A DNA stretch of 64,000 bases, taken from assembly GCA_003697135.1 (NCBI GenBank), contig RFGC01000035.1, forward strand, positions 62,001 through 126,000, in the 5' to 3' direction. Origin of the DNA: Acidobacteriota bacterium. Lineage in GTDB: Bacteria; Acidobacteriota; Blastocatellia; Pyrinomonadales; Pyrinomonadaceae. This document shows, piece by piece, positions 1 through 64,000 of this stretch. How positions within the stretch are numbered: the stretch's first letter is position 1; every line of letters begins with the position of its first letter. The notes under the pieces are model-generated. The model did no database searches. It worked only from the letters and a program-made list of their open reading frames with translations, and was not told the DNA's origin. Position numbers and translations under genes: made by a program.

Positions 1-1
1 A

Positions 2-1849
2 GGTGCACCGGAACTTGAATCGGCTAAGCCGATTGTTCCTAAAACGATAGAATCTTACACATCGAAACTTACTTCATCAACAGGCGATATTTTTCAAAAA
101 CTTCGCCATCAAGCATGGGAAGAAATCCGTCAAGCGTCAACTTCGGATATTTTGAGATTGACACTTCCGACGGGACTGGGCAAAACTTTGATGGGATTTT
201 ATTTGAGCGGGAAAATAAACAAACAAACAGATGAAATAAACGAACAAACAGGCGAGATGAAATCCCCGACCATCTATTCCCTGCCTTACCTTTCGATAAT
301 CGAGCAGACAAGGCAGAAAGCATCTGAGATTTTTGGAGAATGCGAAGATTTTCGTTTGATAGAACACCACAGCCTTAGTTTTCCGTCAGTCTTAAGACTT
401 TCATCTTCAGACTCGGAAGAGCCGAATTTTGAAAAAGCACGCTTTGCATTAGAAGATTGGAACGCTGATTTAGTAATCACTACGTTCGATCAGCTTTTTT
501 ATTCCTTTCTCTCGCAAGAACGAGCCTTTATCCGCCGATTTGTGCGCCTTGTGGGCGCAACGCTTGTTTTAGACGAAGTTCAAACGATCCCTGCACGTCT
601 TATCCCTGCTGTGGAAACCTTTCTTCAAAACCTGAATCGAAAACTTTCAACCAAACTGGTTTACATGACTGCAACGCATCCGCCTTTTCTAAAAGGCGCA
701 AGTAGCATTGTCAAAAATGAGAGCGGTTACTTCAGCCCTTTGAATCGAACATGCCTTAAAATTCAAATAGAAAACCCCATAAGTTTTACCGAGTATCTTT
801 CAAGTCTCGGAGATTGGCTATCACGAAGGCAAGGCAAAAAGATTTTGTTCGTAGCAAACACAATCAGAAGCGCTCGCGATATTTTCTTTCATCTTAAAAC
901 ACTCAAGGAAACTAATTTTAGCAATCTTAAAATCTTTTACATTTCAGGAAGCGTCGCTCCCATAGAGCGACTCCAGCGAATCAACGAGATTAAAAATGTT
1001 GCGTCTGGAAATACTGAAGAATGGCTCATAGTGGTTTCTACACAATGCGTGGAAGCTGGAGTTGATCTAGACATGGACGAAGCTGTGCGTGATTTTGCGC
1101 CTTGGGATTCGATTCAGCAAGTCTGCGGACGCACTAACCGCTTCGGTCTCAAAAAATGCTCGGACGTATGGATTTACCGCTGGCTAGACGAACGCGAAAG
1201 AGAATTCCATAGTTACATCTACGATTCTACTTTTACGGATGCAACGCTCTGCATTCTCAAAGATCGCCCTGAAATTCCCGAAGAAGCATATTTTGAAATT
1301 CAACAAGAATACGTGAAAGAGCTTGAAAGACGCCTTTCCGACGAAGAATCGAAAAAACTCATCAAATCGGCGCTTTCATGGGAATTCGACGAATTGGATT
1401 TCCGCGTGCTTCTCCGTGGTGACAACAGAGCCTGGAAAGTTTCGGTCTTTTGCGTTATTGACGATGCATCTGAAATCCTCAAAGAGATTGTAATAGAATG
1501 TTGGTCAAGCAAACAGCCTCAAAGTGCGCTTAAACGTTTGATTAAGCTTTGTGAAGATGAAGCCATCAAACCTGCTACGGAATTCTTGCGAACTACTCCT
1601 GAAGAAATAAAGAAACATGCCGAATCCCTAGCGTCTCTATCAAATCGCCAATTATCATTTAGTCTCGCCAACTTGTTAAAACCGCTCCTTCAAGCTTACA
1701 CTATTCAAATGCCCATTCGGCGCTTGGAAGATGCGCGGTTCGGAAAATTAACAGAAGATTTTTATTATTTGCCGAAAGAAGAGTATGAAGCTGTAAACCT
1801 TTCAACAGGTGAAGGGAAGACAGAAGAGCTACCAGATTTTATAATTTGA
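2..1849 (+). CDS. cas3: CRISPR-associated helicase Cas3, 5' end outside window
   Basis: This is the DExH helicase part of Cas3, the nuclease-helicase that degrades DNA recruited by Cascade. The frame is open from the first bases of the window, so the start and the expected N-terminal HD nuclease domain lie upstream. Visible motifs are the Walker A motif TGLGKT (nt 170-187), a DEVQ motif II (nt 572-583), TAT motif III (nt 668-676), the motif V stretch CVEAGVDLD and motif VI QQVCGRTNR (nt 1115-1141). A TTG at 152 could start an ORF, but in-frame coding continues upstream of it, so it is not the start. The gene is followed after 4 bp by cas4, giving the order cas3-cas4-cas1-cas2 that is usual for type I-B. 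The subtype stays inferred because cas8, cas7 and cas5 are not visible. Confidence 0.93.
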   Translation, partial: GAPELESAKPIVPKTIESYTSKLTSSTGDIFQKLRHQAWEEIRQASTSDILRLTLPTGLGKTLMGFYLSGKINKQTDEINEQTGEMKSPTIYSLPYLSIIEQTRQKASEIFGECEDFRLIEHHSLSFPSVLRLSSSDSEEPNFEKARFALEDWNADLVITTFDQLFYSFLSQERAFIRRFVRLVGATLVLDEVQTIPARLIPAVETFLQNLNRKLSTKLVYMTATHPPFLKGASSIVKNESGYFSPLNRTCLKIQIENPISFTEYLSSLGDWLSRRQGKKILFVANTIRSARDIFFHLKTLKETNFSNLKIFYISGSVAPIERLQRINEIKNVASGNTEEWLIVVSTQCVEAGVDLDMDEAVRDFAPWDSIQQVCGRTNRFGLKKCSDVWIYRWLDEREREFHSYIYDSTFTDATLCILKDRPEIPEEAYFEIQQEYVKELERRLSDEESKKLIKSALSWEFDELDFRVLLRGDNRAWKVSVFCVIDDASEILKEIVIECWSSKQPQSALKRLIKLCEDEAIKPATEFLRTTPEEIKKHAESLASLSNRQLSFSLANLLKPLLQAYTIQMPIRRLEDARFGKLTEDFYYLPKEEYEAVNLSTGEGKTEELPDFII

Positions 1850-1853
1850 CCGT

Positions 1854-2369
1854 ATGACTGACGAAGAATTTGTTGAGCTTAAGACAAACGGCGTAAAAGT
1901 TAATTACTACGTTGTCTGTCCGCGCAAGCTGTGGCTTTACAGTCATGATATTCGCCTTGAAAAATCAAGCGAGCGCGTCGAATTGGGGAAGATGCTACAT
2001 GAACGCTCCTACAGCGAACAGCCAAGGCGAGAATTGATGATAGATAATCTCATCAGAATTGATTTGCTAGAAGGCCAAGATAAGGTTCTCGAAATCAAAT
2101 ACTCACAAAGAATGAAAGAAGCGTCACAATTACAGATTCTTTACTATCTGTATTATCTCAAGCGTTTGGGAATAACAGGTCTTACGGGCGAATTGCGCTT
2201 TCCAAAAGAGCGTCGGCGAGAGACTGTAGAATTAACAGAAGAAGCTGAAGGTAAAGTAGAAGAAGCTTTACGACAGATAAAGAAAATTGAGAAACTTCCT
2301 AAACCGCCCAACGTAGAATTTATGCCCATCTGCAAACGATGTGCATATTGCGAGTTGTGTTGGGGATAA
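1854..2369 (+). CDS. cas4: CRISPR-associated exonuclease Cas4
   Basis: This is Cas4, a RecB-like nuclease with an iron-sulfur cluster that helps Cas1-Cas2 trim prespacers and select PAMs. At 171 residues it has family size. The cluster-ligand pattern is complete: Cys22 near the N-terminus, then C160, C163, C166 and C169 at the extreme C-terminus (one more Cys than the usual three). The nuclease motifs are His49 (GKMLHE), Asp70 (RIDLL) and E80-I-K82 (LEIKYS), followed by a helix with QLQILYYLY as in RecB motif III. The ATG lies 4 bp after the cas3 stop and cas1 follows after about 30 bp, so the genes are probably cotranscribed. The function follows from the family; nothing here looks broken. 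Confidence 0.93.
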   Translation: MTDEEFVELKTNGVKVNYYVVCPRKLWLYSHDIRLEKSSERVELGKMLHERSYSEQPRRELMIDNLIRIDLLEGQDKVLEIKYSQRMKEASQLQILYYLYYLKRLGITGLTGELRFPKERRRETVELTEEAEGKVEEALRQIKKIEKLPKPPNVEFMPICKRCAYCELCWG

Positions 2370-2400
2370 GAATTTGAATAAAAAATCGGAGTTTTGTTCT

Positions 2401-3672
2401 ATGCCGCGTTCTTATTATCTTTTCAGAAATGGCCGTTTGCGTCGCAAGCATAACACGCTTTATCTTGAAACTGAACTTCTACAAGAAGAAACATCTTCAG
2501 AACCAGAAGAGCAAACTGATGAAACCGAACACCCTAATACGATTTCATTTCAGAAAGATGAAGAAAGCGCCTTCGCTTCGATTGATCCGATAGCAAACGA
2601 GACTCTTACAATCGAACAAACACTGGCGGCGGAATCAGTCGGAGATTCTGAATCTAACAATCCAAACTCTTCTGAAAGCGAATCGGATAATCTCTCAAAA
2701 ACTTTTGAAAATATCGGCGTTTCCAAATCTGATACTTCTTGCGAAAGCCCCAAAACCGCAGAAAAACCACGCCCAATCCCAATCGAAGATGTAAATGAAA
2801 TATATCTATTCGGTGAGATCACTCTCAACACGAAACTTTTGAACTTTCTAGCACAAAAAGGCATTCCCGTGCATGTATTCAATTATCATGGTTATTACAG
2901 TGGCTCATATTATCCGCGCGAGACGAATGTCTCTGGATATTTACTCGTAAAACAAGTAGAACACTACACTGAAACAGCTAAAAGACTCACGATAGCAAAA
3001 GAAATAGAGCGAGGATCTTTTCACAACCTAAATCGAAACCTGCTTTATTATCGCAACCGTGGCAAAGCCGTTCAGGACGCTATCGAGATGATGAACGAAG
3101 AAGCAAAGAAAATCGAAACTGCTGATTCAATTACAGAACTTATGGGCGTCGAAGGACGTATCCGAGAAATTTATTACAGAGCCTTCAGTGAGATATTAAA
3201 ATTAGAAGAACCCTTCAAGCGCGTCAAACGCCCACCTGATAACATGCTCAATGCTTTGATCAGCTTTTGTAATTCCTTGCTTTACTCGACCGTGCTTGCG
3301 CAAATCTATCGAACGCCACTGAATCCTACCATCAGCTTTCTTCACGAACCTAGCACTAGACGTTTCTCATTGGCCTTGGATATTGCTGAAATCTTCAAAC
3401 CACTCATCGTTGACAAAATTATTTTCAAACTTATCAATAAACAAATGCTGAACGAGAATGATTTGATGGAAGAAGTTGGGTTTGCTTACCTGAGAGAAAG
3501 CGGAAGAAAAATCGTGGTTCGCGAATTTGAAGAAAAATTGTCAACAACAATAATGCACAGACGAATGGGCAGAAACGTATCTTATCGGGGTTTTATAAGG
3601 CTTGAATGTTATAAAATAGTGCGACATCTTTTGGGAATCGAAGACTATAAAGCCTTGCGCGCATGGTGGTAG
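2401..3672 (+). CDS. cas1: CRISPR integrase Cas1 with a long acidic N-terminal insert
   Basis: This is Cas1, the metal-dependent integrase that with Cas2 inserts new spacers at the leader end of the array. It has 423 residues, against about 330 for most type I Cas1 proteins. The catalytic residues are present: E251 (GVEGR), H315 (FLHEP) and D327/E330 (DIAEIFKP). The first 25 residues (SYYLFRNGRLRRK) and residues 123 onward (IPIEDVNEIYLFGE) match the start of a normal N-terminal beta domain. Between them, residues 26-122 form a low-complexity stretch rich in Ser, Glu, Thr, Asn and Asp that breaks the domain. I start at ATG 2401 because the conserved fold begins there; an in-frame ATG at 2341 would add 20 residues lying inside cas4. 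A GGAG sits about 10 nt upstream. No frameshift is needed to read through the insert. Confidence 0.92.
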   Translation: MPRSYYLFRNGRLRRKHNTLYLETELLQEETSSEPEEQTDETEHPNTISFQKDEESAFASIDPIANETLTIEQTLAAESVGDSESNNPNSSESESDNLSKTFENIGVSKSDTSCESPKTAEKPRPIPIEDVNEIYLFGEITLNTKLLNFLAQKGIPVHVFNYHGYYSGSYYPRETNVSGYLLVKQVEHYTETAKRLTIAKEIERGSFHNLNRNLLYYRNRGKAVQDAIEMMNEEAKKIETADSITELMGVEGRIREIYYRAFSEILKLEEPFKRVKRPPDNMLNALISFCNSLLYSTVLAQIYRTPLNPTISFLHEPSTRRFSLALDIAEIFKPLIVDKIIFKLINKQMLNENDLMEEVGFAYLRESGRKIVVREFEEKLSTTIMHRRMGRNVSYRGFIRLECYKIVRHLLGIEDYKALRAWW

Positions 3673-3736
3673 TTAATCCGTTGCTAGAAACTCGTTTCAG
3701 AGCTAGAAAATTCAGATTGACGAAGGTATCCGAATT

Positions 3737-4000
3737 ATGTATGTAATCGCCGTTTATGACGTCCAACAAGAAAGAGTTGACAAAGTTTGTCGGCTACTGC
3801 GCCGTTATCTAAACTGGGTTCAGAATTCAGCATTTGAAGGTGAATTAAGCAAAAGCCAACTCGAAAGCCTAAGATTCGAACTGCTCGACATTATAAATCC
3901 ACAAACAGACTCGGTTTATCTATACATACTGCGCGACGCTAAGTGGATGAGAAAAGAAATTCTCGGTCAAGAAAAAGGACTAACCGAAAACATTATCTAA
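3737..4000 (+). CDS. cas2: CRISPR-associated endoribonuclease/adaptor Cas2
   Basis: This is Cas2, the small ferredoxin-fold dimer that bridges two Cas1 dimers during spacer integration. It has 87 residues, the normal family size. The N-terminus MYVIAVYDV carries the conserved Asp8 at the end of beta strand 1, and NWVQNSAFEGELS and SVYLYILRD match later strands of the fold. It begins 64 bp after cas1 and ends directly before the leader of the array, the usual place for the last adaptation gene. An A/G-rich GAAGG lies upstream of the ATG. Confidence 0.93.
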   Translation: MYVIAVYDVQQERVDKVCRLLRRYLNWVQNSAFEGELSKSQLESLRFELLDIINPQTDSVYLYILRDAKWMRKEILGQEKGLTENII

Positions 4001-4165
4001 ATAAAACTCTACCATTTATCACAAAAGAGCAGTCACCTTCTACCGCTGATTATTTCAACAACTTTGACAAGTTTTGCAGTCGATCTCTTGGCAGTTGACA
4101 ACTACCAAACACCGACTGCACAATATACCTCAGAACTCCACGTGTTTACTACCAAAACATGGGGG
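4001..4165 (+). promoter_or_regulatory. CRISPR leader
   Basis: A 165-bp non-coding stretch separates cas2 from the first repeat. Its identity as leader rests on three points: it adjoins cas2, the repeats read toward the crRNA-like 3' end ATTGAAAC on the + strand, and the degenerate repeat is at the opposite end. Two TTGACA hexamers occur at 4064-4069 and 4095-4100. The second could be a -35 element, with AATATA-like sequence about 20 bp downstream, but no good -10 is seen at 17 bp. The promoter itself is therefore only tentative. Confidence 0.75.
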
Positions 4166-7100
4166 GTTTTAATCGAACCGACGTGGGATTGAAACACATC
4201 GGTTTCAATTTGTTTCACAATCTTTGCAGCTGTTTTAATCGAACCGACGTGGGATTGAAACACGAACACGTATTACGTGAGGCAGGACTTGCGCCGGTTT
4301 TAATCGAACCGACGTGGGATTGAAACATCAAATCCCATCGCAGGTCATCAATGAGGCTCAATGTTTTAATCGAACCGACGTGGGATTGAAACTATGAGTG
4401 AAAATTACACAACATACATTTACATCGCGTTTTAATCGAACCGACGTGGGATTGAAACGTAGTCGGTGGACACTCTTCTGAGATTTTGCAGGGTGTTTTA
4501 ATCGAACCGACGTGGGATTGAAACCGCGCTAGGTCTCAGCGGAGCGCTTTTGCTTGTGTTGTTTTAATCGAACCGACGTGGGATTGAAACACGTTTGTCT
4601 CTTCCATACTCTTGCCTCCGTGTCACGTGTTTTAATCGAACCGACGTGGGATTGAAACGTAGTGTTGCTGCAGCCTCCACAGCCAGCACCAGCAGTTTTA
4701 ATCGAACCGACGTGGGATTGAAACACGTAAACGGTATAGGGAGAAACTTGCCTCCGAACAGTTTTAATCGAACCGACGTGGGATTGAAACCCAGCAATGT
4801 GTTCGTGGGCGGAGCTGTGTTTCTCGGTTTTAATCGAACCGACGTGGGATTGAAACAAGAGAGCGAAGATAGTTGTGGACGAGGAATTACTCGGTTTTAA
4901 TCGAACCGACGTGGGATTGAAACGACGCGTGGTATCTGGTCGTCGGCGAGGGCGAGGATGGTTTTAATCGAACCGACGTGGGATTGAAACTTGCAATTCG
5001 AATTGATTCGAGAAGAAGACGATACTGTTTTAATCGAACCGACGTGGGATTGAAACCGTCTGGACTCTTGCTCCCCCCCAACGTGTATTCGTTTTAATCG
5101 AACCGACGTGGGATTGAAACACAGCCAGCTCCACCTACCATCACGGTACACCCGCGTTTTAATCGAACCGACGTGGGATTGAAACTCTATGTAACATTCA
5201 CACCTTCCGCCGACAAAACCCGTTTTAATCGAACCGACGTGGGATTGAAACGAGGAACAGGAAGGAGGTGAGGAGATATGAAAACGAGTTTTAATCGAAC
5301 CGACGTGGGATTGAAACATTCAAACTCATTTTTGATTCTCGAAGTCCCGATTAGTTTTAATCGAACCGACGTGGGATTGAAACCGTATTGTACGCCGTCC
5401 TTATACGCCTTTCGATACCGTTTTAATCGAACCGACGTGGGATTGAAACGTGGTATTGCTTTCACCGCCTCAGCCACCAGCGCAGTTTTAATCGAACCGA
5501 CGTGGGATTGAAACGACTCTTGCTTTTGCTGCCGAGCAAGAGCGCATGAAAGTTTTAATCGAACCGACGTGGGATTGAAACACGAACACGTATTACGTGA
5601 GGCAGGACTTGCGCCGGGTTTTAATCGAACCGACGTGGGATTGAAACGGGTCGTGCTTACTTACGTGTGGAAAACGAGGACTGGTTTTAATCGAACCGAC
5701 GTGGGATTGAAACAGCGTCATTGATCTATTCTCGCGGCTCAGAGGCATGGGTTTTAATCGAACCGACGTGGGATTGAAACCAAGAAGTCCAGAATGCAAT
5801 AGTCGTGCTAGCGATTGTTTTAATCGAACCGACGTGGGATTGAAACCTGAAACCTAGCACAAGGCGCAGACTCAGGGCTTGGGTTTTAATCGAACCGACG
5901 TGGGATTGAAACCAGGATCGCAAGCGAATATACGAGATCACAGGATTAAGTTTTAATCGAACCGACGTGGGATTGAAACATAATAGTCTGCCCCAATTCA
6001 TGATTCCTCTATGTCGTTTTAATCGAACCGACGTGGGATTGAAACGAATTAATGTCATATATGTTTACATTGCTTAATTTTCGTTTTAATCGAACCGACG
6101 TGGGATTGAAACGATACGGTTCGCTAAGTTCATACACCCCATCACTTAGGTTTTAATCGAACCGACGTGGGATTGAAACGCGGGTGGGTAGGAAGAGCTG
6201 GGCGATGATGATGAGGGTTTTAATCGAACCGACGTGGGATTGAAACAATTGCAAGCGTTGTTTTTCCACTACCCGTTTTTCCGAGTTTTAATCGAACCGA
6301 CGTGGGATTGAAACTTCTTGCTGTCACGAGCTAACAAGCCGACAAGAAAAGTTTTAATCGAACCGACGTGGGATTGAAACAGCGTGGCGGTCGATTTTGT
6401 TGAATTGACGGTGAGGGTTTTAATCGAACCGACGTGGGATTGAAACACTCCTGCGATGTGCCAGCCTCCGATGAATCCTGCGGTTTTAATCGAACCGACG
6501 TGGGATTGAAACAGAGGCGGGATTCTCTTGCAATATCTTGAGCTAAGTCGTTTTAATCGAACCGACGTGGGATTGAAACCGAGAAGGGAGATGAGAGAGC
6601 TGAGCGGTTTGTTCGGGTTTTAATCGAACCGACGTGGGATTGAAACCTATCAGGCTGAGCTTGGGCTGGCAACACAACATAGTTTTAATCGAACCGACGT
6701 GGGATTGAAACCAAGTTACAATTATACATCAGTATTTGTCATAGCAAGTTTTAATCGAACCGACGTGGGATTGAAACAGAGAGATGAAGATACAGATTGG
6801 TAACTTGTCAAAGGTTTTAATCGAACCGACGTGGGATTGAAACAAAGTCAATAATAGCTGGAGAAGGATATAAGCTAATTGTTTTAATCGAACCGACGTG
6901 GGATTGAAACCACTTGACAGGGAATTGGATTATTCTTCTGATCGTGGGTTTTAATCGAACCGACGTGGGATTGAAACAAATAACATTTGTAAATAAAGAT
7001 AATGGCAAACAAAGTTTTAATCGAACCGACGTGGGATTGAAACTATTTTTGTGGCTTCTGATAACGAAGCGCAACTGGTGTTTTAATCGAACCGACGTGG

Positions 7101-7851
7101 GATTGAAACCGTATACAATCTACAGGAGGAAATGATATGTTAAGCGTTTTAATCGAACCGACGTGGGATTGAAACAGGCTTCAGAAGACAATATCGAAAT
7201 TTCTACCTTTGAGTTTTAATCGAACCGACGTGGGATTGAAACCAGCGGTTGAGGGCACGCTGGCGGTTGGATAGACGTCAGAGTTTTAATCGAACCGACG
7301 TGGGATTGAAACTGAAACTCGTGACATATATCGTCTGGGTCGCGGCATGTTTTAATCGAACCGACGTGGGATTGAAACTGCATCTGCTTCTAATGCACTA
7401 TTCGAGTAGTAATTGGTTTTAATCGAACCGACGTGGGATTGAAACAGACATTATCGCAATCACGATATTAGCTATTTTAGCCTTGTTTTAATCGAACCGA
7501 CGTGGGATTGAAACTTTTTTATTTTCGCAACAAGACAAAGGCTAAAATAGCTAGTTTTAATCGAACCGACGTGGGATTGAAACTAACGAGCGAATCATCA
7601 ATCTGAGCGTAATACTCTCTAGTTTTAATCGAACCGACGTGGGATTGAAACGATTTTGCTCGATGGGAATCAACAGTAAAGGGATGTGTTTTAATCGAAC
7701 CGACGTGGGATTGAAACCTTCACGTCTAATTTCTCGCTCGATCTCAGCTAGTCGTTTTAATCGAACCGACGTGGGATTGAAACTTTATTCCTTCAAAAAC
7801 TATCAGTTTCATTGCTTTCTAGTTTTAATCGAACCGACGTGGGGTTAGGAT
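4166..7851 (+). CRISPR. CRISPR array, 56 repeats and 55 spacers
   Basis: The repeat is 30 nt, starting GTTTTAATCG and ending GGATTGAAAC, and is identical in every interior copy I read. By hand I count 56 copies, from 4166-4195 to 7822-7851. Spacers are 34-40 nt, mostly 36. The last repeat keeps the first 22 bases and then diverges (GTTAGGAT replaces ATTGAAAC), which marks the trailer end and places the leader beside cas2. The ATTGAAAC ending is typical of the 5' handle of type I-B and III crRNAs, so transcription is on the + strand. Notable spacers are a duplicate (4262-4296 and 5582-5617), two overlapping opposite-strand spacers (7446-7484 and 7515-7553), and two that contain a Shine-Dalgarno sequence plus ATG (5252-5287 and 7110-7145). 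Open frames inside the array are repeat artefacts. Confidence 0.99.
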
Positions 7852-7867
7852 AAAGGCGAGTGGGAAA

Positions 7868-9940
7868 TTATTTTCTTCTTGGATCGTAAGGTTCTGCCAT
7901 ATATTTTTTAGCCGCTTCTTGTGCGTTATCGTAGTTATCGCCGATTTCTATTGCCTTTTTGTATGCGTCAATAGCGCGGGTGCGATCGCCTTTTGCATCA
8001 TAAGCGTTGCCTAGTTTGATAAAAGACCAAACGTAAATCCATTGTGGGTTTGCTTTCTCTTTATCGTTTTGTGTTATCACCTTGAAATTATCAATTGCCA
8101 AATCGTAATTGCGTTGCTCCAGATAAATCAAACCGAGATTGTAATAAATCCAGGTGTTACTCCTATCGAGTTTCAATGCGGCTTCTAGCTGCTGCTGAGC
8201 ATCAGCCAAACTGCCTTCTTTGAAAAGCTCTATACCGCGCCGAGCTAAAGCTGAAACTCTTAGCTCGTCTGATATTCTCAGTAACTTGAATTTCGGATCA
8301 ATCACTACTTCGACAGGTTTTGTCTCAGACTCAATGTTAAAGTCTGCGCTTGTATCTTCGATCATCACGGTTTGAACCAATGATTTTGTTTCACCTTCTG
8401 CGATCAATTGAATATCAACAGGCAGTTTAAGATTGCTGTAGTTTTGCCTTACGGTTCCGCGCGTGATAAATTTTTTGTCCTTAGTTCTCAAAATTATGTA
8501 ATCAGCGGTGAATTCCGGAACGCCAGTGCTTTCAACCCAACGAGCAAAGAAATATCGCATTGATTGCCCTGCTATTTTTGATGTGAGATTCTCAAAATCT
8601 TCTATTGAGGCGTTTTTATCTCGAAAATTTTCCAGGTAAGTTCTCAACAAAAGATCGAATTTTTCTTTTCCGAGAGTTTCACGAAGCAATCTGAAGACAA
8701 ATGCACCTTTGGCAAACATTATGTATTGGTAGGCGGTTGAAGTATCGTCCAGAACGGAAGGCGCTCTCAGAAGCGATGCGACTTGCTCGAAGGCTAGAGC
8801 TTTTTCCAAAAGCTCGCGTCTTATTTCTTCGATCTTCGCCTCTGAAGCTCCTACTTCTCGAAACTCAAGTGAAGAAAATTCTGCTAGTCCCTGCGAAATC
8901 CATGCATCATCGAAAGATTTCAAACCAACCGTAAATCCCCACCATTGGTATGCAATCTCGCGTGGCAAGCGCTCTGCCATTCTGCTTTGCTCGCCGAAAA
9001 GCCTATCTGATATGAAAACCATGCCCGGAGCCGAGTAAAAATCCAGTGTCTCATCGTCCGATTGCACCACGAAATACCTTTTCCCGCAATTCGGCTGACC
9101 GTATTTATTGGTATGGAAATCAAACACTTTCCCTATCAATTCGCCATAAGAAGACAACAAAGGTTCACTTTCCGGCTTTACGTAAAACGTGATCTCATAG
9201 TCGAGAAATTTAAGAGTTCTATTCAGAAAGTAATTGCTGTAAGCGAAATTTCCAATAAGACTTGGCGTGGATTGAACAAAACGAAATTGTCCCGGCCGAA
9301 CTTGAGATGCTGGGGTATCACTGTATCCGACAACGGTAAAATCTTTCGGAAGCGAAATTGTTATGTCTGCGGTTGCCTTGTCGGCGGCGTAATCGTGAAA
9401 AGGAAACCATCTTGAAGCATACATTAGATAGCCGTATTTTTCGCCGATATAGGCGAGACGCTTTGCTAGAAGAGGCCCGCCTTGTGGTGTTACTAACACT
9501 CCACCGTATTTGAATCGAAGTGTGACCGGTTGATTTGCAGGCACGACCTCGCCCAAGTCTATTCTGACGTTGGGACCAATTTCAGAAACCCCAACCTGGT
9601 CTTGAATAAAAGTAATCTTCGGTTGCGGACTTACATTGGGCGTTTGATTTCTGTTTCTTGGACTTTGAGGTGCTTGCGGTGCTTGCGGTGTCTCTGGCTT
9701 TTCGATGCTTTCAACCTTCAAAGATCCGTTCAACTCAAAGATGACTGTCCTAGTTTCACTCAACGGAATAAAGGTGACATCAGCTACAACTTGTAACCGA
9801 TTCTGATCTGGAAAAATCTGAGCTTCAATTCGGTAATGCGTTACGCCAAAATCCAATCCTACACGGCTTCTGTCTTGAGCCTTTGAAAAGGTAACAAGAA
9901 GAATGAAAATCACATACGTTAAAAAGAGTTTTTTCTTCAT
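7868..9940 (-). CDS. Secreted M1-peptidase-like protein with C-terminal TPRs; zinc site lost
   Basis: This is an exported protein of about 690 residues related to M1 (gluzincin) aminopeptidases. The ATG at 9940 is chosen because it starts a clear signal peptide (MKKKLFLTYVIFILLVTFSKAQ region); a start 24 bp upstream would put charged residues before it. The region contains a beta-rich N-terminal domain, a Pro/Gln linker (APQAPQ) and the M1 catalytic-domain pattern around residues 320-355. The HEXXH-x18-E zinc motif reads R327-E328-x-x-Y331 with Q350, so all three metal ligands are replaced while the spacing is kept. The last 120 residues form TPR repeats (NTWIYYNLGLIYLEQRNYDLAI). It is probably a binding or scaffolding protein, not a peptidase. 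Its stop lies 17 bp from the trailer of the CRISPR array, convergent with it. No function can be named. Confidence 0.8.
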   Translation of the reverse strand: MKKKLFLTYVIFILLVTFSKAQDRSRVGLDFGVTHYRIEAQIFPDQNRLQVVADVTFIPLSETRTVIFELNGSLKVESIEKPETPQAPQAPQSPRNRNQTPNVSPQPKITFIQDQVGVSEIGPNVRIDLGEVVPANQPVTLRFKYGGVLVTPQGGPLLAKRLAYIGEKYGYLMYASRWFPFHDYAADKATADITISLPKDFTVVGYSDTPASQVRPGQFRFVQSTPSLIGNFAYSNYFLNRTLKFLDYEITFYVKPESEPLLSSYGELIGKVFDFHTNKYGQPNCGKRYFVVQSDDETLDFYSAPGMVFISDRLFGEQSRMAERLPREIAYQWWGFTVGLKSFDDAWISQGLAEFSSLEFREVGASEAKIEEIRRELLEKALAFEQVASLLRAPSVLDDTSTAYQYIMFAKGAFVFRLLRETLGKEKFDLLLRTYLENFRDKNASIEDFENLTSKIAGQSMRYFFARWVESTGVPEFTADYIILRTKDKKFITRGTVRQNYSNLKLPVDIQLIAEGETKSLVQTVMIEDTSADFNIESETKPVEVVIDPKFKLLRISDELRVSALARRGIELFKEGSLADAQQQLEAALKLDRSNTWIYYNLGLIYLEQRNYDLAIDNFKVITQNDKEKANPQWIYVWSFIKLGNAYDAKGDRTRAIDAYKKAIEIGDNYDNAQEAAKKYMAEPYDPRRK

Positions 9941-10171
9941 AGATTCGTTAATTGTGATGTCCAATGCGCTTTTGAAGTTTGATTTTAGTATATCAAAAGC
10001 CTTGCAAAAGCAATGAAAAGACTTTTACAGTTCCACCATCTGCTTTCGGAGTAGTAATGAAACTTTCACCGATAAAAGTTTGGCGTTGCCGATAAAACTC
10101 AATGCCTTTTTGGTTTGCATTTCCAACTCTTCGTAGTTTCAGGCTAAAATCGCTTTGAAAGGGAGAAAAAT

Positions 10172-10627
10172 ATGAGCATAAAGGATCGGATAATGCAAGA
10201 TTTAACCGCAGCGATGAAGGCAAAAGATGCCAATCGAGTTTCTACTTTGAGAATGATGAAAACGGCAATAATGAATAAACAAATCGAGAAAGGCTCAGTC
10301 AACACAGAATTAACCGAAGATGAAGTTATAAAAACTCTGCAATCTTTAGTGAAACAGCGCAAAGATGCAATTGAGCAATACAGAAAGGCTGGACGAAACG
10401 ACCTAGCCGAAAAGGAAGCATCCGAGATAAGGATTATAGAAGAATATCTGCCGCAACCAGCTTCAACGGAAGAAATCGTTAAAGCTGTTGAAGAAGCTAT
10501 AGCCGAAACAGGTGCAACTTCAATCAAAGATTTGGGCGCCGTCATGAAAACTGCCATTGCAAAACTTTCTGGAAAATCCTTCGACGGGAAGCAAGTCAAT
10601 CAAATCGCCAGAGAGAAACTTCAATAA
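10172..10627 (+). CDS. yqeY: GatB/YqeY domain protein
   Basis: This is a YqeY-like protein of 151 residues, the stand-alone form of the helical domain found at the C-terminus of GatB, the tRNA amidotransferase subunit. The N-terminus (IKDRIMQDLTAAMKAKD) and the later stretches EYLPQPASTEEI and DLGAVMKTAIAKLSGKSFDGKQVNQIARE are characteristic. A good Shine-Dalgarno, GGGAG, lies upstream of the ATG. The family is often linked to tRNA metabolism but its exact role is not known. It faces the following metalloprotease gene convergently, with 64 bp between the stops. Confidence 0.9.
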   Translation: MSIKDRIMQDLTAAMKAKDANRVSTLRMMKTAIMNKQIEKGSVNTELTEDEVIKTLQSLVKQRKDAIEQYRKAGRNDLAEKEASEIRIIEEYLPQPASTEEIVKAVEEAIAETGATSIKDLGAVMKTAIAKLSGKSFDGKQVNQIAREKLQ

Positions 10628-10634
10628 TCAAAAG

Positions 10635-10662
10635 GCGAGCTTAGAGCTTTACATAAGCTCGC
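10635..10662 (-). terminator. Probable intrinsic terminator for the metalloprotease gene
   Basis: A 9-bp perfect stem (GCGAGCTTA with TAAGCTCGC) and a 10-nt loop lie between two convergent stops. Read on the minus strand it is followed by CTTTTG, a short T run. On the plus strand there is no T run, so it suits the minus-strand gene better. Confidence 0.5.
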
Positions 10663-10691
10663 TCGCCTATGCCGTAAGCCTTACAAAAAGC

Positions 10692-13535
10692 TCACTGTCT
10701 TATCTCAACCGGAACATCACCGTTAGTGCCGAATTGCACTGCGGTAAAGCCTGCGGTGCTTCTTTGCTGATACCAAGTTCCATTGCTTCCTCTGAAGACA
10801 GATATATCAGCGCGTCCATCTCCGTCGTAATCTGCTGGAGTTGGTATATCGTTACTTAGTCCAAACTGAATAGCTGTAAAGCCCTGCTGTGAGCGTAGCA
10901 GATACCATGTCCCGTTTGATGGTCTAAAAACAGCTATATCGGCGCGTCCGTCGCCATCGTAGTCTGCCGCAACCGGAATATCGCCGTTAGTGCCGAACTG
11001 CACTGCGGTAAATCCTTGCTGTGAACGTAGTAGATACCACGTTCCGTTTGAAGGTCTGAAAACGGCTATATCAGCACGCCCATCGCCATCATAGTCTGCT
11101 ACTACTGGCTTATCATTACTAAGTCCAAAAGATTCAGTTCTGAGAGCACCGTTTGAGCTTTGCAAGATATACCAAACGCCGTTTCTGTAAACTGCCAAGT
11201 CGGCGCGTCCATCGCCATCGAAATCAGCACCAATAGGCACGTCCGTTGATATTCCGTGTTGAACGGCACTGAAAGAATTGTTTGAACTATTCAAGCGATA
11301 CCAAATGCCGCCGCGATAAACGGCTATATCGGCACGATTGTCACCATCGTAGTCTGCAGCCACTACCCGATCGCCGTTCGTTCCGAACTGCGTCGCCGAA
11401 AAGCCTAATTGCGATCTAAGCAGATACCATGTGCCATTCGATGGACGGAAAACGCCTATATCGTCTCTGCCGTCACCATCGAAATCAAACTGCTTTCTCG
11501 GTAAAGAAGAAGAGGTAATCGTAAAGTTTGTATCCGACATATCAAAGAAGATATTGTTCACTGGCTCAACCTTGATTCGAGCTTGATTAGTGTTTACATT
11601 CGGAACGACTATGGTTTCCGAGCCATCATTAGGCGTGCTTGAGACAAGTGTTATTGGAAAAGTCAATCCGCCATCGGTCGAAAGAGAAATTTTTACATTT
11701 GACGCATTCACAGGTGAGCCACTAGTGTTTGCAACATTCCACGTAACCGTCTGCGAAGAACCTCCTGTCCAAGTTACAGAAGTATTGGGAGCTGTAACGG
11801 TAAAGGGGCCTGAATTACCGTCAACCACAACTTGCACTGTAGCAGTATTGATACCGCCGCCACCACTTCGATTGTCTCGAACAATAACTTGAAAGTTCAT
11901 CGTGCGTGAAATTGCGGGTAGTATTTCGCCAGTCAAGAAAGAACCAGTCGTTGGCGGAGGCACGTTTGCGTTGTTTCTGATGTATTGCAAAGACGGGAAA
12001 AATCTGGTTCCGCTTGTTGTCGGGTAATAAACTCGAAAGATTGGTCTTGGATTTCCATCTGCATCAGAATTCGGAACTGCGTTTGTAGCAGGGCCTAAGT
12101 CATACTCTTGCCAATCATAAGTTAACGAATCGCCGTTTGCATCGGTTGCAAAAGCAGTCAACGAAAAAGGTGTTTGTTTCGGTATAGTCCAGCTCGTTCC
12201 GCTCGTTGAAACTTGCGGTGGCGTGTTGCCTGTTGCAGTATTTGCTGAGCAATTTCCGCTTCCATTGACAAATGCAAGAATCTCTTCAAGGCTTTTCACA
12301 TGAAAAGTATCTATGCTGTTTGCGGCAAGATTCTGGTTACCGCAAATGCCTGCATAGCCCATTATGGTAATTCCACTTCCCGGCTCGTAGGCAGACGAAG
12401 AACTCCTGTTGCCACCACCACAACTTCCAGAGGTCCCATTGAAGGTATGACGTGCGCCGAATTGATGTCCCATTTCGTGGGCGACGTAGTCAATGGCAAA
12501 TGGGTCTCCGACCGGATCAGGCAAACCCGTTACGCCACGTGCTCTGTCTGGTCCACAAGGACCGTTCAAAGTCGCTATGCCACCACCTCCCGTTGAAAAT
12601 ACGTGGCCTATATCGTAATTTTCTGTCCCTATGACAGTATCAATGTTGGATTGATTTTGACTAAGCATCGCAGCGCCATTATTGTTCGTGTAAGGATCGG
12701 TGTTGGGATCGGTGTATATGAGTAAGTCATTATTCGGGATTAGAACCATGCGAATTGCCAGATCGCGTTCGTAAACCTGATTAACGCGATTCATCGTTGT
12801 ATTCACTGCCGCCAAAGCTCTAACTTTTGCTTGTTGATCGGTATCGCCGGGTTGTCTGAAATAATTGGTGTATTCGCCCGTAGTTGCTAACGCAAGGCGA
12901 TAGGTTCTAAGCTGTGTGCCGTTAGAAACCTCTGCTAAACCAGCGAAAATATCAAAACTCTTTAATTCCCAGAGATTTTCGTCTTTGAAATGACAAACGA
13001 AATCTCTCGAAAGACGAAGCACATTGTGTTTGAAGAAGGCTATGTAGTTTAAGGTATCGCCTACAGCATAAGGTTCGATCAAGATTGCACCTTTTTCGGA
13101 AAGAATTTGTGCATGAAATCCATTGGGCGAAATGTCGAATCTAACGTTTAGCAGACGGTTCTCGATGCCTTGCCCGCGAAAACTTTGAATTTCAGGATAT
13201 TTCTCAGCCAACTCTTCTGCCATTATCGGTGATTTTTCAATCCTAAATGGCTCAAAAGTGCCATCTGGCATCGGCAAATGTAACGTCACTTCCCTTTCAA
13301 CCGCATCTTGCGTAAATTCCATCGGAGCCTGTTTTAGAATTTTCCCAAGTTTAGCCTTGTCCAATTGAAACGTCTGATAGCTTTCAGGAATGACGGTTCT
13401 TTTGATAGATTCATCTTGCCTAAGCGCCGTATCGTCTATCTTTCTCCAAACACCATCGGGAGAAGTTTCACTTTGCTGAGCCGAAACGGCAACCAGCGAA
13501 AACAAAAAAACTACAAAAATCGCAAATACTCTCAT
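10692..13535 (-). CDS. Secreted reprolysin-like metalloprotease with Ig-like domain and FG-GAP repeats
   Basis: This is a large exported zinc metalloprotease (947 residues). A signal peptide (MRVFAIFVVFLFSLVAVSAQ) is followed by a propeptide-like region. The catalytic domain carries H353-E354-M-G-H357-Q-F-G-A-R-H363, the HEXXHXXGXXH zinc motif of metzincins, with a downstream Met in TIMGYAG as a candidate Met-turn. Cadherin/Ig-like segments follow, including TVTWNVANTSG and ISLSTDGGLTFP, a module also present in the gene at 59288. The C-terminus is six FG-GAP/VCBS repeats of about 43 residues with DxDGDGRAD calcium-loop motifs. The protein probably acts outside the cell or at its surface; the substrate is unknown. 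The gene is monocistronic and divergent from the O-antigen-ligase gene across 153 bp. Confidence 0.88.
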   Translation of the reverse strand: MRVFAIFVVFLFSLVAVSAQQSETSPDGVWRKIDDTALRQDESIKRTVIPESYQTFQLDKAKLGKILKQAPMEFTQDAVEREVTLHLPMPDGTFEPFRIEKSPIMAEELAEKYPEIQSFRGQGIENRLLNVRFDISPNGFHAQILSEKGAILIEPYAVGDTLNYIAFFKHNVLRLSRDFVCHFKDENLWELKSFDIFAGLAEVSNGTQLRTYRLALATTGEYTNYFRQPGDTDQQAKVRALAAVNTTMNRVNQVYERDLAIRMVLIPNNDLLIYTDPNTDPYTNNNGAAMLSQNQSNIDTVIGTENYDIGHVFSTGGGGIATLNGPCGPDRARGVTGLPDPVGDPFAIDYVAHEMGHQFGARHTFNGTSGSCGGGNRSSSSAYEPGSGITIMGYAGICGNQNLAANSIDTFHVKSLEEILAFVNGSGNCSANTATGNTPPQVSTSGTSWTIPKQTPFSLTAFATDANGDSLTYDWQEYDLGPATNAVPNSDADGNPRPIFRVYYPTTSGTRFFPSLQYIRNNANVPPPTTGSFLTGEILPAISRTMNFQVIVRDNRSGGGGINTATVQVVVDGNSGPFTVTAPNTSVTWTGGSSQTVTWNVANTSGSPVNASNVKISLSTDGGLTFPITLVSSTPNDGSETIVVPNVNTNQARIKVEPVNNIFFDMSDTNFTITSSSLPRKQFDFDGDGRDDIGVFRPSNGTWYLLRSQLGFSATQFGTNGDRVVAADYDGDNRADIAVYRGGIWYRLNSSNNSFSAVQHGISTDVPIGADFDGDGRADLAVYRNGVWYILQSSNGALRTESFGLSNDKPVVADYDGDGRADIAVFRPSNGTWYLLRSQQGFTAVQFGTNGDIPVAADYDGDGRADIAVFRPSNGTWYLLRSQQGFTAIQFGLSNDIPTPADYDGDGRADISVFRGSNGTWYQQRSTAGFTAVQFGTNGDVPVEIRQ
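10695..11494 (-). repeat. Six tandem FG-GAP coding repeats
   Basis: The 3' part of the metalloprotease gene is a direct tandem repeat with a period of about 130 bp. Each unit encodes D(Y/F)DGDGRADI(A/S)V followed by a variable beta segment, then a phrase such as VQFGTNGD. Units 4 and 5 are almost identical at protein level (FRPSNGTWYLLRSQQGF in both), which points to recent duplication or gene conversion. The units should fold as blades of an integrin-alpha-like beta propeller. Confidence 0.8.
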
Positions 13536-13688
13536 AAGTTAAACCTCTGCAACTTACAAATCTGAAAAATAATATCAACTAATCGAAACCATAATCAAGC
13601 ACTCCTGACATTTTTCGTAAAAATCTTTTCTTTCCTTTTAGTTGCCTTTAACTTTTGCAACTTCCTTGAATGTGCTATTTTTGAAGCG

Positions 13689-15107
13689 ATGGAAAAGGAA
13701 AAATCTTACAAAGCCTCGATTTTTGAAAGCGCAATCTTCTCTCTAATCTGCTTGATTTTATTTTTCGCTCCGATAGCCTACGGAGCGGTTGACTCTTGGG
13801 CACTTGGGATTATAGCAATTCTTATCTTTCTGATTTGTTTACTTTGGATTTTTCGAGCATGGAAGACAAAAGAATTCATCTTCAACAACAGTCCACTTCA
13901 ACTGCCGATACTGGGCTTGATTCTGATAGGGTTGATTCAACTTCTTCCTTTGCGCTCAAATAACTTATCGGAAGCTATATCCGTTCCGGCCGTAAACTCG
14001 CTTTCGCTTGATCCTCACGCTACCAAGTTAGCTGTGGTTTTACTGGCGATTTATTTGATTTTTTTCTCTTCTACTTTGACATTTGTTCGAGATGAAAAAA
14101 GAGTCCGTAAACTTTTTGTTTTAATCATCGCTTTCGGCGCTCTTTTTGCCTTTGTTGGAATTCTACAACAATTAACTGATAGACAAACAATTTTCGGGCT
14201 TCGCATCGTAAAGGATGCGATGCCTTTTGGGACTTTTGTCAACCGCCATCACTTCGCCGCTTTTATGGTTATGCTAAACGGTCTGGCGCTTGGGCTTATT
14301 TACAATTGGACAGTAACGCGAGACAAAAAACTTCTGCTCTGGATTGCAGTAGCGCTAATGAGTATTGCGCTTGCAATGACTGGTTCACGTGGCGCATGGT
14401 TGAGTTTCATAGGAAGCGTTATCTTTCTTCTAACCATTTCATCAACTGTTCAGAAAAACACCGCACTAGCAACGCAAATTTCAGAAAGCGAAAATATCCC
14501 GAAAAAAATAAAATTAGCCACAGGGTTTTTGATTCTTCTCTTTGTGGTATTTGCAACAACGATTTTCTTGGGCAAAGATGAATTCCTAGCAAGAGGCATA
14601 GGTTTGACTTCACAAGAAGACATAAGTAGCGGAAGATTTCATTTCTGGTCGGTCGCACTCCAGATTTTCAAGGATTATCCAATTCTAGGAACGGGGCTTG
14701 ATTCTTATGCTACTGTTTTCCCGCAATACGACACGTGGAGCGGGAAATTTAGAGTCGAGAGAGTGCATAACGATTACCTGCAGATTTTAGCTGATGCAGG
14801 ATTGCTCGGATTTCTTTGCATTGGGGCTTTCATCTATCTACTTTTCAACCAAAGCTTTCAATCAATCAAAGACTTGAGCCTGTTTTACCGAAGAAAATCG
14901 GCAGATAACTTTCTCTTAGCTGTCAAAATAGGTGCTTTGACAGGTTGCGTTGGCATTATGATTCATAGCTTTTTCGATTTTCCACTACGCACAAACTCAA
15001 ATTCGTTTTATTTCCTTCTGCTATCAACTCTTGCTGTTAATTCCTTTCAGCGTGAAGCTCCAGAAGTGAAATCTCAGGCGGGCATTGATAGCGAAGAGGC
15101 ACGATGA
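13689..15107 (+). CDS. O-antigen ligase family membrane protein
   Basis: This is a polytopic membrane protein of 472 residues with about 10-12 hydrophobic segments. It carries the Wzy_C-type region of O-antigen ligases and polymerases. Recognisable features are the large periplasmic loop after LGTGLDSYATVFPQY, with RVERVHNDYLQILADAGLLG immediately following, and a GSRGAWLSF segment in the middle of the chain. Family members join or polymerise sugar chains on lipid carriers in the inner membrane. The function here, ligase or polymerase, cannot be told apart. Its 3' end overlaps the convergent metallophosphoesterase gene by 71 bp. The Shine-Dalgarno before the ATG is weak. Confidence 0.85.
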   Translation: MEKEKSYKASIFESAIFSLICLILFFAPIAYGAVDSWALGIIAILIFLICLLWIFRAWKTKEFIFNNSPLQLPILGLILIGLIQLLPLRSNNLSEAISVPAVNSLSLDPHATKLAVVLLAIYLIFFSSTLTFVRDEKRVRKLFVLIIAFGALFAFVGILQQLTDRQTIFGLRIVKDAMPFGTFVNRHHFAAFMVMLNGLALGLIYNWTVTRDKKLLLWIAVALMSIALAMTGSRGAWLSFIGSVIFLLTISSTVQKNTALATQISESENIPKKIKLATGFLILLFVVFATTIFLGKDEFLARGIGLTSQEDISSGRFHFWSVALQIFKDYPILGTGLDSYATVFPQYDTWSGKFRVERVHNDYLQILADAGLLGFLCIGAFIYLLFNQSFQSIKDLSLFYRRKSADNFLLAVKIGALTGCVGIMIHSFFDFPLRTNSNSFYFLLLSTLAVNSFQREAPEVKSQAGIDSEEAR

Positions 15108-15894
15108 CTGTGCCTATACCGCGAGTTATGTAAACTTGCGTATCATGATAGCGTAGCAGACCGTCTTTGAGCCTGCGCGGGAAGTATTTTCTTTTGGGCT
15201 TGAGCCTTATCTGCCCGCCGTGTGTGTGACCGCTTAACATTAAGTCAACACCATGACGGACCGCAAAACGCACTACTTGCGGATTGTGCGCTAATAACAA
15301 CTTGAATTCATCTTCTCTCGAACCCTTCAAAGCCGATTTAATGTCAGTTTTCCCAACCATGTAATCGTCAACACCGCAGAGCCAAAATTCAGCATCATTC
15401 GCCCTAAATCGAAAACCTTCGTTATTGAGAACTCTGATCCCAACGCGATTGAAATGCTCAACCACTAAATTCGCATTTGTCCAGTGATCATGATTTCCTA
15501 AACAAGCATAAGTGCCATATTTTGCCCGCAATTGTCCCAAAACCCTTGCCACAGGTTCGATGTATTCAACCTCGTGCGAAACATAATCTCCTGTCAAAAC
15601 GAAAATATCCGGCTCTAGAAAATTGGAAATCTTTACAATACCTGAAATGTAATCAATTCCAGTAAAAGGGCTATGATGAATGTCGGAAAGATGAACAATT
15701 CTGAAACCGTCAAGCTCTTTCGGCAGTCTCTTCAGATAGATTTTGACATTCTCTATCGAAACAGAATTCGTTTCTTCAATTGCTTGCTTAAGCTTGCAAA
15801 GCAAAAGGCTCCGATTTTGAAAAAGCGACCTTTGCCGGGCTGTAGAAATAAACCTTCGGTATATCTCAGACCTTCGCAGTGCCGACAGTTTCAT
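15037..15894 (-). CDS. YkuE-like metallophosphoesterase
   Basis: This is a calcineurin-like phosphoesterase of about 285 residues. The metal-binding motifs appear in order: DIHH (LSDIHHSPF), GDYVSHE, GNHDHW, and LSGHTHGGQIRL. The order and the short insert sequence resemble Bacillus YkuE and UDP-diacylglucosamine hydrolase relatives. I start at ATG 15894 (MKLSALRR), with GAGG about 9 nt upstream; a TTG two codons earlier is also possible. The C-terminal 23 codons lie inside the 3' end of the convergent O-antigen-ligase gene. There is no twin-arginine or lipoprotein signal, but the N-terminus is basic. The substrate is unknown. Confidence 0.88.
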   Translation of the reverse strand: MKLSALRRSEIYRRFISTARQRSLFQNRSLLLCKLKQAIEETNSVSIENVKIYLKRLPKELDGFRIVHLSDIHHSPFTGIDYISGIVKISNFLEPDIFVLTGDYVSHEVEYIEPVARVLGQLRAKYGTYACLGNHDHWTNANLVVEHFNRVGIRVLNNEGFRFRANDAEFWLCGVDDYMVGKTDIKSALKGSREDEFKLLLAHNPQVVRFAVRHGVDLMLSGHTHGGQIRLKPKRKYFPRRLKDGLLRYHDTQVYITRGIGTVIVPLRYQCPPEISLLELHAERN

Positions 15895-16076
15895 TTTCAA
15901 AGCCTCTTTTTAGGAATTTGAGATGCTGAAATTATAAACCAAAAAACCGAAGATCAAAAGCGAAAAACAAGCCTAAAATTTCCTCAATCTCTTTTGAGAA
16001 TTTCTCAGTCACACTAGAAGTTTGGTAAAGAGTTAATTACACCTTGCCTTTGCGTCTGTGACATAATTAAGAAAAG

Positions 16077-16883
16077 ATGAACCAGATTGACCGAAGAGAA
16101 TTAGCATTCCTACACGACCTATACGTCGAGCAAGAATGGACACAACGATTTGCAAATTTGCTCGACAAACACATGGTTTTTTCTGATGACGACGAAAAAA
16201 TCCTCTACGTCAACGCCGGAACAGGCGGCCATGTTCTCGCACTTCGAGAAAGACTCAATGAGAAAACAAAACTTTTCGCAACCTGCGACGATCACCATAA
16301 ACTTTCAATCGCCCAAAGCAAGGCAAGCGTCCTGAAAGCAGACGTTTTTTTCACAACAGATAAAATCACCGATGAAAAATTTAATGTTGTTCTGGCCGAC
16401 GCCAGTTTCATTGAATACGAAAACCTGCCTTCGTTCGTTGAAGAAATCATCGGATTTTCAAAAGACGGTGGCAAGGTTGCTTTTTTCACGGTTACCGCTG
16501 GGAGTTTCGGAGAAGTTTTTTCTTTTCTTTGGGAAGTGCTTTTCAACGAAGGATTGGGCATGGATGGTCAGGAAGCGGCAAAACTTATAGAATCCTTCCC
16601 GACAGTTTCCTGCGTTGAGAAAATAAGCAAAGAAGCCGGTCTAAAGCACGTCAGAAGCTACACCTCAAACGAAATCTTCGAGTATCGAAACGGTTCAGAA
16701 CTAATAAACTCTGTGCTTGTTTCGAGATTCTTCTTACCAAACTGGCTGAATTTTCTCGAAGAAGAGCAAAAAAGCGGTGTTTGTGAAATGCTCGCAAGGC
16801 TAATTGATGAAGAATACGGCGACATGAGTTTCAGATTCAGCGTCAAGGCAACCTTGATTAAAGGCGAGAAAGCTATTAGCTAA
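16077..16883 (+). CDS. Class I SAM-dependent methyltransferase-like protein
   Basis: This 268-residue protein reads as a Rossmann-fold methyltransferase. The motif I region is ILYVNAGTGGHVLALRE, atypical because Asn-Ala replaces the usual Asp-x-Gly start. The motif II acidic end (FATCDDHH) and a motif IV-like NVVLADASFIEY follow. The substrate cannot be inferred. The gene stands alone, 100 bp upstream of the molybdenum hydroxylase gene, and its last codons lie inside a short tandem repeat, so the C-terminus (KAIS) may have been extended by repeat growth. Confidence 0.7.
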   Translation: MNQIDRRELAFLHDLYVEQEWTQRFANLLDKHMVFSDDDEKILYVNAGTGGHVLALRERLNEKTKLFATCDDHHKLSIAQSKASVLKADVFFTTDKITDEKFNVVLADASFIEYENLPSFVEEIIGFSKDGGKVAFFTVTAGSFGEVFSFLWEVLFNEGLGMDGQEAAKLIESFPTVSCVEKISKEAGLKHVRSYTSNEIFEYRNGSELINSVLVSRFFLPNWLNFLEEEQKSGVCEMLARLIDEEYGDMSFRFSVKATLIKGEKAIS

Positions 16884-16926
16884 AAGCTATTGGCTAAAAG
16901 CTATCAGCTAAAAGCTATCAGCTAAA
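16869..16926. repeat. Four tandem copies of a 14-bp AAAAGCTATCAGCT-type unit
   Basis: Four imperfect copies of a 14-bp unit run in tandem. The unit is internally near-palindromic (AGCTATCAGCT), so the array can fold into alternative hairpins. The first copy overlaps the end of the methyltransferase gene. There is no T run, so a classic terminator is unlikely, but it sits in the short gap before the next operon. Confidence 0.85.
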
Positions 16927-16984
16927 GTTTGTAGGCATTGAATTTGCTTGCTAAAATTATCTCAAATCAAGGAGCGGGGCAAAA

Positions 16985-19135
16985 ATGGGAAAATATATCG
17001 GCAAAGAAATGAGCCGTGTTGATGGCATTGCTAAAGTCACTGGAACTGCGAAATACTCGGCAGAATTTCAACTTAAAAACATGGCTTATGGATACATCGT
17101 TCAAAGCACAATCGCAAAAGGCCAGATTACTAAAATTGACACTTCCGAAGCGGAGAAACAACCGGGCGTTTTGAAGGTTTACACACATCTGAACACACCA
17201 AAATCTAAGTCCAACGATGGCTTTGTTGCTTTACAATCCGACCGTATATTTTTCAATGGACAGCCAATTGCCTTTGTAGTTGCTGAAACGTTCGAGCAAG
17301 CGCGTTATGCCGCGCAACTCGTCAAAGCTGAATACAAAGCTGAAAAAAGCGAAACCGACATGCTCAAAGCTACCTCCATTAAACAAGCGCGCTCGGAAAA
17401 AACTCGTGGCAATCCTCAAAAAGCCTTTGAAGAATCGCCCGTGAAAGTCACAGCAGAATACATTATTCCAATCGAGCATCATAATCCGCTTGAACCTCAT
17501 GCCGCTATCGCATATTGGGAAGGCGATAATCTAACAATCTTCGTCAAAACTCAAGGTGTCAAGCAAATGCAAGCCCATCTTGCCGAAAGTTTCGGACTTG
17601 AAAAAGAGAAAATTCACGTTATCTGCCCGTTTGTGGGCGGAGCTTTCGGTTCGGCTTTGAATCCGCAGTATTATCCTTTTCTTGCGGCGGTTGCATCGAA
17701 AGAACTAAATCGTCCTGTGAAAGTTGCATACACCCGCCGCCAAATGTTCACAGGCCACGGCTATCGTCCTTACACATGGCAAAAGGTCTCAATCGGCGCT
17801 ACAAAAGACGGAAAACTTCAAGCAATCATACATGAAGCCATAACAAATTCTTCAAGTTTTGAAGACTTCACGGAAACGCCCAACAGTTTCGGGCGCAGTC
17901 TCTATAACTGTCCAAACTACGATACGCCTTACAAAATCGCAAAACTAGACCTTCCGACGCCAACATGGATGCGCGCTCCCGGAATGGTCTCAGGTGCATT
18001 CGCTTTGGAATCGGCTCTAGACGAACTTGCTTACGAACTAAAAATCGATCCGCTAGAACTTCGGCTCATAAATTATGCCGAAACCGATCCCGAAACCGGC
18101 CGGCCCTTCTCAAGCAAAGCCTTGCGCGAATGCTACCTGAAAGGCGCTTCTATGTTCGGTTGGGAGAAAAGAAAATTCGAGCCTCGCTCGATGAGAGATG
18201 GGCGTTGGTTAGTCGGCTGGGGAATGGCAACAGGCATCTGGGGCGCTTTCATGTTGCCTGCATCTGTAAAAATCACTTACAAAGCCGATAACACCGCAAC
18301 AGTTGAAAGCGCAACCGCAGACATCGGACCTGGAACTTACACAACAATCACGATAATCTCAGCAGAGTTTTTAGGACTACCGCCTGAAAGAATAAAATTC
18401 AGCCTAGGCGACAGCAAAATGCCTGATGCACCGATGCAAGGCGGTTCTTTCACAACTGCTTCTGTCGGCACTGCCGCTTACGGTGCCGCTTTGCAAATAA
18501 AGAAGAAATTACTCAGCCTTGCATCAGACATGCTTCCGGACACAAATCCGGAAAACGTAGAAATGTCAGAAGGGTTCTTGCGTTTGAAATCCGATCCGTC
18601 AAAAGCTGTTTCCATCGCCGAAATCATGAAAAAACATGGGCTTTCGGAAATTACCGAAGTCTATACAGCTACTCCTTCATCAGAACGACAGAAATATAGA
18701 ACACTCGCTCATGGAGCGCAATTTGTCGAAGTCAAAGTTGACGAAGATTTGGGCATTATCAAAGTAACGCGTGTTGTTGAAACGACGGCTTGCGGAAAGA
18801 TTGTCAATCCGAAGACATCACATTCTCAAGAAATGGGCGGTGTAGTTTGGGGAATCGGAATGGCGCTTCAGGAAGTTACTGAGATTGACCACCGCTACGG
18901 CAAAATGATAACAACCGATCTGGCAACATATCACTTCCCCGTAAATGCCGATATACACGAGATAACAACTGAGTTTATAGAAGAAGAAGACAAAATCGTC
19001 AATCCACTTGGGATCAAGGGCATGGGTGAGCTTTGCATGGTTGGCATCCCTGCCGCAGTTGCCAACGCCGTTTTCCATGCAACAGGAAAGCGAATTCGCG
19101 AATTGCCGATTACACCGGAAAAAATTTTCGGATGA
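16985..19135 (+). CDS. Xanthine dehydrogenase-family molybdopterin-binding large subunit
   Basis: This is the molybdenum-cofactor subunit of a xanthine oxidase/aldehyde oxidoreductase-type hydroxylase, 716 residues. The N-terminal a/b hammerhead domain begins with SRVDGIAKVTGTAKYSAEF. The Mo-binding domain shows PFVGGAFGSAL, MRAPGM and QGGSFTTASVG, and near the C-terminus GIKGMGELCM supplies the conserved Glu that acts as catalytic base in the family. AAGGAG lies upstream of the ATG. It is followed at once by xdhC and mocA, which load and make the cofactor. The [2Fe-2S] and FAD subunits that normally accompany it are not adjacent, so either they lie elsewhere or electrons leave by another route. 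The substrate is unknown. Confidence 0.9.
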   Translation: MGKYIGKEMSRVDGIAKVTGTAKYSAEFQLKNMAYGYIVQSTIAKGQITKIDTSEAEKQPGVLKVYTHLNTPKSKSNDGFVALQSDRIFFNGQPIAFVVAETFEQARYAAQLVKAEYKAEKSETDMLKATSIKQARSEKTRGNPQKAFEESPVKVTAEYIIPIEHHNPLEPHAAIAYWEGDNLTIFVKTQGVKQMQAHLAESFGLEKEKIHVICPFVGGAFGSALNPQYYPFLAAVASKELNRPVKVAYTRRQMFTGHGYRPYTWQKVSIGATKDGKLQAIIHEAITNSSSFEDFTETPNSFGRSLYNCPNYDTPYKIAKLDLPTPTWMRAPGMVSGAFALESALDELAYELKIDPLELRLINYAETDPETGRPFSSKALRECYLKGASMFGWEKRKFEPRSMRDGRWLVGWGMATGIWGAFMLPASVKITYKADNTATVESATADIGPGTYTTITIISAEFLGLPPERIKFSLGDSKMPDAPMQGGSFTTASVGTAAYGAALQIKKKLLSLASDMLPDTNPENVEMSEGFLRLKSDPSKAVSIAEIMKKHGLSEITEVYTATPSSERQKYRTLAHGAQFVEVKVDEDLGIIKVTRVVETTACGKIVNPKTSHSQEMGGVVWGIGMALQEVTEIDHRYGKMITTDLATYHFPVNADIHEITTEFIEEEDKIVNPLGIKGMGELCMVGIPAAVANAVFHATGKRIRELPITPEKIFG

Positions 19136-19136
19136 G

Positions 19137-20252
19137 ATGAAAGAGATTCGGGAAATTCTTCAGAAAATCTCTGAACTTGAGCCTAATGAAAAAGTCTTTT
19201 TAGTCACAGTTGTTGACGTAAAAGGCTCAAGCTATCGTCTTCCGGGCGCTCGAATGCTTATTAGCTCAAACGACGAATTCTTTGGAATGATTTCCGGCGG
19301 ATGCCTCGAAGCCGACTTGCTAGAAAGAATCAAACAATCTCGCTCTCTTGAAAAACCTTTTGTTTTCTTATACGACACAACACAAGACGAATCTTCTATT
19401 TTCTCGCTCAACATGGGCTGTAAGGGAATCGTCAAGGTGCTGGTTGAGCCAATCTATCAAAGTAGTGAGAGCCTAATCGTAGAAGCACTTAGAAAATCCA
19501 TCGAAAAAAGAGAAACTCAAGTAGTCGCAACGCTCGTAGGCTCGGAAAACAATGGTCAAATCGGTGGAAGAATCTGCTACAACCGCAACGAAGGTTTTTC
19601 CTTTGAGAATCTAAACGAAGAAATCGCACAAACAGAAGCTCTCAAAGAAACAATTGAAAATTTCTTCAACCAAAAGCAACCTCAAAAACTAGAAACTTTC
19701 AGGCTGAATGAAGCTGAATATGAATTTTTCATTGAAAAGTTCACTCCGCCCCTTAAACTACTAATTTTTGGCGCTGGATATGACGCTTTGCCAGTCGTCA
19801 AAATCGCCAAACAATTAGGTTGGACAGTTTCGGTAATTGACCATCGCCCTGCCTTCGCAAGCAAAGAAAGATTCCCAGAAGCTGATGAAATCTCGGTCGT
19901 CAGAGCTGAAAATCTGGACGCAAAAATTTTTCAGGATGAAAACCTCGCCGTAGTAATAATGACTCATAACTACGAACAAGACCGAATCATTCTGGAAAAG
20001 GCCCTTCAGTCGGACTGTTTTTATATAGGAATGTTGGGACCTAAAAGGCGCGCTGAGCAACTTCTCTCTGAAATGGCTTCTTCTGCCAAAGTCAAGAAAG
20101 ACAAACTCTACTCTCCTGTCGGATTAGATCTAGGCGCAGACACGCCGGAAACGATAGCACTTTCAATAGTTGCAGAAATAATTGCTGTGTCGAAAGGGCG
20201 TAGCGGAACGAATTTACGAAACCGAACAGGCTCGATTTATGGAAGATACTAG
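19137..20252 (+). CDS. xdhC: XdhC-family molybdenum cofactor maturation protein
   Basis: This 371-residue XdhC/CoxI-type chaperone binds molybdenum cofactor and, in studied relatives, promotes its sulfuration and insertion into xanthine dehydrogenase. The N-terminal XdhC_CoxI domain shows VTVVDVKGSSYRLPGARM and GMISGGCLEADL; the C-terminal Rossmann domain begins LLIFGAGYDALPVVKIA and ends ADTPETIALSIVAEI. The ATG at 19137 is one base after the upstream stop; a longer in-frame start inside the previous gene would add unrelated residues. Its 3' end overlaps mocA by 14 bp, so translation is probably coupled. Confidence 0.92.
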   Translation: MKEIREILQKISELEPNEKVFLVTVVDVKGSSYRLPGARMLISSNDEFFGMISGGCLEADLLERIKQSRSLEKPFVFLYDTTQDESSIFSLNMGCKGIVKVLVEPIYQSSESLIVEALRKSIEKRETQVVATLVGSENNGQIGGRICYNRNEGFSFENLNEEIAQTEALKETIENFFNQKQPQKLETFRLNEAEYEFFIEKFTPPLKLLIFGAGYDALPVVKIAKQLGWTVSVIDHRPAFASKERFPEADEISVVRAENLDAKIFQDENLAVVIMTHNYEQDRIILEKALQSDCFYIGMLGPKRRAEQLLSEMASSAKVKKDKLYSPVGLDLGADTPETIALSIVAEIIAVSKGRSGTNLRNRTGSIYGRY

Positions 20253-20886
20253 CAAGATCGGCATCATCATACTCGCCGCAGGTTCTTCAACTAGGCTTGG
20301 ACGACCAAAACAACTTTTGGAATTTCGTGGAAAAACTTTTTTGAGACAAACCATCGAAACAGCACTTCAAACCGGATGCCAAAAGGTTTATGTAGTTTTG
20401 GGCGCAAACTACGCAGCGCTAAAAAGGCACGTATGCGATTTGCCGATTGAGATTGTAAGAAACTCAAAATACAAAGAAGGCATGATGTCCTCGCTCAAAT
20501 CAGGTTTGAGAAGATTGCTCCAAAAGTCAAAACAAGCTCATCAAAATATCGAAGCCGTTGTGGTGATGCTCTGCGACCAGCCTTTGGTTGAAGCAAAACT
20601 CATCAGAAAACTTATTAGAACTTTTCGAGAGAAAAATCCTTTGATAGTTGCATGTGAGTATTCAGGAACTTACGGCGTTCCGGTGCTGTTTTCGCATCTG
20701 CTTTTCGACGAAATTTTGCAATCTCCGCTTAAAGAAGGTGCAAAACCTTTGATTGAAAAATACAAGGATTTCACTCAAACAATCTCAGCGGAAGAGCCTT
20801 CAGTTGACATTGACACACCGCAAGATTATCAAAAATTACTCCAGATTGAACTCTTGCAAGCCTCTAAAACCTCTGAAAAAAGCTAG
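20239..20886 (+). CDS. mocA: MocA-like molybdenum cofactor cytidylyltransferase
   Basis: This nucleotidyltransferase of 215 residues has the MobA-like fold. The N-terminal signature LAAGSSTRLGRPKQLL is the NTP-binding loop, and MLCDQPLV contains the metal-binding Asp typical of MocA. In studied relatives the enzyme makes the cytosine-dinucleotide form of the cofactor used by xanthine dehydrogenase-type enzymes, which agrees with its neighbours. The start at 20239 overlaps the end of xdhC. Its TAG stop lies in a CTAG palindrome that also contains the stop of the convergent alaS gene. Confidence 0.85.
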   Translation: MEDTSKIGIIILAAGSSTRLGRPKQLLEFRGKTFLRQTIETALQTGCQKVYVVLGANYAALKRHVCDLPIEIVRNSKYKEGMMSSLKSGLRRLLQKSKQAHQNIEAVVVMLCDQPLVEAKLIRKLIRTFREKNPLIVACEYSGTYGVPVLFSHLLFDEILQSPLKEGAKPLIEKYKDFTQTISAEEPSVDIDTPQDYQKLLQIELLQASKTSEKS

Positions 20887-23576
20887 CCTCGAAGCATCTC
20901 TTCGATGACTTCGTAACTTGCCTTCAGTGCATCTTCTAATTTTTCCGTGTTAGTGCCGCCGCCTTCGGCCATGTCTTCTCTTCCGCCGCCGCGCCCATCA
21001 ACAATCGGCGTTATTTGCCTTATGATTGCGCCTGCCTTGATTTTGTCGGTTAAATCATTGGAAACTCTAACGATGATCGAAACCTTACCATCGTCTCTTT
21101 TTCCCAAAACTACGACTCCCGATTTCAGTTTGGCTAAAAGAGTATCGGAAAGATGCCTCATCGAACTTTTGTCGAGTCCTTCGACAATCTTGGTCAAAAC
21201 TTTAATGCCATTTATATTTCTTTCACCGTCAGATGATTCGCTAATGTTCGCTCCTGTTGCCAACTTCAATTTCAAATCTTCATTTTCACGCCTGAGTCTC
21301 CTTATCTCTTCCTGTAATTTCTCTATCGCTTCAGGCAACCTGTTACGTTGAGTTTTCAAAACCTCAAGAGACTTTTCAATAATCCTTTCGTCTTCTCGAA
21401 GACGGTTATAAACGTCAAATCCGGTGATTGCACGCAAACGTCTAACTCCCGAAGCAATCGCTTCATCTGAAATTATCTTGAAAGCCCCGATGTCTCCTGT
21501 AGCCCTTACGTGCGTTCCTCCGCAAAGCTCTTTTGAAAAACTCCCGTCGCCAACACTTAAAACTCTCACTTGTGAACCATATTTTTCGCCGAAAAGAGCG
21601 ACTGCACCGCAATTTAAGGCTTCATCAAGTGACATTATCTCGGTTCTTACAGGCTCATTGCGAAGAATGTAAGAATTTACCAAATCCTCGATTTGGCAAA
21701 TTTCTTCCTCTGTCAAAGGTTGATAATGAGTGTAGTCGAAACGCAAGTAGTTAGGCGCAACAACAGAGCCAGCCTGTTTGACGTGAGAGCCTAAAACCTC
21801 CTTCAAAGCGGCATGAACAAGATGCGTCGCAGTATGATTTCGTCTCGTAGCATCGCGTTTTTCTTCATCAACAACTGCCGAAACCGTATCACCAACCCTT
21901 AGCTTTCCTTTCTCAACCTTTACTTTGTGCAAAATCAAACCTTGAACAGGCGCAAAAGTGTCAACAACTCTTGCTTTGACATGTTGATTAACGAAAATTC
22001 CTGTATCTCCGACTTGCCCGCCGGCTTCAGCATAAAAAGGTGTTTCATTCAAAACCGCCAAGCCTTCTTCGCCTTCATCTAAAAATTCAACTTCCCTTTC
22101 GGATTTAATCAAAGCCAAAACCTTTGCTTCTTCGAGCTTGGTTGTCTCGTATCCGCGAAAGACACTCGCTCCGACTTTCTCAGCTACTTCTTGATAGATT
22201 GGACTTATAACAGACTTTCTTTCTGTTTTACCGATGTCACTTTGCTTTTGAATTTCTTGCAAGGCTTTATCGAATTCTTCGTTGAAAGTTTCTTCGTCAA
22301 TTTCTACTCCGCTTTCAGCCAAGCGAACCCGAATTAGATCGCGCGGCGTTCCGAATGTATCATAAAGCCTTGCAAGTTCGATAAAGTCTGGCTTTTTGCC
22401 ATCTGCGAAAATCTCTTTTAGCTTTTCAAGTCCGACTGTCAAGGTATTTCCAAAGCGTTCTTCTTCTAGCTTTGTCATTTTTAAGATAAACTCTCGTTGT
22501 GCCTCTAGTTCAGGATAAGTCTCCTTCATTAAATCAACAACAAAATTGCAAACCTCGTAAAAGAAAGGTTTTTTCATGTTGAGGTGTTCTCTGCCCTGAT
22601 AGATCGCACGACGCATGATTTTTCTCAAAACATAATTTCGTCCTTCGTTTCCCGGCAAGATGCCATCGGCAATGGCAAATGCAGTAGCGCGCGCATGATC
22701 AGCAATGACACGCATTGCAAAACCTTCAATCGTATCGCTTTCGTATTTCCTGCCCGTTAGTTCTGCTGTTCGCTCAATTATCGGTTTTATCAAATCGGTT
22801 TCGTAATTCGATTTAACGCCCTGCATAACGGCAGTTATTCTTTCAAGTCCCATGCCCGTATCAACCGAAGGTGCAGGCAAAGGCTTCAATTCATAAACGC
22901 CTTTTGAGACTTCCTGCCTATCGAATTGCATGAAAACCAGATTCCAGATTTCAATCGTTGTATCGCCTTCAGGTGCATTGACGAGTTCAGCTCGGTTTTT
23001 TTGTGGATTTTCAGGCTCTTCACCTGTGTAGTAATGAATTTCAGAGCAAGGACCGCAAGGACCTGTTTCTCCCATTTGCCAGAAGTTATCTTTTCTACCA
23101 AAGCCCAAAATCCTTTCAGGCGGGGCTCCAACTTCCTGCCAGTATCTTCTTGCTTCATCATCAGCAGGTATTTCATCGTCGCCCTCGAAAACCGTAAACC
23201 AGAGCCGGTTGACATCGAGTTTCAATTCATTAACCAGAAAATCCCATGCGAACTCGATGGCTTCCTTTTTGAAATAGTCACCAAAGGAGAAATTTCCGAG
23301 CATTTCAAAAAACGTATGATGACGTGCTGTTTTCCCAACTTCATCTAAATCGTTATGTTTACCACCTGCCCTGATGCACTTTTGCGCGCTAACAGCTCTT
23401 TTATAATCTCGTTTCTCCAGCCCTGTGAATACATCCTTAAACTGATTCATGCCTGCGTTCGTGAAAAGAAGCGTGGGATCATTTGCAGGAAGCAATGGCG
23501 ACGATTTGACTATCTTGTGACCCTTTTTTTCAAAATACTTCAGAAACCTACTTCTTATCTCGTTTCCTGTTATCAT
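20883..23576 (-). CDS. alaS: Alanine-tRNA ligase
   Basis: This is alanyl-tRNA synthetase, about 897 residues, which is normal. It charges tRNA-Ala and edits Ser/Gly mischarging. The N-terminal catalytic domain starts RFLKYFEKKGHKIVKSSPL and includes TLLFTNAGMNQF and the long HTFFEMLGNFSFGDYFK motif. The editing site is intact: HTATHLVHAAL and CGGTHVRATGDIG supply the four zinc-binding positions. A coiled-coil region and the C-Ala domain (VVDGRGGGREDMAEGGG) complete it. I start at ATG 23576, not a TTG 18 bp upstream, because family homology begins there. It is a single gene divergent from mutL. Confidence 0.97.
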   Translation of the reverse strand: MITGNEIRSRFLKYFEKKGHKIVKSSPLLPANDPTLLFTNAGMNQFKDVFTGLEKRDYKRAVSAQKCIRAGGKHNDLDEVGKTARHHTFFEMLGNFSFGDYFKKEAIEFAWDFLVNELKLDVNRLWFTVFEGDDEIPADDEARRYWQEVGAPPERILGFGRKDNFWQMGETGPCGPCSEIHYYTGEEPENPQKNRAELVNAPEGDTTIEIWNLVFMQFDRQEVSKGVYELKPLPAPSVDTGMGLERITAVMQGVKSNYETDLIKPIIERTAELTGRKYESDTIEGFAMRVIADHARATAFAIADGILPGNEGRNYVLRKIMRRAIYQGREHLNMKKPFFYEVCNFVVDLMKETYPELEAQREFILKMTKLEEERFGNTLTVGLEKLKEIFADGKKPDFIELARLYDTFGTPRDLIRVRLAESGVEIDEETFNEEFDKALQEIQKQSDIGKTERKSVISPIYQEVAEKVGASVFRGYETTKLEEAKVLALIKSEREVEFLDEGEEGLAVLNETPFYAEAGGQVGDTGIFVNQHVKARVVDTFAPVQGLILHKVKVEKGKLRVGDTVSAVVDEEKRDATRRNHTATHLVHAALKEVLGSHVKQAGSVVAPNYLRFDYTHYQPLTEEEICQIEDLVNSYILRNEPVRTEIMSLDEALNCGAVALFGEKYGSQVRVLSVGDGSFSKELCGGTHVRATGDIGAFKIISDEAIASGVRRLRAITGFDVYNRLREDERIIEKSLEVLKTQRNRLPEAIEKLQEEIRRLRRENEDLKLKLATGANISESSDGERNINGIKVLTKIVEGLDKSSMRHLSDTLLAKLKSGVVVLGKRDDGKVSIIVRVSNDLTDKIKAGAIIRQITPIVDGRGGGREDMAEGGGTNTEKLEDALKASYEVIEEMLRG

Positions 23577-23736
23577 AATTTCGTCTTTGAGCAAAATTTG
23601 AAAAATTATTTTAACACGGAGAATGCCCGTTTTCCTTACAAAGTGTCAGTTTTATTTCCAAAGCGAACACGCAGAGTTGAAAAAATTTGGTATATTTTGC
23701 TTCTCCTGTGGTTAAATAATGAGTTAGTCTTTCGCT

Positions 23737-25797
23737 ATGAACAAGATCAAAATTTTGCCTGAAATCTTGGCAAGTCAAATAGCGGCTGGTGAAGTTGTCG
23801 AGAGACCTGCGTCTGTGATCAAAGAGTTAATTGAAAATTCCCTCGATGCAGGCGCAAAGAGAATAAGAGTAGAAATCGAGGCGGGCGGGCGACGTTTGAT
23901 GAGAGTTTCCGATGACGGATGCGGAATGAGTCGCGATGACGCTATAAATTGTTTTGAAAGACATGCAACATCTAAAATCAGCACGCTCGAAGATTTGTCA
24001 AGAATCCAAACACTAGGATTCAGAGGCGAAGCTCTAGCTTCGATTGCATCCGTTGCAAGAGTCGAACTCGTCACTAAAACGGAAGAAGATACAGCCGCGA
24101 CAAAAGTTTCAATCGAAGGCGGACGTTTGATTGACGTTCATCAAGCGGCGCGACCCGTAGGCACAACCGTTACAGTCAAAGACCTCTTTTTCAACACACC
24201 AGCACGAAGAAAATTCATGCGTGCTGAACCAACAGAAAATCACTACATAACGGCAGTTGTTGAACAATATGCTTTGGCTTATCCTGAAGTTTCATTTGTT
24301 CTAGTTAATCAAGGGCGAGAAGTATTGAATTTAGCTCCAGCAAAGAGTTTGAAAGAGCGAATCTTTCAGATTTTTGGTGCGGGATTAGTTGAAAATCTTC
24401 TCCCGATTGAAGGCGGGAACGAGTTTCTTGCGAAGATTTCTGGCTTCGTTTCAGCACCGCATGAAAGACGCTCAAGCCGCGACCGCCAGCTTTCCTTTGT
24501 CAACAGACGTTTTGTCAAAGACCGCATTATTCAATCTGCTATCGCTGAAGCCTATCGTCACGTTTTACCGCAAGGAGCATATCCGGTCGCCTTCGTATTC
24601 CTGCAAGTGCCTTGCGAAGAAGTTGATGTCAATGTCCACCCTGCAAAAATCGAAGTCCGATTTCGCCGCGCCGATGCTGTCAAGGAAACAGTCATTCAAA
24701 CCATTCGCCAAAGTTTGAGCTTATTCAAAAATCCCATCGAATCGAAAGCAAAAAGCATTGAAAGCGAAATCCCACCAGGTCGTGATTTCAAAACTTCTCA
24801 AATCTCTTCATCTCAAGTCCCATCAAAAGAAACCTTGAGCCTCTTAGATACCTTGTATGCTCCGAAAACAGAAGGCACAGCTGAAAAAATGCCTGAACTA
24901 CCGATCTTTTCATCTGAACTTAAGCAAAAAGCAATTTCAGAAAGCTCTTCGGAAGGCTCTGAAACAACTCAAGGCGCAAATATCTCGGTCCTAGAAGATA
25001 TAACCGAGCAGAAAATATCCGAAACTCCGAAGAAAACCGAAGGCATTTTAGAATCAGAACGAGTCGCAAACGCAAAATCGGCAGTTTCGGATAAAGCGCT
25101 GAAAGATTTCTCAAAATCAGCCAATGAAAATTTTGTTGAATCAATAGAAACTCCCAGCATTCCGCTACCTTCGATAGCAAGCAAACTAAAAGAGCCGAAA
25201 TCACTAGAGGCAAATAGGATCATTCCCCTAGGACAAATCAGAGAAAGCTACATTGTTGCTGTTGACGATCAAGGTCTGCTTCTAATTGATCAGCATGTTG
25301 CGCATGAAAGGATTTTGTTTGAAAAATTCCGTGCGCGCGGCACCAAAATCGAAATTCAAAACCTGTTGATTTCTGAAACTATTGATCTTTCACCAGCGGA
25401 GATGGAAATCTTTAACTTAATCGAAGAAGAGCTTGAAAAATGCGGCTTCAGAGTGATGAAGCTTTCAGGTAGAACTGTTGTCATAAAGGCTGTGCCTGCT
25501 GATGTGCCGCCTTCTGAAGTTAGGAGCATGTTTTTAGAGCTTTTATCAGCGATTTCATCTGAAGGAGAAAGTTCTAAGGCTTCAAAAAAATTCCGCGAAA
25601 ATCTCACGAGCGAAATAGCGGCGCATCTTGCATGCAAAGCCGCAATCAAAGTAAACACGAAACTCACAACTGAAAAAATGCAATGGCTGATTGATAATCT
25701 TCTACGCACCGAGTCACCTGCAACATGCCCGCACGGAAGACCGATAATACTTCGCTTAACAATCAAAGACATCGAAAGAGGTTTTCATAGAAAGTGA
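23737..25797 (+). CDS. mutL: DNA mismatch repair protein MutL, endonuclease type
   Basis: This is MutL, 686 residues. It couples mismatch recognition by MutS to strand incision. The GHKL ATPase domain has ELIENSLDAGA, DDGCGM and GFRGEALASIA. A polar, low-complexity linker covers roughly residues 335-485. The C-terminal dimer domain contains DQHVAHERILFEKF, the metal-binding endonuclease motif, with Val where the consensus has Ala, plus ACKAAIK and CPHGRP. These motifs mark the nicking type found in bacteria without MutH. The stop overlaps the GTG start of glpD (GTGA), so the two are probably translated together. Confidence 0.96.
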   Translation: MNKIKILPEILASQIAAGEVVERPASVIKELIENSLDAGAKRIRVEIEAGGRRLMRVSDDGCGMSRDDAINCFERHATSKISTLEDLSRIQTLGFRGEALASIASVARVELVTKTEEDTAATKVSIEGGRLIDVHQAARPVGTTVTVKDLFFNTPARRKFMRAEPTENHYITAVVEQYALAYPEVSFVLVNQGREVLNLAPAKSLKERIFQIFGAGLVENLLPIEGGNEFLAKISGFVSAPHERRSSRDRQLSFVNRRFVKDRIIQSAIAEAYRHVLPQGAYPVAFVFLQVPCEEVDVNVHPAKIEVRFRRADAVKETVIQTIRQSLSLFKNPIESKAKSIESEIPPGRDFKTSQISSSQVPSKETLSLLDTLYAPKTEGTAEKMPELPIFSSELKQKAISESSSEGSETTQGANISVLEDITEQKISETPKKTEGILESERVANAKSAVSDKALKDFSKSANENFVESIETPSIPLPSIASKLKEPKSLEANRIIPLGQIRESYIVAVDDQGLLLIDQHVAHERILFEKFRARGTKIEIQNLLISETIDLSPAEMEIFNLIEEELEKCGFRVMKLSGRTVVIKAVPADVPPSEVRSMFLELLSAISSEGESSKASKKFRENLTSEIAAHLACKAAIKVNTKLTTEKMQWLIDNLLRTESPATCPHGRPIILRLTIKDIERGFHRK

Positions 25798-27374
25798 ATC
25801 GCGACCAAATGATTTCCCGCATAGAAGATGAAAAATGTTGGGACATCATCGTTATCGGCGGTGGATGTAGCGGCGTTGGCTGTGCTGTTGATGCCGCTTC
25901 AAGAGGCTATAAGGTTTTGCTTTTAGAGAAAGAAGATTTCGGTAAAGGCACATCTTCGCGTTCAACAAAGCTTATTCACGGCGGAGTCCGCTACCTGAAA
26001 AGCGGACAATTCCGATTGGTTAAAGAAGCTCTACAAGAAAGAGAAATTTTACACAAAAATGCTTCTCATATCGTCCGCCGACTCGATTTTCTCGTGCCAT
26101 GTTATAGCTTTCCCGAACTACTTTTCTACTCATGCGGTTTGAAACTTTATGATCTTATGTCCCATTCTTCGAGTTTCAAAAGGTTTGCAATTGTCTCAAG
26201 CAAAACAGCCTTCAATCTCGTGCCGACTTTGCAAACAGAGAATATCAAAAGCGGCGTCATCTATTCAGATGGGCAATTCGACGATGCAAGGCTTTTGATA
26301 AGTTTGGTGAAAACAGCCGTTAAGTTAGGTGCAACCGTTTTGAATTATGCAAGAGTTTTCGCCCTATCGAAAAACACGCAAGGCGCTATTGACGGAGTTG
26401 AATTCATTGATGAAGAAACCGGCAGGCTTTTTTACGCAAAAGCAAAAATCGTAATCAATGCAACGGGAGCTTTTTGTGATTCTATAAGAAAAATGTCCGA
26501 CAAAACGGCTGTTGAATTGATTTCGCCCAGTCAAGGTGCGCATCTGGTTCTAGATAAATCTTCTCTTGAATCGAATTACGCAGTTCTTATTCCGAAAACA
26601 ACCGATAAAAGAGTCTTTTTTGCTATTCCATGGCTTGACCGCGTGATTATCGGGACAACAGACACTCCAACAAAGAAAATCGAAATCGAGCCAAAAGCCT
26701 TCAAGGAAGAAGTAGAATTTCTCTTGGAAACCTACTGCGCTCATTTCAGGCAAGCGCCTTTAAGAATCTATAGCGTTTTTGCAGGCATCAGACCACTTGT
26801 TGACATCAATAAATCGAAACAAACCGCTAAAGTTTCTCGCGACTACTTCATCGAAGTTGACAAACACAAATTACTAACTTTGACTGGTGGAAAATGGACA
26901 ACTTATCGAAAAATGGCGGAAAAAACGATTGACTTAGCGGCGTCTCTTGCCGAACTTCCTGCCCGAAGATGTGTCACGAAAAACCTGAAAATTCATGGCT
27001 ACGTTGAAAACTTCACAGAAGACCTTGAAAGAAACCGATTGAGCATTTACGGCTCCGACGCAAAAGAGATTCAGGAAATTGCAAATCAAAACGAAACTTA
27101 CGCAGAGCAACTACACGAAAATTTGCCCTATATGGCTGCGGAAATCGTATGGGCAGTGCGCAAAGAAATGGCTCTAACTCTAGAAGACGTCCTTTCTCGA
27201 AGAACACGCTCGCTTTTTCTAGATGCAAAAGCGGCTGTTGAAATAGCCCCGAAAGTTGCACGGTTGATGGCGAAAGAAATGGGAAAAAATGACGACTGGG
27301 AAAAAGAGCAACTCGAGAAATTCAAACAGACGGCAGAGAATTTTCTGTGCTTTGTGAATTTCGTCAGCGATTGA
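25794..27374 (+). CDS. glpD: Glycerol-3-phosphate dehydrogenase, FAD-dependent
   Basis: This is a GlpD-type flavoenzyme of 526 residues that oxidises glycerol 3-phosphate to dihydroxyacetone phosphate and passes electrons to quinone at the inner membrane. The FAD-binding motif is IIVIGGGCSGVGCAVDAASRG, and the GlpD signature follows (SSRSTKLIHGGVRYL). A DAO domain (GVIYSDGQFDDARLLISLV) and C-terminal helical domain complete the protein. Translation starts at GTG 25794 within the mutL stop; an ATG 15 bp later is an alternative. It ends flush against the stop of the convergent MgtE_N/CBS gene, with no gap. Confidence 0.94.
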   Translation: MNRDQMISRIEDEKCWDIIVIGGGCSGVGCAVDAASRGYKVLLLEKEDFGKGTSSRSTKLIHGGVRYLKSGQFRLVKEALQEREILHKNASHIVRRLDFLVPCYSFPELLFYSCGLKLYDLMSHSSSFKRFAIVSSKTAFNLVPTLQTENIKSGVIYSDGQFDDARLLISLVKTAVKLGATVLNYARVFALSKNTQGAIDGVEFIDEETGRLFYAKAKIVINATGAFCDSIRKMSDKTAVELISPSQGAHLVLDKSSLESNYAVLIPKTTDKRVFFAIPWLDRVIIGTTDTPTKKIEIEPKAFKEEVEFLLETYCAHFRQAPLRIYSVFAGIRPLVDINKSKQTAKVSRDYFIEVDKHKLLTLTGGKWTTYRKMAEKTIDLAASLAELPARRCVTKNLKIHGYVENFTEDLERNRLSIYGSDAKEIQEIANQNETYAEQLHENLPYMAAEIVWAVRKEMALTLEDVLSRRTRSLFLDAKAAVEIAPKVARLMAKEMGKNDDWEKEQLEKFKQTAENFLCFVNFVSD

Positions 27375-28619
27375 TTAACCAAAAAATCTAGGCAGTTTGC
27401 TTTTAATACCTTTAGGCAAGAGAATTTCCATTGCATCATCTACAGTTACTATCCCAGCAATCTCTCCCCAATCGTCAACAACGGGAAGAGCAAGCAAGTT
27501 ATATTCAGCAATCTTTCTTGCCACCTCTTCGGCTGGATCGTCAGGATGCGCATATTGAAAGTTGGTTCTCATCACTTTTTCAAGTGGCAACGTCGGATCG
27601 GCAAGTATCAATTTGCGTAAAGATAAAACACCACACAATTTCCATGAACCTTCTTCTTCAACAACGTAGATGTAGTAAATCATGTTAGGCGTTTGTGCCA
27701 TTTCCCTAAGTCTCGCAATCGCCTGAGCAACGGTTATATTCTTGGGAAATACAACAAACTCTGTAGTCATCAAACCGCCCGCAGTGCCTTCTTTGAAGGT
27801 CATCAATTCGGCTACGTCGGCTTTTTCTTCTTCTTCCATCAAATTGAAAAGCTCTTGCGCTTTCTCTGCGTCCATCTCGCCCAAAACATCAACCGCATCG
27901 TCGGGAGACATTTCTTGCAAAATATCAGCAGCGCGCTCTTCGTCCATCTCTTCCAAAATGCGAGCTTGATTTTCAGGCGACATCTCTTCGAGCGTTTCTG
28001 CCGCAATTTCATTGTCCAAAGATTCAACTATCTCGGTTCGGTGAATAGGCGATAGTGACTCTGCTAATTGAGCAATCTCGACAGGATGAAGGCGCGAAAG
28101 TTTGTCTTTTGAGATTTTCAGTTGCACAGCCGCTGTTGGCGTATCTGTTGCAAGATAGCCAACATCAGCCCAATCAATAACTTCGACAGGATAATTCGGA
28201 TAAACACCAGCAGGCAAAAGACGTCTTAAAAAGCCGTGAATACTCACATCAGCACCAGCAACCAGCCATTTATCGCCAACCTCGATTAACTGAACATCGT
28301 TGACGCGAACCACTCTCTTGCCGTCAACATCAATCAACTGTTTGTCCAAAACATCTTTTGCGAGCAAAACCTCGCCTTCTCTTCGCGCAAAAGGGCGAAG
28401 ATCGAGAACGTCGGTGTTCATTTTCGCACCGCCTTCGCCGAATTCCGAAATCTTCGCCCATGGAACGAAAAAGTTACGTCGTCTGTATCTCGCAACCAAA
28501 CCTATAATTGGCGGATAGTCTTCTTCGCCGTAGCGGACTACCAAATCGTTGATTGTAGCGATTTTTTCGCCTTCAGCGTCAAAAACAGGTTTGCCAATGA
28601 TTTGAGATAAGTAAAGCAT
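27375..28619 (-). CDS. PRC-barrel / MgtE_N / CBS-domain protein, no membrane part
   Basis: This soluble 414-residue protein has the cytoplasmic sensor part of MgtE magnesium channels but no channel. Two PRC-barrel-like modules occupy residues 1-130 (IGKPVFDAEGEKIATINDLVV and a second KRVVRVNDVQL). The MgtE N domain, with repeated EEMxxExxADILxEM helices, runs from about 175 to 275. A CBS pair (GLMTTEFVVFPKN and PVVDDWGEIAGIVTVDDAME) follows, and the chain ends at once. There is no hydrophobic segment. Relatives are often found beside Nramp-type transporters, but none is here; its neighbour is lpdA, 21 bp upstream on the same strand. A role in divalent-cation or nucleotide sensing is inferred. 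Confidence 0.87.
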   Translation of the reverse strand: MLYLSQIIGKPVFDAEGEKIATINDLVVRYGEEDYPPIIGLVARYRRRNFFVPWAKISEFGEGGAKMNTDVLDLRPFARREGEVLLAKDVLDKQLIDVDGKRVVRVNDVQLIEVGDKWLVAGADVSIHGFLRRLLPAGVYPNYPVEVIDWADVGYLATDTPTAAVQLKISKDKLSRLHPVEIAQLAESLSPIHRTEIVESLDNEIAAETLEEMSPENQARILEEMDEERAADILQEMSPDDAVDVLGEMDAEKAQELFNLMEEEEKADVAELMTFKEGTAGGLMTTEFVVFPKNITVAQAIARLREMAQTPNMIYYIYVVEEEGSWKLCGVLSLRKLILADPTLPLEKVMRTNFQYAHPDDPAEEVARKIAEYNLLALPVVDDWGEIAGIVTVDDAMEILLPKGIKSKLPRFFG

Positions 28620-28640
28620 TTACCGCCTTGCGAAATCACT

Positions 28641-30050
28641 TCATAGATGAATTGTCAAATCATGAATGCCCTCAGCCGCTTCCATAATGCTTTCGGAAAC
28701 AGTCGGATGCGCATGTATTGTTCGTCCGAGTTCATCAGCCGTTGTTTCTAGCGTCATTGCAACGCAAGCCTCAGCCAAAAGCTCTGTCGCATGTGGCCCT
28801 ATGATATGCACGCCTAAAACTTCATCATATTTTTTCTCGGCGACGATTTTGACAAAGCCTTCTGTCTCGCCCAGAATCCTCGCCTTGCCGCTTGCAGAAA
28901 ACGGAAATTTCGCAACCTTTACGTCGTAACCAAGTTCTCTCGCCTTTGCTTCTGTAAGCCCAACAGATGCGACTTCTGGATCGCAATAAGTGCAATTCGG
29001 CACTAAACGATGATTTATCGGCTCAACACGCTTTCCTGCGATCTTTTCCACAACCAAAATCCCTTCCTTCGATGCAAGATGCGCCAGCCACGCAGTATCA
29101 ATCACATCGCCGATTGCATAAATGCCGGGTTCATCTGTTTCGCAAAATTCGTTGACCTTTATAGTTCCGCGCTTGTTTACAACCACTTTTGTATTTTCTA
29201 GTCCCAGTCCTTCCGTGTAAGGCATTCTCCCGACGGCAACAAGGAGCATTTCAGCTTCAAAACTTACGTCATTGCCTTTTGAGTCTTTTCCAGAGACTCT
29301 AACGCAAGATTTCATCTTCTGCATCTTGTCTAGTTTGATTCCCGTATGCACTTTGATTCCACGCTTTTTGAAACTTCTTTCAAGCTCTCTTGAAACTTCT
29401 GCGTCTTCGACTGGGACAATTCTATCCAAAAGCTCGATAATCGTCGTATCAGAACCAAAGCGAGCAAAAACGCTGGCAAATTCAACCCCTACAGCGCCTG
29501 CTCCCATCACGATTAAGCTCTTCGGCACTCTGTCTATTTCTAAAATCTGATCCGAATTTACGACTTGCTTGCCATCGGTTTCAAAGCCCGGAATGGGACG
29601 ACAAACCGAACCAGTGGCAATGATGATATTCTTTGTTTCTATGGTGTCTTTTTTGCCGTTATCGTATGAAACCTCAACTTTTCTAGGCGAAACGATTTTC
29701 CCAAAACCATTGAAAACAGCTACTTTGTTTTTCTTCATCAAATAAGAAACGCCTGCTGAGTTCTTTGCAACGACATCGTTTTTGTATTTTTGAACTTTCG
29801 CCCAGTCGTAGCCTAAACCTTCGACCTTCAAACCAAACTCTTCAAAATGCCGAGCCTTTTCGTAAAGATGAGCCGCATTGAGCAAGGCTTTCGTTGGAAT
29901 GCAACCTCTAAGGCCGCAAGTTCCGCCTAATCTGCCACCCTTTTCTTTCTCCACGATAGCAACCTTCAATCCGAGTTGAGCGCCGCGCACTGCGGCAACG
30001 TAACCACCCGGTCCCGCGCCGATTATCGTTACATCAAATTGTTCTGCCAT
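28641..30050 (-). CDS. lpdA: Dihydrolipoyl dehydrogenase
   Basis: This is the E3 flavoprotein, 469 residues, that reoxidises dihydrolipoamide in 2-oxoacid dehydrogenase and glycine cleavage complexes. The FAD loop is IIGAGPGGYVAAVRGAQLG, the redox disulfide is C45-G-L-R-G-C50 (usually CLNVGC), the NAD loop is VMGAGAVGVEFASVFARFG and the active-site His lies in HAHPTVSE. The variant between the two cysteines suggests a side branch of the family, but all catalytic groups are present. No E1 or E2 genes are near. The short gap to the MgtE_N gene suggests one transcript. Confidence 0.93.
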   Translation of the reverse strand: MAEQFDVTIIGAGPGGYVAAVRGAQLGLKVAIVEKEKGGRLGGTCGLRGCIPTKALLNAAHLYEKARHFEEFGLKVEGLGYDWAKVQKYKNDVVAKNSAGVSYLMKKNKVAVFNGFGKIVSPRKVEVSYDNGKKDTIETKNIIIATGSVCRPIPGFETDGKQVVNSDQILEIDRVPKSLIVMGAGAVGVEFASVFARFGSDTTIIELLDRIVPVEDAEVSRELERSFKKRGIKVHTGIKLDKMQKMKSCVRVSGKDSKGNDVSFEAEMLLVAVGRMPYTEGLGLENTKVVVNKRGTIKVNEFCETDEPGIYAIGDVIDTAWLAHLASKEGILVVEKIAGKRVEPINHRLVPNCTYCDPEVASVGLTEAKARELGYDVKVAKFPFSASGKARILGETEGFVKIVAEKKYDEVLGVHIIGPHATELLAEACVAMTLETTADELGRTIHAHPTVSESIMEAAEGIHDLTIHL

Positions 30051-30196
30051 CTGTTGACTTCCCCTTTTTGCGAAGTTTAGACTTAAAAAATAAAATTATA
30101 CGGTGTCGCCCAAAAAAGAAAAAACAGCATCTGCTATTTCTCTTTAACTTGCAAGCCGGAACTTTTAGGCTCAAACTTTTCGGATAAAGACGTTTT

Positions 30197-30757
30197 ATGG
30201 ATTTCATACTTGAACATTTCCAAAGAACCGGTGCCCTTCTGAAAGGACATTTTATCCTTTCAAGCGGATTGCACAGTTCGACTTATTTGCAATGCGCTTT
30301 AGCTTTGCAAATGCCTTCGGATGCAAAAATGTTCGGTCAAATGATTGCGGAAAAAGTCAATGAAGATATTGAAACCGTCGCTTCGCCAGCAATCGGCGGT
30401 TTGATTATAGGCTATGCAGTTGCTGAAGCCCTAAATGCCAGATTCATTTGGACTGAAAGAGAAAACGGCAAAATGACTTTAAGACGCGGCTTTTCCGTCA
30501 AAAACGGCGAAAAAATTCTGATTGTTGAAGATGTAATAACAACTGGTGGCTCAACAAAAGAATGCATGCAAGCCTTGCAAGAAAATGGAGCTTCGATAAA
30601 AGCGGCGGCTTGCATTATTGATCGCTCAGGTGGAAAGGCTAACGTTGGAGTTCCGCAAATCAGTCTAGTAAGCATTGAAGTCCCAACTTACAAGCCTGAA
30701 GAATGCCCTCTATGCAAACAAAACATTCCGGCTGTTAAACCCGGAAGCAGAAGGTAG
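30197..30757 (+). CDS. pyrE: Orotate phosphoribosyltransferase
   Basis: This 186-residue enzyme makes orotidine 5'-phosphate from orotate and PRPP in pyrimidine synthesis. The N-terminus (LKGHFILSSGLHSSTYLQC) is typical of PyrE, and the PRPP-binding loop is ILIVEDVITTGGSTKE. A Cys pair near the end (PEECPLCK) is a feature of one PyrE branch. It is the first gene of a run pyrE-truA-DUF952-uppS with gaps of 16 and 25 bp and one overlap. Confidence 0.95.
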   Translation: MDFILEHFQRTGALLKGHFILSSGLHSSTYLQCALALQMPSDAKMFGQMIAEKVNEDIETVASPAIGGLIIGYAVAEALNARFIWTERENGKMTLRRGFSVKNGEKILIVEDVITTGGSTKECMQALQENGASIKAAACIIDRSGGKANVGVPQISLVSIEVPTYKPEECPLCKQNIPAVKPGSRR

Positions 30758-30773
30758 AGAGTAAAGCGGTAAA

Positions 30774-31529
30774 ATGGCGAATTTCAAGCTCCTGATACAA
30801 TATGACGGAACCGACTTTTACGGATGGCAGATTCAGAAAAACAAGCGCACCGTTCAGGGCGAACTTCAAAGAGTTTTATCGCTACTCGAAGGCAAAAAAG
30901 TCCATGTTTACGGCTCTGGAAGAACCGATGCTGGCGTTCACGCTGAAGGACAGGTCGCAAATGTTAAACTCACAAAACCTTTCACACCAGAAAAACTCCG
31001 AAAAGCTATAAACGCAAATCTCGAAAAAGATTTAAGAATCTTAGACGTCGAAGAAGTTCCGGAAAATTTCCATGCCCGGTTTTCAGCAAAAAGCAAAACC
31101 TATGTCTATCGCATCATAAACGCACCTGTAATTTCACCGTTTTGGGTTCGATACGCTCTTCACGAGACTCGTCCGCTGGACATATCAAAAATGAGCGAAG
31201 CATTGAAAGTTTTTGTAGGAAAGCATGATTGGAGCGCATTTTCATCATCAGAAAGCACTGCGAAAAGCAAAATGCGAAAAATCATCGAAGCAAAACTCGA
31301 AACTTATTACGATAAACGCGCCATGAGCGAGATAATTGAAATTCACATAACTGGCGACGGTTTTCTTCGCTACATGGTGCGGTCAATCGTCGGGACACTT
31401 CTTGAAGTCGGTAGAAACGAGAAAGAAATCGCTCAAATCAAAGAAGCTCTTTTGACAGGCAACAAAAAACTAGCAGGACAAACAGCTCCACCTCACGGAT
31501 TGACCTTACTGAAGGTTTCTTACGATTAA
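30774..31529 (+). CDS. truA: tRNA pseudouridine(38-40) synthase TruA
   Basis: This enzyme converts uridines 38-40 of the tRNA anticodon stem-loop to pseudouridine. It is 251 residues, the normal size. The N-terminal motif is IQYDGTDFYGWQIQ, and the catalytic Asp52 sits in GSGRTDAGVHAEGQV. The late motif FLRYMVRSIVGTLLEVG is also present. It begins 16 bp after pyrE, so the two are probably cotranscribed. Confidence 0.96.
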   Translation: MANFKLLIQYDGTDFYGWQIQKNKRTVQGELQRVLSLLEGKKVHVYGSGRTDAGVHAEGQVANVKLTKPFTPEKLRKAINANLEKDLRILDVEEVPENFHARFSAKSKTYVYRIINAPVISPFWVRYALHETRPLDISKMSEALKVFVGKHDWSAFSSSESTAKSKMRKIIEAKLETYYDKRAMSEIIEIHITGDGFLRYMVRSIVGTLLEVGRNEKEIAQIKEALLTGNKKLAGQTAPPHGLTLLKVSYD

Positions 31530-31554
31530 AAAAGAACGGGATTTTTGTAAGAAA

Positions 31555-31860
31555 ATGCTTATTTATCACGTAGTTTTGCCGAAAGTTTGGGAAGAGTTCA
31601 AAGACAAAGTTGAATACGAAGCACAAAGCCTCAAAGTTGAAGGTTTCATTCATTGTAGCTACAAATATCAATTGGAGAAGGTGCTTGAAAGATATTTTTC
31701 TGAAGCAGAAAAGGTTATAATCTTAAGCATAAATCCGCATCGGTTGAATGCTAAAGTCGTCATTGAGCCTTCGACCGATGGAGAATTCTATCCGCATGTT
31801 TACGGGAAAATAAATTTATCGGCGGTAACCAAAATCGAAGAAAGGCACTTGAGATGCTGA
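31555..31860 (+). CDS. DUF952 domain protein
   Basis: This 101-residue protein matches the DUF952 pattern: an early IYHV, then EGFIHCSY near residue 50, a hydrophobic strand KVIILSIN, and late EFYPHVYGKINLSAV. The family has an ADP-ribosyltransferase-like small fold in known structures, but no activity is established. The last 7 bp overlap the start of uppS (ATGCTGA). Its place inside an operon with pyrE, truA and uppS is the only functional hint. Confidence 0.85.
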   Translation: MLIYHVVLPKVWEEFKDKVEYEAQSLKVEGFIHCSYKYQLEKVLERYFSEAEKVIILSINPHRLNAKVVIEPSTDGEFYPHVYGKINLSAVTKIEERHLRC

Positions 31861-32633
31861 AAAGTTTTGTTGGAATTATCGAAGAGAACTCACAAGAAGC
31901 CGAACTTCTCGAAAGAATAGATTTGAAGCGACTTCCGAAGCATATAGCAATAATCATGGACGGGAACGGGCGTTGGGCTAAAATGCGCGGCAAGCCCCGC
32001 CTTCAAGGTCATCGTGAAGGTGCGGAATCCGTAAGAGCTATCCTAGATACCTGTGCCCGCCTTCAAATAAAGGCTCTAACTCTTTATGCCTTTTCTACCG
32101 AAAACTGGAAGCGCCCTAAAGAAGAAGTTTCTGGTCTAATGGAGATGCTCCGCTACTACCTGAAAAAAGAGTTAGACACACTCCACAAAAATAACATTCG
32201 TTTTCAAGCAATAGGGCGCCTCAGCGAGCTTGCTCCGGACATTCAAAATCAGATAAGGCAAGCAGAAGAGAAAACAAGTAGCAACACAGGCACGATTCTA
32301 AGCGTCGCTCTCAATTATGGTGGCAGAGCCGAGATAGCAGAAGCGGCACGCAAAGCCGCAAAAAAACTCTTGCAAGAAGGACGCTCACTAGACGAACTCA
32401 ATGAAGAAGAAATCGAAAAACACCTTTACACATACGGACTTCCCGAAGTTGATCTCTTGATTCGCACTAGCGGCGAATACAGAGTTTCTAACTTCCTCCT
32501 CTGGCAAATTGCTTACAGCGAGATTTACATAACACCGGTTCTCTTTCCTGATTTCAGAAGAGCCGAGATTCTTAAAGCTATTATTGATTTTCAAAACCGT
32601 GAGCGCCGTTTTGGCGGGATAAAAGCTCAATAG
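31854..32633 (+). CDS. uppS: Isoprenyl transferase (undecaprenyl diphosphate synthase type)
   Basis: This cis-prenyltransferase extends farnesyl diphosphate with isopentenyl diphosphate to make the lipid carrier for cell-wall and O-antigen synthesis. The signature IAIIMDGNGRWAK has the catalytic Asp36, followed by GHREGAESV and later RTSGEYRVSNFLLWQIAYSE, where Arg and Ser bind the substrate phosphate. Length is 259 residues, with about 28 extra at the N-terminus compared with the shortest homologues. It overlaps the DUF952 gene by 7 bp. Confidence 0.95.
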   Translation: MLKSFVGIIEENSQEAELLERIDLKRLPKHIAIIMDGNGRWAKMRGKPRLQGHREGAESVRAILDTCARLQIKALTLYAFSTENWKRPKEEVSGLMEMLRYYLKKELDTLHKNNIRFQAIGRLSELAPDIQNQIRQAEEKTSSNTGTILSVALNYGGRAEIAEAARKAAKKLLQEGRSLDELNEEEIEKHLYTYGLPEVDLLIRTSGEYRVSNFLLWQIAYSEIYITPVLFPDFRRAEILKAIIDFQNRERRFGGIKAQ

Positions 32634-32661
32634 GATTTAGCTTTGATTCTCTGGATGTTTC

Positions 32662-34437
32662 TTATCTACTGCATCGTTCTACTTGTCTTTGGAGTGCTAT
32701 GACCTCTTCGTTATCGGGATTAACTTCTTTGGCCGCTTCCAGTTGATTTTTCGCCTGCAAGCAATCTCCTTTTTCAATGAAAATCTTTCCTAACGAAATG
32801 TAGGCATCTATCAATTGATTATTCCAGAAAAGAGCGGTCTTGAGATTAGCTACAGCTTGCTCCATCTCACCTTGGCGCAAATAAATCTGCCCGATTAGGA
32901 AATACGCCTCGGCTGTCATTGGCTCTATGGCTAAAACTCTTCTCAGTAAATTTAATGCTTGCTCATCGTTCCCGTTCTTATAGAAATCTTTTGCTTGTTC
33001 TAGGAACCTCTCAGCTTCGGTTACAAATCTCTTTTCAGGTTTGGAAAGTTTCTTTGTTTTCTCTGCCAAAATCATTGCCCCAATCTCTTCTCTCGAAGGC
33101 AATCGGAAACGCATTTGAATATAGAAGGTTTTGTCCCTTCGCCACGAAGATTCTAGTTCCGCATATCTTTTCAAAAATCTTCTGGCTTGGTTATCGAAAT
33201 CCGCCGCTTTTTGTTTATCTTCCATCTCTTCCAAAGCTTTCGCAAGAATGTAATACGCTTCTCCATCCGATGGATTCGATGCAACAACCTGAGTTAAATT
33301 TTCCGCCGCCGACACATAGTCTTTATTGAGAAACAATGCAAACCCATAGTTGAAACGAGCCTGAGTATTTTCTGGTGATGAATCTACGGCCGTTTTTAGA
33401 AACTTCAAACCTTCTTCTAAAAGTGCGGCACTTTTTCTTTTATCTCTTTTCTCGCTTTGTGAAGCCTCGACGGCAATTGCACCAACCATGTTGAAAATAT
33501 CAACCAGTTGAAGACTTTCGGCAACTGAACGCATGGTTGCTAATGCTCTTTCGTAGCTTTTCTGGCGCCAATAGATCGAACCAATAAAAAGTGCCGCTTC
33601 TTCATAATGAGAATCGCTCTCCGGGATTTTGGAAAGATACTCTATGGCTTCATCTAACTTTCCTTGATTCATGTAAAGATACCCAAGCTCCAAAATCGCA
33701 TCTGAGTAAACTTTAGCATCATCAGCGACTTCCCCTTTTTCAGCCTTCTCTTGCTCGTAAATTCTAATTGCATTCCTCAAAAATGCTTCACGCAATCCTG
33801 AATCAGAAGCAGACAGAAGTCCTTTGATATAAGCCTCGAAAGCCCTTGAAGGAATTTTGTTCGATATTCTCACAAAATCTCTTTCAGCGAATGGCAACGG
33901 CTGTGTGTAGGTCCGCAAGAGAACTTGGTAAGCAAGTTTACCTTGTAAATCTTGAAGTTTTGTTAACGCATCGCTTAAATCTATAGGCTTTGAAAATCCT
34001 CTTTCGTTCTCTTCAAGGAATCTACCTTCTTTGATTCTGATGAGTCTAGACTTTATACTCACTGTAGCTGCCACTTCACCTTGAGCGGGAAAAACATTGT
34101 ATTCACCAACTACCAAAATCGTCGCATCAGCCAATTTAGCTAATTTCAACGAAGTCGCAAGACTTAAGACACTTGCCGAAGAAATCCCCAATTGATTTTG
34201 GAGTAATCTTCTTTCCTCGTCGGAAACAACTCCTACAATAACTTTCGCTTCTTTGGAATTTGCCAAAATATCCGTTAAAGATTTCGCTATAGCCTCTCCG
34301 ATCCAGTTAAACTCAGCTTTATTGTCTATGGTGCTTTTGTTCTCAAAAGGTATGATTATGATTTTTTCCACACTTTGCCCTAACAAACTCTGAACGCCAG
34401 ATGCAAAAAGAAAAAGCATGAATAAAACTCTTTTCAT
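32662..34437 (-). CDS. Exported TPR protein with FlgO/CsgG-like N-terminal domain
   Basis: This protein has 591 residues. I start at ATG 34437 because it opens a signal peptide (KRVLFMLFLFASGVQSLLG); an upstream in-frame extension would run through the terminator stem of the tRNA gene. After the signal comes a beta-strand domain (KIIIIPFENKST, NWIGEAIAKSLTDIL, ATILVVGEYN) like the nucleoside-binding-like FlgO/CsgG/TolB-type domains of periplasmic proteins. From about residue 240 onward there are tetratricopeptide repeats, including VADDAKVYSDAILELGYLY and MTAEAYFLIGQIYLRQGEME. A periplasmic or outer-membrane scaffold role is inferred. It lies convergent to uppS with 28 bp between. Confidence 0.75.
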   Translation of the reverse strand: MKRVLFMLFLFASGVQSLLGQSVEKIIIIPFENKSTIDNKAEFNWIGEAIAKSLTDILANSKEAKVIVGVVSDEERRLLQNQLGISSASVLSLATSLKLAKLADATILVVGEYNVFPAQGEVAATVSIKSRLIRIKEGRFLEENERGFSKPIDLSDALTKLQDLQGKLAYQVLLRTYTQPLPFAERDFVRISNKIPSRAFEAYIKGLLSASDSGLREAFLRNAIRIYEQEKAEKGEVADDAKVYSDAILELGYLYMNQGKLDEAIEYLSKIPESDSHYEEAALFIGSIYWRQKSYERALATMRSVAESLQLVDIFNMVGAIAVEASQSEKRDKRKSAALLEEGLKFLKTAVDSSPENTQARFNYGFALFLNKDYVSAAENLTQVVASNPSDGEAYYILAKALEEMEDKQKAADFDNQARRFLKRYAELESSWRRDKTFYIQMRFRLPSREEIGAMILAEKTKKLSKPEKRFVTEAERFLEQAKDFYKNGNDEQALNLLRRVLAIEPMTAEAYFLIGQIYLRQGEMEQAVANLKTALFWNNQLIDAYISLGKIFIEKGDCLQAKNQLEAAKEVNPDNEEVIALQRQVERCSR

Positions 34438-34445
34438 AAAACCCA

Positions 34446-34482
34446 AAAACAAAAAAATTCGCTTTTGAACGAAGCGAATTTT
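34446..34482 (-). terminator. Intrinsic terminator of the tRNA-Glu gene
   Basis: On the minus strand an 11-bp stem (AAAATTCGCTT with AAGCGAATTTT) and a 7-nt loop are followed by a T-rich run. It lies 42 bp past the tRNA 3' end and just before the start of the TPR gene, so it ends tRNA transcription. This also argues that the TPR gene starts downstream of it, at 34437. Confidence 0.75.
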
Positions 34483-34524
34483 CAAAAAATTAGGATGCTA
34501 GTTTTTCGAGCTTTGGTTTGAAAA

Positions 34525-34600
34525 TGGTAGTCGGTACGGGATTCGAACCCGTGTTTCCGCCTTGAAAGAGCGGTGTCCTAGGCCTCTAGACGAACCGACC
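34525..34600 (-). tRNA. tRNA-Glu(TTC)
   Basis: The 76-nt minus-strand sequence folds as a standard cloverleaf. The acceptor arm GGTCGGT pairs with ACCGACT (one G-U), the anticodon stem is CCGCT/GGCGG around loop CTTTCAA, giving anticodon TTC, and the T arm is GGGTTCGAATCCC. CCA is encoded at 34525-34527. It reads glutamate codons GAA and GAG. It stands alone with its own promoter and terminator. Confidence 0.97.
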
Positions 34601-34635
34601 AAGTTGTCAACGACGCTCAAAATGTGAAATTTCAG

Positions 34636-34663
34636 ATTACATTAAACGGATTTTCTTTGTCAA
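34636..34663 (-). promoter_or_regulatory. Sigma-70 promoter for tRNA-Glu
   Basis: On the minus strand there is a perfect -35 TTGACA (34658-34663), a 16-bp spacer and -10 TGTAAT (34636-34641, five of six consensus positions). Transcription would start near 34629, about 29 nt before the mature tRNA 5' end at 34600. Confidence 0.65.
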
Positions 34664-34800
34664 ATCCAGAAGTTTCCAAAGGCCAAAATATTGGTTAAAA
34701 ACAAAGAAACCACCAAATCGAAAGCCCTTACAGATTGGTTGAATAGAGACGCCGAAAGATGTTTGTTAGGAAACCACGAAGAGCATGTTAGTTGGTTTGA

Positions 34801-35090
34801 AGAGCATACAAAATTAGAACACAAGAGCTTGCAGATTGGCTAGCAGAAGAGAGTCACTTGGCTCTCCCACGAAATACATAAAAGAGAACCGAGAGCAAGA
34901 ATCGGCATTTGAAGAAAGAGTCTTGAAAGATATTCTAAACAAAAAAGGTATTATCTTTTGTCAAAACTTTTGGGGGCGTGGTGAGCAAGGTGATCACATT
35001 GATGTTTGGGATGGCTTAAACATGGCTTGTGGTCAACGAAATTACTACGGACGTTCAAAGCAAGTTTGGTTTTGGGAGATAAAAGTATGA
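34801..35090 (+). pseudogene. Decayed C-terminal half of a Tae4-like amidase
   Basis: Two reading frames together resemble the C-terminal half of Tae4-family peptidoglycan amidases. The first, from 34801, reads RTQELADWLAEE and ends in TAA near 34881. The second frame, shifted, reads KKGIIFCQNFWGRGEQ and GDHIDVWDG, matching the GIIFF and GDHIDLWNG motifs; the His of GDHID is the family's catalytic His. No N-terminal half with the catalytic Cys motif is visible upstream, and 34621-34800 is closed in this frame. So the gene appears truncated and frameshifted. Identification is by memory of motifs, not by alignment. The stop at 35090 overlaps the next gene's ATG (ATGA). Upstream, 34601-34800 holds only the tRNA promoter and an unrecognised 50-codon open frame. 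Confidence 0.5.
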
Positions 35091-35536
35091 GAAAACAGGT
35101 TCTGCTTCTTTTGCTGTTCTTGTTGACACTGCCTATTTTAGTGAATGGGCAGAAGGTCAAAGAGTCTTTTAGGCTTGGTAAATACAAGTTTGAGTTAATA
35201 GAGGAAGACTCAAAATGCATTTTGAGTTACACAACAAGGGGCCGCACGAAAAGGTTAACCTTGGAAGTAATACCTCCATGTGAATTAGAGACAACCTATT
35301 GTGGTGTAAAGTGTAAGGAAAAAATTATAGTTAAGCATTACAGGTATAAAGACATTGGCGCATCAGTATTCATAATCTCCGGCAATGCCAGAGAAGGAGG
35401 ATGCAAAGCTCAGGGCGTTCTGGTAAAGAAAAATCGTGTCGTTTTGGGGAAAACAACCTCCGGCAGAATAGGAAGAGTCGAAGAAGGTGGATGTGGCAAC
35501 TATGAAGAAAAAGACTTCTGGCTACTTTCGCATTAG
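35087..35536 (+). CDS. Small secreted Cys-containing protein, possible Tae4 immunity partner
   Basis: The gene encodes 149 residues with a strong signal peptide (MRKQVLLLLLFLLTLPILVNG), then a beta-rich domain with several cysteines (PPCELETTYCGVKCKEK, GGCKAQG, GGCGNYEEKDFW). I start at 35087; upstream in-frame ATGs would bury the signal peptide. It overlaps the end of the Tae4-like remnant by 4 bp, which is the arrangement of effector and periplasmic immunity genes. That context is the only basis for the immunity idea; I do not recognise the family. The reading frame is intact although the toxin-like gene is decayed. Confidence 0.6.
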   Translation: MRKQVLLLLLFLLTLPILVNGQKVKESFRLGKYKFELIEEDSKCILSYTTRGRTKRLTLEVIPPCELETTYCGVKCKEKIIVKHYRYKDIGASVFIISGNAREGGCKAQGVLVKKNRVVLGKTTSGRIGRVEEGGCGNYEEKDFWLLSH

Positions 35537-35837
35537 TGCCATAGTGACTTATCGCTTGCATTCACCACCTGCTTGAACGGCACAAATCTTTTGAAGGCAT
35601 AAAACAACGTTCAAACAAAATTGAAGAACGAATCCTAAAATATTCCCGTAAGTTCTCCTGTCATTTAAGCTCTTTCAAACGCTCTACTAGAGAAAAGAAT
35701 TCTCCAAACATCTGAAACCCTCAAACACTTGGTATCGAAAAAATTATTCGTCATAATTATTTGGTTTATGCTATAGTTTCGTTGATGAAGATGACTATCC
35801 CAAAGCTTCTATCTCGAAACCAGACAAAACGCAAACT
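35537..35837. other. Intergenic region before the sensor kinase gene
   Basis: These 301 bp hold no gene I can support. A TATAGT at 35772-35777 could be a -10 element for the kinase gene, but I see no good -35 at the right distance. No hairpin terminator is evident after the upstream gene. Confidence 0.4.
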
Positions 35838-37847
35838 ATGTTCATCAACAAAGCAAAAAGGGCGTTAGTTTCCGCAAGCCTATCTGCAGCGGCAACCGTA
35901 GTAGCATTATTTCTTCTTGAAGCAATAATCAGAATTCCCGAAGGCTTACAGGAGAAGCTTTCAATAAGAACTTCCGAATTGATTTGGTGGGAGATTTTGC
36001 TGATTCTTCTACTTGCTTCTTTTATCGGCGTTTTAGCTGAAAAAGTCGGTATAAAGAAAATGTTGCCCTTCGCTGGCTTCTTCATTGGTATATGGCTCGC
36101 CGCTAGTCTAATAGGCAAAGCCTTCTATGATGTTGATTTTCGTTTCACACAAGTAGCCTTTGCATTCATTTTTCCTGTTGTTGTAGTCCATCTCAAAAAA
36201 CTTCAAGAAATAGATAAAGACCTAACCGAAAAGTTAGCTACGCTGTCTTCGTTTAGCTATCTATTCAATGCGAAAACCGCAGAACAAAGAATAGAAAGCA
36301 CTTTGAAGCTACTTCAAACGACTCTTCCTATATCCGAAGCAATTATCTTTTATCTAGAAAACGGTCAGTTGAAGCCTATTGGGAGAACGAAAAGCGGGCT
36401 GAGGAATTTAGACATCTCAACCACTACAAGACAAACCGCCTGGCGCGAGAGAATAACTCTGTGTGAAGAAACTCTTGCAAAGCGTGAAACAAAAATTCTA
36501 AAAGGAGAAAACGGCTATGCTCAGGTTGCCGTTCCTTTGATTTTTGAAGGCGAAGAAATAGGAGTTTTGTATGTCGAAATCACATCTGATTTTGAAGACG
36601 AAGATAAAAACTTGCTCGAGGCAGTCAGCGATCAGTTAGCAAGAAACTTTCAACGACGAGAGCTCAGAAAAAGAGGGCTTTCAAACAAAATTCCTTGGCA
36701 CATGCTTTCCGCAGACTTCGCCCGAAGCAAAGTTGATCTATTGAAACTCGTTAAAAGCAACATAAAAGAGCAGTCCTTTGGAATCCTAGCTACTTCATAC
36801 TTCAAAGAAGCCTTTGCCGTAGCTTATTTGGACGGAAGCTTGGCTTACATGAACCCGCAAATGCGCTCATTAGCAGGACTTAAAGACCAAAGTCTTGCAG
36901 AAATTGATTTATTTCAACTCTTAGAGCGTTTTAAGACAGAGGTTTTCAACGAACCGAGTTTAGCACTAAGAAGAATACTTCAAACTGGTGAATCTTACGA
37001 AAATGAATTGTTTTTCCCACAAACTGGCAAAACCTTAAAACTCCAGATCAGGCTCGTTAGAATTTCGCTTGATGAAAAACTTGACCAAGCTACAGAATCA
37101 ATCGGAAAACCTGCATGTTTTTTAGTAGTGATAGACGACATTACTGTAATCAAAGAAAACGAAAAGTTACGCAGTGACATGGTTAATCTGATGTCGCATG
37201 AGATTCGCACACCAATAACAAGCATACAAGGCTTTGCCGAACTTTTACTTGCTGATGAAAGCGTAAGTCCAGAGAATAAGGAGTTTCTGAGCATAATAGC
37301 TAAAGAATCCCAAAGACTTTCTCGAATGCTCACGACCTTCTTGTCGCTTGCTAAACTCGAACAATCTGATAAAAAAGAATTCCAAAAAATACCCGTTAAG
37401 CTCGACTATATCGTCAGTGAAGTGGTAAGAGACATGCAGGAGAAAGCAAAACGCAAGAAAATTCGTCTTGTTGAAAAAGCCGATCCGAATCTTCCCCCGA
37501 TTGCCGCAGACAAAGGCTTAATAACCCGTGCCATAACCCATCTCGTTGACAACGCAATCAAATACAGTCCTGAAAAAACCTCTGTGACAATTTCCACATC
37601 TTTAGAAACAGACTACTTGCGTGTAACGGTCGAAGATCGCGGCTATGGCATTCCGAAAGATGAACAAGAGAAAATCTGGCAAAAGTTCTACCGCATCGCC
37701 AGAGAAGGACAAGATAAAGAAGAAGAATCCACTGGCTTAGGACTAGCTTTGGTAAAGGAAATCGTAGAGAAACATGGAGGACAAGTTGAAGTAGAATCAG
37801 AAGTTGGCTTCGGCTCGAAATTTACCATCAGACTCCCACGACTCTAA
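35838..37847 (+). CDS. Membrane sensor histidine kinase with GAF and PAS domains
   Basis: This 669-residue two-component sensor has four hydrophobic segments in the first 115 residues with short loops, so it probably senses a membrane or cytoplasmic signal. A GAF-like domain covers about 125-285 (QVAVPLIFEGEEIGVLYVEI), and a PAS domain about 310-440 (AFAVAYLDGSLAYMN). The HisKA domain has the phospho-acceptor H454 in MSHEIRTPI, and the ATPase domain has DNAIKYSPE, DRGYGIP and STGLGLALVKEIVEKHGG. No response regulator gene is near, so its partner lies elsewhere. It starts a run of plus-strand genes ending with uvrA. Confidence 0.92.
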   Translation: MFINKAKRALVSASLSAAATVVALFLLEAIIRIPEGLQEKLSIRTSELIWWEILLILLLASFIGVLAEKVGIKKMLPFAGFFIGIWLAASLIGKAFYDVDFRFTQVAFAFIFPVVVVHLKKLQEIDKDLTEKLATLSSFSYLFNAKTAEQRIESTLKLLQTTLPISEAIIFYLENGQLKPIGRTKSGLRNLDISTTTRQTAWRERITLCEETLAKRETKILKGENGYAQVAVPLIFEGEEIGVLYVEITSDFEDEDKNLLEAVSDQLARNFQRRELRKRGLSNKIPWHMLSADFARSKVDLLKLVKSNIKEQSFGILATSYFKEAFAVAYLDGSLAYMNPQMRSLAGLKDQSLAEIDLFQLLERFKTEVFNEPSLALRRILQTGESYENELFFPQTGKTLKLQIRLVRISLDEKLDQATESIGKPACFLVVIDDITVIKENEKLRSDMVNLMSHEIRTPITSIQGFAELLLADESVSPENKEFLSIIAKESQRLSRMLTTFLSLAKLEQSDKKEFQKIPVKLDYIVSEVVRDMQEKAKRKKIRLVEKADPNLPPIAADKGLITRAITHLVDNAIKYSPEKTSVTISTSLETDYLRVTVEDRGYGIPKDEQEKIWQKFYRIAREGQDKEEESTGLGLALVKEIVEKHGGQVEVESEVGFGSKFTIRLPRL

Positions 37848-37981
37848 ATTTCAAAAAAACAAAAGAGCTTTTAAGACCATCTAACCAAACAACGTTCAAA
37901 GCATATTTTGATTTTACTCTTCGGAAAGCGATAAAATTTTTGTGATCCCTTCTGAAAAACCAATGGTGGAGAAATCTTCTT

Positions 37982-38353
37982 ATGCCTTCGGTTGCTATTG
38001 TTTGCGGAATTTTGTTGATTTTGCTTGGAGTCATCGGCTACAGCTACGGTTTGATGACTCAAAATGCAAGCCCTACTGCATTGATTCCCGCCGCTTTTGG
38101 AATAGTCTTATTGCTTCTTGGTTTTGTCTCAGAAAAGAAAGAAAATTTACGTAAACATTTGATGCACCTAGCCGTTGTAGTCGCTTTGATAGGCTTCATA
38201 GTGCCTGCTTCGAGAATCATCTCCAAAGCCGGAGAACTCACTTTGAATTTTGCAACTCTGATGCTTATCTCAATGGCGCTTGTTTGTCTTGTCTTTGTTA
38301 TTCTCGGAGTCAAGTCTTTCATTGATGCTAGAAGACAGCGAAAAGAAACCTAA
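37982..38353 (+). CDS. Small four-helix membrane protein of unknown function
   Basis: This is a 123-residue protein with four hydrophobic segments: VAIVCGILLILLGVIGYSY, ALIPAAFGIVLLLLGFV, HLAVVVALIGFIVP and ATLMLISMALVCLVFVILG. The C-terminus is basic (RRQRKET), suggesting it faces the cytoplasm. GGAG lies about 11 nt upstream of the ATG. The stop is 1 bp from the epimerase gene, so the two are cotranscribed. I do not recognise the family. Confidence 0.75.
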   Translation: MPSVAIVCGILLILLGVIGYSYGLMTQNASPTALIPAAFGIVLLLLGFVSEKKENLRKHLMHLAVVVALIGFIVPASRIISKAGELTLNFATLMLISMALVCLVFVILGVKSFIDARRQRKET

Positions 38354-38354
38354 A

Positions 38355-39224
38355 ATGAAAATTCTGGTGACAGGTGGAAGTGGTTTTTTGGGAACGCATG
38401 TTCGGTCGTTTTTCAATGCAGACGATTTTTCGAGAAGATCGAACTTGGATTTGCTGAACCTTCAAGACGTAACAATTGTTGAAAATTACGATGTTGTAAT
38501 ACATTTAGCTGCGCTTTTAGATAAATCACCAGAAAACGCAGAGGAAGTTTTTCTCGTAAATGTCGAAGGAACAGTGAATCTTTTACGCTCAATGCGTGAA
38601 AATTCCGTTTTCATCTTCGCTTCAACCAAAGATGTTTACGGAAGATTTGCTGATAACTACCAGCTCGTTTCAGAAAGTTGTCCTACGCTCTACTCTGGTC
38701 AAACAGCTCTTGAATGGTCGAAACTAATTGCCGAGCGTTACATTGAGTTTTATGCGCATCAACGAAACTTTCGGTCTTGCATCTTTCGACTTTCAACCGT
38801 TTATGCTCCACTTACGGAAGGAAATATTCCGAATTTTGTTACTCATTACGCCGATTGCATCAATAAAGGTTTACCGATTAGATTACCGGCAAACGGCGCA
38901 CCTGTCCGCGATATTCTTCATGTAGAAGACTTTTGCAGGGCCTGCGAAGCCTTCATCGAGTCAACCTTAAGACACGGGCTATACAATCTCGGCGGCGGTC
39001 CGCAAAATGCCCTATCTTTACGCGATTTGATAAAGAAAATGGAAGAAATTTCAGGTCTGCAAGCGATAATAGACGAACAAAATCCTTTGCCTGCTCCAAT
39101 TCCGATGAATTATGTTTCCGATCTCTCAAAAGTCACTCATGAACTCGATTGGGAGCCAAAAATTTCAATTGAAGAGGGCTTGAAAACTTTATTTTTCACT
39201 TCAGGAATCCCTGTTGTTACATGA
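38355..39224 (+). CDS. NAD-dependent epimerase/dehydratase-like protein lacking the catalytic Tyr
   Basis: This 289-residue protein belongs to the extended short-chain dehydrogenase family of nucleotide-sugar enzymes. The NAD-binding motif is TGGSGFLGTH at the N-terminus, Ser90-Thr91 lie in FASTKDVYG, and a later R-x-D-I-L-H-V-E-D-F matches sugar-binding family motifs. The YxxxK motif reads L119-E-W-S-K123, so the catalytic Tyr is replaced by Leu. The enzyme may bind NAD and a sugar nucleotide but should not carry out the usual hydride chemistry. The start at 38355 is chosen because the Rossmann fold begins there. It overlaps the heptosyltransferase by 4 bp, so an envelope-sugar role is likely. 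Confidence 0.8.
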   Translation: MKILVTGGSGFLGTHVRSFFNADDFSRRSNLDLLNLQDVTIVENYDVVIHLAALLDKSPENAEEVFLVNVEGTVNLLRSMRENSVFIFASTKDVYGRFADNYQLVSESCPTLYSGQTALEWSKLIAERYIEFYAHQRNFRSCIFRLSTVYAPLTEGNIPNFVTHYADCINKGLPIRLPANGAPVRDILHVEDFCRACEAFIESTLRHGLYNLGGGPQNALSLRDLIKKMEEISGLQAIIDEQNPLPAPIPMNYVSDLSKVTHELDWEPKISIEEGLKTLFFTSGIPVVT

Positions 39225-40246
39225 AAGTTGTAGTGCGCTCGACAAATTGGATAGGCGATACCGTAATGAGCATTCCGGCTTTGAAAGAAATCCGCCGAAT
39301 CTTTGCCGATGCAGAAATCACTCTTTGCGCCAGAAGTTGGGCAAAGGAAATGCTCGAAGGAGCTGATTTTATTGACGAAATTATAGCCTTCGATAAAGGC
39401 AATAATCCCACAAAAAACTTTCTCAAGCAGGCGAAATTATGGCATGAAAAAAAATTCGATATTGCCATCATTTTGCCAAACTCTTTCGGCTCAGCTCTTC
39501 TTGCCAAATTAGGCGGAGTTAAACAATCTTTCGGATACGCAACCGAGAAAAGGAGTTTTCTTTTAACAAAATCTTTTCCCGTTCCCAAATGGAAAAGCGA
39601 GCGACACGAAGCATTTTTTTATTTGAACTTGGTAGCAGAAATTGAAAAAGCGCTTTCCGGCAAAAGCTCTGTTTCTGCTGAAATACCAACGCCAGAAATC
39701 CCTGTCCCTGAAGAAAGAAGAAAACGAGCGCTTGAGATTCTTGAAAGCTATGGTGTAGATTCTTCAAGAAAATTGGTTGCGCTCGGTGTCGGCTCGACAA
39801 ATTCGCTCGCAAAACGCTGGCATACCGACGGTTACGCTGAATTAAACGACTTACTTCAATCTGAACTGAACGTCAACGTGCTGTTGCTAGGCTCAAAAGA
39901 TGAAACAAACGTTGCTGAAGAGGTTTTCTCAAAAGCAAAACTCAAACCCGTAAATCTGGTAGGCAAAACTAGTTTAGGTGAAGCCATAGGGATTTTAACT
40001 GCGGTTGACCTCTTAATCTCAAACGACATGGGACTTGCCCACATTGCGCCTGCTGTTGGAACCAAAACTCTCGTTATCTTCGGACCTACAAATGAAAAGA
40101 CATCTCGCCCGATAGGCTCTGAAATTATCCGCAAAAATGTCGAGTGCGCTCCTTGCATGTTAAGAATATGCCCGATTGACCACCGATGTATGAAACTGAT
40201 TTCTGCAAAAGAAGTCTTGAGCAAAGCCCTACAGCTTTTGACTTGA
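39221..40246 (+). CDS. waaF: Lipopolysaccharide heptosyltransferase, GT9 family
   Basis: This 341-residue glycosyltransferase adds a heptose to the LPS inner core in studied relatives. The N-terminus VVVRSTNWIGDTVMSIPAL is the acceptor-site motif of WaaF. The C-terminal half has GVGSTNSLAKRWHTDGYAEL, the ADP-heptose region, and SNDMGLAHIAPAVGTKTLVIFGPT. Its C-terminal cysteines in ECAPCMLRICPIDHRCM are also typical. WaaF is favoured over WaaC by these motifs, but the acceptor is not proven. It overlaps the epimerase-like gene by ATGA. Confidence 0.85.
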   Translation: MKVVVRSTNWIGDTVMSIPALKEIRRIFADAEITLCARSWAKEMLEGADFIDEIIAFDKGNNPTKNFLKQAKLWHEKKFDIAIILPNSFGSALLAKLGGVKQSFGYATEKRSFLLTKSFPVPKWKSERHEAFFYLNLVAEIEKALSGKSSVSAEIPTPEIPVPEERRKRALEILESYGVDSSRKLVALGVGSTNSLAKRWHTDGYAELNDLLQSELNVNVLLLGSKDETNVAEEVFSKAKLKPVNLVGKTSLGEAIGILTAVDLLISNDMGLAHIAPAVGTKTLVIFGPTNEKTSRPIGSEIIRKNVECAPCMLRICPIDHRCMKLISAKEVLSKALQLLT

Positions 40247-40284
40247 GTTTGATCTGAGCAGAAAGTTTGATAGCTTAAAATTTT

Positions 40285-43104
40285 ATGCAATCCGTAACGA
40301 AAGCACTAGAAGAGGCTATCGAGGTTCGCGGCGCAAGAGTTCATAACTTGAAAAACATCTCTTTTCGTATCCCAATCAACAAACTAACCGTTGTTACAGG
40401 AGTTTCGGGGTCTGGAAAATCATCTTTAGCGTTCGACACAATCTACGCCGAAGGACAGCGCCGATATGTTGAATCCCTTTCGGCTTACGCCCGTCAATTC
40501 CTCGAAAGAATGGATAAACCTGATGTTGACGAAATCATAGGAATTGCACCTGCTATCGCCATCAGGCAAAAGAATCTAACAAGAAACCCGCGTTCCACGG
40601 TAGCAACGCAAACGGAGATTTACGATTATCTTCGTCTTCTTTTTGCGCGTGTCGGACAAACATTTTGTAGAATTTGCGGAAGAGAAGTCAAGAAAGACTC
40701 TCCAGACTCCGCCGCAGAAGAGATTCTGCAAACTCTTAAAGAAGGAACGAGATTTTATGTTCTCTTTCCCATAAATCCACCGCAGAAGAAAACTACTTCA
40801 CCGAGCGATGCTCTAAAAGGCTACTTACTCAGCTTAATGCAAAGAGGTTTTTCGAGATTTTTCCGCAACGGACAAACTGTTGAACTTCACAAAATCGAAG
40901 ATTATCCCTTTGCCGATTTCAAAGATACTTTTGCTTTGGTTGATCGATTGAAAATCTCCGATTCGATAAGGCAACGGCTAGTTGATTCATTAGAGATTTG
41001 TTTCCAAGAATCTGGTGAAGCCTCGATTTTAACGATTGACGAAAACGGAAAGCCCGACCTGATGCTAAAATTTGCTGAAAAATTTATCTGCAAATACGAT
41101 GGCACAACTTATGAAGAACCCGAACCACAGCTCTTTAGTTTCAACTCACCTGTCGGAGCATGTCCTACCTGCCAAGGTTTCGGAAATACGATTGGAATTG
41201 ACATGGACTTGGTTATTCCCAATAAACTTTTAAGTCTAGAAAACGGAGCAATTGAGCCTTTCACAAAACCACAATACGAATGGGCGCAAAAGAAACTTTT
41301 GCGTTTCGCTAAAAAAGCCGGAATTCCTACAGATAAACCTTTCATCGAGTTGACAGAAACGCAAAAACAAATGATTTGGGAAGGGACTAAAGACTGGGAA
41401 GGAGTTATAGGGTTTTTCAAATCTTTGGAAGTCAAAAAATACAAGCTCCATATTCGCGTCTTTTTATCAAAATATCGTGGCTACACAACTTGTCCAGATT
41501 GTGGAGGCGGACGACTGCGCCAAGAAGCCCGTGATGTGAAAATCGGCGGAAAGTCTTTGCCTGAAGTCGTAAGTCTTTCCGTTGCGGACGCAATAGAGTT
41601 TTTTGATAACTTAAAACTTACGCCTGAACGCCAAAAAATCGCCGAAAGACTGCTTTTAGAAATCCGTAGACGGCTTAAGTTTCTTTCAGACGTTGGATTA
41701 GAATATCTAACACTCAACCGTCTTGCTTCAACGCTTTCCGGTGGAGAAGCTCAAAGAATACAACTTGCAACAAATTTAGGCTCTTTGCTCGTAGGTGCGC
41801 TTTACGTTCTTGATGAACCTTCAATCGGGCTTCATCCACGCGACAACTCAAGATTGATTAAAATCCTGCAAGACTTGCGTGACATCGGGAATACAGTTCT
41901 AGTTGTAGAACACGACGAAGAGATGATACGTGCCGCAGATAAAATCATTGATTTAGGACCACTAGCAGGTGAACTCGGCGGTCACATAGTTTTTCAAGGT
42001 AGCTTCGATGAACTCCTAAAGAGCGAAAACTCCTTAACGGCTAAATATCTCAAAGGCGAATTGAAAATAAAGACTCCGATGCAAAGGCGAAAGCCTTCGG
42101 AAGGGCGTAAAATCGAGATAATAGGCGCCTGTGAGCATAATTTGAAGAATATTTCAGTGCAGATTCCTCTCGACATGTTCGTTTGCATCACAGGCGTTTC
42201 AGGCTCTGGGAAATCAACTTTGGTTTATGATGTTCTCTACGCAGGCATAAAAAAACAGCGCGGACAATGGCAAGGTAAAGTTGGGCGGTTCAGCGAAATT
42301 CGCGGTGCCGATCTGATAAAAGACATTATTCTGGTAGATCAATCGCCCATTGGAAAAACTCCCCGCTCAAATCCTGTGACCTACTTGAAAATCTACGACT
42401 TGATACGTGAGATTTTTGCAAACACTTTGACAGCAAAAGCAAAGAACCTTGATCCAGCACATTTTTCCTTCAATGTCCCTGGCGGAAGATGCGAAACCTG
42501 CCAAGGTAGTGGGACCGTTACAATCGAAATGCAATTCCTTGCTGACGTAGAGCTAACTTGTGAAGATTGCGGTGGAACGCGATTTAAGAGCGAAATCCTT
42601 GAAGTCAGATACAAGGGCAAGAACATTCATGAAGTCTTGCAAATGACGATTCGTGAAGCCATACCATTTTTCAAAGAAAGCAAAAAGATTGTTGACAGGC
42701 TGAAAATACTCGACGCCATTGGGCTAGGATATTTGCGCTTAGGTCAATCTGCCACAACTTTAAGCGGCGGCGAAGCTCAACGGCTGAAACTAGCGGCTCA
42801 CTTACTTCAAAGGCAAAGTGAAAACGTTTTGTATATTTTTGACGAGCCAACAACAGGACTTCATTTTGAAGACATTAGAAAACTTTTGCTGGCTTTCCGC
42901 GCTCTACTTGCCGAAGGTGCTAGCCTTTTGGTTATCGAACATAATCTAGAAGTCATAAAAACGGCTGATTACGTGATTGACTTAGGTCCCGAAGGAGGCA
43001 TTAACGGCGGATACATCGTTGCTACAGGGACTCCAGAAGAAATCGCAAGGTGCGAAAATTCTCATACTGGAAGATACCTGAAGAAAGTCCTAGCAAAAGG
43101 TTAA
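40285..43104 (+). CDS. uvrA: Excinuclease ABC subunit UvrA
   Basis: This is UvrA, the damage-sensing ATPase of nucleotide excision repair, 939 residues. Two ABC modules are complete: Walker [11 protein letters not shown] near the N-terminus and [10 protein letters not shown] in the second half, each followed by its ABC signature (LSGGEAQRI and LSGGEAQRL). Zinc-binding clusters are [16 protein letters not shown] with CPDCGGGR, and CETCQGSG with CEDCGGTR. The length and order are normal. The TAA stop shares a TTAA palindrome with the stop of convergent tlyA. Confidence 0.97.
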
Positions 43105-43844
43105 CTTGATAGCAGATATAACGCCAAGAATTCCTTGTTGCCTTCAGCGCCTAAAATGGGAGATTCAGTCAAACCCATAACCTTTAATCCGCATGATTCA
43201 GCAAACTTGTTTATGTCTTCTATGACTTTTGCGTGCTTTTCCGGCTCTTTAACGATGCCGCCTCTTCCAACTTCTCCTTTTCCAACTTCAAATTGAGGCT
43301 TTATAAGGACTATCAACTTGCCGTCATTTTTCAATAATGGCACGAGCGCTGGAATAATCTTTTTTACCGATATAAAAGAGACATCCATAACGATTAAATC
43401 AAATTGCTCATCAAAATCCTCTGGTTTTAGGTATCTTGCATTCACCTTCTCCCGAACTTCTACTCTTGCGTCTTGTCTCAATTTCCATGAAAGCTGATTT
43501 TTCCCAACATCCACAGCGACAACTTTTTTCGCACCGTTTTGAAGAAGGCAATCGGTAAATCCGCCTGTAGAAGCTCCTACGTCAAGGCAAACATAGCCTT
43601 GAGGAAAGATTCCGAATTCCGATAATGCTTTTTCTAGTTTTAAGCCGCCTCGACTAACGTACTTCGTCTCAGGAGCACTATCTTTTATGCGAATTCTTGC
43701 TGTTTCATCGAAAAGCTCAGAAGGTTTCTCGACTCTCTTTTCGTTTACCAAAACCTTCCCTGCCATTATCAGGGCTTGCGCTTTTGCGCGAGATTCGACT
43801 AACCCCAGATCAACAAGGAGTTTGTCTATTCTGATTTTTTTCAT
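43101..43844 (-). CDS. tlyA: TlyA-family rRNA 2'-O-methyltransferase
   Basis: This 247-residue protein has an N-terminal S4 RNA-binding domain (KIRIDKLLVDLGLVESRAKAQALIMAGKV) and a FtsJ-like methyltransferase domain (CLDVGASTGGFTDCLLQNGAKKVVAVDVG and FDLIVMDVSFIS). Known TlyA enzymes methylate ribose in 16S and 23S rRNA and affect capreomycin sensitivity. The start at 43844 is where the S4 domain begins. It lies 10 bp after the unknown gene at 43855-45147 on the same strand. Confidence 0.93.
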   Translation of the reverse strand: MKKIRIDKLLVDLGLVESRAKAQALIMAGKVLVNEKRVEKPSELFDETARIRIKDSAPETKYVSRGGLKLEKALSEFGIFPQGYVCLDVGASTGGFTDCLLQNGAKKVVAVDVGKNQLSWKLRQDARVEVREKVNARYLKPEDFDEQFDLIVMDVSFISVKKIIPALVPLLKNDGKLIVLIKPQFEVGKGEVGRGGIVKEPEKHAKVIEDINKFAESCGLKVMGLTESPILGAEGNKEFLALYLLSS

Positions 43845-43854
43845 ATTAGGCAGA

Positions 43855-45147
43855 TTAGCGTGAATCTTCAGGCGGCACGAAAGGATGGTTTGCAAGAACT
43901 GCTCGCATATTGACCTGCTCGAAGAGAGTCTCAAGATATGTCCCAAAACGATGCAGTATCGGCACCAAATCTCTCTTTTCTTTCGTGGTTAGAACCTCTT
44001 CGATGAATCTCTCAGTTGTCTCAAGGTCTTTGAAGAAAAGGTAACGGATGGAAGTATCAAAGAAATCGTTTAGAACTTGGTAGAGTTTCGGGAAACCAAC
44101 CTTCTCCAAATCCTTTTCAGCCGCTTTTACAACCTGCAATACTCGCCAGAGGTCTTCCCTTAATTTCAGCGAATTTCTCAACTTTCTTTCTATGTTCGGG
44201 AACAACTCTCCGGAATCTATCTCTGGTTCAATAAGTCTGGCAAGGTTAACAACGGTCTGCTGGAATGAATCATTGAGAAGCCCATGAGCAGTCTCAACTC
44301 TAGCATAAATCGCAGGAGATTGATGGCTTTCGGTAAAACCTACTAATTCGTAGTCATAAACTTTGCGAAGCTCTATCGAGATAGCATAAACGGCACAATC
44401 AAGTGCCGCGAAAAATTCATCTTCTTCATCGTGCTTGCGAAGCAGATAGTCATTGATAAGCCTCATCAAGTCTTTTGTTTGCTCGTGTATGCGAGCAAAA
44501 AGAAGAGCTGTGGGCTTGAGAGGTTCATCCTTATCAAGAATCTTCCCTATTGCATCTAGCCATTTCAAAATTTTACCGAAATGCGGAAGTAACAACCTGA
44601 GATCCGCCTCTAGATCGTATGGAATAGGCTTGGTATCCAGAAGTTTTAAGAACTTCTCAGGCAAAAAGCTCTCGCCTTGTTTTTCGGCTATCAAGATTAT
44701 TTTTCTAAAGGCAGATTTGCTTTTCAGCTTTTCCGTAAGAAAATTACTCCATGCAACCCATTCTGCAAAACGAAGTGGAGAGCCGCGAAGTAACGCTTCG
44801 GTTATAAGAGCCGAATCTATCAAAGCCGCAGAAAAATCGCTTAACTCACTAACCGCAAGCTCCTGATCTTCATTTTTGAGCTCCCTAATGAGCTGTAGAT
44901 TAAGCTTTGAACAAAGAAGCAAAGCAGAATTGACCAAACGAAACTCTTTTGTCCAATCTCTCGTAGTGATACTGCCTTGCTTCGAGTCAGCAAAAGAGGT
45001 ATCACGAAGCTTTAGAAAACTTTCGAGACCAGAAAGCCAAAGCCCTAACTCAAAACTAGTGTTTTGATGCGGCTGCTCTACCAAAGCATCAGTAAGTTTT
45101 AGTTTCTGCTTTTGCCCTTTCTTTTGTGAAGTTAACGTCGTTTCCAC
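43855..45147 (-). CDS. Helical protein of unknown function
   Basis: This 430-residue protein is unrecognised. It has no signal peptide or membrane segment and is predicted by eye to be nearly all helix, with Leu/Lys/Glu-rich stretches. It starts with GTG at 45147, supported by AGAGG about 8 nt upstream. Two hydrophobic helices recur near DSALITEALLRG and LLFARIHEQTKDLMRLIND. It is probably cotranscribed with tlyA, 10 bp downstream, so a link to ribosome work is possible but unproven. Confidence 0.7.
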   Translation of the reverse strand: METTLTSQKKGQKQKLKLTDALVEQPHQNTSFELGLWLSGLESFLKLRDTSFADSKQGSITTRDWTKEFRLVNSALLLCSKLNLQLIRELKNEDQELAVSELSDFSAALIDSALITEALLRGSPLRFAEWVAWSNFLTEKLKSKSAFRKIILIAEKQGESFLPEKFLKLLDTKPIPYDLEADLRLLLPHFGKILKWLDAIGKILDKDEPLKPTALLFARIHEQTKDLMRLINDYLLRKHDEEDEFFAALDCAVYAISIELRKVYDYELVGFTESHQSPAIYARVETAHGLLNDSFQQTVVNLARLIEPEIDSGELFPNIERKLRNSLKLREDLWRVLQVVKAAEKDLEKVGFPKLYQVLNDFFDTSIRYLFFKDLETTERFIEEVLTTKEKRDLVPILHRFGTYLETLFEQVNMRAVLANHPFVPPEDSR

Positions 45148-45356
45148 TAAAAACCTCTTCTGAAGTTTAACTTCAAAATCGCTATGAAATCTTTATAGCC
45201 TAAAAAATCATTTTTGGCAAGAAAAACTCATAAATCTCTCTTAAGAAAAGCTTTTCTTCAAGTAGATTTCACCGTTTGATTTCAGGAAGAGTTTTGGATA
45301 AGAATTTCTTATTGCTTTTCTCGCTTTTTAAGCAAAAACTTAAGGTTTTTTAGAAA

Positions 45357-46946
45357 ATGAGCTTCATAGACTTGCTAATTATCTTCGGTTACTTGATAGG
45401 AGTAACGCTTTTTGGCATCTGGTTTTCAAGTAGGCAGAAAACCACCGAACATTATTTTGTTGGAAACAGAAGCGTTCCATGGTGGGCAATTGCGATGTCA
45501 ATCGTGGCAACAGAAACCTCAACAATAACTTTTATTTCAGTTCCGGGAATAGCCTTTGCAAAGAATGGGAATTTTGAGTTTTTACAAGTTGTGTTCGGTT
45601 ACATGGTAGGGCGAATAGTTATCTCATTGATTTTTATTCCACTTTATTTCAAAGGCAAGCTACAAAGCGTTTACCAACTCTTGGGAGAGCGGTTTGGAAC
45701 GAAGGTAAAAATGCTGGCTTCGGCGCTTTTCGTGACAATGAGAAACATAGCCGACGGAATTAGGCTATTGCTAACGGCTATAGTGCTTGCTGCCGTCTAT
45801 ACGGCTTTTCAACCCAGCGTAAATTCAGATTTTATAATTATTGCTTGTGTAGTTGTCTTAGGTCTTGTGATGATAATTTTCACTTACTACGGCGGAATGG
45901 AAGCAGTTATATGGGTTGAAGTTGTTCAACTTTTGATTTATCTTGGTGGAGCAATTGCGGCGGCTGTTGTGATTACCAGCAAAATAGAAGGTGGTTTGGC
46001 ACAGGCAATCTCGGTAGGTGAACAGTTTCAAAAGTTCAATATCATTGATTGGGGCTTTAGACAAACAAACTACAATTTCCCAATGCCCTTTATAACGGAA
46101 AGCTACATAAGCTTCTCGCTACCCTTTGACTTCACAAAAACCTTCACTTTTTGGGCAGGGCTAATTGGTGGGTGTTTCCTTACAATGTCAACGCATGGAA
46201 CGGATCAATATCTTGTGCAGCGCTATCTTTGCACCGATAAACCCAAACTCGCTGCTATTGCCTTGCTTTCTTCTGGTGCCGTTATATTGGCACAGTTTAT
46301 TGGTTTTCTGTTCATAGGCGTCTTGCTTTTTGCCTTTTATCAACCTTTTAACCTGCCAGAATATGCAACTGCCTCAGGAGCCTTTCCTTTCGCAAGTAGC
46401 GATAGAGTTTTCCCCGACTTTATCACTAAACACATGCCTTCTGGGCTGTCTGGATTGGTAGTCGCTTCAATCTTTGCCGCCGCACTTTCAAGTTCTCTGA
46501 ATTCAATAGCCGCAACCGCAGTTAACGATCTCTACAAACCTTTCCGACCCGACTTAGATGATTCGCATTACTTGCGCATATCTCATCTTCTCACCCTAAT
46601 AGTCGGAGTTGTGCAAATTTTAGTAGCTCTCGCTTTTATGCATCAAGAGCGCTCTGCTCTAGATTCGGCTCTTTCAGTTGCATCGCTGATAAATGGGCCG
46701 ATTTTAGGAGTTTTCTTGATAGGTTCATTTCTCAAAAAAGCTACCCAAACAGAAGCACTGACAGGAATGATTGCCAGTATCGCTGTAATGGCTATCTTAA
46801 TTTATTTTGAATTGGTGAAACGTTTTGGTATTTACCCGGAAACAACACCTATAGCTTGGACCTGGTATGTTTTAATTGGAAGCTCTACAACTTTTGTTAT
46901 AGCTTGGTTTCTGACTTTGATACGAAATTTTCGGAAAGTTTCTTGA
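45357..46946 (+). CDS. Sodium:solute symporter family transporter
   Basis: This 529-residue transporter of the SSS family has about 13 membrane segments. The family motifs near the N-terminus are seen (RSVPWWAIAMSIVATETSTITFISVPGIAFAKNG), where the Ser/Thr residues bind sodium in studied members, and the later LSSSLNSIAATAVNDLY holds the second sodium site. The substrate is unknown; relatives carry sugars, acids and solutes. It is a single gene divergent from the minus-strand tlyA pair and convergent to the GDPD gene. Confidence 0.92.
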   Translation: MSFIDLLIIFGYLIGVTLFGIWFSSRQKTTEHYFVGNRSVPWWAIAMSIVATETSTITFISVPGIAFAKNGNFEFLQVVFGYMVGRIVISLIFIPLYFKGKLQSVYQLLGERFGTKVKMLASALFVTMRNIADGIRLLLTAIVLAAVYTAFQPSVNSDFIIIACVVVLGLVMIIFTYYGGMEAVIWVEVVQLLIYLGGAIAAAVVITSKIEGGLAQAISVGEQFQKFNIIDWGFRQTNYNFPMPFITESYISFSLPFDFTKTFTFWAGLIGGCFLTMSTHGTDQYLVQRYLCTDKPKLAAIALLSSGAVILAQFIGFLFIGVLLFAFYQPFNLPEYATASGAFPFASSDRVFPDFITKHMPSGLSGLVVASIFAAALSSSLNSIAATAVNDLYKPFRPDLDDSHYLRISHLLTLIVGVVQILVALAFMHQERSALDSALSVASLINGPILGVFLIGSFLKKATQTEALTGMIASIAVMAILIYFELVKRFGIYPETTPIAWTWYVLIGSSTTFVIAWFLTLIRNFRKVS

Positions 46947-46983
46947 ATAAACCCTATCTTGAGAATTTCTGAGTGGCAGATAC

Positions 46984-47757
46984 TCACCTGTTTCTTTCGG
47001 CAATAAGTTTCGCAGGATTGTTAGTTATTAAAGCATCTATGCCCATCTTTAGAGCCTTTTGAATCCATATAGGACGATCAACAGTCCAGGTCACAACATA
47101 AAAGCCAGATGCTTTAGCATCTTTTACAAACCTTTCTGTTGCAAGCGAATAATGAATCGAAATTTCATCGGCGTTGGACTCTTTTGCTCTTTGAATGATT
47201 TTAGTTCTCATGGTAAAGGTAGCAATTTTCGGCGCAAAAAGAGCGGCAGTTCGCGCTTTTGGTATTACGTCTTTCAACCTTTTGATGGCACCCAAACTGA
47301 AACTCTTAAAGACTATTTGATGAAACAAATGATTCCCTTCAGTGACACATTTAACTTTCTCCAAAAGAGCCAGCGTCTCTTTCTCACTTCCTTTCATTTC
47401 AAGGTAGATTTTCCCGCGAAACCCCTTCAAAAAATCCAGCAGTTCTTCCAGAGTCGGTATTTTTTCATCTAAAAACTCCTTACTCGCCTTTGTAGGAAAT
47501 CTCCGATTAAACCATGCACCTATCCTTTGAAATTTCTGCAATTCGTCAAAACTCAATTTTGAAACGTAAACTGGCAAATTAGCCATTCTTTTCAAGGTAG
47601 CATCATGGAAAATAATCGGGATGCCATCTTTTGTTAGTCTAATATCGCATTCTATCCCGTCAACACCGGCTTCCAGAGCTTTCTTGAAAGAAATAATTGT
47701 ATTTTCAGGAGCTACAGCCGAAACCCCACGATGGGCAATAATCAAAGGAAAACTCAT
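46984..47757 (-). CDS. Glycerophosphodiester phosphodiesterase
   Basis: This 257-residue GDPD hydrolyses glycerophosphodiesters to glycerol 3-phosphate and an alcohol, here in the cytoplasm because no signal peptide is present. The catalytic HRG is in IAHRGVSAVAPENT, with the metal ligands in GIECDIRLTKDGIPIIFHD. A late motif ITNNPAKLIAERN is typical of UgpQ-like proteins. The start overlaps the previous gene's stop (ATGA), so it is the last of a four-gene minus-strand run. GlpD elsewhere in the window could use the product. Confidence 0.92.
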   Translation of the reverse strand: MSFPLIIAHRGVSAVAPENTIISFKKALEAGVDGIECDIRLTKDGIPIIFHDATLKRMANLPVYVSKLSFDELQKFQRIGAWFNRRFPTKASKEFLDEKIPTLEELLDFLKGFRGKIYLEMKGSEKETLALLEKVKCVTEGNHLFHQIVFKSFSLGAIKRLKDVIPKARTAALFAPKIATFTMRTKIIQRAKESNADEISIHYSLATERFVKDAKASGFYVVTWTVDRPIWIQKALKMGIDALITNNPAKLIAERNR

Positions 47758-48443
47758 CTTTTCTCAACAATGAATAAAACTTTCGACCAACCTATTGGCT
47801 CGGTGACGGGAAACTCCCGTTTTTCAACTTTGTAAAAGTAACGGCTAGCGGTTTCTTGGATTTGTTTGGTTGAATACGCTTTGAATTTGTATATCACCTC
47901 AAGCACAGCACTAACAGGTGACGGAAGAACCGGAATCAAGATCATTTTGGATTTCGGTTTCAAAACACGCGCAAGCTCGCCAAGTCCTTCGTCAAGTGGA
48001 ACATACTCTAAAGCTCCACAAGTTATGATGAAATCCAGTGATTCGTCTGCAAAAGGCAAATGCAATAAATTCCCTTGCACAGGCTCTATCTTGTTTCTCT
48101 TTGTATGTTTGTCTTTATGAAAATCTTCTCTAGCAACGCGAAGCGAGTTGAAAGATATGTCAAGCGTAAACATCACTTTTGGGCAATAACCTGCGCTGTA
48201 TAAAGCAAAAGTGGCAAGTCCCGTGCCGCATCCTGCATCTAAAGCAATTGCTGACTCATCTAGTTCCAGTTTCAAAGCCCTGAGATATTTTGCAAGTGAA
48301 CTCCGATAGCCCATTATTTTCTGCATAAACGGCTGAACGTCGGCTATCTGATCATAAAATCTCTGTGCTTCGTTTTTCTTCTTTTTTTGCCCCTTCAAAT
48401 TCTTCGAGCCTAAGAGGCTCTTCAATGGTTTCTGCGAAGCCAT
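47754..48443 (-). CDS. Class I SAM-dependent methyltransferase
   Basis: This 229-residue protein has the SAM-binding motif I LDAGCGTGLATFALYSAG and motif II (FTLDISFNSLRVA), followed by a motif IV-like LDFIITCGALEYVPLDEG. Its Lys-rich N-terminus has no membrane signal. The substrate is unknown. It lies 3 bp after the TlpA-like gene and overlaps the GDPD gene. Confidence 0.87.
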   Translation of the reverse strand: MASQKPLKSLLGSKNLKGQKKKKNEAQRFYDQIADVQPFMQKIMGYRSSLAKYLRALKLELDESAIALDAGCGTGLATFALYSAGYCPKVMFTLDISFNSLRVAREDFHKDKHTKRNKIEPVQGNLLHLPFADESLDFIITCGALEYVPLDEGLGELARVLKPKSKMILIPVLPSPVSAVLEVIYKFKAYSTKQIQETASRYFYKVEKREFPVTEPIGWSKVLFIVEKR

Positions 48444-48446
48444 AAA

Positions 48447-49886
48447 TTACTTCTCCAGAAGAAGTTTTTGAATCATCCTTCTAATTTCCGCTTCCCTAAC
48501 AACACCAGCGCCGCTTTCGATATATCTAACAAAGCCGCGGCGATCAATCAAAACAGTAGTCGGAAGTCCTTGCACACTGTAATTATGATGATTTATCGCA
48601 TCTACGGCAATTGCAATCGGATACTGCATACTGAACTTTTCCTTAAATTTCTCCAGAAATGCTAGTTCCGATGCGCTATTGGCAGGCTTACCTTCAACTT
48701 GATTGTAATATCGAGTCAACCCTATAACTTCAAGCCCGTCCTCTTTATGCTCTTCTATCCATTGATTCAATTGTGGAATCTGCGATATACAAAACCCGCA
48801 CCAAGTAGCCCAAAAATGTATCAATACGACTTTACCTTGCAAAGAAGATAACTTCTTCACCACTTCTTCCGGTAGCCACCGATCTACGTTTTCGATTTCT
48901 ACAGCTTTTTCTCCCAAAATCTCATACTGCCTTTGCTTTCTCTTCAGTCTGCTTCTTATCTCTTCTTGAAGATTTTTGGATTTGAAATCCACGCTTAGGC
49001 TCTCGAAGGTTTGCTTAAGAAAACTCAAAGCCTCAGCTTTTCGGCCAATTTCTGTCAGATACTTTATCTTTTGATCCACAGCTACCAAATAAGCATCAGC
49101 AGATTCGATGAAAACAGCCGTTCGCTGAAGATCGTCAAGAGTTTCCAAGGCTTTTTGTGACTTTCTAATTTCTGCATACGCTCGAAAAATCATTTCGTTT
49201 AGAACAATTACTTCGTCTATCAAAGAACTGCGATTATTTGGTTGTGATGCAAGTTTCTTTGCCAAAATGTATCCTCTTTCAGCATGAGCCAATACATCCT
49301 CGTATTTTCCCTTCTGTTCATACCTTTCTGCCAATAACAATCTTATTCCCATTTCCTCAAGCTGATTTTCGACCCGATTCTCCAAATACTTTGAAAACCA
49401 GCTTTCGGCTTCCTCAAGATTGTCCTTTGTTGCGGCAATAACCGACAAGGTCGCGTAAGCTGTGCGTCTTTGTTCTGCAAACTCTTGAGTTTTGCTTTCA
49501 GGTTTTTCAAGGAAATTTTCAAAACTTCTTTTTGCATCATCAAATTTTTTTGCAGTTACAAAAATCAATGCCAAATAAAACCAATCCTCTGCCAACTTGT
49601 TTTGTTTTGCCTCAACAATAGCGGCACTTCTCGCTGCTAATTCTGCGGTTTCTTTCTCTAACCTTACAAGGTCTTCGCGACTAAGATTGCCTTTTTTCTG
49701 CGTAATGAGAGTTTGAAGTTTTTGTTTGCTCTGCTCGTTTATTTCTTCCAAGATTTGCTTTGCCGTTTTTTCTTCTGAAAACTCCAAATCGGCAGAAATT
49801 TCCTTTTTTGAAATAACACGGCCCGATTGCGAATTTGAAGACACAACTAAGATAAGAGCAATGCAAATGGTTAGAATAAATCGCAT
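48447..49886 (-). CDS. Secreted TlpA-like thioredoxin with N-terminal helical repeats
   Basis: This 479-residue protein starts with a signal peptide (RFILTICIALILVVSSN) and has a long helical, TPR-like region to about residue 330. The thioredoxin domain follows, with active site W-C363-G-F-C366 in HFWATWCGFCISQIP and the cis-Pro in GLPTTVLID. TlpA proteins reduce periplasmic disulfides or heme-binding cysteines. The fusion to a large helical repeat suggests a bound partner. It is the second gene of the minus-strand run after thiO (6 bp gap). Confidence 0.88.
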   Translation of the reverse strand: MRFILTICIALILVVSSNSQSGRVISKKEISADLEFSEEKTAKQILEEINEQSKQKLQTLITQKKGNLSREDLVRLEKETAELAARSAAIVEAKQNKLAEDWFYLALIFVTAKKFDDAKRSFENFLEKPESKTQEFAEQRRTAYATLSVIAATKDNLEEAESWFSKYLENRVENQLEEMGIRLLLAERYEQKGKYEDVLAHAERGYILAKKLASQPNNRSSLIDEVIVLNEMIFRAYAEIRKSQKALETLDDLQRTAVFIESADAYLVAVDQKIKYLTEIGRKAEALSFLKQTFESLSVDFKSKNLQEEIRSRLKRKQRQYEILGEKAVEIENVDRWLPEEVVKKLSSLQGKVVLIHFWATWCGFCISQIPQLNQWIEEHKEDGLEVIGLTRYYNQVEGKPANSASELAFLEKFKEKFSMQYPIAIAVDAINHHNYSVQGLPTTVLIDRRGFVRYIESGAGVVREAEIRRMIQKLLLEK

Positions 49887-49892
49887 ACTTTT

Positions 49893-51014
49893 TTAGCCTA
49901 TCAAAAAGCGAGAAGGACTAAAAAGCCTTAAGTATTCTGAATCAACGTTTTTCGTAATTTTTTCGGCGATAACCTTAGCTGTGATTGGTGCGAGCAAAAT
50001 CCCATTCCTATAATGCCCCGTTGCTATGAAAAGGTTCTTCACTTCTGGAAATTCTCCCAAAACAGGTAAGCCATCAGACGACATAGGTCTCAGTCCAGCC
50101 CATTTTTCTGAGATTTTTAGATTGCTCAAACTCGGAGAAATTTCCAATCCTACGTCTGAAAGAAAATCCACACCGAAGTTTGTAACTTCTTTGTTGAAAC
50201 CAACATCTTCGACCGTCGCACCAACCAGAATTCTACCGTCTTCTCTCGGCACTACGTAACCACGCGGACTGTAAAGCACATGCTCGAAAAACTTTTTGGT
50301 CGTTCTGAATGCTATCATCTGCCCGCGAATCGGTTTGATTTCTGATAACGTTAAACTTTGATTGTTAAGCCTGATAAGCGAAGTCCATGCACCAGAAGCT
50401 AGAATAACAACATCAGCAAAGATTCTTTCTCCTTTTTTCGTTTCAACAGCTTCTATCTTGCTGTTTCTAGCAATCAGATTGGTTATCTCCGTATCCTGAA
50501 GAATCTCAATTCCGCTCGAACGCAAAAACCTCTCCAACGCCGCAAGAAGTTTTCGATTTTCGACCTGCCCGTCTTCGGGATAAATCAACCCTGCAAGAAC
50601 ATCTGGCGAAACAAAAGGCTCTATCCTTCGGATTTCATGCGCCTGCAAAAATTCTACCTTGATTTTTGCCTTTGACTGCCACTCGTAACGATGCTTAAGT
50701 TTTTTCAGATCATCTTCTGTAAAGGCAAGATAGACAATACCGTTTGCACGGAATTCGACATCTATGCCGGTTTCATCGAAAATTTCGGAGACAAACTCAT
50801 TGTAAAGTTTATTTGACTCAGCGCAAAACTTAAAAAATGCATCCTTTCGCTCTGCTTCGACATGAGGCGCAAGCATTCCAGCAGCAGCAAAAGATGCTTC
50901 TTTTCCTGTTTTTTTCCGCTCAATTATTTTTATTCTGCCAACACCTTCTTTCCGCAGCGCTCTTGCGATGCTTAAACCGATAATACCAGCTCCTACGATC
51001 AAAATTTCTTGCAT
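49893..51014 (-). CDS. thiO: Glycine oxidase ThiO
   Basis: This 373-residue FAD-dependent amine oxidase is most like ThiO, which makes iminoglycine for thiazole synthesis in thiamine production. The FAD loop is LIVGAGIIGLSIARALRKEG, and the DAO motifs EASFAAAGMLAPH and GRILVGATVEDVGF are typical. The C-terminus has GLRPMSSDGLPVLGE and ATGHYRNGILLAPITAK, with the conserved Arg. No thiamine genes are next to it, so related D-amino acid oxidase activity is possible. It is the first gene of a minus-strand run. Confidence 0.85.
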   Translation of the reverse strand: MQEILIVGAGIIGLSIARALRKEGVGRIKIIERKKTGKEASFAAAGMLAPHVEAERKDAFFKFCAESNKLYNEFVSEIFDETGIDVEFRANGIVYLAFTEDDLKKLKHRYEWQSKAKIKVEFLQAHEIRRIEPFVSPDVLAGLIYPEDGQVENRKLLAALERFLRSSGIEILQDTEITNLIARNSKIEAVETKKGERIFADVVILASGAWTSLIRLNNQSLTLSEIKPIRGQMIAFRTTKKFFEHVLYSPRGYVVPREDGRILVGATVEDVGFNKEVTNFGVDFLSDVGLEISPSLSNLKISEKWAGLRPMSSDGLPVLGEFPEVKNLFIATGHYRNGILLAPITAKVIAEKITKNVDSEYLRLFSPSRFLIG

Positions 51015-51107
51015 TTTCTAAGATTTTTTGAGCTTTGATATTGTCAAAATAAACATTATGAAGCAAAATGAGTTAGAAAAGGAAATTTCATCAAGGAGGT
51101 TTCTTTC

Positions 51108-52139
51108 ATGACAAAAAAAGTCACCCTAATACCCGGCGATGGAATCGGGCCTGAGATAATAGCATCAGCCGTTAGAGTTGTCGAGGCTTCGGGAGCAAAA
51201 ATCGAATGGGAAACGCATGTAATTGGAGCACAGGCTTTAGAAAAATTCGGCACTACGCTTCCTGAATCCGCAATTGAATCCATCAAAAAGAACAAGGTAG
51301 CCCTAAAAGGCCCTTTGACAACCCCCGTCGGCAAAGGCTTTACTTCGGTCAATGTCACTTTGAGAAAAACTCTAGACTTGTATGCTAACGTGCGTCCGAT
51401 CAAAGCTCTACCGAATGTTCCATGCCGTTATCCTGAATTAGACCTAGTTATAATCCGAGAAAACACGGAAGATTTGTATTCAGGCTTAGAGCATGTTGTG
51501 GTTCCGGGAGTAGTAGAATCTCTGAAAATAATCACAGAAAAAGCTTCTACAAGAATTGCCAGATACGCTTTTGAATATGCCCGTAGCAACAAACGCAAAA
51601 AGGTTACAGCAATCCATAAAGCAAACATAATGAAACTTTCTGATGGGCTTTTCCTATCATGTTTTTACAAAGTTGCGAAGGATTTCCCGGAAATCGAAGC
51701 TGATGACAAGATAATTGACAATGCTTGCATGCAATTGGTGATGCATCCTGAGCAGTTCGATGTTTTGGTTTTGGAGAATCTTTATGGCGACATAGTTTCA
51801 GACCTGTGCGCAGGTTTGATCGGCGGCTTAGGGCTTGCTCCCGGCGCAAATATCGGTGAGCTAGGAGCAGTTTTTGAAGCAGTTCATGGCTCTGCTCCCG
51901 ACATTGCAGGACAAGGCATAGCAAATCCTACGGCTATCATGATGTCTGCTGTCATGATGTTACACCATATAGGCGAACACAAAGCAGCTGAAAGACTTGA
52001 AAACGCAATCTTTGAAGTTTACAGAGAAGGCAAGTTTCGCACAAAAGATTTAGGCGGAAATGCAAAAACCGCTGAATTCGCAGATGCAGTGATTGCCAAA
52101 CTTAAGGCGGCATCTTCAAAAGCCGCGACTGATGCATGA
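51108..52139 (+). CDS. NAD-type isocitrate/isopropylmalate dehydrogenase family protein
   Basis: This 343-residue beta-decarboxylating dehydrogenase has the family motifs TLIPGDGIGPEI, NVTLRKTLDLYANVRP, IRENTEDLYSGLEH and YGDIVSDLCAGLIGGLGLAPGANIG. The short length and TEDLYSG are as in NAD-dependent isocitrate dehydrogenases of many bacteria; isopropylmalate dehydrogenase usually has a different loop at this point. Isocitrate is thus the preferred substrate, converted to 2-oxoglutarate. An AAGGAGG Shine-Dalgarno lies upstream. It is divergent from thiO. Confidence 0.9.
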   Translation: MTKKVTLIPGDGIGPEIIASAVRVVEASGAKIEWETHVIGAQALEKFGTTLPESAIESIKKNKVALKGPLTTPVGKGFTSVNVTLRKTLDLYANVRPIKALPNVPCRYPELDLVIIRENTEDLYSGLEHVVVPGVVESLKIITEKASTRIARYAFEYARSNKRKKVTAIHKANIMKLSDGLFLSCFYKVAKDFPEIEADDKIIDNACMQLVMHPEQFDVLVLENLYGDIVSDLCAGLIGGLGLAPGANIGELGAVFEAVHGSAPDIAGQGIANPTAIMMSAVMMLHHIGEHKAAERLENAIFEVYREGKFRTKDLGGNAKTAEFADAVIAKLKAASSKAATDA

Positions 52140-52167
52140 AATAATCAGGAAACTTGAGCTTAAGGAA

Positions 52168-52282
52168 GGAGGTAAATTTTATAGCATCTCGCGTATATGT
52201 TGAAAAGCTTTATTTCTTTGGTCATCTGCCGATAGCTAATTTTTCGGACAAAAACATAAAAATTCTTGTAACTTGTCTTTGA
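52168..52282 (+). pseudogene. Short reading frame with perfect ribosome site but ATA start, RRM-like
   Basis: GGAGGT at 52168-52173 lies 7 nt before ATA at 52181, the ideal spacing for a start codon. The frame from ATA reads IASRVYVEKL, then 22 more residues, and stops at 52282. ASRVYV-x-KL resembles the first strand of bacterial RRM RNA-binding proteins (usually MASRVYVGKL), after which similarity ends. It could be a decayed gene start or a non-canonical start. The match is short. Confidence 0.25.
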
Positions 52283-52361
52283 ATTCTGACAAAATTAGAT
52301 TGAAAAGTTTGAAATCACGCCCGGCTTGAGATAAGGGCTGCGAAAGTTAAGGAGCTAAGCC

Positions 52362-53384
52362 ATGGTTTCTGCTTACAAAATATCGTCGTGTTTTTTAATA
52401 GGTGCTTTCCTTCTAGGGTTCGAAAGTGTCTTCTGCATCAGCACATTATCAGGCTTCGTGTTTGATAGCCGCGGAAGAACTCTTCCAGACATTGACGTTG
52501 AAATAATGGACGATCTCTATCGTCCGCTTCCCAACGGACGAGTAAAGACCGATAGCACAGGAAGGTATTTTTTTGCCAACTTAAGAGACGGAAGGTATTA
52601 CGTGCGCGCTTACGGTTACCGATATGACCTGGAAGATCAAATGCACATGGTGGAGATTATAACTCAAAGCATACGCGGCACAGAAGGAGTAGGAGCTTTT
52701 ACACAAGATTTTTACCTTCAGCCTAAAAAAGGTGGACTCGCCGCAGCCGAACTTGCAGTTATATTTTCCCAAGAAATCCCTTCCGAAGCTAAAAAAGCAT
52801 ACGAAAAAGCTACAGAAGCGCTTTCTAAAAGGCAAATCCAACAAGGGATAAGCGAACTTCTAAAAGCCATAGAGATATTTCCTGATTATTACTATGCACT
52901 TCATCTTTTGGGAAAAGAACTTTTTATGATGAAAAAATACAAAGAAGCTGTTCCTTACCTTTTGAAAGCAGTTGAGATTAACCAGAAAAGCGCCGCTTCG
53001 CTTTATTACTTGGGCTACTCACTCCACATGCTCGGAAAAGAATTTAATAGATCAGCTCTCATTGCTCTAAAAGAAGCTCATCTACTTGCCCCTTCTTCTG
53101 TTCAAATTCTCTATGTTCTCGGCAAAATCAAGCGAGAAATGGGCGAGTTTCAAGAATCAGAAAACTACCTGCTCAAAGCCAAAAAACTTAGCAAAGAACC
53201 CATCCCGGAAATTCAAAAAGAACTTTCTCAGCTTTATGCTAATGATCTCAAAAGATACGAAGAAGCAGCTAGAGAACTTGCTTTATACCTAAAAGTAGCA
53301 GGCTTAACAGACGCAGAGAGAAAAGAAGGCGAAAAAGTAGTAGAAAATTTGAAAAAGAAAGCAAAGGAAACTTCCAAAAATTAG
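52362..53384 (+). CDS. Exported protein with carboxypeptidase-regulatory-like and TPR domains
   Basis: This 340-residue protein has a hydrophobic N-terminus (FLIGAFLLGFESVFC), then a CarboxypepD_reg-like beta domain (LSGFVFDSRGRTLPDIDVEIMDD and TDSTGRYFFANLRDGRYYVRAYG). From about residue 145 onward it has TPR helices (YKEAVPYLLKAVEINQKSAASLYYLGYSLH). AAGGAG lies 8 nt before the ATG. An extracellular or periplasmic scaffold role is inferred. It ends 64 bp before a hairpin shared with the convergent rpoD gene. Confidence 0.78.
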   Translation: MVSAYKISSCFLIGAFLLGFESVFCISTLSGFVFDSRGRTLPDIDVEIMDDLYRPLPNGRVKTDSTGRYFFANLRDGRYYVRAYGYRYDLEDQMHMVEIITQSIRGTEGVGAFTQDFYLQPKKGGLAAAELAVIFSQEIPSEAKKAYEKATEALSKRQIQQGISELLKAIEIFPDYYYALHLLGKELFMMKKYKEAVPYLLKAVEINQKSAASLYYLGYSLHMLGKEFNRSALIALKEAHLLAPSSVQILYVLGKIKREMGEFQESENYLLKAKKLSKEPIPEIQKELSQLYANDLKRYEEAARELALYLKVAGLTDAERKEGEKVVENLKKKAKETSKN

Positions 53385-53448
53385 CCGTGATTATTGCATA
53401 TTTTTGGATTATCAGAACACGGAGTTTTTAATTCAGAACTTAATTTAG

Positions 53449-53487
53449 AACAAAGAAGCGACCTTTGCGATGGGTCGCTTCTTTGTT
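53449..53487. terminator. Bidirectional terminator between a TPR gene and rpoD
   Basis: A perfect 15-bp stem (AACAAAGAAGCGACC with GGTCGCTTCTTTGTT) and a 9-nt loop lie between two convergent genes. The outer part of the stem is A-rich on one side and T-rich on the other, so it can act on both strands. Its 3' arm overlaps the rpoD stop codon. Confidence 0.8.
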
Positions 53488-55231
53488 AGTCCCTACTTTC
53501 CAAAAAAGGCTTAAGTTTCCTAGCCCTCGAAGGATGACGTAGTTTCCTAAGAGCTTTGGCTTCGATTTGACGTATTCGCTCGCGCGTTACAGCAAAGTAT
53601 TGCCCAACTTCTTCCAAAGTATGCTCGATACCGCTTTTATCGAGTCCAAAACGCAATTTAACAACTTTTTCTTCACGCGGCGTAAGCGTCGTTAGAACTT
53701 CTTCGGTTATTTCCCGCAAGTTCCTATGAGTCACATTCTCTATTGGGCTTTTAACAGACTTATCTTCGATGAAATCGCCAAGATGCGAATCCTCTTCTTC
53801 ACCGATTGGTGTTTCAAGGCTTATCGGCTCTTGTGCTATCTTCAAAACCTTGCGAACCTTTGAAACCGGCATGTCCATTTTCTTGGCTATTTCTTCAGCG
53901 GTTGGTTCACGCCCTAATTCCTGCACAAGCGCTCGTGAAGTTCTTATGAGTTTGTTAATGGTTTCTATCATGTGAACAGGAATTCTAATCGTTCTAGCCT
54001 GATCAGCAATTGCTCTAGTAATAGCCTGACGAATCCACCAAGTAGCGTATGTCGAAAACTTGTATCCACGCCGCCATTCAAATTTGTCAACCGCTTTCAT
54101 TAAACCTATGTTGCCTTCTTGGATCAGATCGAGAAATTGCAATCCACGATTTGTATATTTTTTCGCAATAGAAACTACAAGCCTCAAGTTTGCTTCAATA
54201 AGCTCATTCTTAGCCTGTATAGTTTCTTCTTCGCCAATATGTATGTTTTGCAAAGCTCTTTTTATCTCGACTAAAGGAACCTTGTAACGTTCTTCTATCT
54301 CAGTTAATCTTTTTTGAGCTTCTTTTTTCTTCTTTTTTAGCTCTTCTCTTTCCTCTTTGGAAAGCTTTTTGTCGTTTTCTAATTTATCCTTAATCTCAGC
54401 TATTTCCTTTTCAGCAGACTTTATTTCTTCAACTACTCTCTCGATAGCTTCTGTTAGACGTCGCTTAGCACGTTCGGTAAGCCCTAAAAGTCTGATCTCA
54501 CGTGCGATTTCCAAACGGATTCTAGCTATCTGACGACGAAGCCGAATCATCTTTTTCGTCGTTTTCCCCTTGGCTTTCTCTTGGGCAATTCTCAGTTCCT
54601 CAAGGATTTGCATCGCCTTCTCATAATTCGCCTTTATTCTCTCGATACTTTCAAGAGTCCACTTCAAATACTCTTCGCTCTTCTCTTCCTCGCCCGTCAA
54701 TTCTGCCTGCTCCAGAAAATTGACCGTATCTTTGATGCTAACGCGTCCAGCTCTTAAATCCTCGCCAAGCTTGATTAACTCTTCAACCGCAATGGGACAG
54801 CGAGAAATAGCCTTTTGAGTTTTCTTTTGTCCACGCTCAATTCGCTTCGCGATAGCAACCTCGCCTTCGCGAGTAAGTAGTGGGACTACGCCCATTTCGC
54901 GTAGATACAGCCTTACTGGATCATTATTTTTATCGCTCTCTCCAGCAGACAAATCCAAATCAAAATCGTCTTCGCTGAAGTCGTCTAGCGAAAGCTCATC
55001 TTCTTCAAGAGCCAAGGAAGCGGCCTCTTCAAGTAAATCTGCATCAGAAACAGAAATACCTCTTCCTTCAAGCCTCATTAAGACATCTTCCAGCTCTTCG
55101 GCTGAAACCATGTCTTCAGGCAATTCTTGATTTAGATCATCGTAACTTAAAAATTTCTTCTTTCTACCTAATTCGTAGAGTCTTTCCATATAATCTTCTC
55201 TGTATTCTTCTTTTTCGTCGTATTCGTTCAT
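53486..55231 (-). CDS. rpoD: RNA polymerase primary sigma factor (sigma-70)
   Basis: This is the housekeeping sigma factor, 581 residues from ATG 55231; a TTG 12 bp upstream is an alternative. Region 1.1 ([23 protein letters not shown]) and region 1.2 ([21 protein letters not shown]) are present, so it is a primary, not alternative, sigma. Region 2 has [21 protein letters not shown] and [13 protein letters not shown], and region 4.2 has [21 protein letters not shown] long charged coiled-coil-like segment separates regions 1.2 and 2. It lies 46 bp downstream of dnaG, the classic macromolecular-synthesis pairing. Confidence 0.97.
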
Positions 55232-55277
55232 AAGCTTCTTCAAACTTTTATGATTTGTTTAGTAATTAAACTGTTGG

Positions 55278-57098
55278 CTAATTTGAAGCACTCAAATAAG
55301 CCCTTATTTTAGCTCTTTTTTTCGCTAACTCAAGATGTTTTCTAAACAATTCTTCCAATCTTTCCTTATCACCGTTTCTCTCCGCGACTATGAGTTCACG
55401 GTTGTTTTCGTTCATCATCTTTTCAATAGCCAAGTCGCGAATTTTCAACAGATAGCTTTCAGCTTCATCAATGTAATTATCAACATTGTCGGAATCTTCG
55501 ACCTTATCAAAACTCTCCGACATAAAAATTATACCCAAAATATCAGAAACAATCCCATCTTGTGGAACTAAACTCAAAACATTTTCCATCGAAAATTCTC
55601 TGCCTTCTTTGTGCAAAGCCAAGAAGGCTTCAAAAATTGGGGCTGATAGCAAATGCTTGTAGTCACTTTCTTCGATTATGGAAAAAATATAATCCCTAAC
55701 TTCTTCAACGTTGTATAGAAGACTCAATAGTTTTTCCTCAGCCAAAGTTAACTTGCGCTTGATTTGCTCTTGAATTGACTGTCGAATTTCCCAAGGTTTC
55801 AGATTTGACTTGACTTTAGCCCAGAGATCAGCTCTGTGAATACTGTCAAAGCCTAGAAAGAACATTGCCTGATCAAAAAAGTCTCGCTTCTCTATCTCAC
55901 TGCGAATTGATCGAGCAATCAAAATCACATCTTCCGTGGCTTCTGAAAGACTTTCTTTGTTCAGAACTTCTTTTGTCAAAAACTCCAGATAAGAACGGGC
56001 TTTCTTTTGCCTGATTTGTTTGTATTCTTCTGAGCCATAATTACGAATGAAGTCATCCGGATCGAGACCATCTGGCAGTGTTAGGATTTTAACTTCTAGA
56101 CCACGGCTTAAAAGCACTTGAATAGCTCGTTTGGCGGCTTTGATTCCCGCGCTATCTCCATCATAATTTACAATTACCTTACGTGCAAATTTAACAAGAA
56201 GTTTAGACTGCTCCTCTGTTAAAGAGGTTCCCAAACTAGCCACGGCTATTTTTTCACCGGCTTGATACAGTGAGATCAAATCCAGATAGCCTTCGACCAA
56301 AATAGCAGTCTTTTGCCGACGAATCTCGTCTTTGTTTTGAAACAGCCCGTAAAGATGATTTCCCTTCACGTAAGCGGGAGTTTCAGGAGAGTTGAGATAC
56401 TTTGGTTCGACATTCTCAATAGTTCTGCCTCCGAAAGCAACAACTTGACCTTCAATGTCAAAAATCGGGAAAATTATTCGACCACGGAATTTGTCGTAAA
56501 TCTTCTTCCCCAACGAAGAGCTTTCTCCTACACTGAAAAGCCCGCTCCTTTCTATCAACTTATCGCTTATCTTTTTGCGTTTCACATAGGAAAGAAGCGC
56601 ATCCCATCTGTTCGGAGCATAACCGATCCTAAACTTACGCCATGTCTCCTCAGAGATACCTCTTTTCAACAAATACTCACGTGCTGGTTTTGCTTCTGCT
56701 TCCGAAAGAAGAAAATTTTCCCAAAACTCGAGCGCCAGCCAATTTAGCTTGATGACTTCTTTCTTTAATGCTAGATCGCCTTCTTTCGCTTTAGATGTCT
56801 TTTTCTGAATCTCCGGTAAAACAAAACCACAGCTTTCAGCAACTCTTTTTAAGGCTTCAGAAAATGAAACTCCTTCGATTTTCATTACAAAACTAAAAAC
56901 ATCACCGCCTTCCCCACAACCAAAACACTTGTAGCCTTTGTTAGGATTTACAGCGAAAGAAGGTGTTTTCTCTTGATGAAACGGACAAAGCCCCATCCAA
57001 TAAGAGCCTCTTTTTTTCAGCACTACATATTGTGAAACTATGCTCACTAAATCGGCTCTAGAACGCAATTCTTCAATGATGTGATCTGGATAGAGCAT
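55278..57098 (-). CDS. dnaG: DNA primase
   Basis: This is DnaG, 606 residues, which makes RNA primers for replication. The CHC2 zinc site is complete: C38, H41, C58 and C61 (LCPFHQEKTPSFAVN and KCFGCG). The Toprim domain has ILVEGYLDLISLYQAG and the metal site NYDGDSAGIKAAKRA. The C-terminal helical region should bind DnaB. The gene is upstream of rpoD on the same strand and divergent from the ATP synthase genes. Confidence 0.96.
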   Translation of the reverse strand: MLYPDHIIEELRSRADLVSIVSQYVVLKKRGSYWMGLCPFHQEKTPSFAVNPNKGYKCFGCGEGGDVFSFVMKIEGVSFSEALKRVAESCGFVLPEIQKKTSKAKEGDLALKKEVIKLNWLALEFWENFLLSEAEAKPAREYLLKRGISEETWRKFRIGYAPNRWDALLSYVKRKKISDKLIERSGLFSVGESSSLGKKIYDKFRGRIIFPIFDIEGQVVAFGGRTIENVEPKYLNSPETPAYVKGNHLYGLFQNKDEIRRQKTAILVEGYLDLISLYQAGEKIAVASLGTSLTEEQSKLLVKFARKVIVNYDGDSAGIKAAKRAIQVLLSRGLEVKILTLPDGLDPDDFIRNYGSEEYKQIRQKKARSYLEFLTKEVLNKESLSEATEDVILIARSIRSEIEKRDFFDQAMFFLGFDSIHRADLWAKVKSNLKPWEIRQSIQEQIKRKLTLAEEKLLSLLYNVEEVRDYIFSIIEESDYKHLLSAPIFEAFLALHKEGREFSMENVLSLVPQDGIVSDILGIIFMSESFDKVEDSDNVDNYIDEAESYLLKIRDLAIEKMMNENNRELIVAERNGDKERLEELFRKHLELAKKRAKIRAYLSASN

Positions 57099-57194
57099 CT
57101 GAAACTATCTATCAAAAACTCGTTTATGCGTTTGGATTTTTTCGTCTTTGCTTATAAAATAATACGCTTATCGTGCAAGAAAATTATAATTCAA

Positions 57195-57602
57195 ATGAAC
57201 TCTAACGGCGAAACTGTAGATGCAAATTCTAACAGGCAGGTATTACAAAAAGCTCTGTGCTTGTTAGGCATTAGCATTCTAGCAAGCCTGCTTTTAGCGG
57301 AGTTTAAGTTTGCCTTAGGACTTTTGATCGGCGGGATATTGACTTTGGCTAATTACTTCTGGCTTAAAAGGTCTTTGGCAAAAATGTTTGAGAGCATTGC
57401 TTCTACAGGTCAAAAACCTTTGTTTCCTGCTGCAAGCTATGCTTTGAGATATTTTGCGCTTGGGAGCGCAATCTATCTCGTTTATAAAACCGATATAGCC
57501 TCGGTAACTGCCGTTTTGTTTGGTCTGTGCTCAATAGCAGCAGCAGTCTTTCTAGAAGGAATTTTTTTGACATTTAGAACTTTTGTTGAAGAGGTGAAAT
57601 AA
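57195..57602 (+). CDS. atpI: ATP synthase subunit I-like membrane protein
   Basis: This 135-residue protein has about four hydrophobic segments with the pattern of the ATP-synt_I family (LGLLIGGILTLANYFWLKRSLAKM). The family helps assemble the c-ring. I start at ATG 57195 (NSNGETVDA); an upstream in-frame start would lie in the dnaG gene region. Its TAA overlaps the atpB ATG, and atpB and atpE follow, which supports the call. Confidence 0.82.
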   Translation: MNSNGETVDANSNRQVLQKALCLLGISILASLLLAEFKFALGLLIGGILTLANYFWLKRSLAKMFESIASTGQKPLFPAASYALRYFALGSAIYLVYKTDIASVTAVLFGLCSIAAAVFLEGIFLTFRTFVEEVK

Positions 57603-58477
57603 TGTTTCTAGCAGAAGGCGGACATCATACTCCTTTGATAGTTGAATTCGTCAATTATTATATCGGAGAACCAATCTGTAGATTTCAAATAAAATATACA
57701 AAACCACTCTGGGACAATTACGTTTTCAGCCATTTTGGGACATCGGCCGAGAAAGTTTTTGGGCCTTATACACCCGAAAATGCCATTCCTTGGTATACGA
57801 TAATGTTCATCATAGCCTGTCTTCTGACGGTAGCAATTATTTGGATTCTCAAAGGTAAACTCTCAGAAGACGATCCCTCAGATGGACAATTAACCTTAGA
57901 ATCGGCATTTTTAGTTCTACAAAACATGGTAAAAGATGTTATAGGAGAGCATGGATTTAAGTATTTCCCTGTGGTTGCAACTTTTGCATGTTTGATTTTC
58001 GTATCGAATATAATGGGTCTTTTCCCACTCTTCATGGCGCCTACAGCAAACCTGAACGTAACACTTGCACTTGGTATAACTTCTTTTGTCTATTACAACT
58101 ACATCGGAATTAAAGAAAATGGGCTAATCGGGCATTTAGCACATTTTGCGGGACCTATTTGGTGGATCGCCCCCTTTATTTTCTTGATTGAAATTTTCAG
58201 CAACTTTATTCGACCCTTCACACTCGGCATCCGACTTTTTGCGAATATGTTTGCTGACGAACAAATAGCATCTATAATTGCAGGGCTGTATCCACCGTTT
58301 ACGCAATTTTTCGTTCCGATTATTCTACTGCCGCTCGCCGTCTTCATCGCTCTTGTGCAAACATTGGTTTTCACCTTGCTCTCGATGATTTATATTAGTG
58401 AAGTCTCTCATCCTCCGCATGATCATCATGAAGGTGAAGCACATTCGCACAGCGATGAAGCAGTGGCGACGGCTTAA
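57602..58477 (+). CDS. atpB: ATP synthase F0 subunit a
   Basis: This is the proton- or sodium-channel subunit a, 291 residues. It has several membrane segments and the essential Arg, R211, in FTLGIRLFANMFADEQI. The phrase NIMGLFPLFMAPTANLNVTL and the His-rich C-terminus (HPPHDHHEGEAHSHS) are seen, the latter uncommon for the subunit. The ATG overlaps the stop of atpI. Confidence 0.95.
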   Translation: MFLAEGGHHTPLIVEFVNYYIGEPICRFQIKYTKPLWDNYVFSHFGTSAEKVFGPYTPENAIPWYTIMFIIACLLTVAIIWILKGKLSEDDPSDGQLTLESAFLVLQNMVKDVIGEHGFKYFPVVATFACLIFVSNIMGLFPLFMAPTANLNVTLALGITSFVYYNYIGIKENGLIGHLAHFAGPIWWIAPFIFLIEIFSNFIRPFTLGIRLFANMFADEQIASIIAGLYPPFTQFFVPIILLPLAVFIALVQTLVFTLLSMIYISEVSHPPHDHHEGEAHSHSDEAVATA

Positions 58478-58535
58478 GTTTTTTAGTTTTTGAAGGTTTG
58501 GCTTTGGTCGGAAGGCAAGAATTCATAGACGAAGT

Positions 58536-58597
58536 GTCAACACGCTACAGGAGCGGTGCGTCCCCCAGGACAGCATGTCAGCATACCGGAAGTTGAC
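58536..58597 (+). other. Possible structured 5' leader of atpE
   Basis: In the 190-bp gap before atpE, GTCAAC (58536-58541) can pair with GTTGAC (58592-58597). Inside, GGTGC pairs with GCATACC around one bulge and GTCC with GGAC over the CCCA loop. Such folding could adjust translation of the c subunit, which is needed in many copies. This is pairing by eye only. Confidence 0.3.
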
Positions 58598-58667
58598 GCA
58601 ATCATAAACAAACTTAGCCTGAATCCGACTAGAGCCAAAAATAAAAACTGTAAGGAGAAAAGTAGCG

Positions 58668-58982
58668 ATGAAATACTTGAAAAACATCACTTTAGTTCTA
58701 ACCATTCTGGCTTTAACAGTTGTTTCAGCTATGGCTCAAGGCGGTGCAGCGGACAATGAATCAACCGTTGCGTCTTACAAAGCATTGGCCGCAGGAATCG
58801 GTTTCGGCATTGCCGCTGGACTTGGTGCAATTGCACAAGGACTCTTAGGCTCAAGAGCAATGGAAGGTGCGGCTAGAAATCCCGGAGCCGCAGGAACCAT
58901 CAGAACATTGATGATCATTGGCCTTGCGCTTATAGAGTCACTGGTTCTTTTGGCTCTGGTTATTGTTTTCGCAAAACTCTAA
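58668..58982 (+). CDS. atpE: ATP synthase F0 subunit c
   Basis: This is the ring subunit c, 104 residues. It has a cleavable-looking signal (LKNITLVLTILALTVVSAMAQG) in front of the usual two helices. Helix 1 ends with GLGAIAQGLLGSRAMEG and the loop is ARNPGA, close to the common RQP loop. Helix 2 carries the ion-binding E90 in GLALIESLVLL. Q57, E90 and S91 occupy positions that bind Na+ in sodium-coupled enzymes. AAGGAG is upstream of the ATG. No other ATP synthase genes follow, so F1 genes lie elsewhere. Confidence 0.94.
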   Translation: MKYLKNITLVLTILALTVVSAMAQGGAADNESTVASYKALAAGIGFGIAAGLGAIAQGLLGSRAMEGAARNPGAAGTIRTLMIIGLALIESLVLLALVIVFAKL

Positions 58983-59004
58983 ATTTCCATAATATCCCTC
59001 CTTT

Positions 59005-59046
59005 CCAAAGACGGGAGTCATCATGACTCCCGTCTTTGGTTTTCTT
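59005..59046 (+). terminator. Strong intrinsic terminator after atpE
   Basis: A perfect 16-bp stem (CCAAAGACGGGAGTCA with TGACTCCCGTCTTTGG), a 3-nt loop and TTTTTCTT form a textbook terminator 22 bp past atpE. The rest of the 305-bp gap to the next gene (59047-59287) holds no gene I can support; only a GGAG ribosome site close to the start at 59288 is clear. Confidence 0.93.
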
Positions 59047-59287
59047 AAAACTGTGTTATCTCAAGATACCACCCCTATCAACAAACTTCGGTAGTTTCAC
59101 CTCACAAAGCAAAAAATTAGCCTGAGAAATTCAGCTTTACAAGATGCTTCTTTATCAATTCCCAATTCGGCTTATCGCTAGATTTTTTGAAAATCTACGA
59201 CTAAAATGCAATTTTTTATACCTTCCGTGAAAAATTTTGCTAGAATTCTGATGAAGCAGTTTTTGAAATCTACTTTGGAGAAAACTA

Positions 59288-61207
59288 ATGAAAGAAACGT
59301 TGATTCGTCTTTCTCTGATAATTATTCTACCGGTTCTTTGTGGAATTCTATTTTGGAAGTACTTACCCATTGCTTCTTCCAATTCGCAGGACCTCCAGAA
59401 AGACCGTGAAATGGCAGAATACATAAAGCGCGTGACCAACAGAACTTCCGAGGGCTTGACGGAAGTCCAAACCAAGAACGGCGTGATGGTAGATTTGCAA
59501 GGACGCTTTCAGAACGTATTTCTTGCAAGACTCGATGAAAAGGAGCGGCTCAGAACTGCCTGCGTGACAGATTTAGAAGAAGCTAACCGTTTTTTCAAAA
59601 GAAATCTTGAAACAGGTCAACCTCTCGCAGAAGGGCTTAACAACGAAGAAGAATCAATCTACGAAATCGCAGAAAGACATAAAATGTCCCCTGAAGAGCT
59701 GATATTTTACAAGAAGTTGATTAAAGATTTTCAAGAAGGAAATTTAGGTCCTACAAACGCCAACATAACCATAATCAATAACGATGGTCCCAATGAAGGA
59801 TTTAACGATCCAACACCCGTTTCACCTGAAGGCGGAAATAACGGAACAACGCTTGGCCAGCAAAGGCTCAATGTGTTTAACTTCGCGGCTCAAATCTGGG
59901 GAGCTTTTCTTGATAGCAGCGTAACAATTCAAGTTCGTTCTAATTTCGATCCCTTAACCTGCACTTCTACAAGTGCTGTTTTAGGCTCTGCAGGAACAAT
60001 ATATGTCATAAGAGATTTCACAAATGCTCAACTTACGAATACTTGGTATCACGCGGCACTAGCAAACAAACAAGCAGGAACAGACTTATCTACTACTAAC
60101 CCAGACATACAAGCGACATTTAATAGTAGCCTAAACGGAAACCCAAGTTGTCTTGGTGGTTTCAGGTTCTATCTTGGGCTGGATAATTCAACACCATCGA
60201 ATACAGTCAATCTACTCGTAGTTGTGCTTCATGAACTAGGTCATGGCCTCGGTTTTTCTAGTTTTGTAAACGGTTCTACAGGGCAACTCTTTAACAACCT
60301 CCCGGACGTTTACACGACCTTCATGTTCGACCGCACTCAAAATCTCTACTGGAATAACATGACAAATGGCCAAAGACAAGCTTCTGCAACCAATAACGGA
60401 AATGTCCTTTGGGATGGTCCTAACGTTAGAATTGCTTCCAGTTTCTTAACCTCAGGACGAGAAACTTCTACGGGAAGAGTTCAACTTTACACACCCACAA
60501 CTTTCCAATCTGGTTCTTCGATTTCTCACTGGGATACTGCCGCCTCTCCCAATCTTCTTATGGAACCCTTTATAACCACAGGTTTACCCTTAACTTTAGA
60601 CCTTACAAGACAGCAAACAAGAGATGTCGGCTGGTATCGGGACACAAACAATGATCTTACACCTGACACCATAACAAACGTGACACCTAGCAGTAACATT
60701 TTGGCAATCGGCAGCACGGCTTCTGTAACATGGACCAACACAGGCGGTTTCAACAGAAACGTTATAGTTGAGCTTTCAACCGATGGTGGAACAACCTTCC
60801 CAATTGTTTTAGGTTCAAATGTCACAAATACAGGTTCCTTTAGCTTCACAGTTCCCAACACTCCAACAGGTCAAGCCAGAATTAGAGTCAGGGAAGATAA
60901 TTTCGTTCAACCAAGTGGGGTCTCATCTAATTTTATAATCACCAATAACAGTAATGCATCGGTAACAGTCAGTGGAAGAGTCCTAAGATCAAACGGAAGA
61001 CCTGTAGCTTCGGCAATTATTAGAATGATTGCTCAAGATGGAAGCACGAGGATAGCCATGACAAATCCCTTTGGATACTACAGATTTTTCGAGGTTCCCA
61101 TAGGAACTTATACTTTCTCGGTCACAAAGAAAGGGCTGTCCTTTCAGGATCGCGTGGTTAACATAACTGAGGATACTTCTAATCTGGATTTTGTAGCTTC
61201 ACCGTGA
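59288..61207 (+). CDS. Exported HEXXH metalloprotease-like protein with Ig-like and regulatory-like domains
   Basis: This 639-residue protein has a hydrophobic N-terminal segment (IRLSLIIILPVLCGILFW). The zinc motif H315-E316-L-G-H319-G-L-G-F is in VVLHELGHGLGFSSF. After about residue 460 it has an Ig-like domain (ASVTWTNTGGFNRNVIVELSTDGG) that resembles one in the reprolysin-like protease at 10692. A C-terminal carboxypeptidase-regulatory-like domain follows (VSGRVLRSNGRPVASAIIRM). It probably acts outside the cell; the substrate is unknown. GGAG precedes the ATG. Confidence 0.85.
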   Translation: MKETLIRLSLIIILPVLCGILFWKYLPIASSNSQDLQKDREMAEYIKRVTNRTSEGLTEVQTKNGVMVDLQGRFQNVFLARLDEKERLRTACVTDLEEANRFFKRNLETGQPLAEGLNNEEESIYEIAERHKMSPEELIFYKKLIKDFQEGNLGPTNANITIINNDGPNEGFNDPTPVSPEGGNNGTTLGQQRLNVFNFAAQIWGAFLDSSVTIQVRSNFDPLTCTSTSAVLGSAGTIYVIRDFTNAQLTNTWYHAALANKQAGTDLSTTNPDIQATFNSSLNGNPSCLGGFRFYLGLDNSTPSNTVNLLVVVLHELGHGLGFSSFVNGSTGQLFNNLPDVYTTFMFDRTQNLYWNNMTNGQRQASATNNGNVLWDGPNVRIASSFLTSGRETSTGRVQLYTPTTFQSGSSISHWDTAASPNLLMEPFITTGLPLTLDLTRQQTRDVGWYRDTNNDLTPDTITNVTPSSNILAIGSTASVTWTNTGGFNRNVIVELSTDGGTTFPIVLGSNVTNTGSFSFTVPNTPTGQARIRVREDNFVQPSGVSSNFIITNNSNASVTVSGRVLRSNGRPVASAIIRMIAQDGSTRIAMTNPFGYYRFFEVPIGTYTFSVTKKGLSFQDRVVNITEDTSNLDFVASP

Positions 61208-61316
61208 AGGAAGAAAATAGAAAACTTGAAATAGCTTTTTGAGATGCTCTGTTTTTTGTTAAAATCTTCAAAAGCATGATTGCAGAAGAAAGAAATCTTT
61301 ACGACGCTTTTACATC

Positions 61317-63746
61317 ATGATTGGCTCAAGAATCAGTCATTATGAAGTTTTAGAAAAGCTCGGTTCTGGTGGTCAAGGAACAGTTTACAAGGCAAAAGAT
61401 ACAAGACTCAATCGAATAGTTGTTCTCAAAGTTCTCCCTAAAGAATTGACGGCAAACACTGCCAATTTCAAACGTTTCCGACGCGAAGCTCAACTTTGTT
61501 CACAACTAGACCATCCGAACATCTGCACAATCTACGAGTTCAGCGAAGCAAATGGAGTTTTCTTTATTGCAATGCAATACATCGAAGGCAAGAACATTCG
61601 CCAACTCGTAGCTGGCAAGCCTTTAGAACTAAAAAGCGCATTAAGCATTGCAATCCAAGTTTGCGATGCTTTAGCCTACACACACTCCAAAGGCATAATA
61701 CATCGCGACATAAAAGCAGGTAATGTGATGGTCACCCCCGAAGGAAGGGTTAAGATTTTAGACTTTGGACTGGCAAAGCTGATATACCCGGAAGAACAGC
61801 CCGATATTGAAAAAACTGAAATAACAGAAATTGGGATTCCTTATGGAACAGCAACCTATGCCGCTCCAGAGCAAGCGAGAGGCGAACCAGCAGACCATAG
61901 AGCTGATATTTTCTCAACCGGCGTCTTGCTTTACGAAATGCTCACAGGTGTTTGGGCGTTTCAAGGCAAGACCGTTATTGAGGTTCGGCACGAGGTTTTG
62001 TATGGAACTCCGAAACCAATAGCCGAAATGCGCTCCGAGCCAATACCACCGAAACTTCAAGAGATAGTTGATAAAGCCCTTGCAAAAAATCCGAAAGACC
62101 GCTATCAAAGAATCGCCGATATGAGAGATGATTTAATATCTGTTTATCAAGAAGTTACAGGCGAGACACCTGCAGTTTATGAAATCACTCCAAAACATGC
62201 TTCAAGTGAGAGCGTAATCAAAAAAGCATGGAATTGGTTAACTGGGAGAGAAACATCTTCTGCAAAACCCGCACCTTCAGCCTCAAATCAACCCAGCAGA
62301 GAGATTCTCGTCACTTCAGCCGACAAATCCACGCTTACAAACAAAAAAACTATTGCCATACTACCTTTTAGGAATTTGAACAAAGACATAGAATCACGTT
62401 TCTATGAATTCTCACTTGCCGATGCGCTAATTACGGAACTAGCAAGCCTTAAATCCCTGATTGTTCGCCCATCTTCCGTAATTGCCAAATATCAAGGAAG
62501 AGAGGTGAATCCTGAAGAAGTCGGCAGAGAATTAAACGTTGATGCCGTTCTTTCAGCAAGTTTCATACGTTCAGGAAACAAGATGCGTGTTAATGCGCAG
62601 CTTCTAGACGTCAACACAAGCCAGATTATTTGGAGCGATCGCGTAGATGCCGAAAGCGATGATATTTTTGCGCTTCAAGATACTATTTGCAAGCAAATCG
62701 TAGAAGGTTTGAAACTGGAACTCTCACCTAAGGAATTAGAAAAGCTCGGACAAGCTCCCACGCAAAATCCACAGGCTTATGAAGAATACTTGCGTGGACG
62801 CGATCTTTTCGGGAAATTCATCTTCCATAGCTTATCAAACGAAGACTGCGAAGCCGCCATCCTTCATTTCAAGCGTGCTATCGAACTAGACCCTCATTTT
62901 GCGCTTGCTTATTCTGGTCTTGGCGCTTGCTACGCAAATAGAGTTTTCAAGGGAATAGGCACTGTTGAAGACTATACATACGCAGAAGCCGCCTTCAGCA
63001 AAGCTTTCATGTATGACCCAAACATTGCAGAAGCACGAGTTTTGATGGTCTTTATTTATCTTTCTCGTGGAGAAAAGAAAAAAGCACAAGCAGAAATCAA
63101 GTTGTTAACAGAGCTGTTCCCGAACGAAGCTCCGCTTTATTTCGTAAAGGGAACAATACATCGTTTGAATGGAGAATATGAAGCATCAATCCGTTGCTGG
63201 GACAAACTTGGCAAACTCGATCCCGCCGCCCGCGTGGTCTCAAGCTACAACAAAGCCCGTATCTACCTCTATCAAGGACTTTACGAAAAAGCTCTTGAAG
63301 AATTGGACAAAGGTATAAAATTAGAACCCCAACATCCTTTGTTGAAGGTATTTCGCGGAGCAGTCCTTTATCGTCAAGGCAAAAAGGAAGAAGGGTTGAA
63401 ACTTTTTGAAGAAGTCTTGGAACAAAATCCGCAAATGGATGGCATTCGTCCCTTATACGCAACTTTCTTAGCGAACTACGGTTTAGTTGAAAAGGCTCGT
63501 TCTCAACTTACAGAAAAAGCAAAAAACATAGCAAAAGCAGATCACGACATTGCATACTGGATGGCAATGGCAAATGCTCAACTCGGCGAAATTGATGAAG
63601 CTTTCAAATGGCTTGAAAGAGCTGTTAGACTCGGCTATGAGAATGTCCACTGGTTCATGAGAGATGAAATGCTTGCTCCCTTACGAAAAGACCCACGCTT
63701 TGATGAAATCATACAAAAAATAAACCAATCAAAATCCGAATCCTAA
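61317..63746 (+). CDS. Ser/Thr protein kinase with TolB-like and TPR domains
   Basis: This 809-residue protein is an active-looking PknB-type kinase: the glycine loop GSGGQGTVY, Lys38 in VVLKVL, H129-R130-D131 and D149-F-G. A linker of about 60 residues follows. The middle part (about 335-485) has IAILPFRNLN and VDAVLSASFIRSGNKMRVNAQ, the adenylate-cyclase/TolB-like domain that often follows kinases in these bacteria. The C-terminus is TPR repeats. There is no membrane segment, so it is cytoplasmic. It starts at ATG 61317 and is followed 1 bp after its stop by a histone-deacetylase-like gene. Confidence 0.93.
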   Translation: MIGSRISHYEVLEKLGSGGQGTVYKAKDTRLNRIVVLKVLPKELTANTANFKRFRREAQLCSQLDHPNICTIYEFSEANGVFFIAMQYIEGKNIRQLVAGKPLELKSALSIAIQVCDALAYTHSKGIIHRDIKAGNVMVTPEGRVKILDFGLAKLIYPEEQPDIEKTEITEIGIPYGTATYAAPEQARGEPADHRADIFSTGVLLYEMLTGVWAFQGKTVIEVRHEVLYGTPKPIAEMRSEPIPPKLQEIVDKALAKNPKDRYQRIADMRDDLISVYQEVTGETPAVYEITPKHASSESVIKKAWNWLTGRETSSAKPAPSASNQPSREILVTSADKSTLTNKKTIAILPFRNLNKDIESRFYEFSLADALITELASLKSLIVRPSSVIAKYQGREVNPEEVGRELNVDAVLSASFIRSGNKMRVNAQLLDVNTSQIIWSDRVDAESDDIFALQDTICKQIVEGLKLELSPKELEKLGQAPTQNPQAYEEYLRGRDLFGKFIFHSLSNEDCEAAILHFKRAIELDPHFALAYSGLGACYANRVFKGIGTVEDYTYAEAAFSKAFMYDPNIAEARVLMVFIYLSRGEKKKAQAEIKLLTELFPNEAPLYFVKGTIHRLNGEYEASIRCWDKLGKLDPAARVVSSYNKARIYLYQGLYEKALEELDKGIKLEPQHPLLKVFRGAVLYRQGKKEEGLKLFEEVLEQNPQMDGIRPLYATFLANYGLVEKARSQLTEKAKNIAKADHDIAYWMAMANAQLGEIDEAFKWLERAVRLGYENVHWFMRDEMLAPLRKDPRFDEIIQKINQSKSES

Positions 63747-63747
63747 A

Positions 63748-64000
63748 ATGAGTTCTTACAAAATCTTCTATTCACCCTACTACTATGCCGATATTGGAGA
63801 AACGCATGTTTTCCCGATAAGAAAATTTGAACTCGTGCGTGACAAGCTACTTGCAGAAGGCACCATAACCACAGAAGAAATAATCGAACCTGAACCAGTT
63901 TCAATAGAAGACCTTTGCCTTGTTCACACGAAAGATTACGTCACGCGCTTTATCGAAGGCAAACTCAGCGAAAAAGAAATTCGCCGACTAGGGCTTCCAT
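63748..64000 (+). CDS. Histone deacetylase family protein, 3' end outside window
   Basis: The frame starts at ATG 63748, one base after the kinase stop, and runs off the window after 84 residues. The start KIFYSPYYYADIGETHVFP, then RDKLLAEGTI and LCLVHTKDYVTRFIEGKL, match the N-terminus of bacterial class II histone deacetylase-like amidohydrolases. The zinc site would lie beyond the window. Acetyl-lysine or acetylpolyamine removal is a family-based guess. Confidence 0.8.
   Translation, partial: MSSYKIFYSPYYYADIGETHVFPIRKFELVRDKLLAEGTITTEEIIEPEPVSIEDLCLVHTKDYVTRFIEGKLSEKEIRRLGLP

Follow-up and report, generated by a model that had tools for sequence, protein, structure and literature searches.

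Cas1, which records new CRISPR memories, is among the most conserved of the CRISPR proteins, and it is still debated how the Cas1-Cas2 integrase avoids binding, and integrating at, unsuitable DNA. The locus described here encodes a Cas1 whose N-terminal domain is interrupted by a long acidic segment. It lies near the start of the window, by which we mean the whole 64,000-nucleotide stretch of Acidobacteriota DNA that was analysed. We asked whether this segment is real, how widely it is shared among relatives and what, if anything, it may do for the integrase.

The Cas1 gene and its operon

The gene belongs to a complete type I-B operon in the order cas6-cas8b-cas7b-cas5b-cas3-cas4-cas1-cas2, in which all eight genes, in order, were matched by PADLOC models. 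The cas6, cas8b, cas7b and cas5b genes lie upstream of cas3, beyond the window, and the remaining genes occupy its first part:

1..1849, forward strand: 3' part of cas3 (the full gene is G000:C12:61321-63849 in the source genome)
1854..2369, forward strand: cas4b (PF01930, E 4.7e-53; PADLOC Cas4b)
2401..3672, forward strand, stop codon included: cas1b, the type I-B CRISPR integrase subunit (423 aa; TIGR03641, PF01867, catalytic residues)
3737..4000, forward strand: cas2b (PF09827, E 2.7e-21; PADLOC Cas2b)

The cas1 frame (2401-3669, forward strand) is open and yields 423 residues. The start codon conserved among relatives is the ATG at 2401 and not the GTG upstream at 2341; the relatives open with M-[APS]-R-x-Y-[YF]. 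TIGR03641 matches residues 118-423 with 433.1 bits (E 6.8e-130), above its curated cut-off of 304.1 bits, and PF01867 matches with an E-value of 1.5e-85. E251, H315, D327 and E330 are all in place and at least 90% conserved across relatives, in agreement with the original prediction, made from the sequence, of intact catalytic residues in an open frame.

The source genome contains a second, distant Cas1 (L070, G000:C40:60274-61221), in which the Cas1 domain occupies the C-terminal half of a 610-aa ORF that may be a fusion; its loop carries no insert.

Anatomy of the insert

The protein can be divided into three parts:

2401..2469, forward strand: N-terminal beta-hairpin of Cas1, residues 1-23, upstream of the insert (AlphaFold2 strands 3-7, 11-16 and 19-23; conserved columns G11, R15 and T19)
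2476..2766, forward strand: acidic disordered insert, residues 26-122 (alignment with 22 relatives, AlphaFold2, composition tests)
2776..3669, forward strand: remaining Cas1 fold, residues 126-423, from strand 4 of the N-terminal domain onward and including the catalytic helical domain (solved matches 2yzs, 4wj0, 4xtk and 7ei1)

A long acidic, low-complexity insert inside the N-terminal domain had been predicted at residues 26-122, and the same interval was recovered exactly (2476-2766), with a net charge of -19. By alignment, the whole loop between beta-strands 3 and 4 spans residues 24-125 (2470-2775), so that the N-terminal domain has gained about 95 extra residues at this point. Where a Cas1b is expected to have a contiguous N-terminal beta domain with a loop of few residues, this protein has a loop of 102 residues, against 6-13 in insert-free relatives; this is variation within the Cas1b family and no ground for exclusion from it.

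The AlphaFold2 model bears out the earlier view that the insert splits the N-terminal beta domain, as strands are predicted before it, residues 32-119 are disordered (pLDDT below 50) and the fold resumes after it, with most of the remaining Cas1 fold above 90. In this model, the insert is the beta3-beta4 loop of the N-terminal domain. Foldseek placed the model on 2yzs, 4wj0, 4xtk and 7ei1, with target-normalised TM-scores of up to 0.93. Alignments of the protein with Cas1 family models and with solved structures start mainly at about residue 107-125, the Cas1b models scoring highly from residue 107-118 onward, and the insert is not present in the Cas1b family models. A folded subdomain within the insert was rejected, given pLDDT values below 50 throughout it in both of the subclades described below, and a fused known domain was ruled out, as the insert alone matched no family in Pfam. 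None of the 2694 segments of 97 residues taken from the other large ORFs of the window was as hydrophobic-poor or as polar-rich as the insert, and 18 of the 2694 were as acidic.

We infer from topology that the up-down-up meander of the first strands would bring the beta3-beta4 loop to the end of the sheet that also has the beta1-beta2 turn. This turn in Cas1b appears, on our assumption, to match the wedge residue of other Cas1 proteins (E. coli Tyr22, P. aeruginosa His25), and the loop, judging from strand topology only, would lie close to the DNA channel. At the ends of this channel, the wedge residue separates the strands of the prespacer duplex (PMC10011333; PMC12259127).

Distribution among relatives

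The same-class survey covered 162 Blastocatellia genomes, 14 of which had a Cas1b-like match at E<=1e-50. Thirteen of these Cas1b proteins can be read over the N-terminus, and all 13 have an insert at the position seen in the window. The remaining match, in genome G042, is a chimeric ORF with a Cas1 part only from about residue 198, and Cas1 fragments cut by contig ends in two genomes (G097 and G107) both contain the insert. The whole loop measures 49-122 residues in these 15 Blastocatellia proteins (13 full-length and 2 fragments) and 6-13 residues in seven Acidobacteriota outside Blastocatellia and one Calditrichia genome. The insert has been kept without loss in every sampled Blastocatellia Cas1b, at core identities down to 44-50%. 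In the other Cas1 types and families of the Blastocatellia genomes, their longer ORFs included, the loop is of the ordinary short kind, and so it is in the close solved Cas1b structures.

The chimeric ORF of G042 (L060, G042:C586; minus strand, 498 aa) joins to Cas1, in frame, an N-terminal part which we recognised by eye and take to be gamma-glutamyltranspeptidase-like; it is most likely the product of a chimeric contig.

The insert is thus a lineage trait of Blastocatellia Cas1b and not a one-off, and the check in close relatives proposed with the original prediction gave this answer, as most of them do have it. The accompanying remark that no standard Cas1 is known to have such an insert agrees with the Cas1b models, the close solved structures and the open-access literature, where we found no description of one and where absence is weak evidence; within Blastocatellia, every Cas1b readable over this region has one. 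The insert-bearing Cas1b is a real lineage-wide variant, neither a new family nor a new system.

Among viral contigs we found one distant Cas1 match, and a scan of genome contigs, with patterns that fell partly within the insert, gave two loci. Of the 31 best records in the plasmid collection, 30 aligned with an insert-free query from residue 1-4 and over some 330 codons; many of these records are haloarchaeal and therefore not independent. The exception is Salinibacter ruber pSR66 (L077, NZ_CP030366.1), which has a similar acidic insert at the same position: read from stop to stop, its Cas1b ORF runs MKRPYYLFSNGRLCRKQNTLCLE, then 115 residues (net charge -11, 10% hydrophobic), then PVENAESIYCFGE. 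The annotated start of the RefSeq protein WP_240333799.1 (locus position 1429) lies inside the acidic insert, near its end, and the true ORF continues upstream in frame to MKRPYYLF, so that the record omits most of the insert along with the N-terminal hairpin. Automatic start-site choice can strip such inserts from protein records in this way, and their frequency is therefore likely to be underestimated.

On the Arcobacter cloacae plasmid pACLO (L079), a gene for a Bro-N domain protein is annotated between cas4 and cas1b (locus 457-1353).

Constraint on charge and sequence

Phylogenetic analysis resolved two well-supported Blastocatellia subclades, A, which contains the Cas1b of the window, and B. 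The two group together, at 82/87 support, in the smaller tree only; in the larger tree, insert-free Bacillota sequences from plasmid records fall near both. AU tests do not reject a single clade (p 0.37 for A and B, 0.24 with Salinibacter included). A common origin of clades A and B is plausible, not firm, and an independent origin of the Salinibacter insert is also plausible.

In the five pairs for which dS could be estimated for both insert and core, dN/dS was 0.36-0.72 in the insert and 0.04-0.06 in the core, and the insert alignment contains many gap columns. All 15 Blastocatellia inserts nevertheless carry a net charge of -7 to -19, with an acidic content of 20-29%, whereas a base-composition null (random codons, 4000 simulations per insert) gave mean charges of +4 to +11 and produced no, or almost no, sequence as negative as that observed (P<0.001 per insert). 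Clade B does not show the clear hydrophobic depletion seen in most of clade A, which leaves charge as the feature common to both clades. There is therefore little constraint on the sequence of the insert and strong constraint on its negative charge.

The charge of the insert is similar in size and opposite in sign to that of the Cas1 core, and roughly offsets it. We rejected the notion of a more basic core in insert-bearing proteins, as their cores (+9 to +20) show no compensating change relative to those of insert-free relatives (+9 to +16). A co-evolving basic partner was likewise rejected, since the charges and lengths of Cas4 and Cas2 are unshifted at insert-bearing loci.

Clade B has one conserved element. 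The motif D-x-[ML]-G-[EDQ]-L occurs in all seven clade B inserts (L061-L067), about 28-37 residues ahead of strand 4, and in none of the eight clade A inserts, that of the window included. In the clade B alignment, the D, G and L of the motif are invariant, the other invariant columns being at the start of the next strand, and outside the motif the inserts are only 34-42% identical between close pairs. Shuffled inserts carry the motif with a probability of 0.0003-0.001 each, figures made optimistic by shared ancestry. The model of L067, a clade B protein, shows the motif as unstructured and outside the predicted Cas1 fold. This pattern of conservation hints at a partner-binding short linear motif in clade B.

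Possible roles of the insert

Our preferred explanation, held tentatively and by analogy with other DNA-binding proteins, is that the insert is an acidic electrostatic screen on the DNA-binding surface of Cas1, acting as a selectivity brake. The negative chain would make weak, reversible contacts with this basic surface and compete with non-specific DNA, so that Cas1-Cas2 would not be trapped on chromosomal DNA, its presumed decoy; only good substrates, namely Cas4-processed prespacers and the leader-repeat, would displace the arm. In clade B, the arm seems to have also acquired a short linear motif that a partner would bind. When an acidic disordered region transiently covers a DNA-binding face, trapping on decoys is reduced and target association can be faster, an effect established experimentally for the HMGB1 acidic tail and for engineered homeodomains (PMC10250230).

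The position of the insert, its disorder, its negative charge, its free sequence and the basic DNA-binding enzyme that it is attached to are what an electrostatic tether needs, and the acidic 115-aa insert at the same position in the pSR66 Cas1b points the same way, although the Salinibacter proteome is acidic in general, which weakens this parallel. Against a screen, the insert lacks the long D/E runs of the HMGB1 model, and the core of insert-bearing proteins is no more basic than that of insert-free relatives; moreover, the charge might persist for no other reason than that a basic or hydrophobic loop would do harm. A putative role in DNA mimicry would be compatible with the charge data. 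A broader version of the screen, in which a lineage-wide electrostatic selectivity module of the Cas1 integrase would screen the prespacer and target surface, be displaced only by proper substrates, have arisen more than once (in Blastocatellia and in Salinibacter) and be partly hidden in databases by downstream start calls, seems to us rather doubtful as a whole.

It is also possible, and we give this nearly the same weight as the electrostatic screen, that one or a few expansions of a surface loop in the lineage are merely tolerated, with selection removing only those variants that bind DNA, aggregate or misfold, so that an acidic polar chain without a job is left behind. The high dN/dS and the turnover in length from 49 to 122 residues are what such a spacer would show, clade A has no conserved sequence, ordinary Cas1b has at this site a surface loop whose length varies (5-14 aa), and Cas4 and Cas2 are unchanged. 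A neutral expansion sits less easily with the retention of the insert in every sampled Blastocatellia Cas1b, with no loss even at the lowest core identities, while no such loop occurs in the other Cas1 families of these genomes, with the conserved motif of clade B and with the lack of a comparable segment in the other proteins of the window. The original prediction had offered neutral expansion as an option, and half of it stands: the sequence is nearly free to drift, whereas the negative charge is kept far beyond what base composition would give.

Ranked third, and on the whole unlikely, is a partner-binding arm, in which short linear motifs in the insert would dock Cas4, Cas3, Cas2 or a host repair or nucleoid factor at the integrase. 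The case is strongest for clade B, where the motif stands out from a diverged background, is rare in shuffled inserts and does not lie within the predicted Cas1 fold, and a contact between Cas4 and Cas1 is known from the Cas4-Cas1-Cas2 complex (PMC6519985). It is weakened by the absence of the motif from clade A, by the common ancestry of clade B, which inflates the shuffle statistic, and by Cas4 and Cas2 proteins that show neither an extra domain nor a basic shift at insert-bearing loci. Binding to Cas4 or Cas2, as first proposed, thus drew no support from charge covariation, and the conserved short motif is confined to one subclade.

An assembly error, frameshift or read-through fusing unrelated sequence to Cas1, the artefact against which resequencing had been suggested and which would account for an insert without a database match, has a negligible probability and was excluded, since the frame is open, at least 13 other Blastocatellia genomes, assembled independently, have an insert at this position and the conserved start is common to core and insert.

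Comparison with known systems

In fold, catalytic residues and operon order (cas4-cas1-cas2), this protein is like standard type I-B Cas1 (TIGR03641; 2yzs from Aquifex aeolicus, 4xtk from Thermotoga maritima, 4wj0 from Pyrococcus horikoshii and 7ei1, the Pyrococcus furiosus Cas1-Cas2), and outside the insert it shares 37-52% identity with insert-free Cas1b of other groups. It differs in its beta3-beta4 loop, which has a few residues in the standard proteins and here is about 95 residues longer and acidic. Large extra sequence on the N-terminal side is also found in Cas4-Cas1 fusions (type I-G, 7mi4) and in RT-Cas1 and Cas6-RT-Cas1 fusions (7kft), but there folded domains stand ahead of the Cas1 N-terminus, whereas here disordered sequence lies within the N-terminal domain. 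Like acidic autoinhibitory regions such as the HMGB1 acidic tail and D/E repeats (PMC10250230), the insert is disordered, strongly negative and joined to a basic protein that binds DNA; unlike them, it is a mixture of S, T, N, D and E and not D/E runs, an internal loop and not a tail, and bacterial, and it is known here from sequence and predicted structure.

With a natural acidic arm that can be deleted, neutralised or transplanted to an insert-free Cas1b, one could ask directly whether the specificity of acquisition is tuned by charge screening. We consider the case to be of moderate interest, on account of the clear charge constraint, the simplicity of the experiments and at least one example hidden by start-site choice.

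The CRISPR array

Downstream of cas2b, the window contains:

4166..7851, forward strand: CRISPR array of 55 exact repeats GTTTTAATCGAACCGACGTGGGATTGAAAC and a degenerate last repeat (5 mismatches), 56 in all

The 55 spacers all differ from one another and are mostly 36-37 nt long. With as many as 3 mismatches allowed, the sequence common to spacers 2 (4262-4296) and 22 (5582-5617) is found at no other site in the source genome, and an exact search of the viral contigs with its 27-nt centre gave no match. These spacers agree over 35 nt, and one of them has a further G at the 3' end, which fits either one protospacer acquired twice with a 1-nt slip at one end or a copy with an indel.
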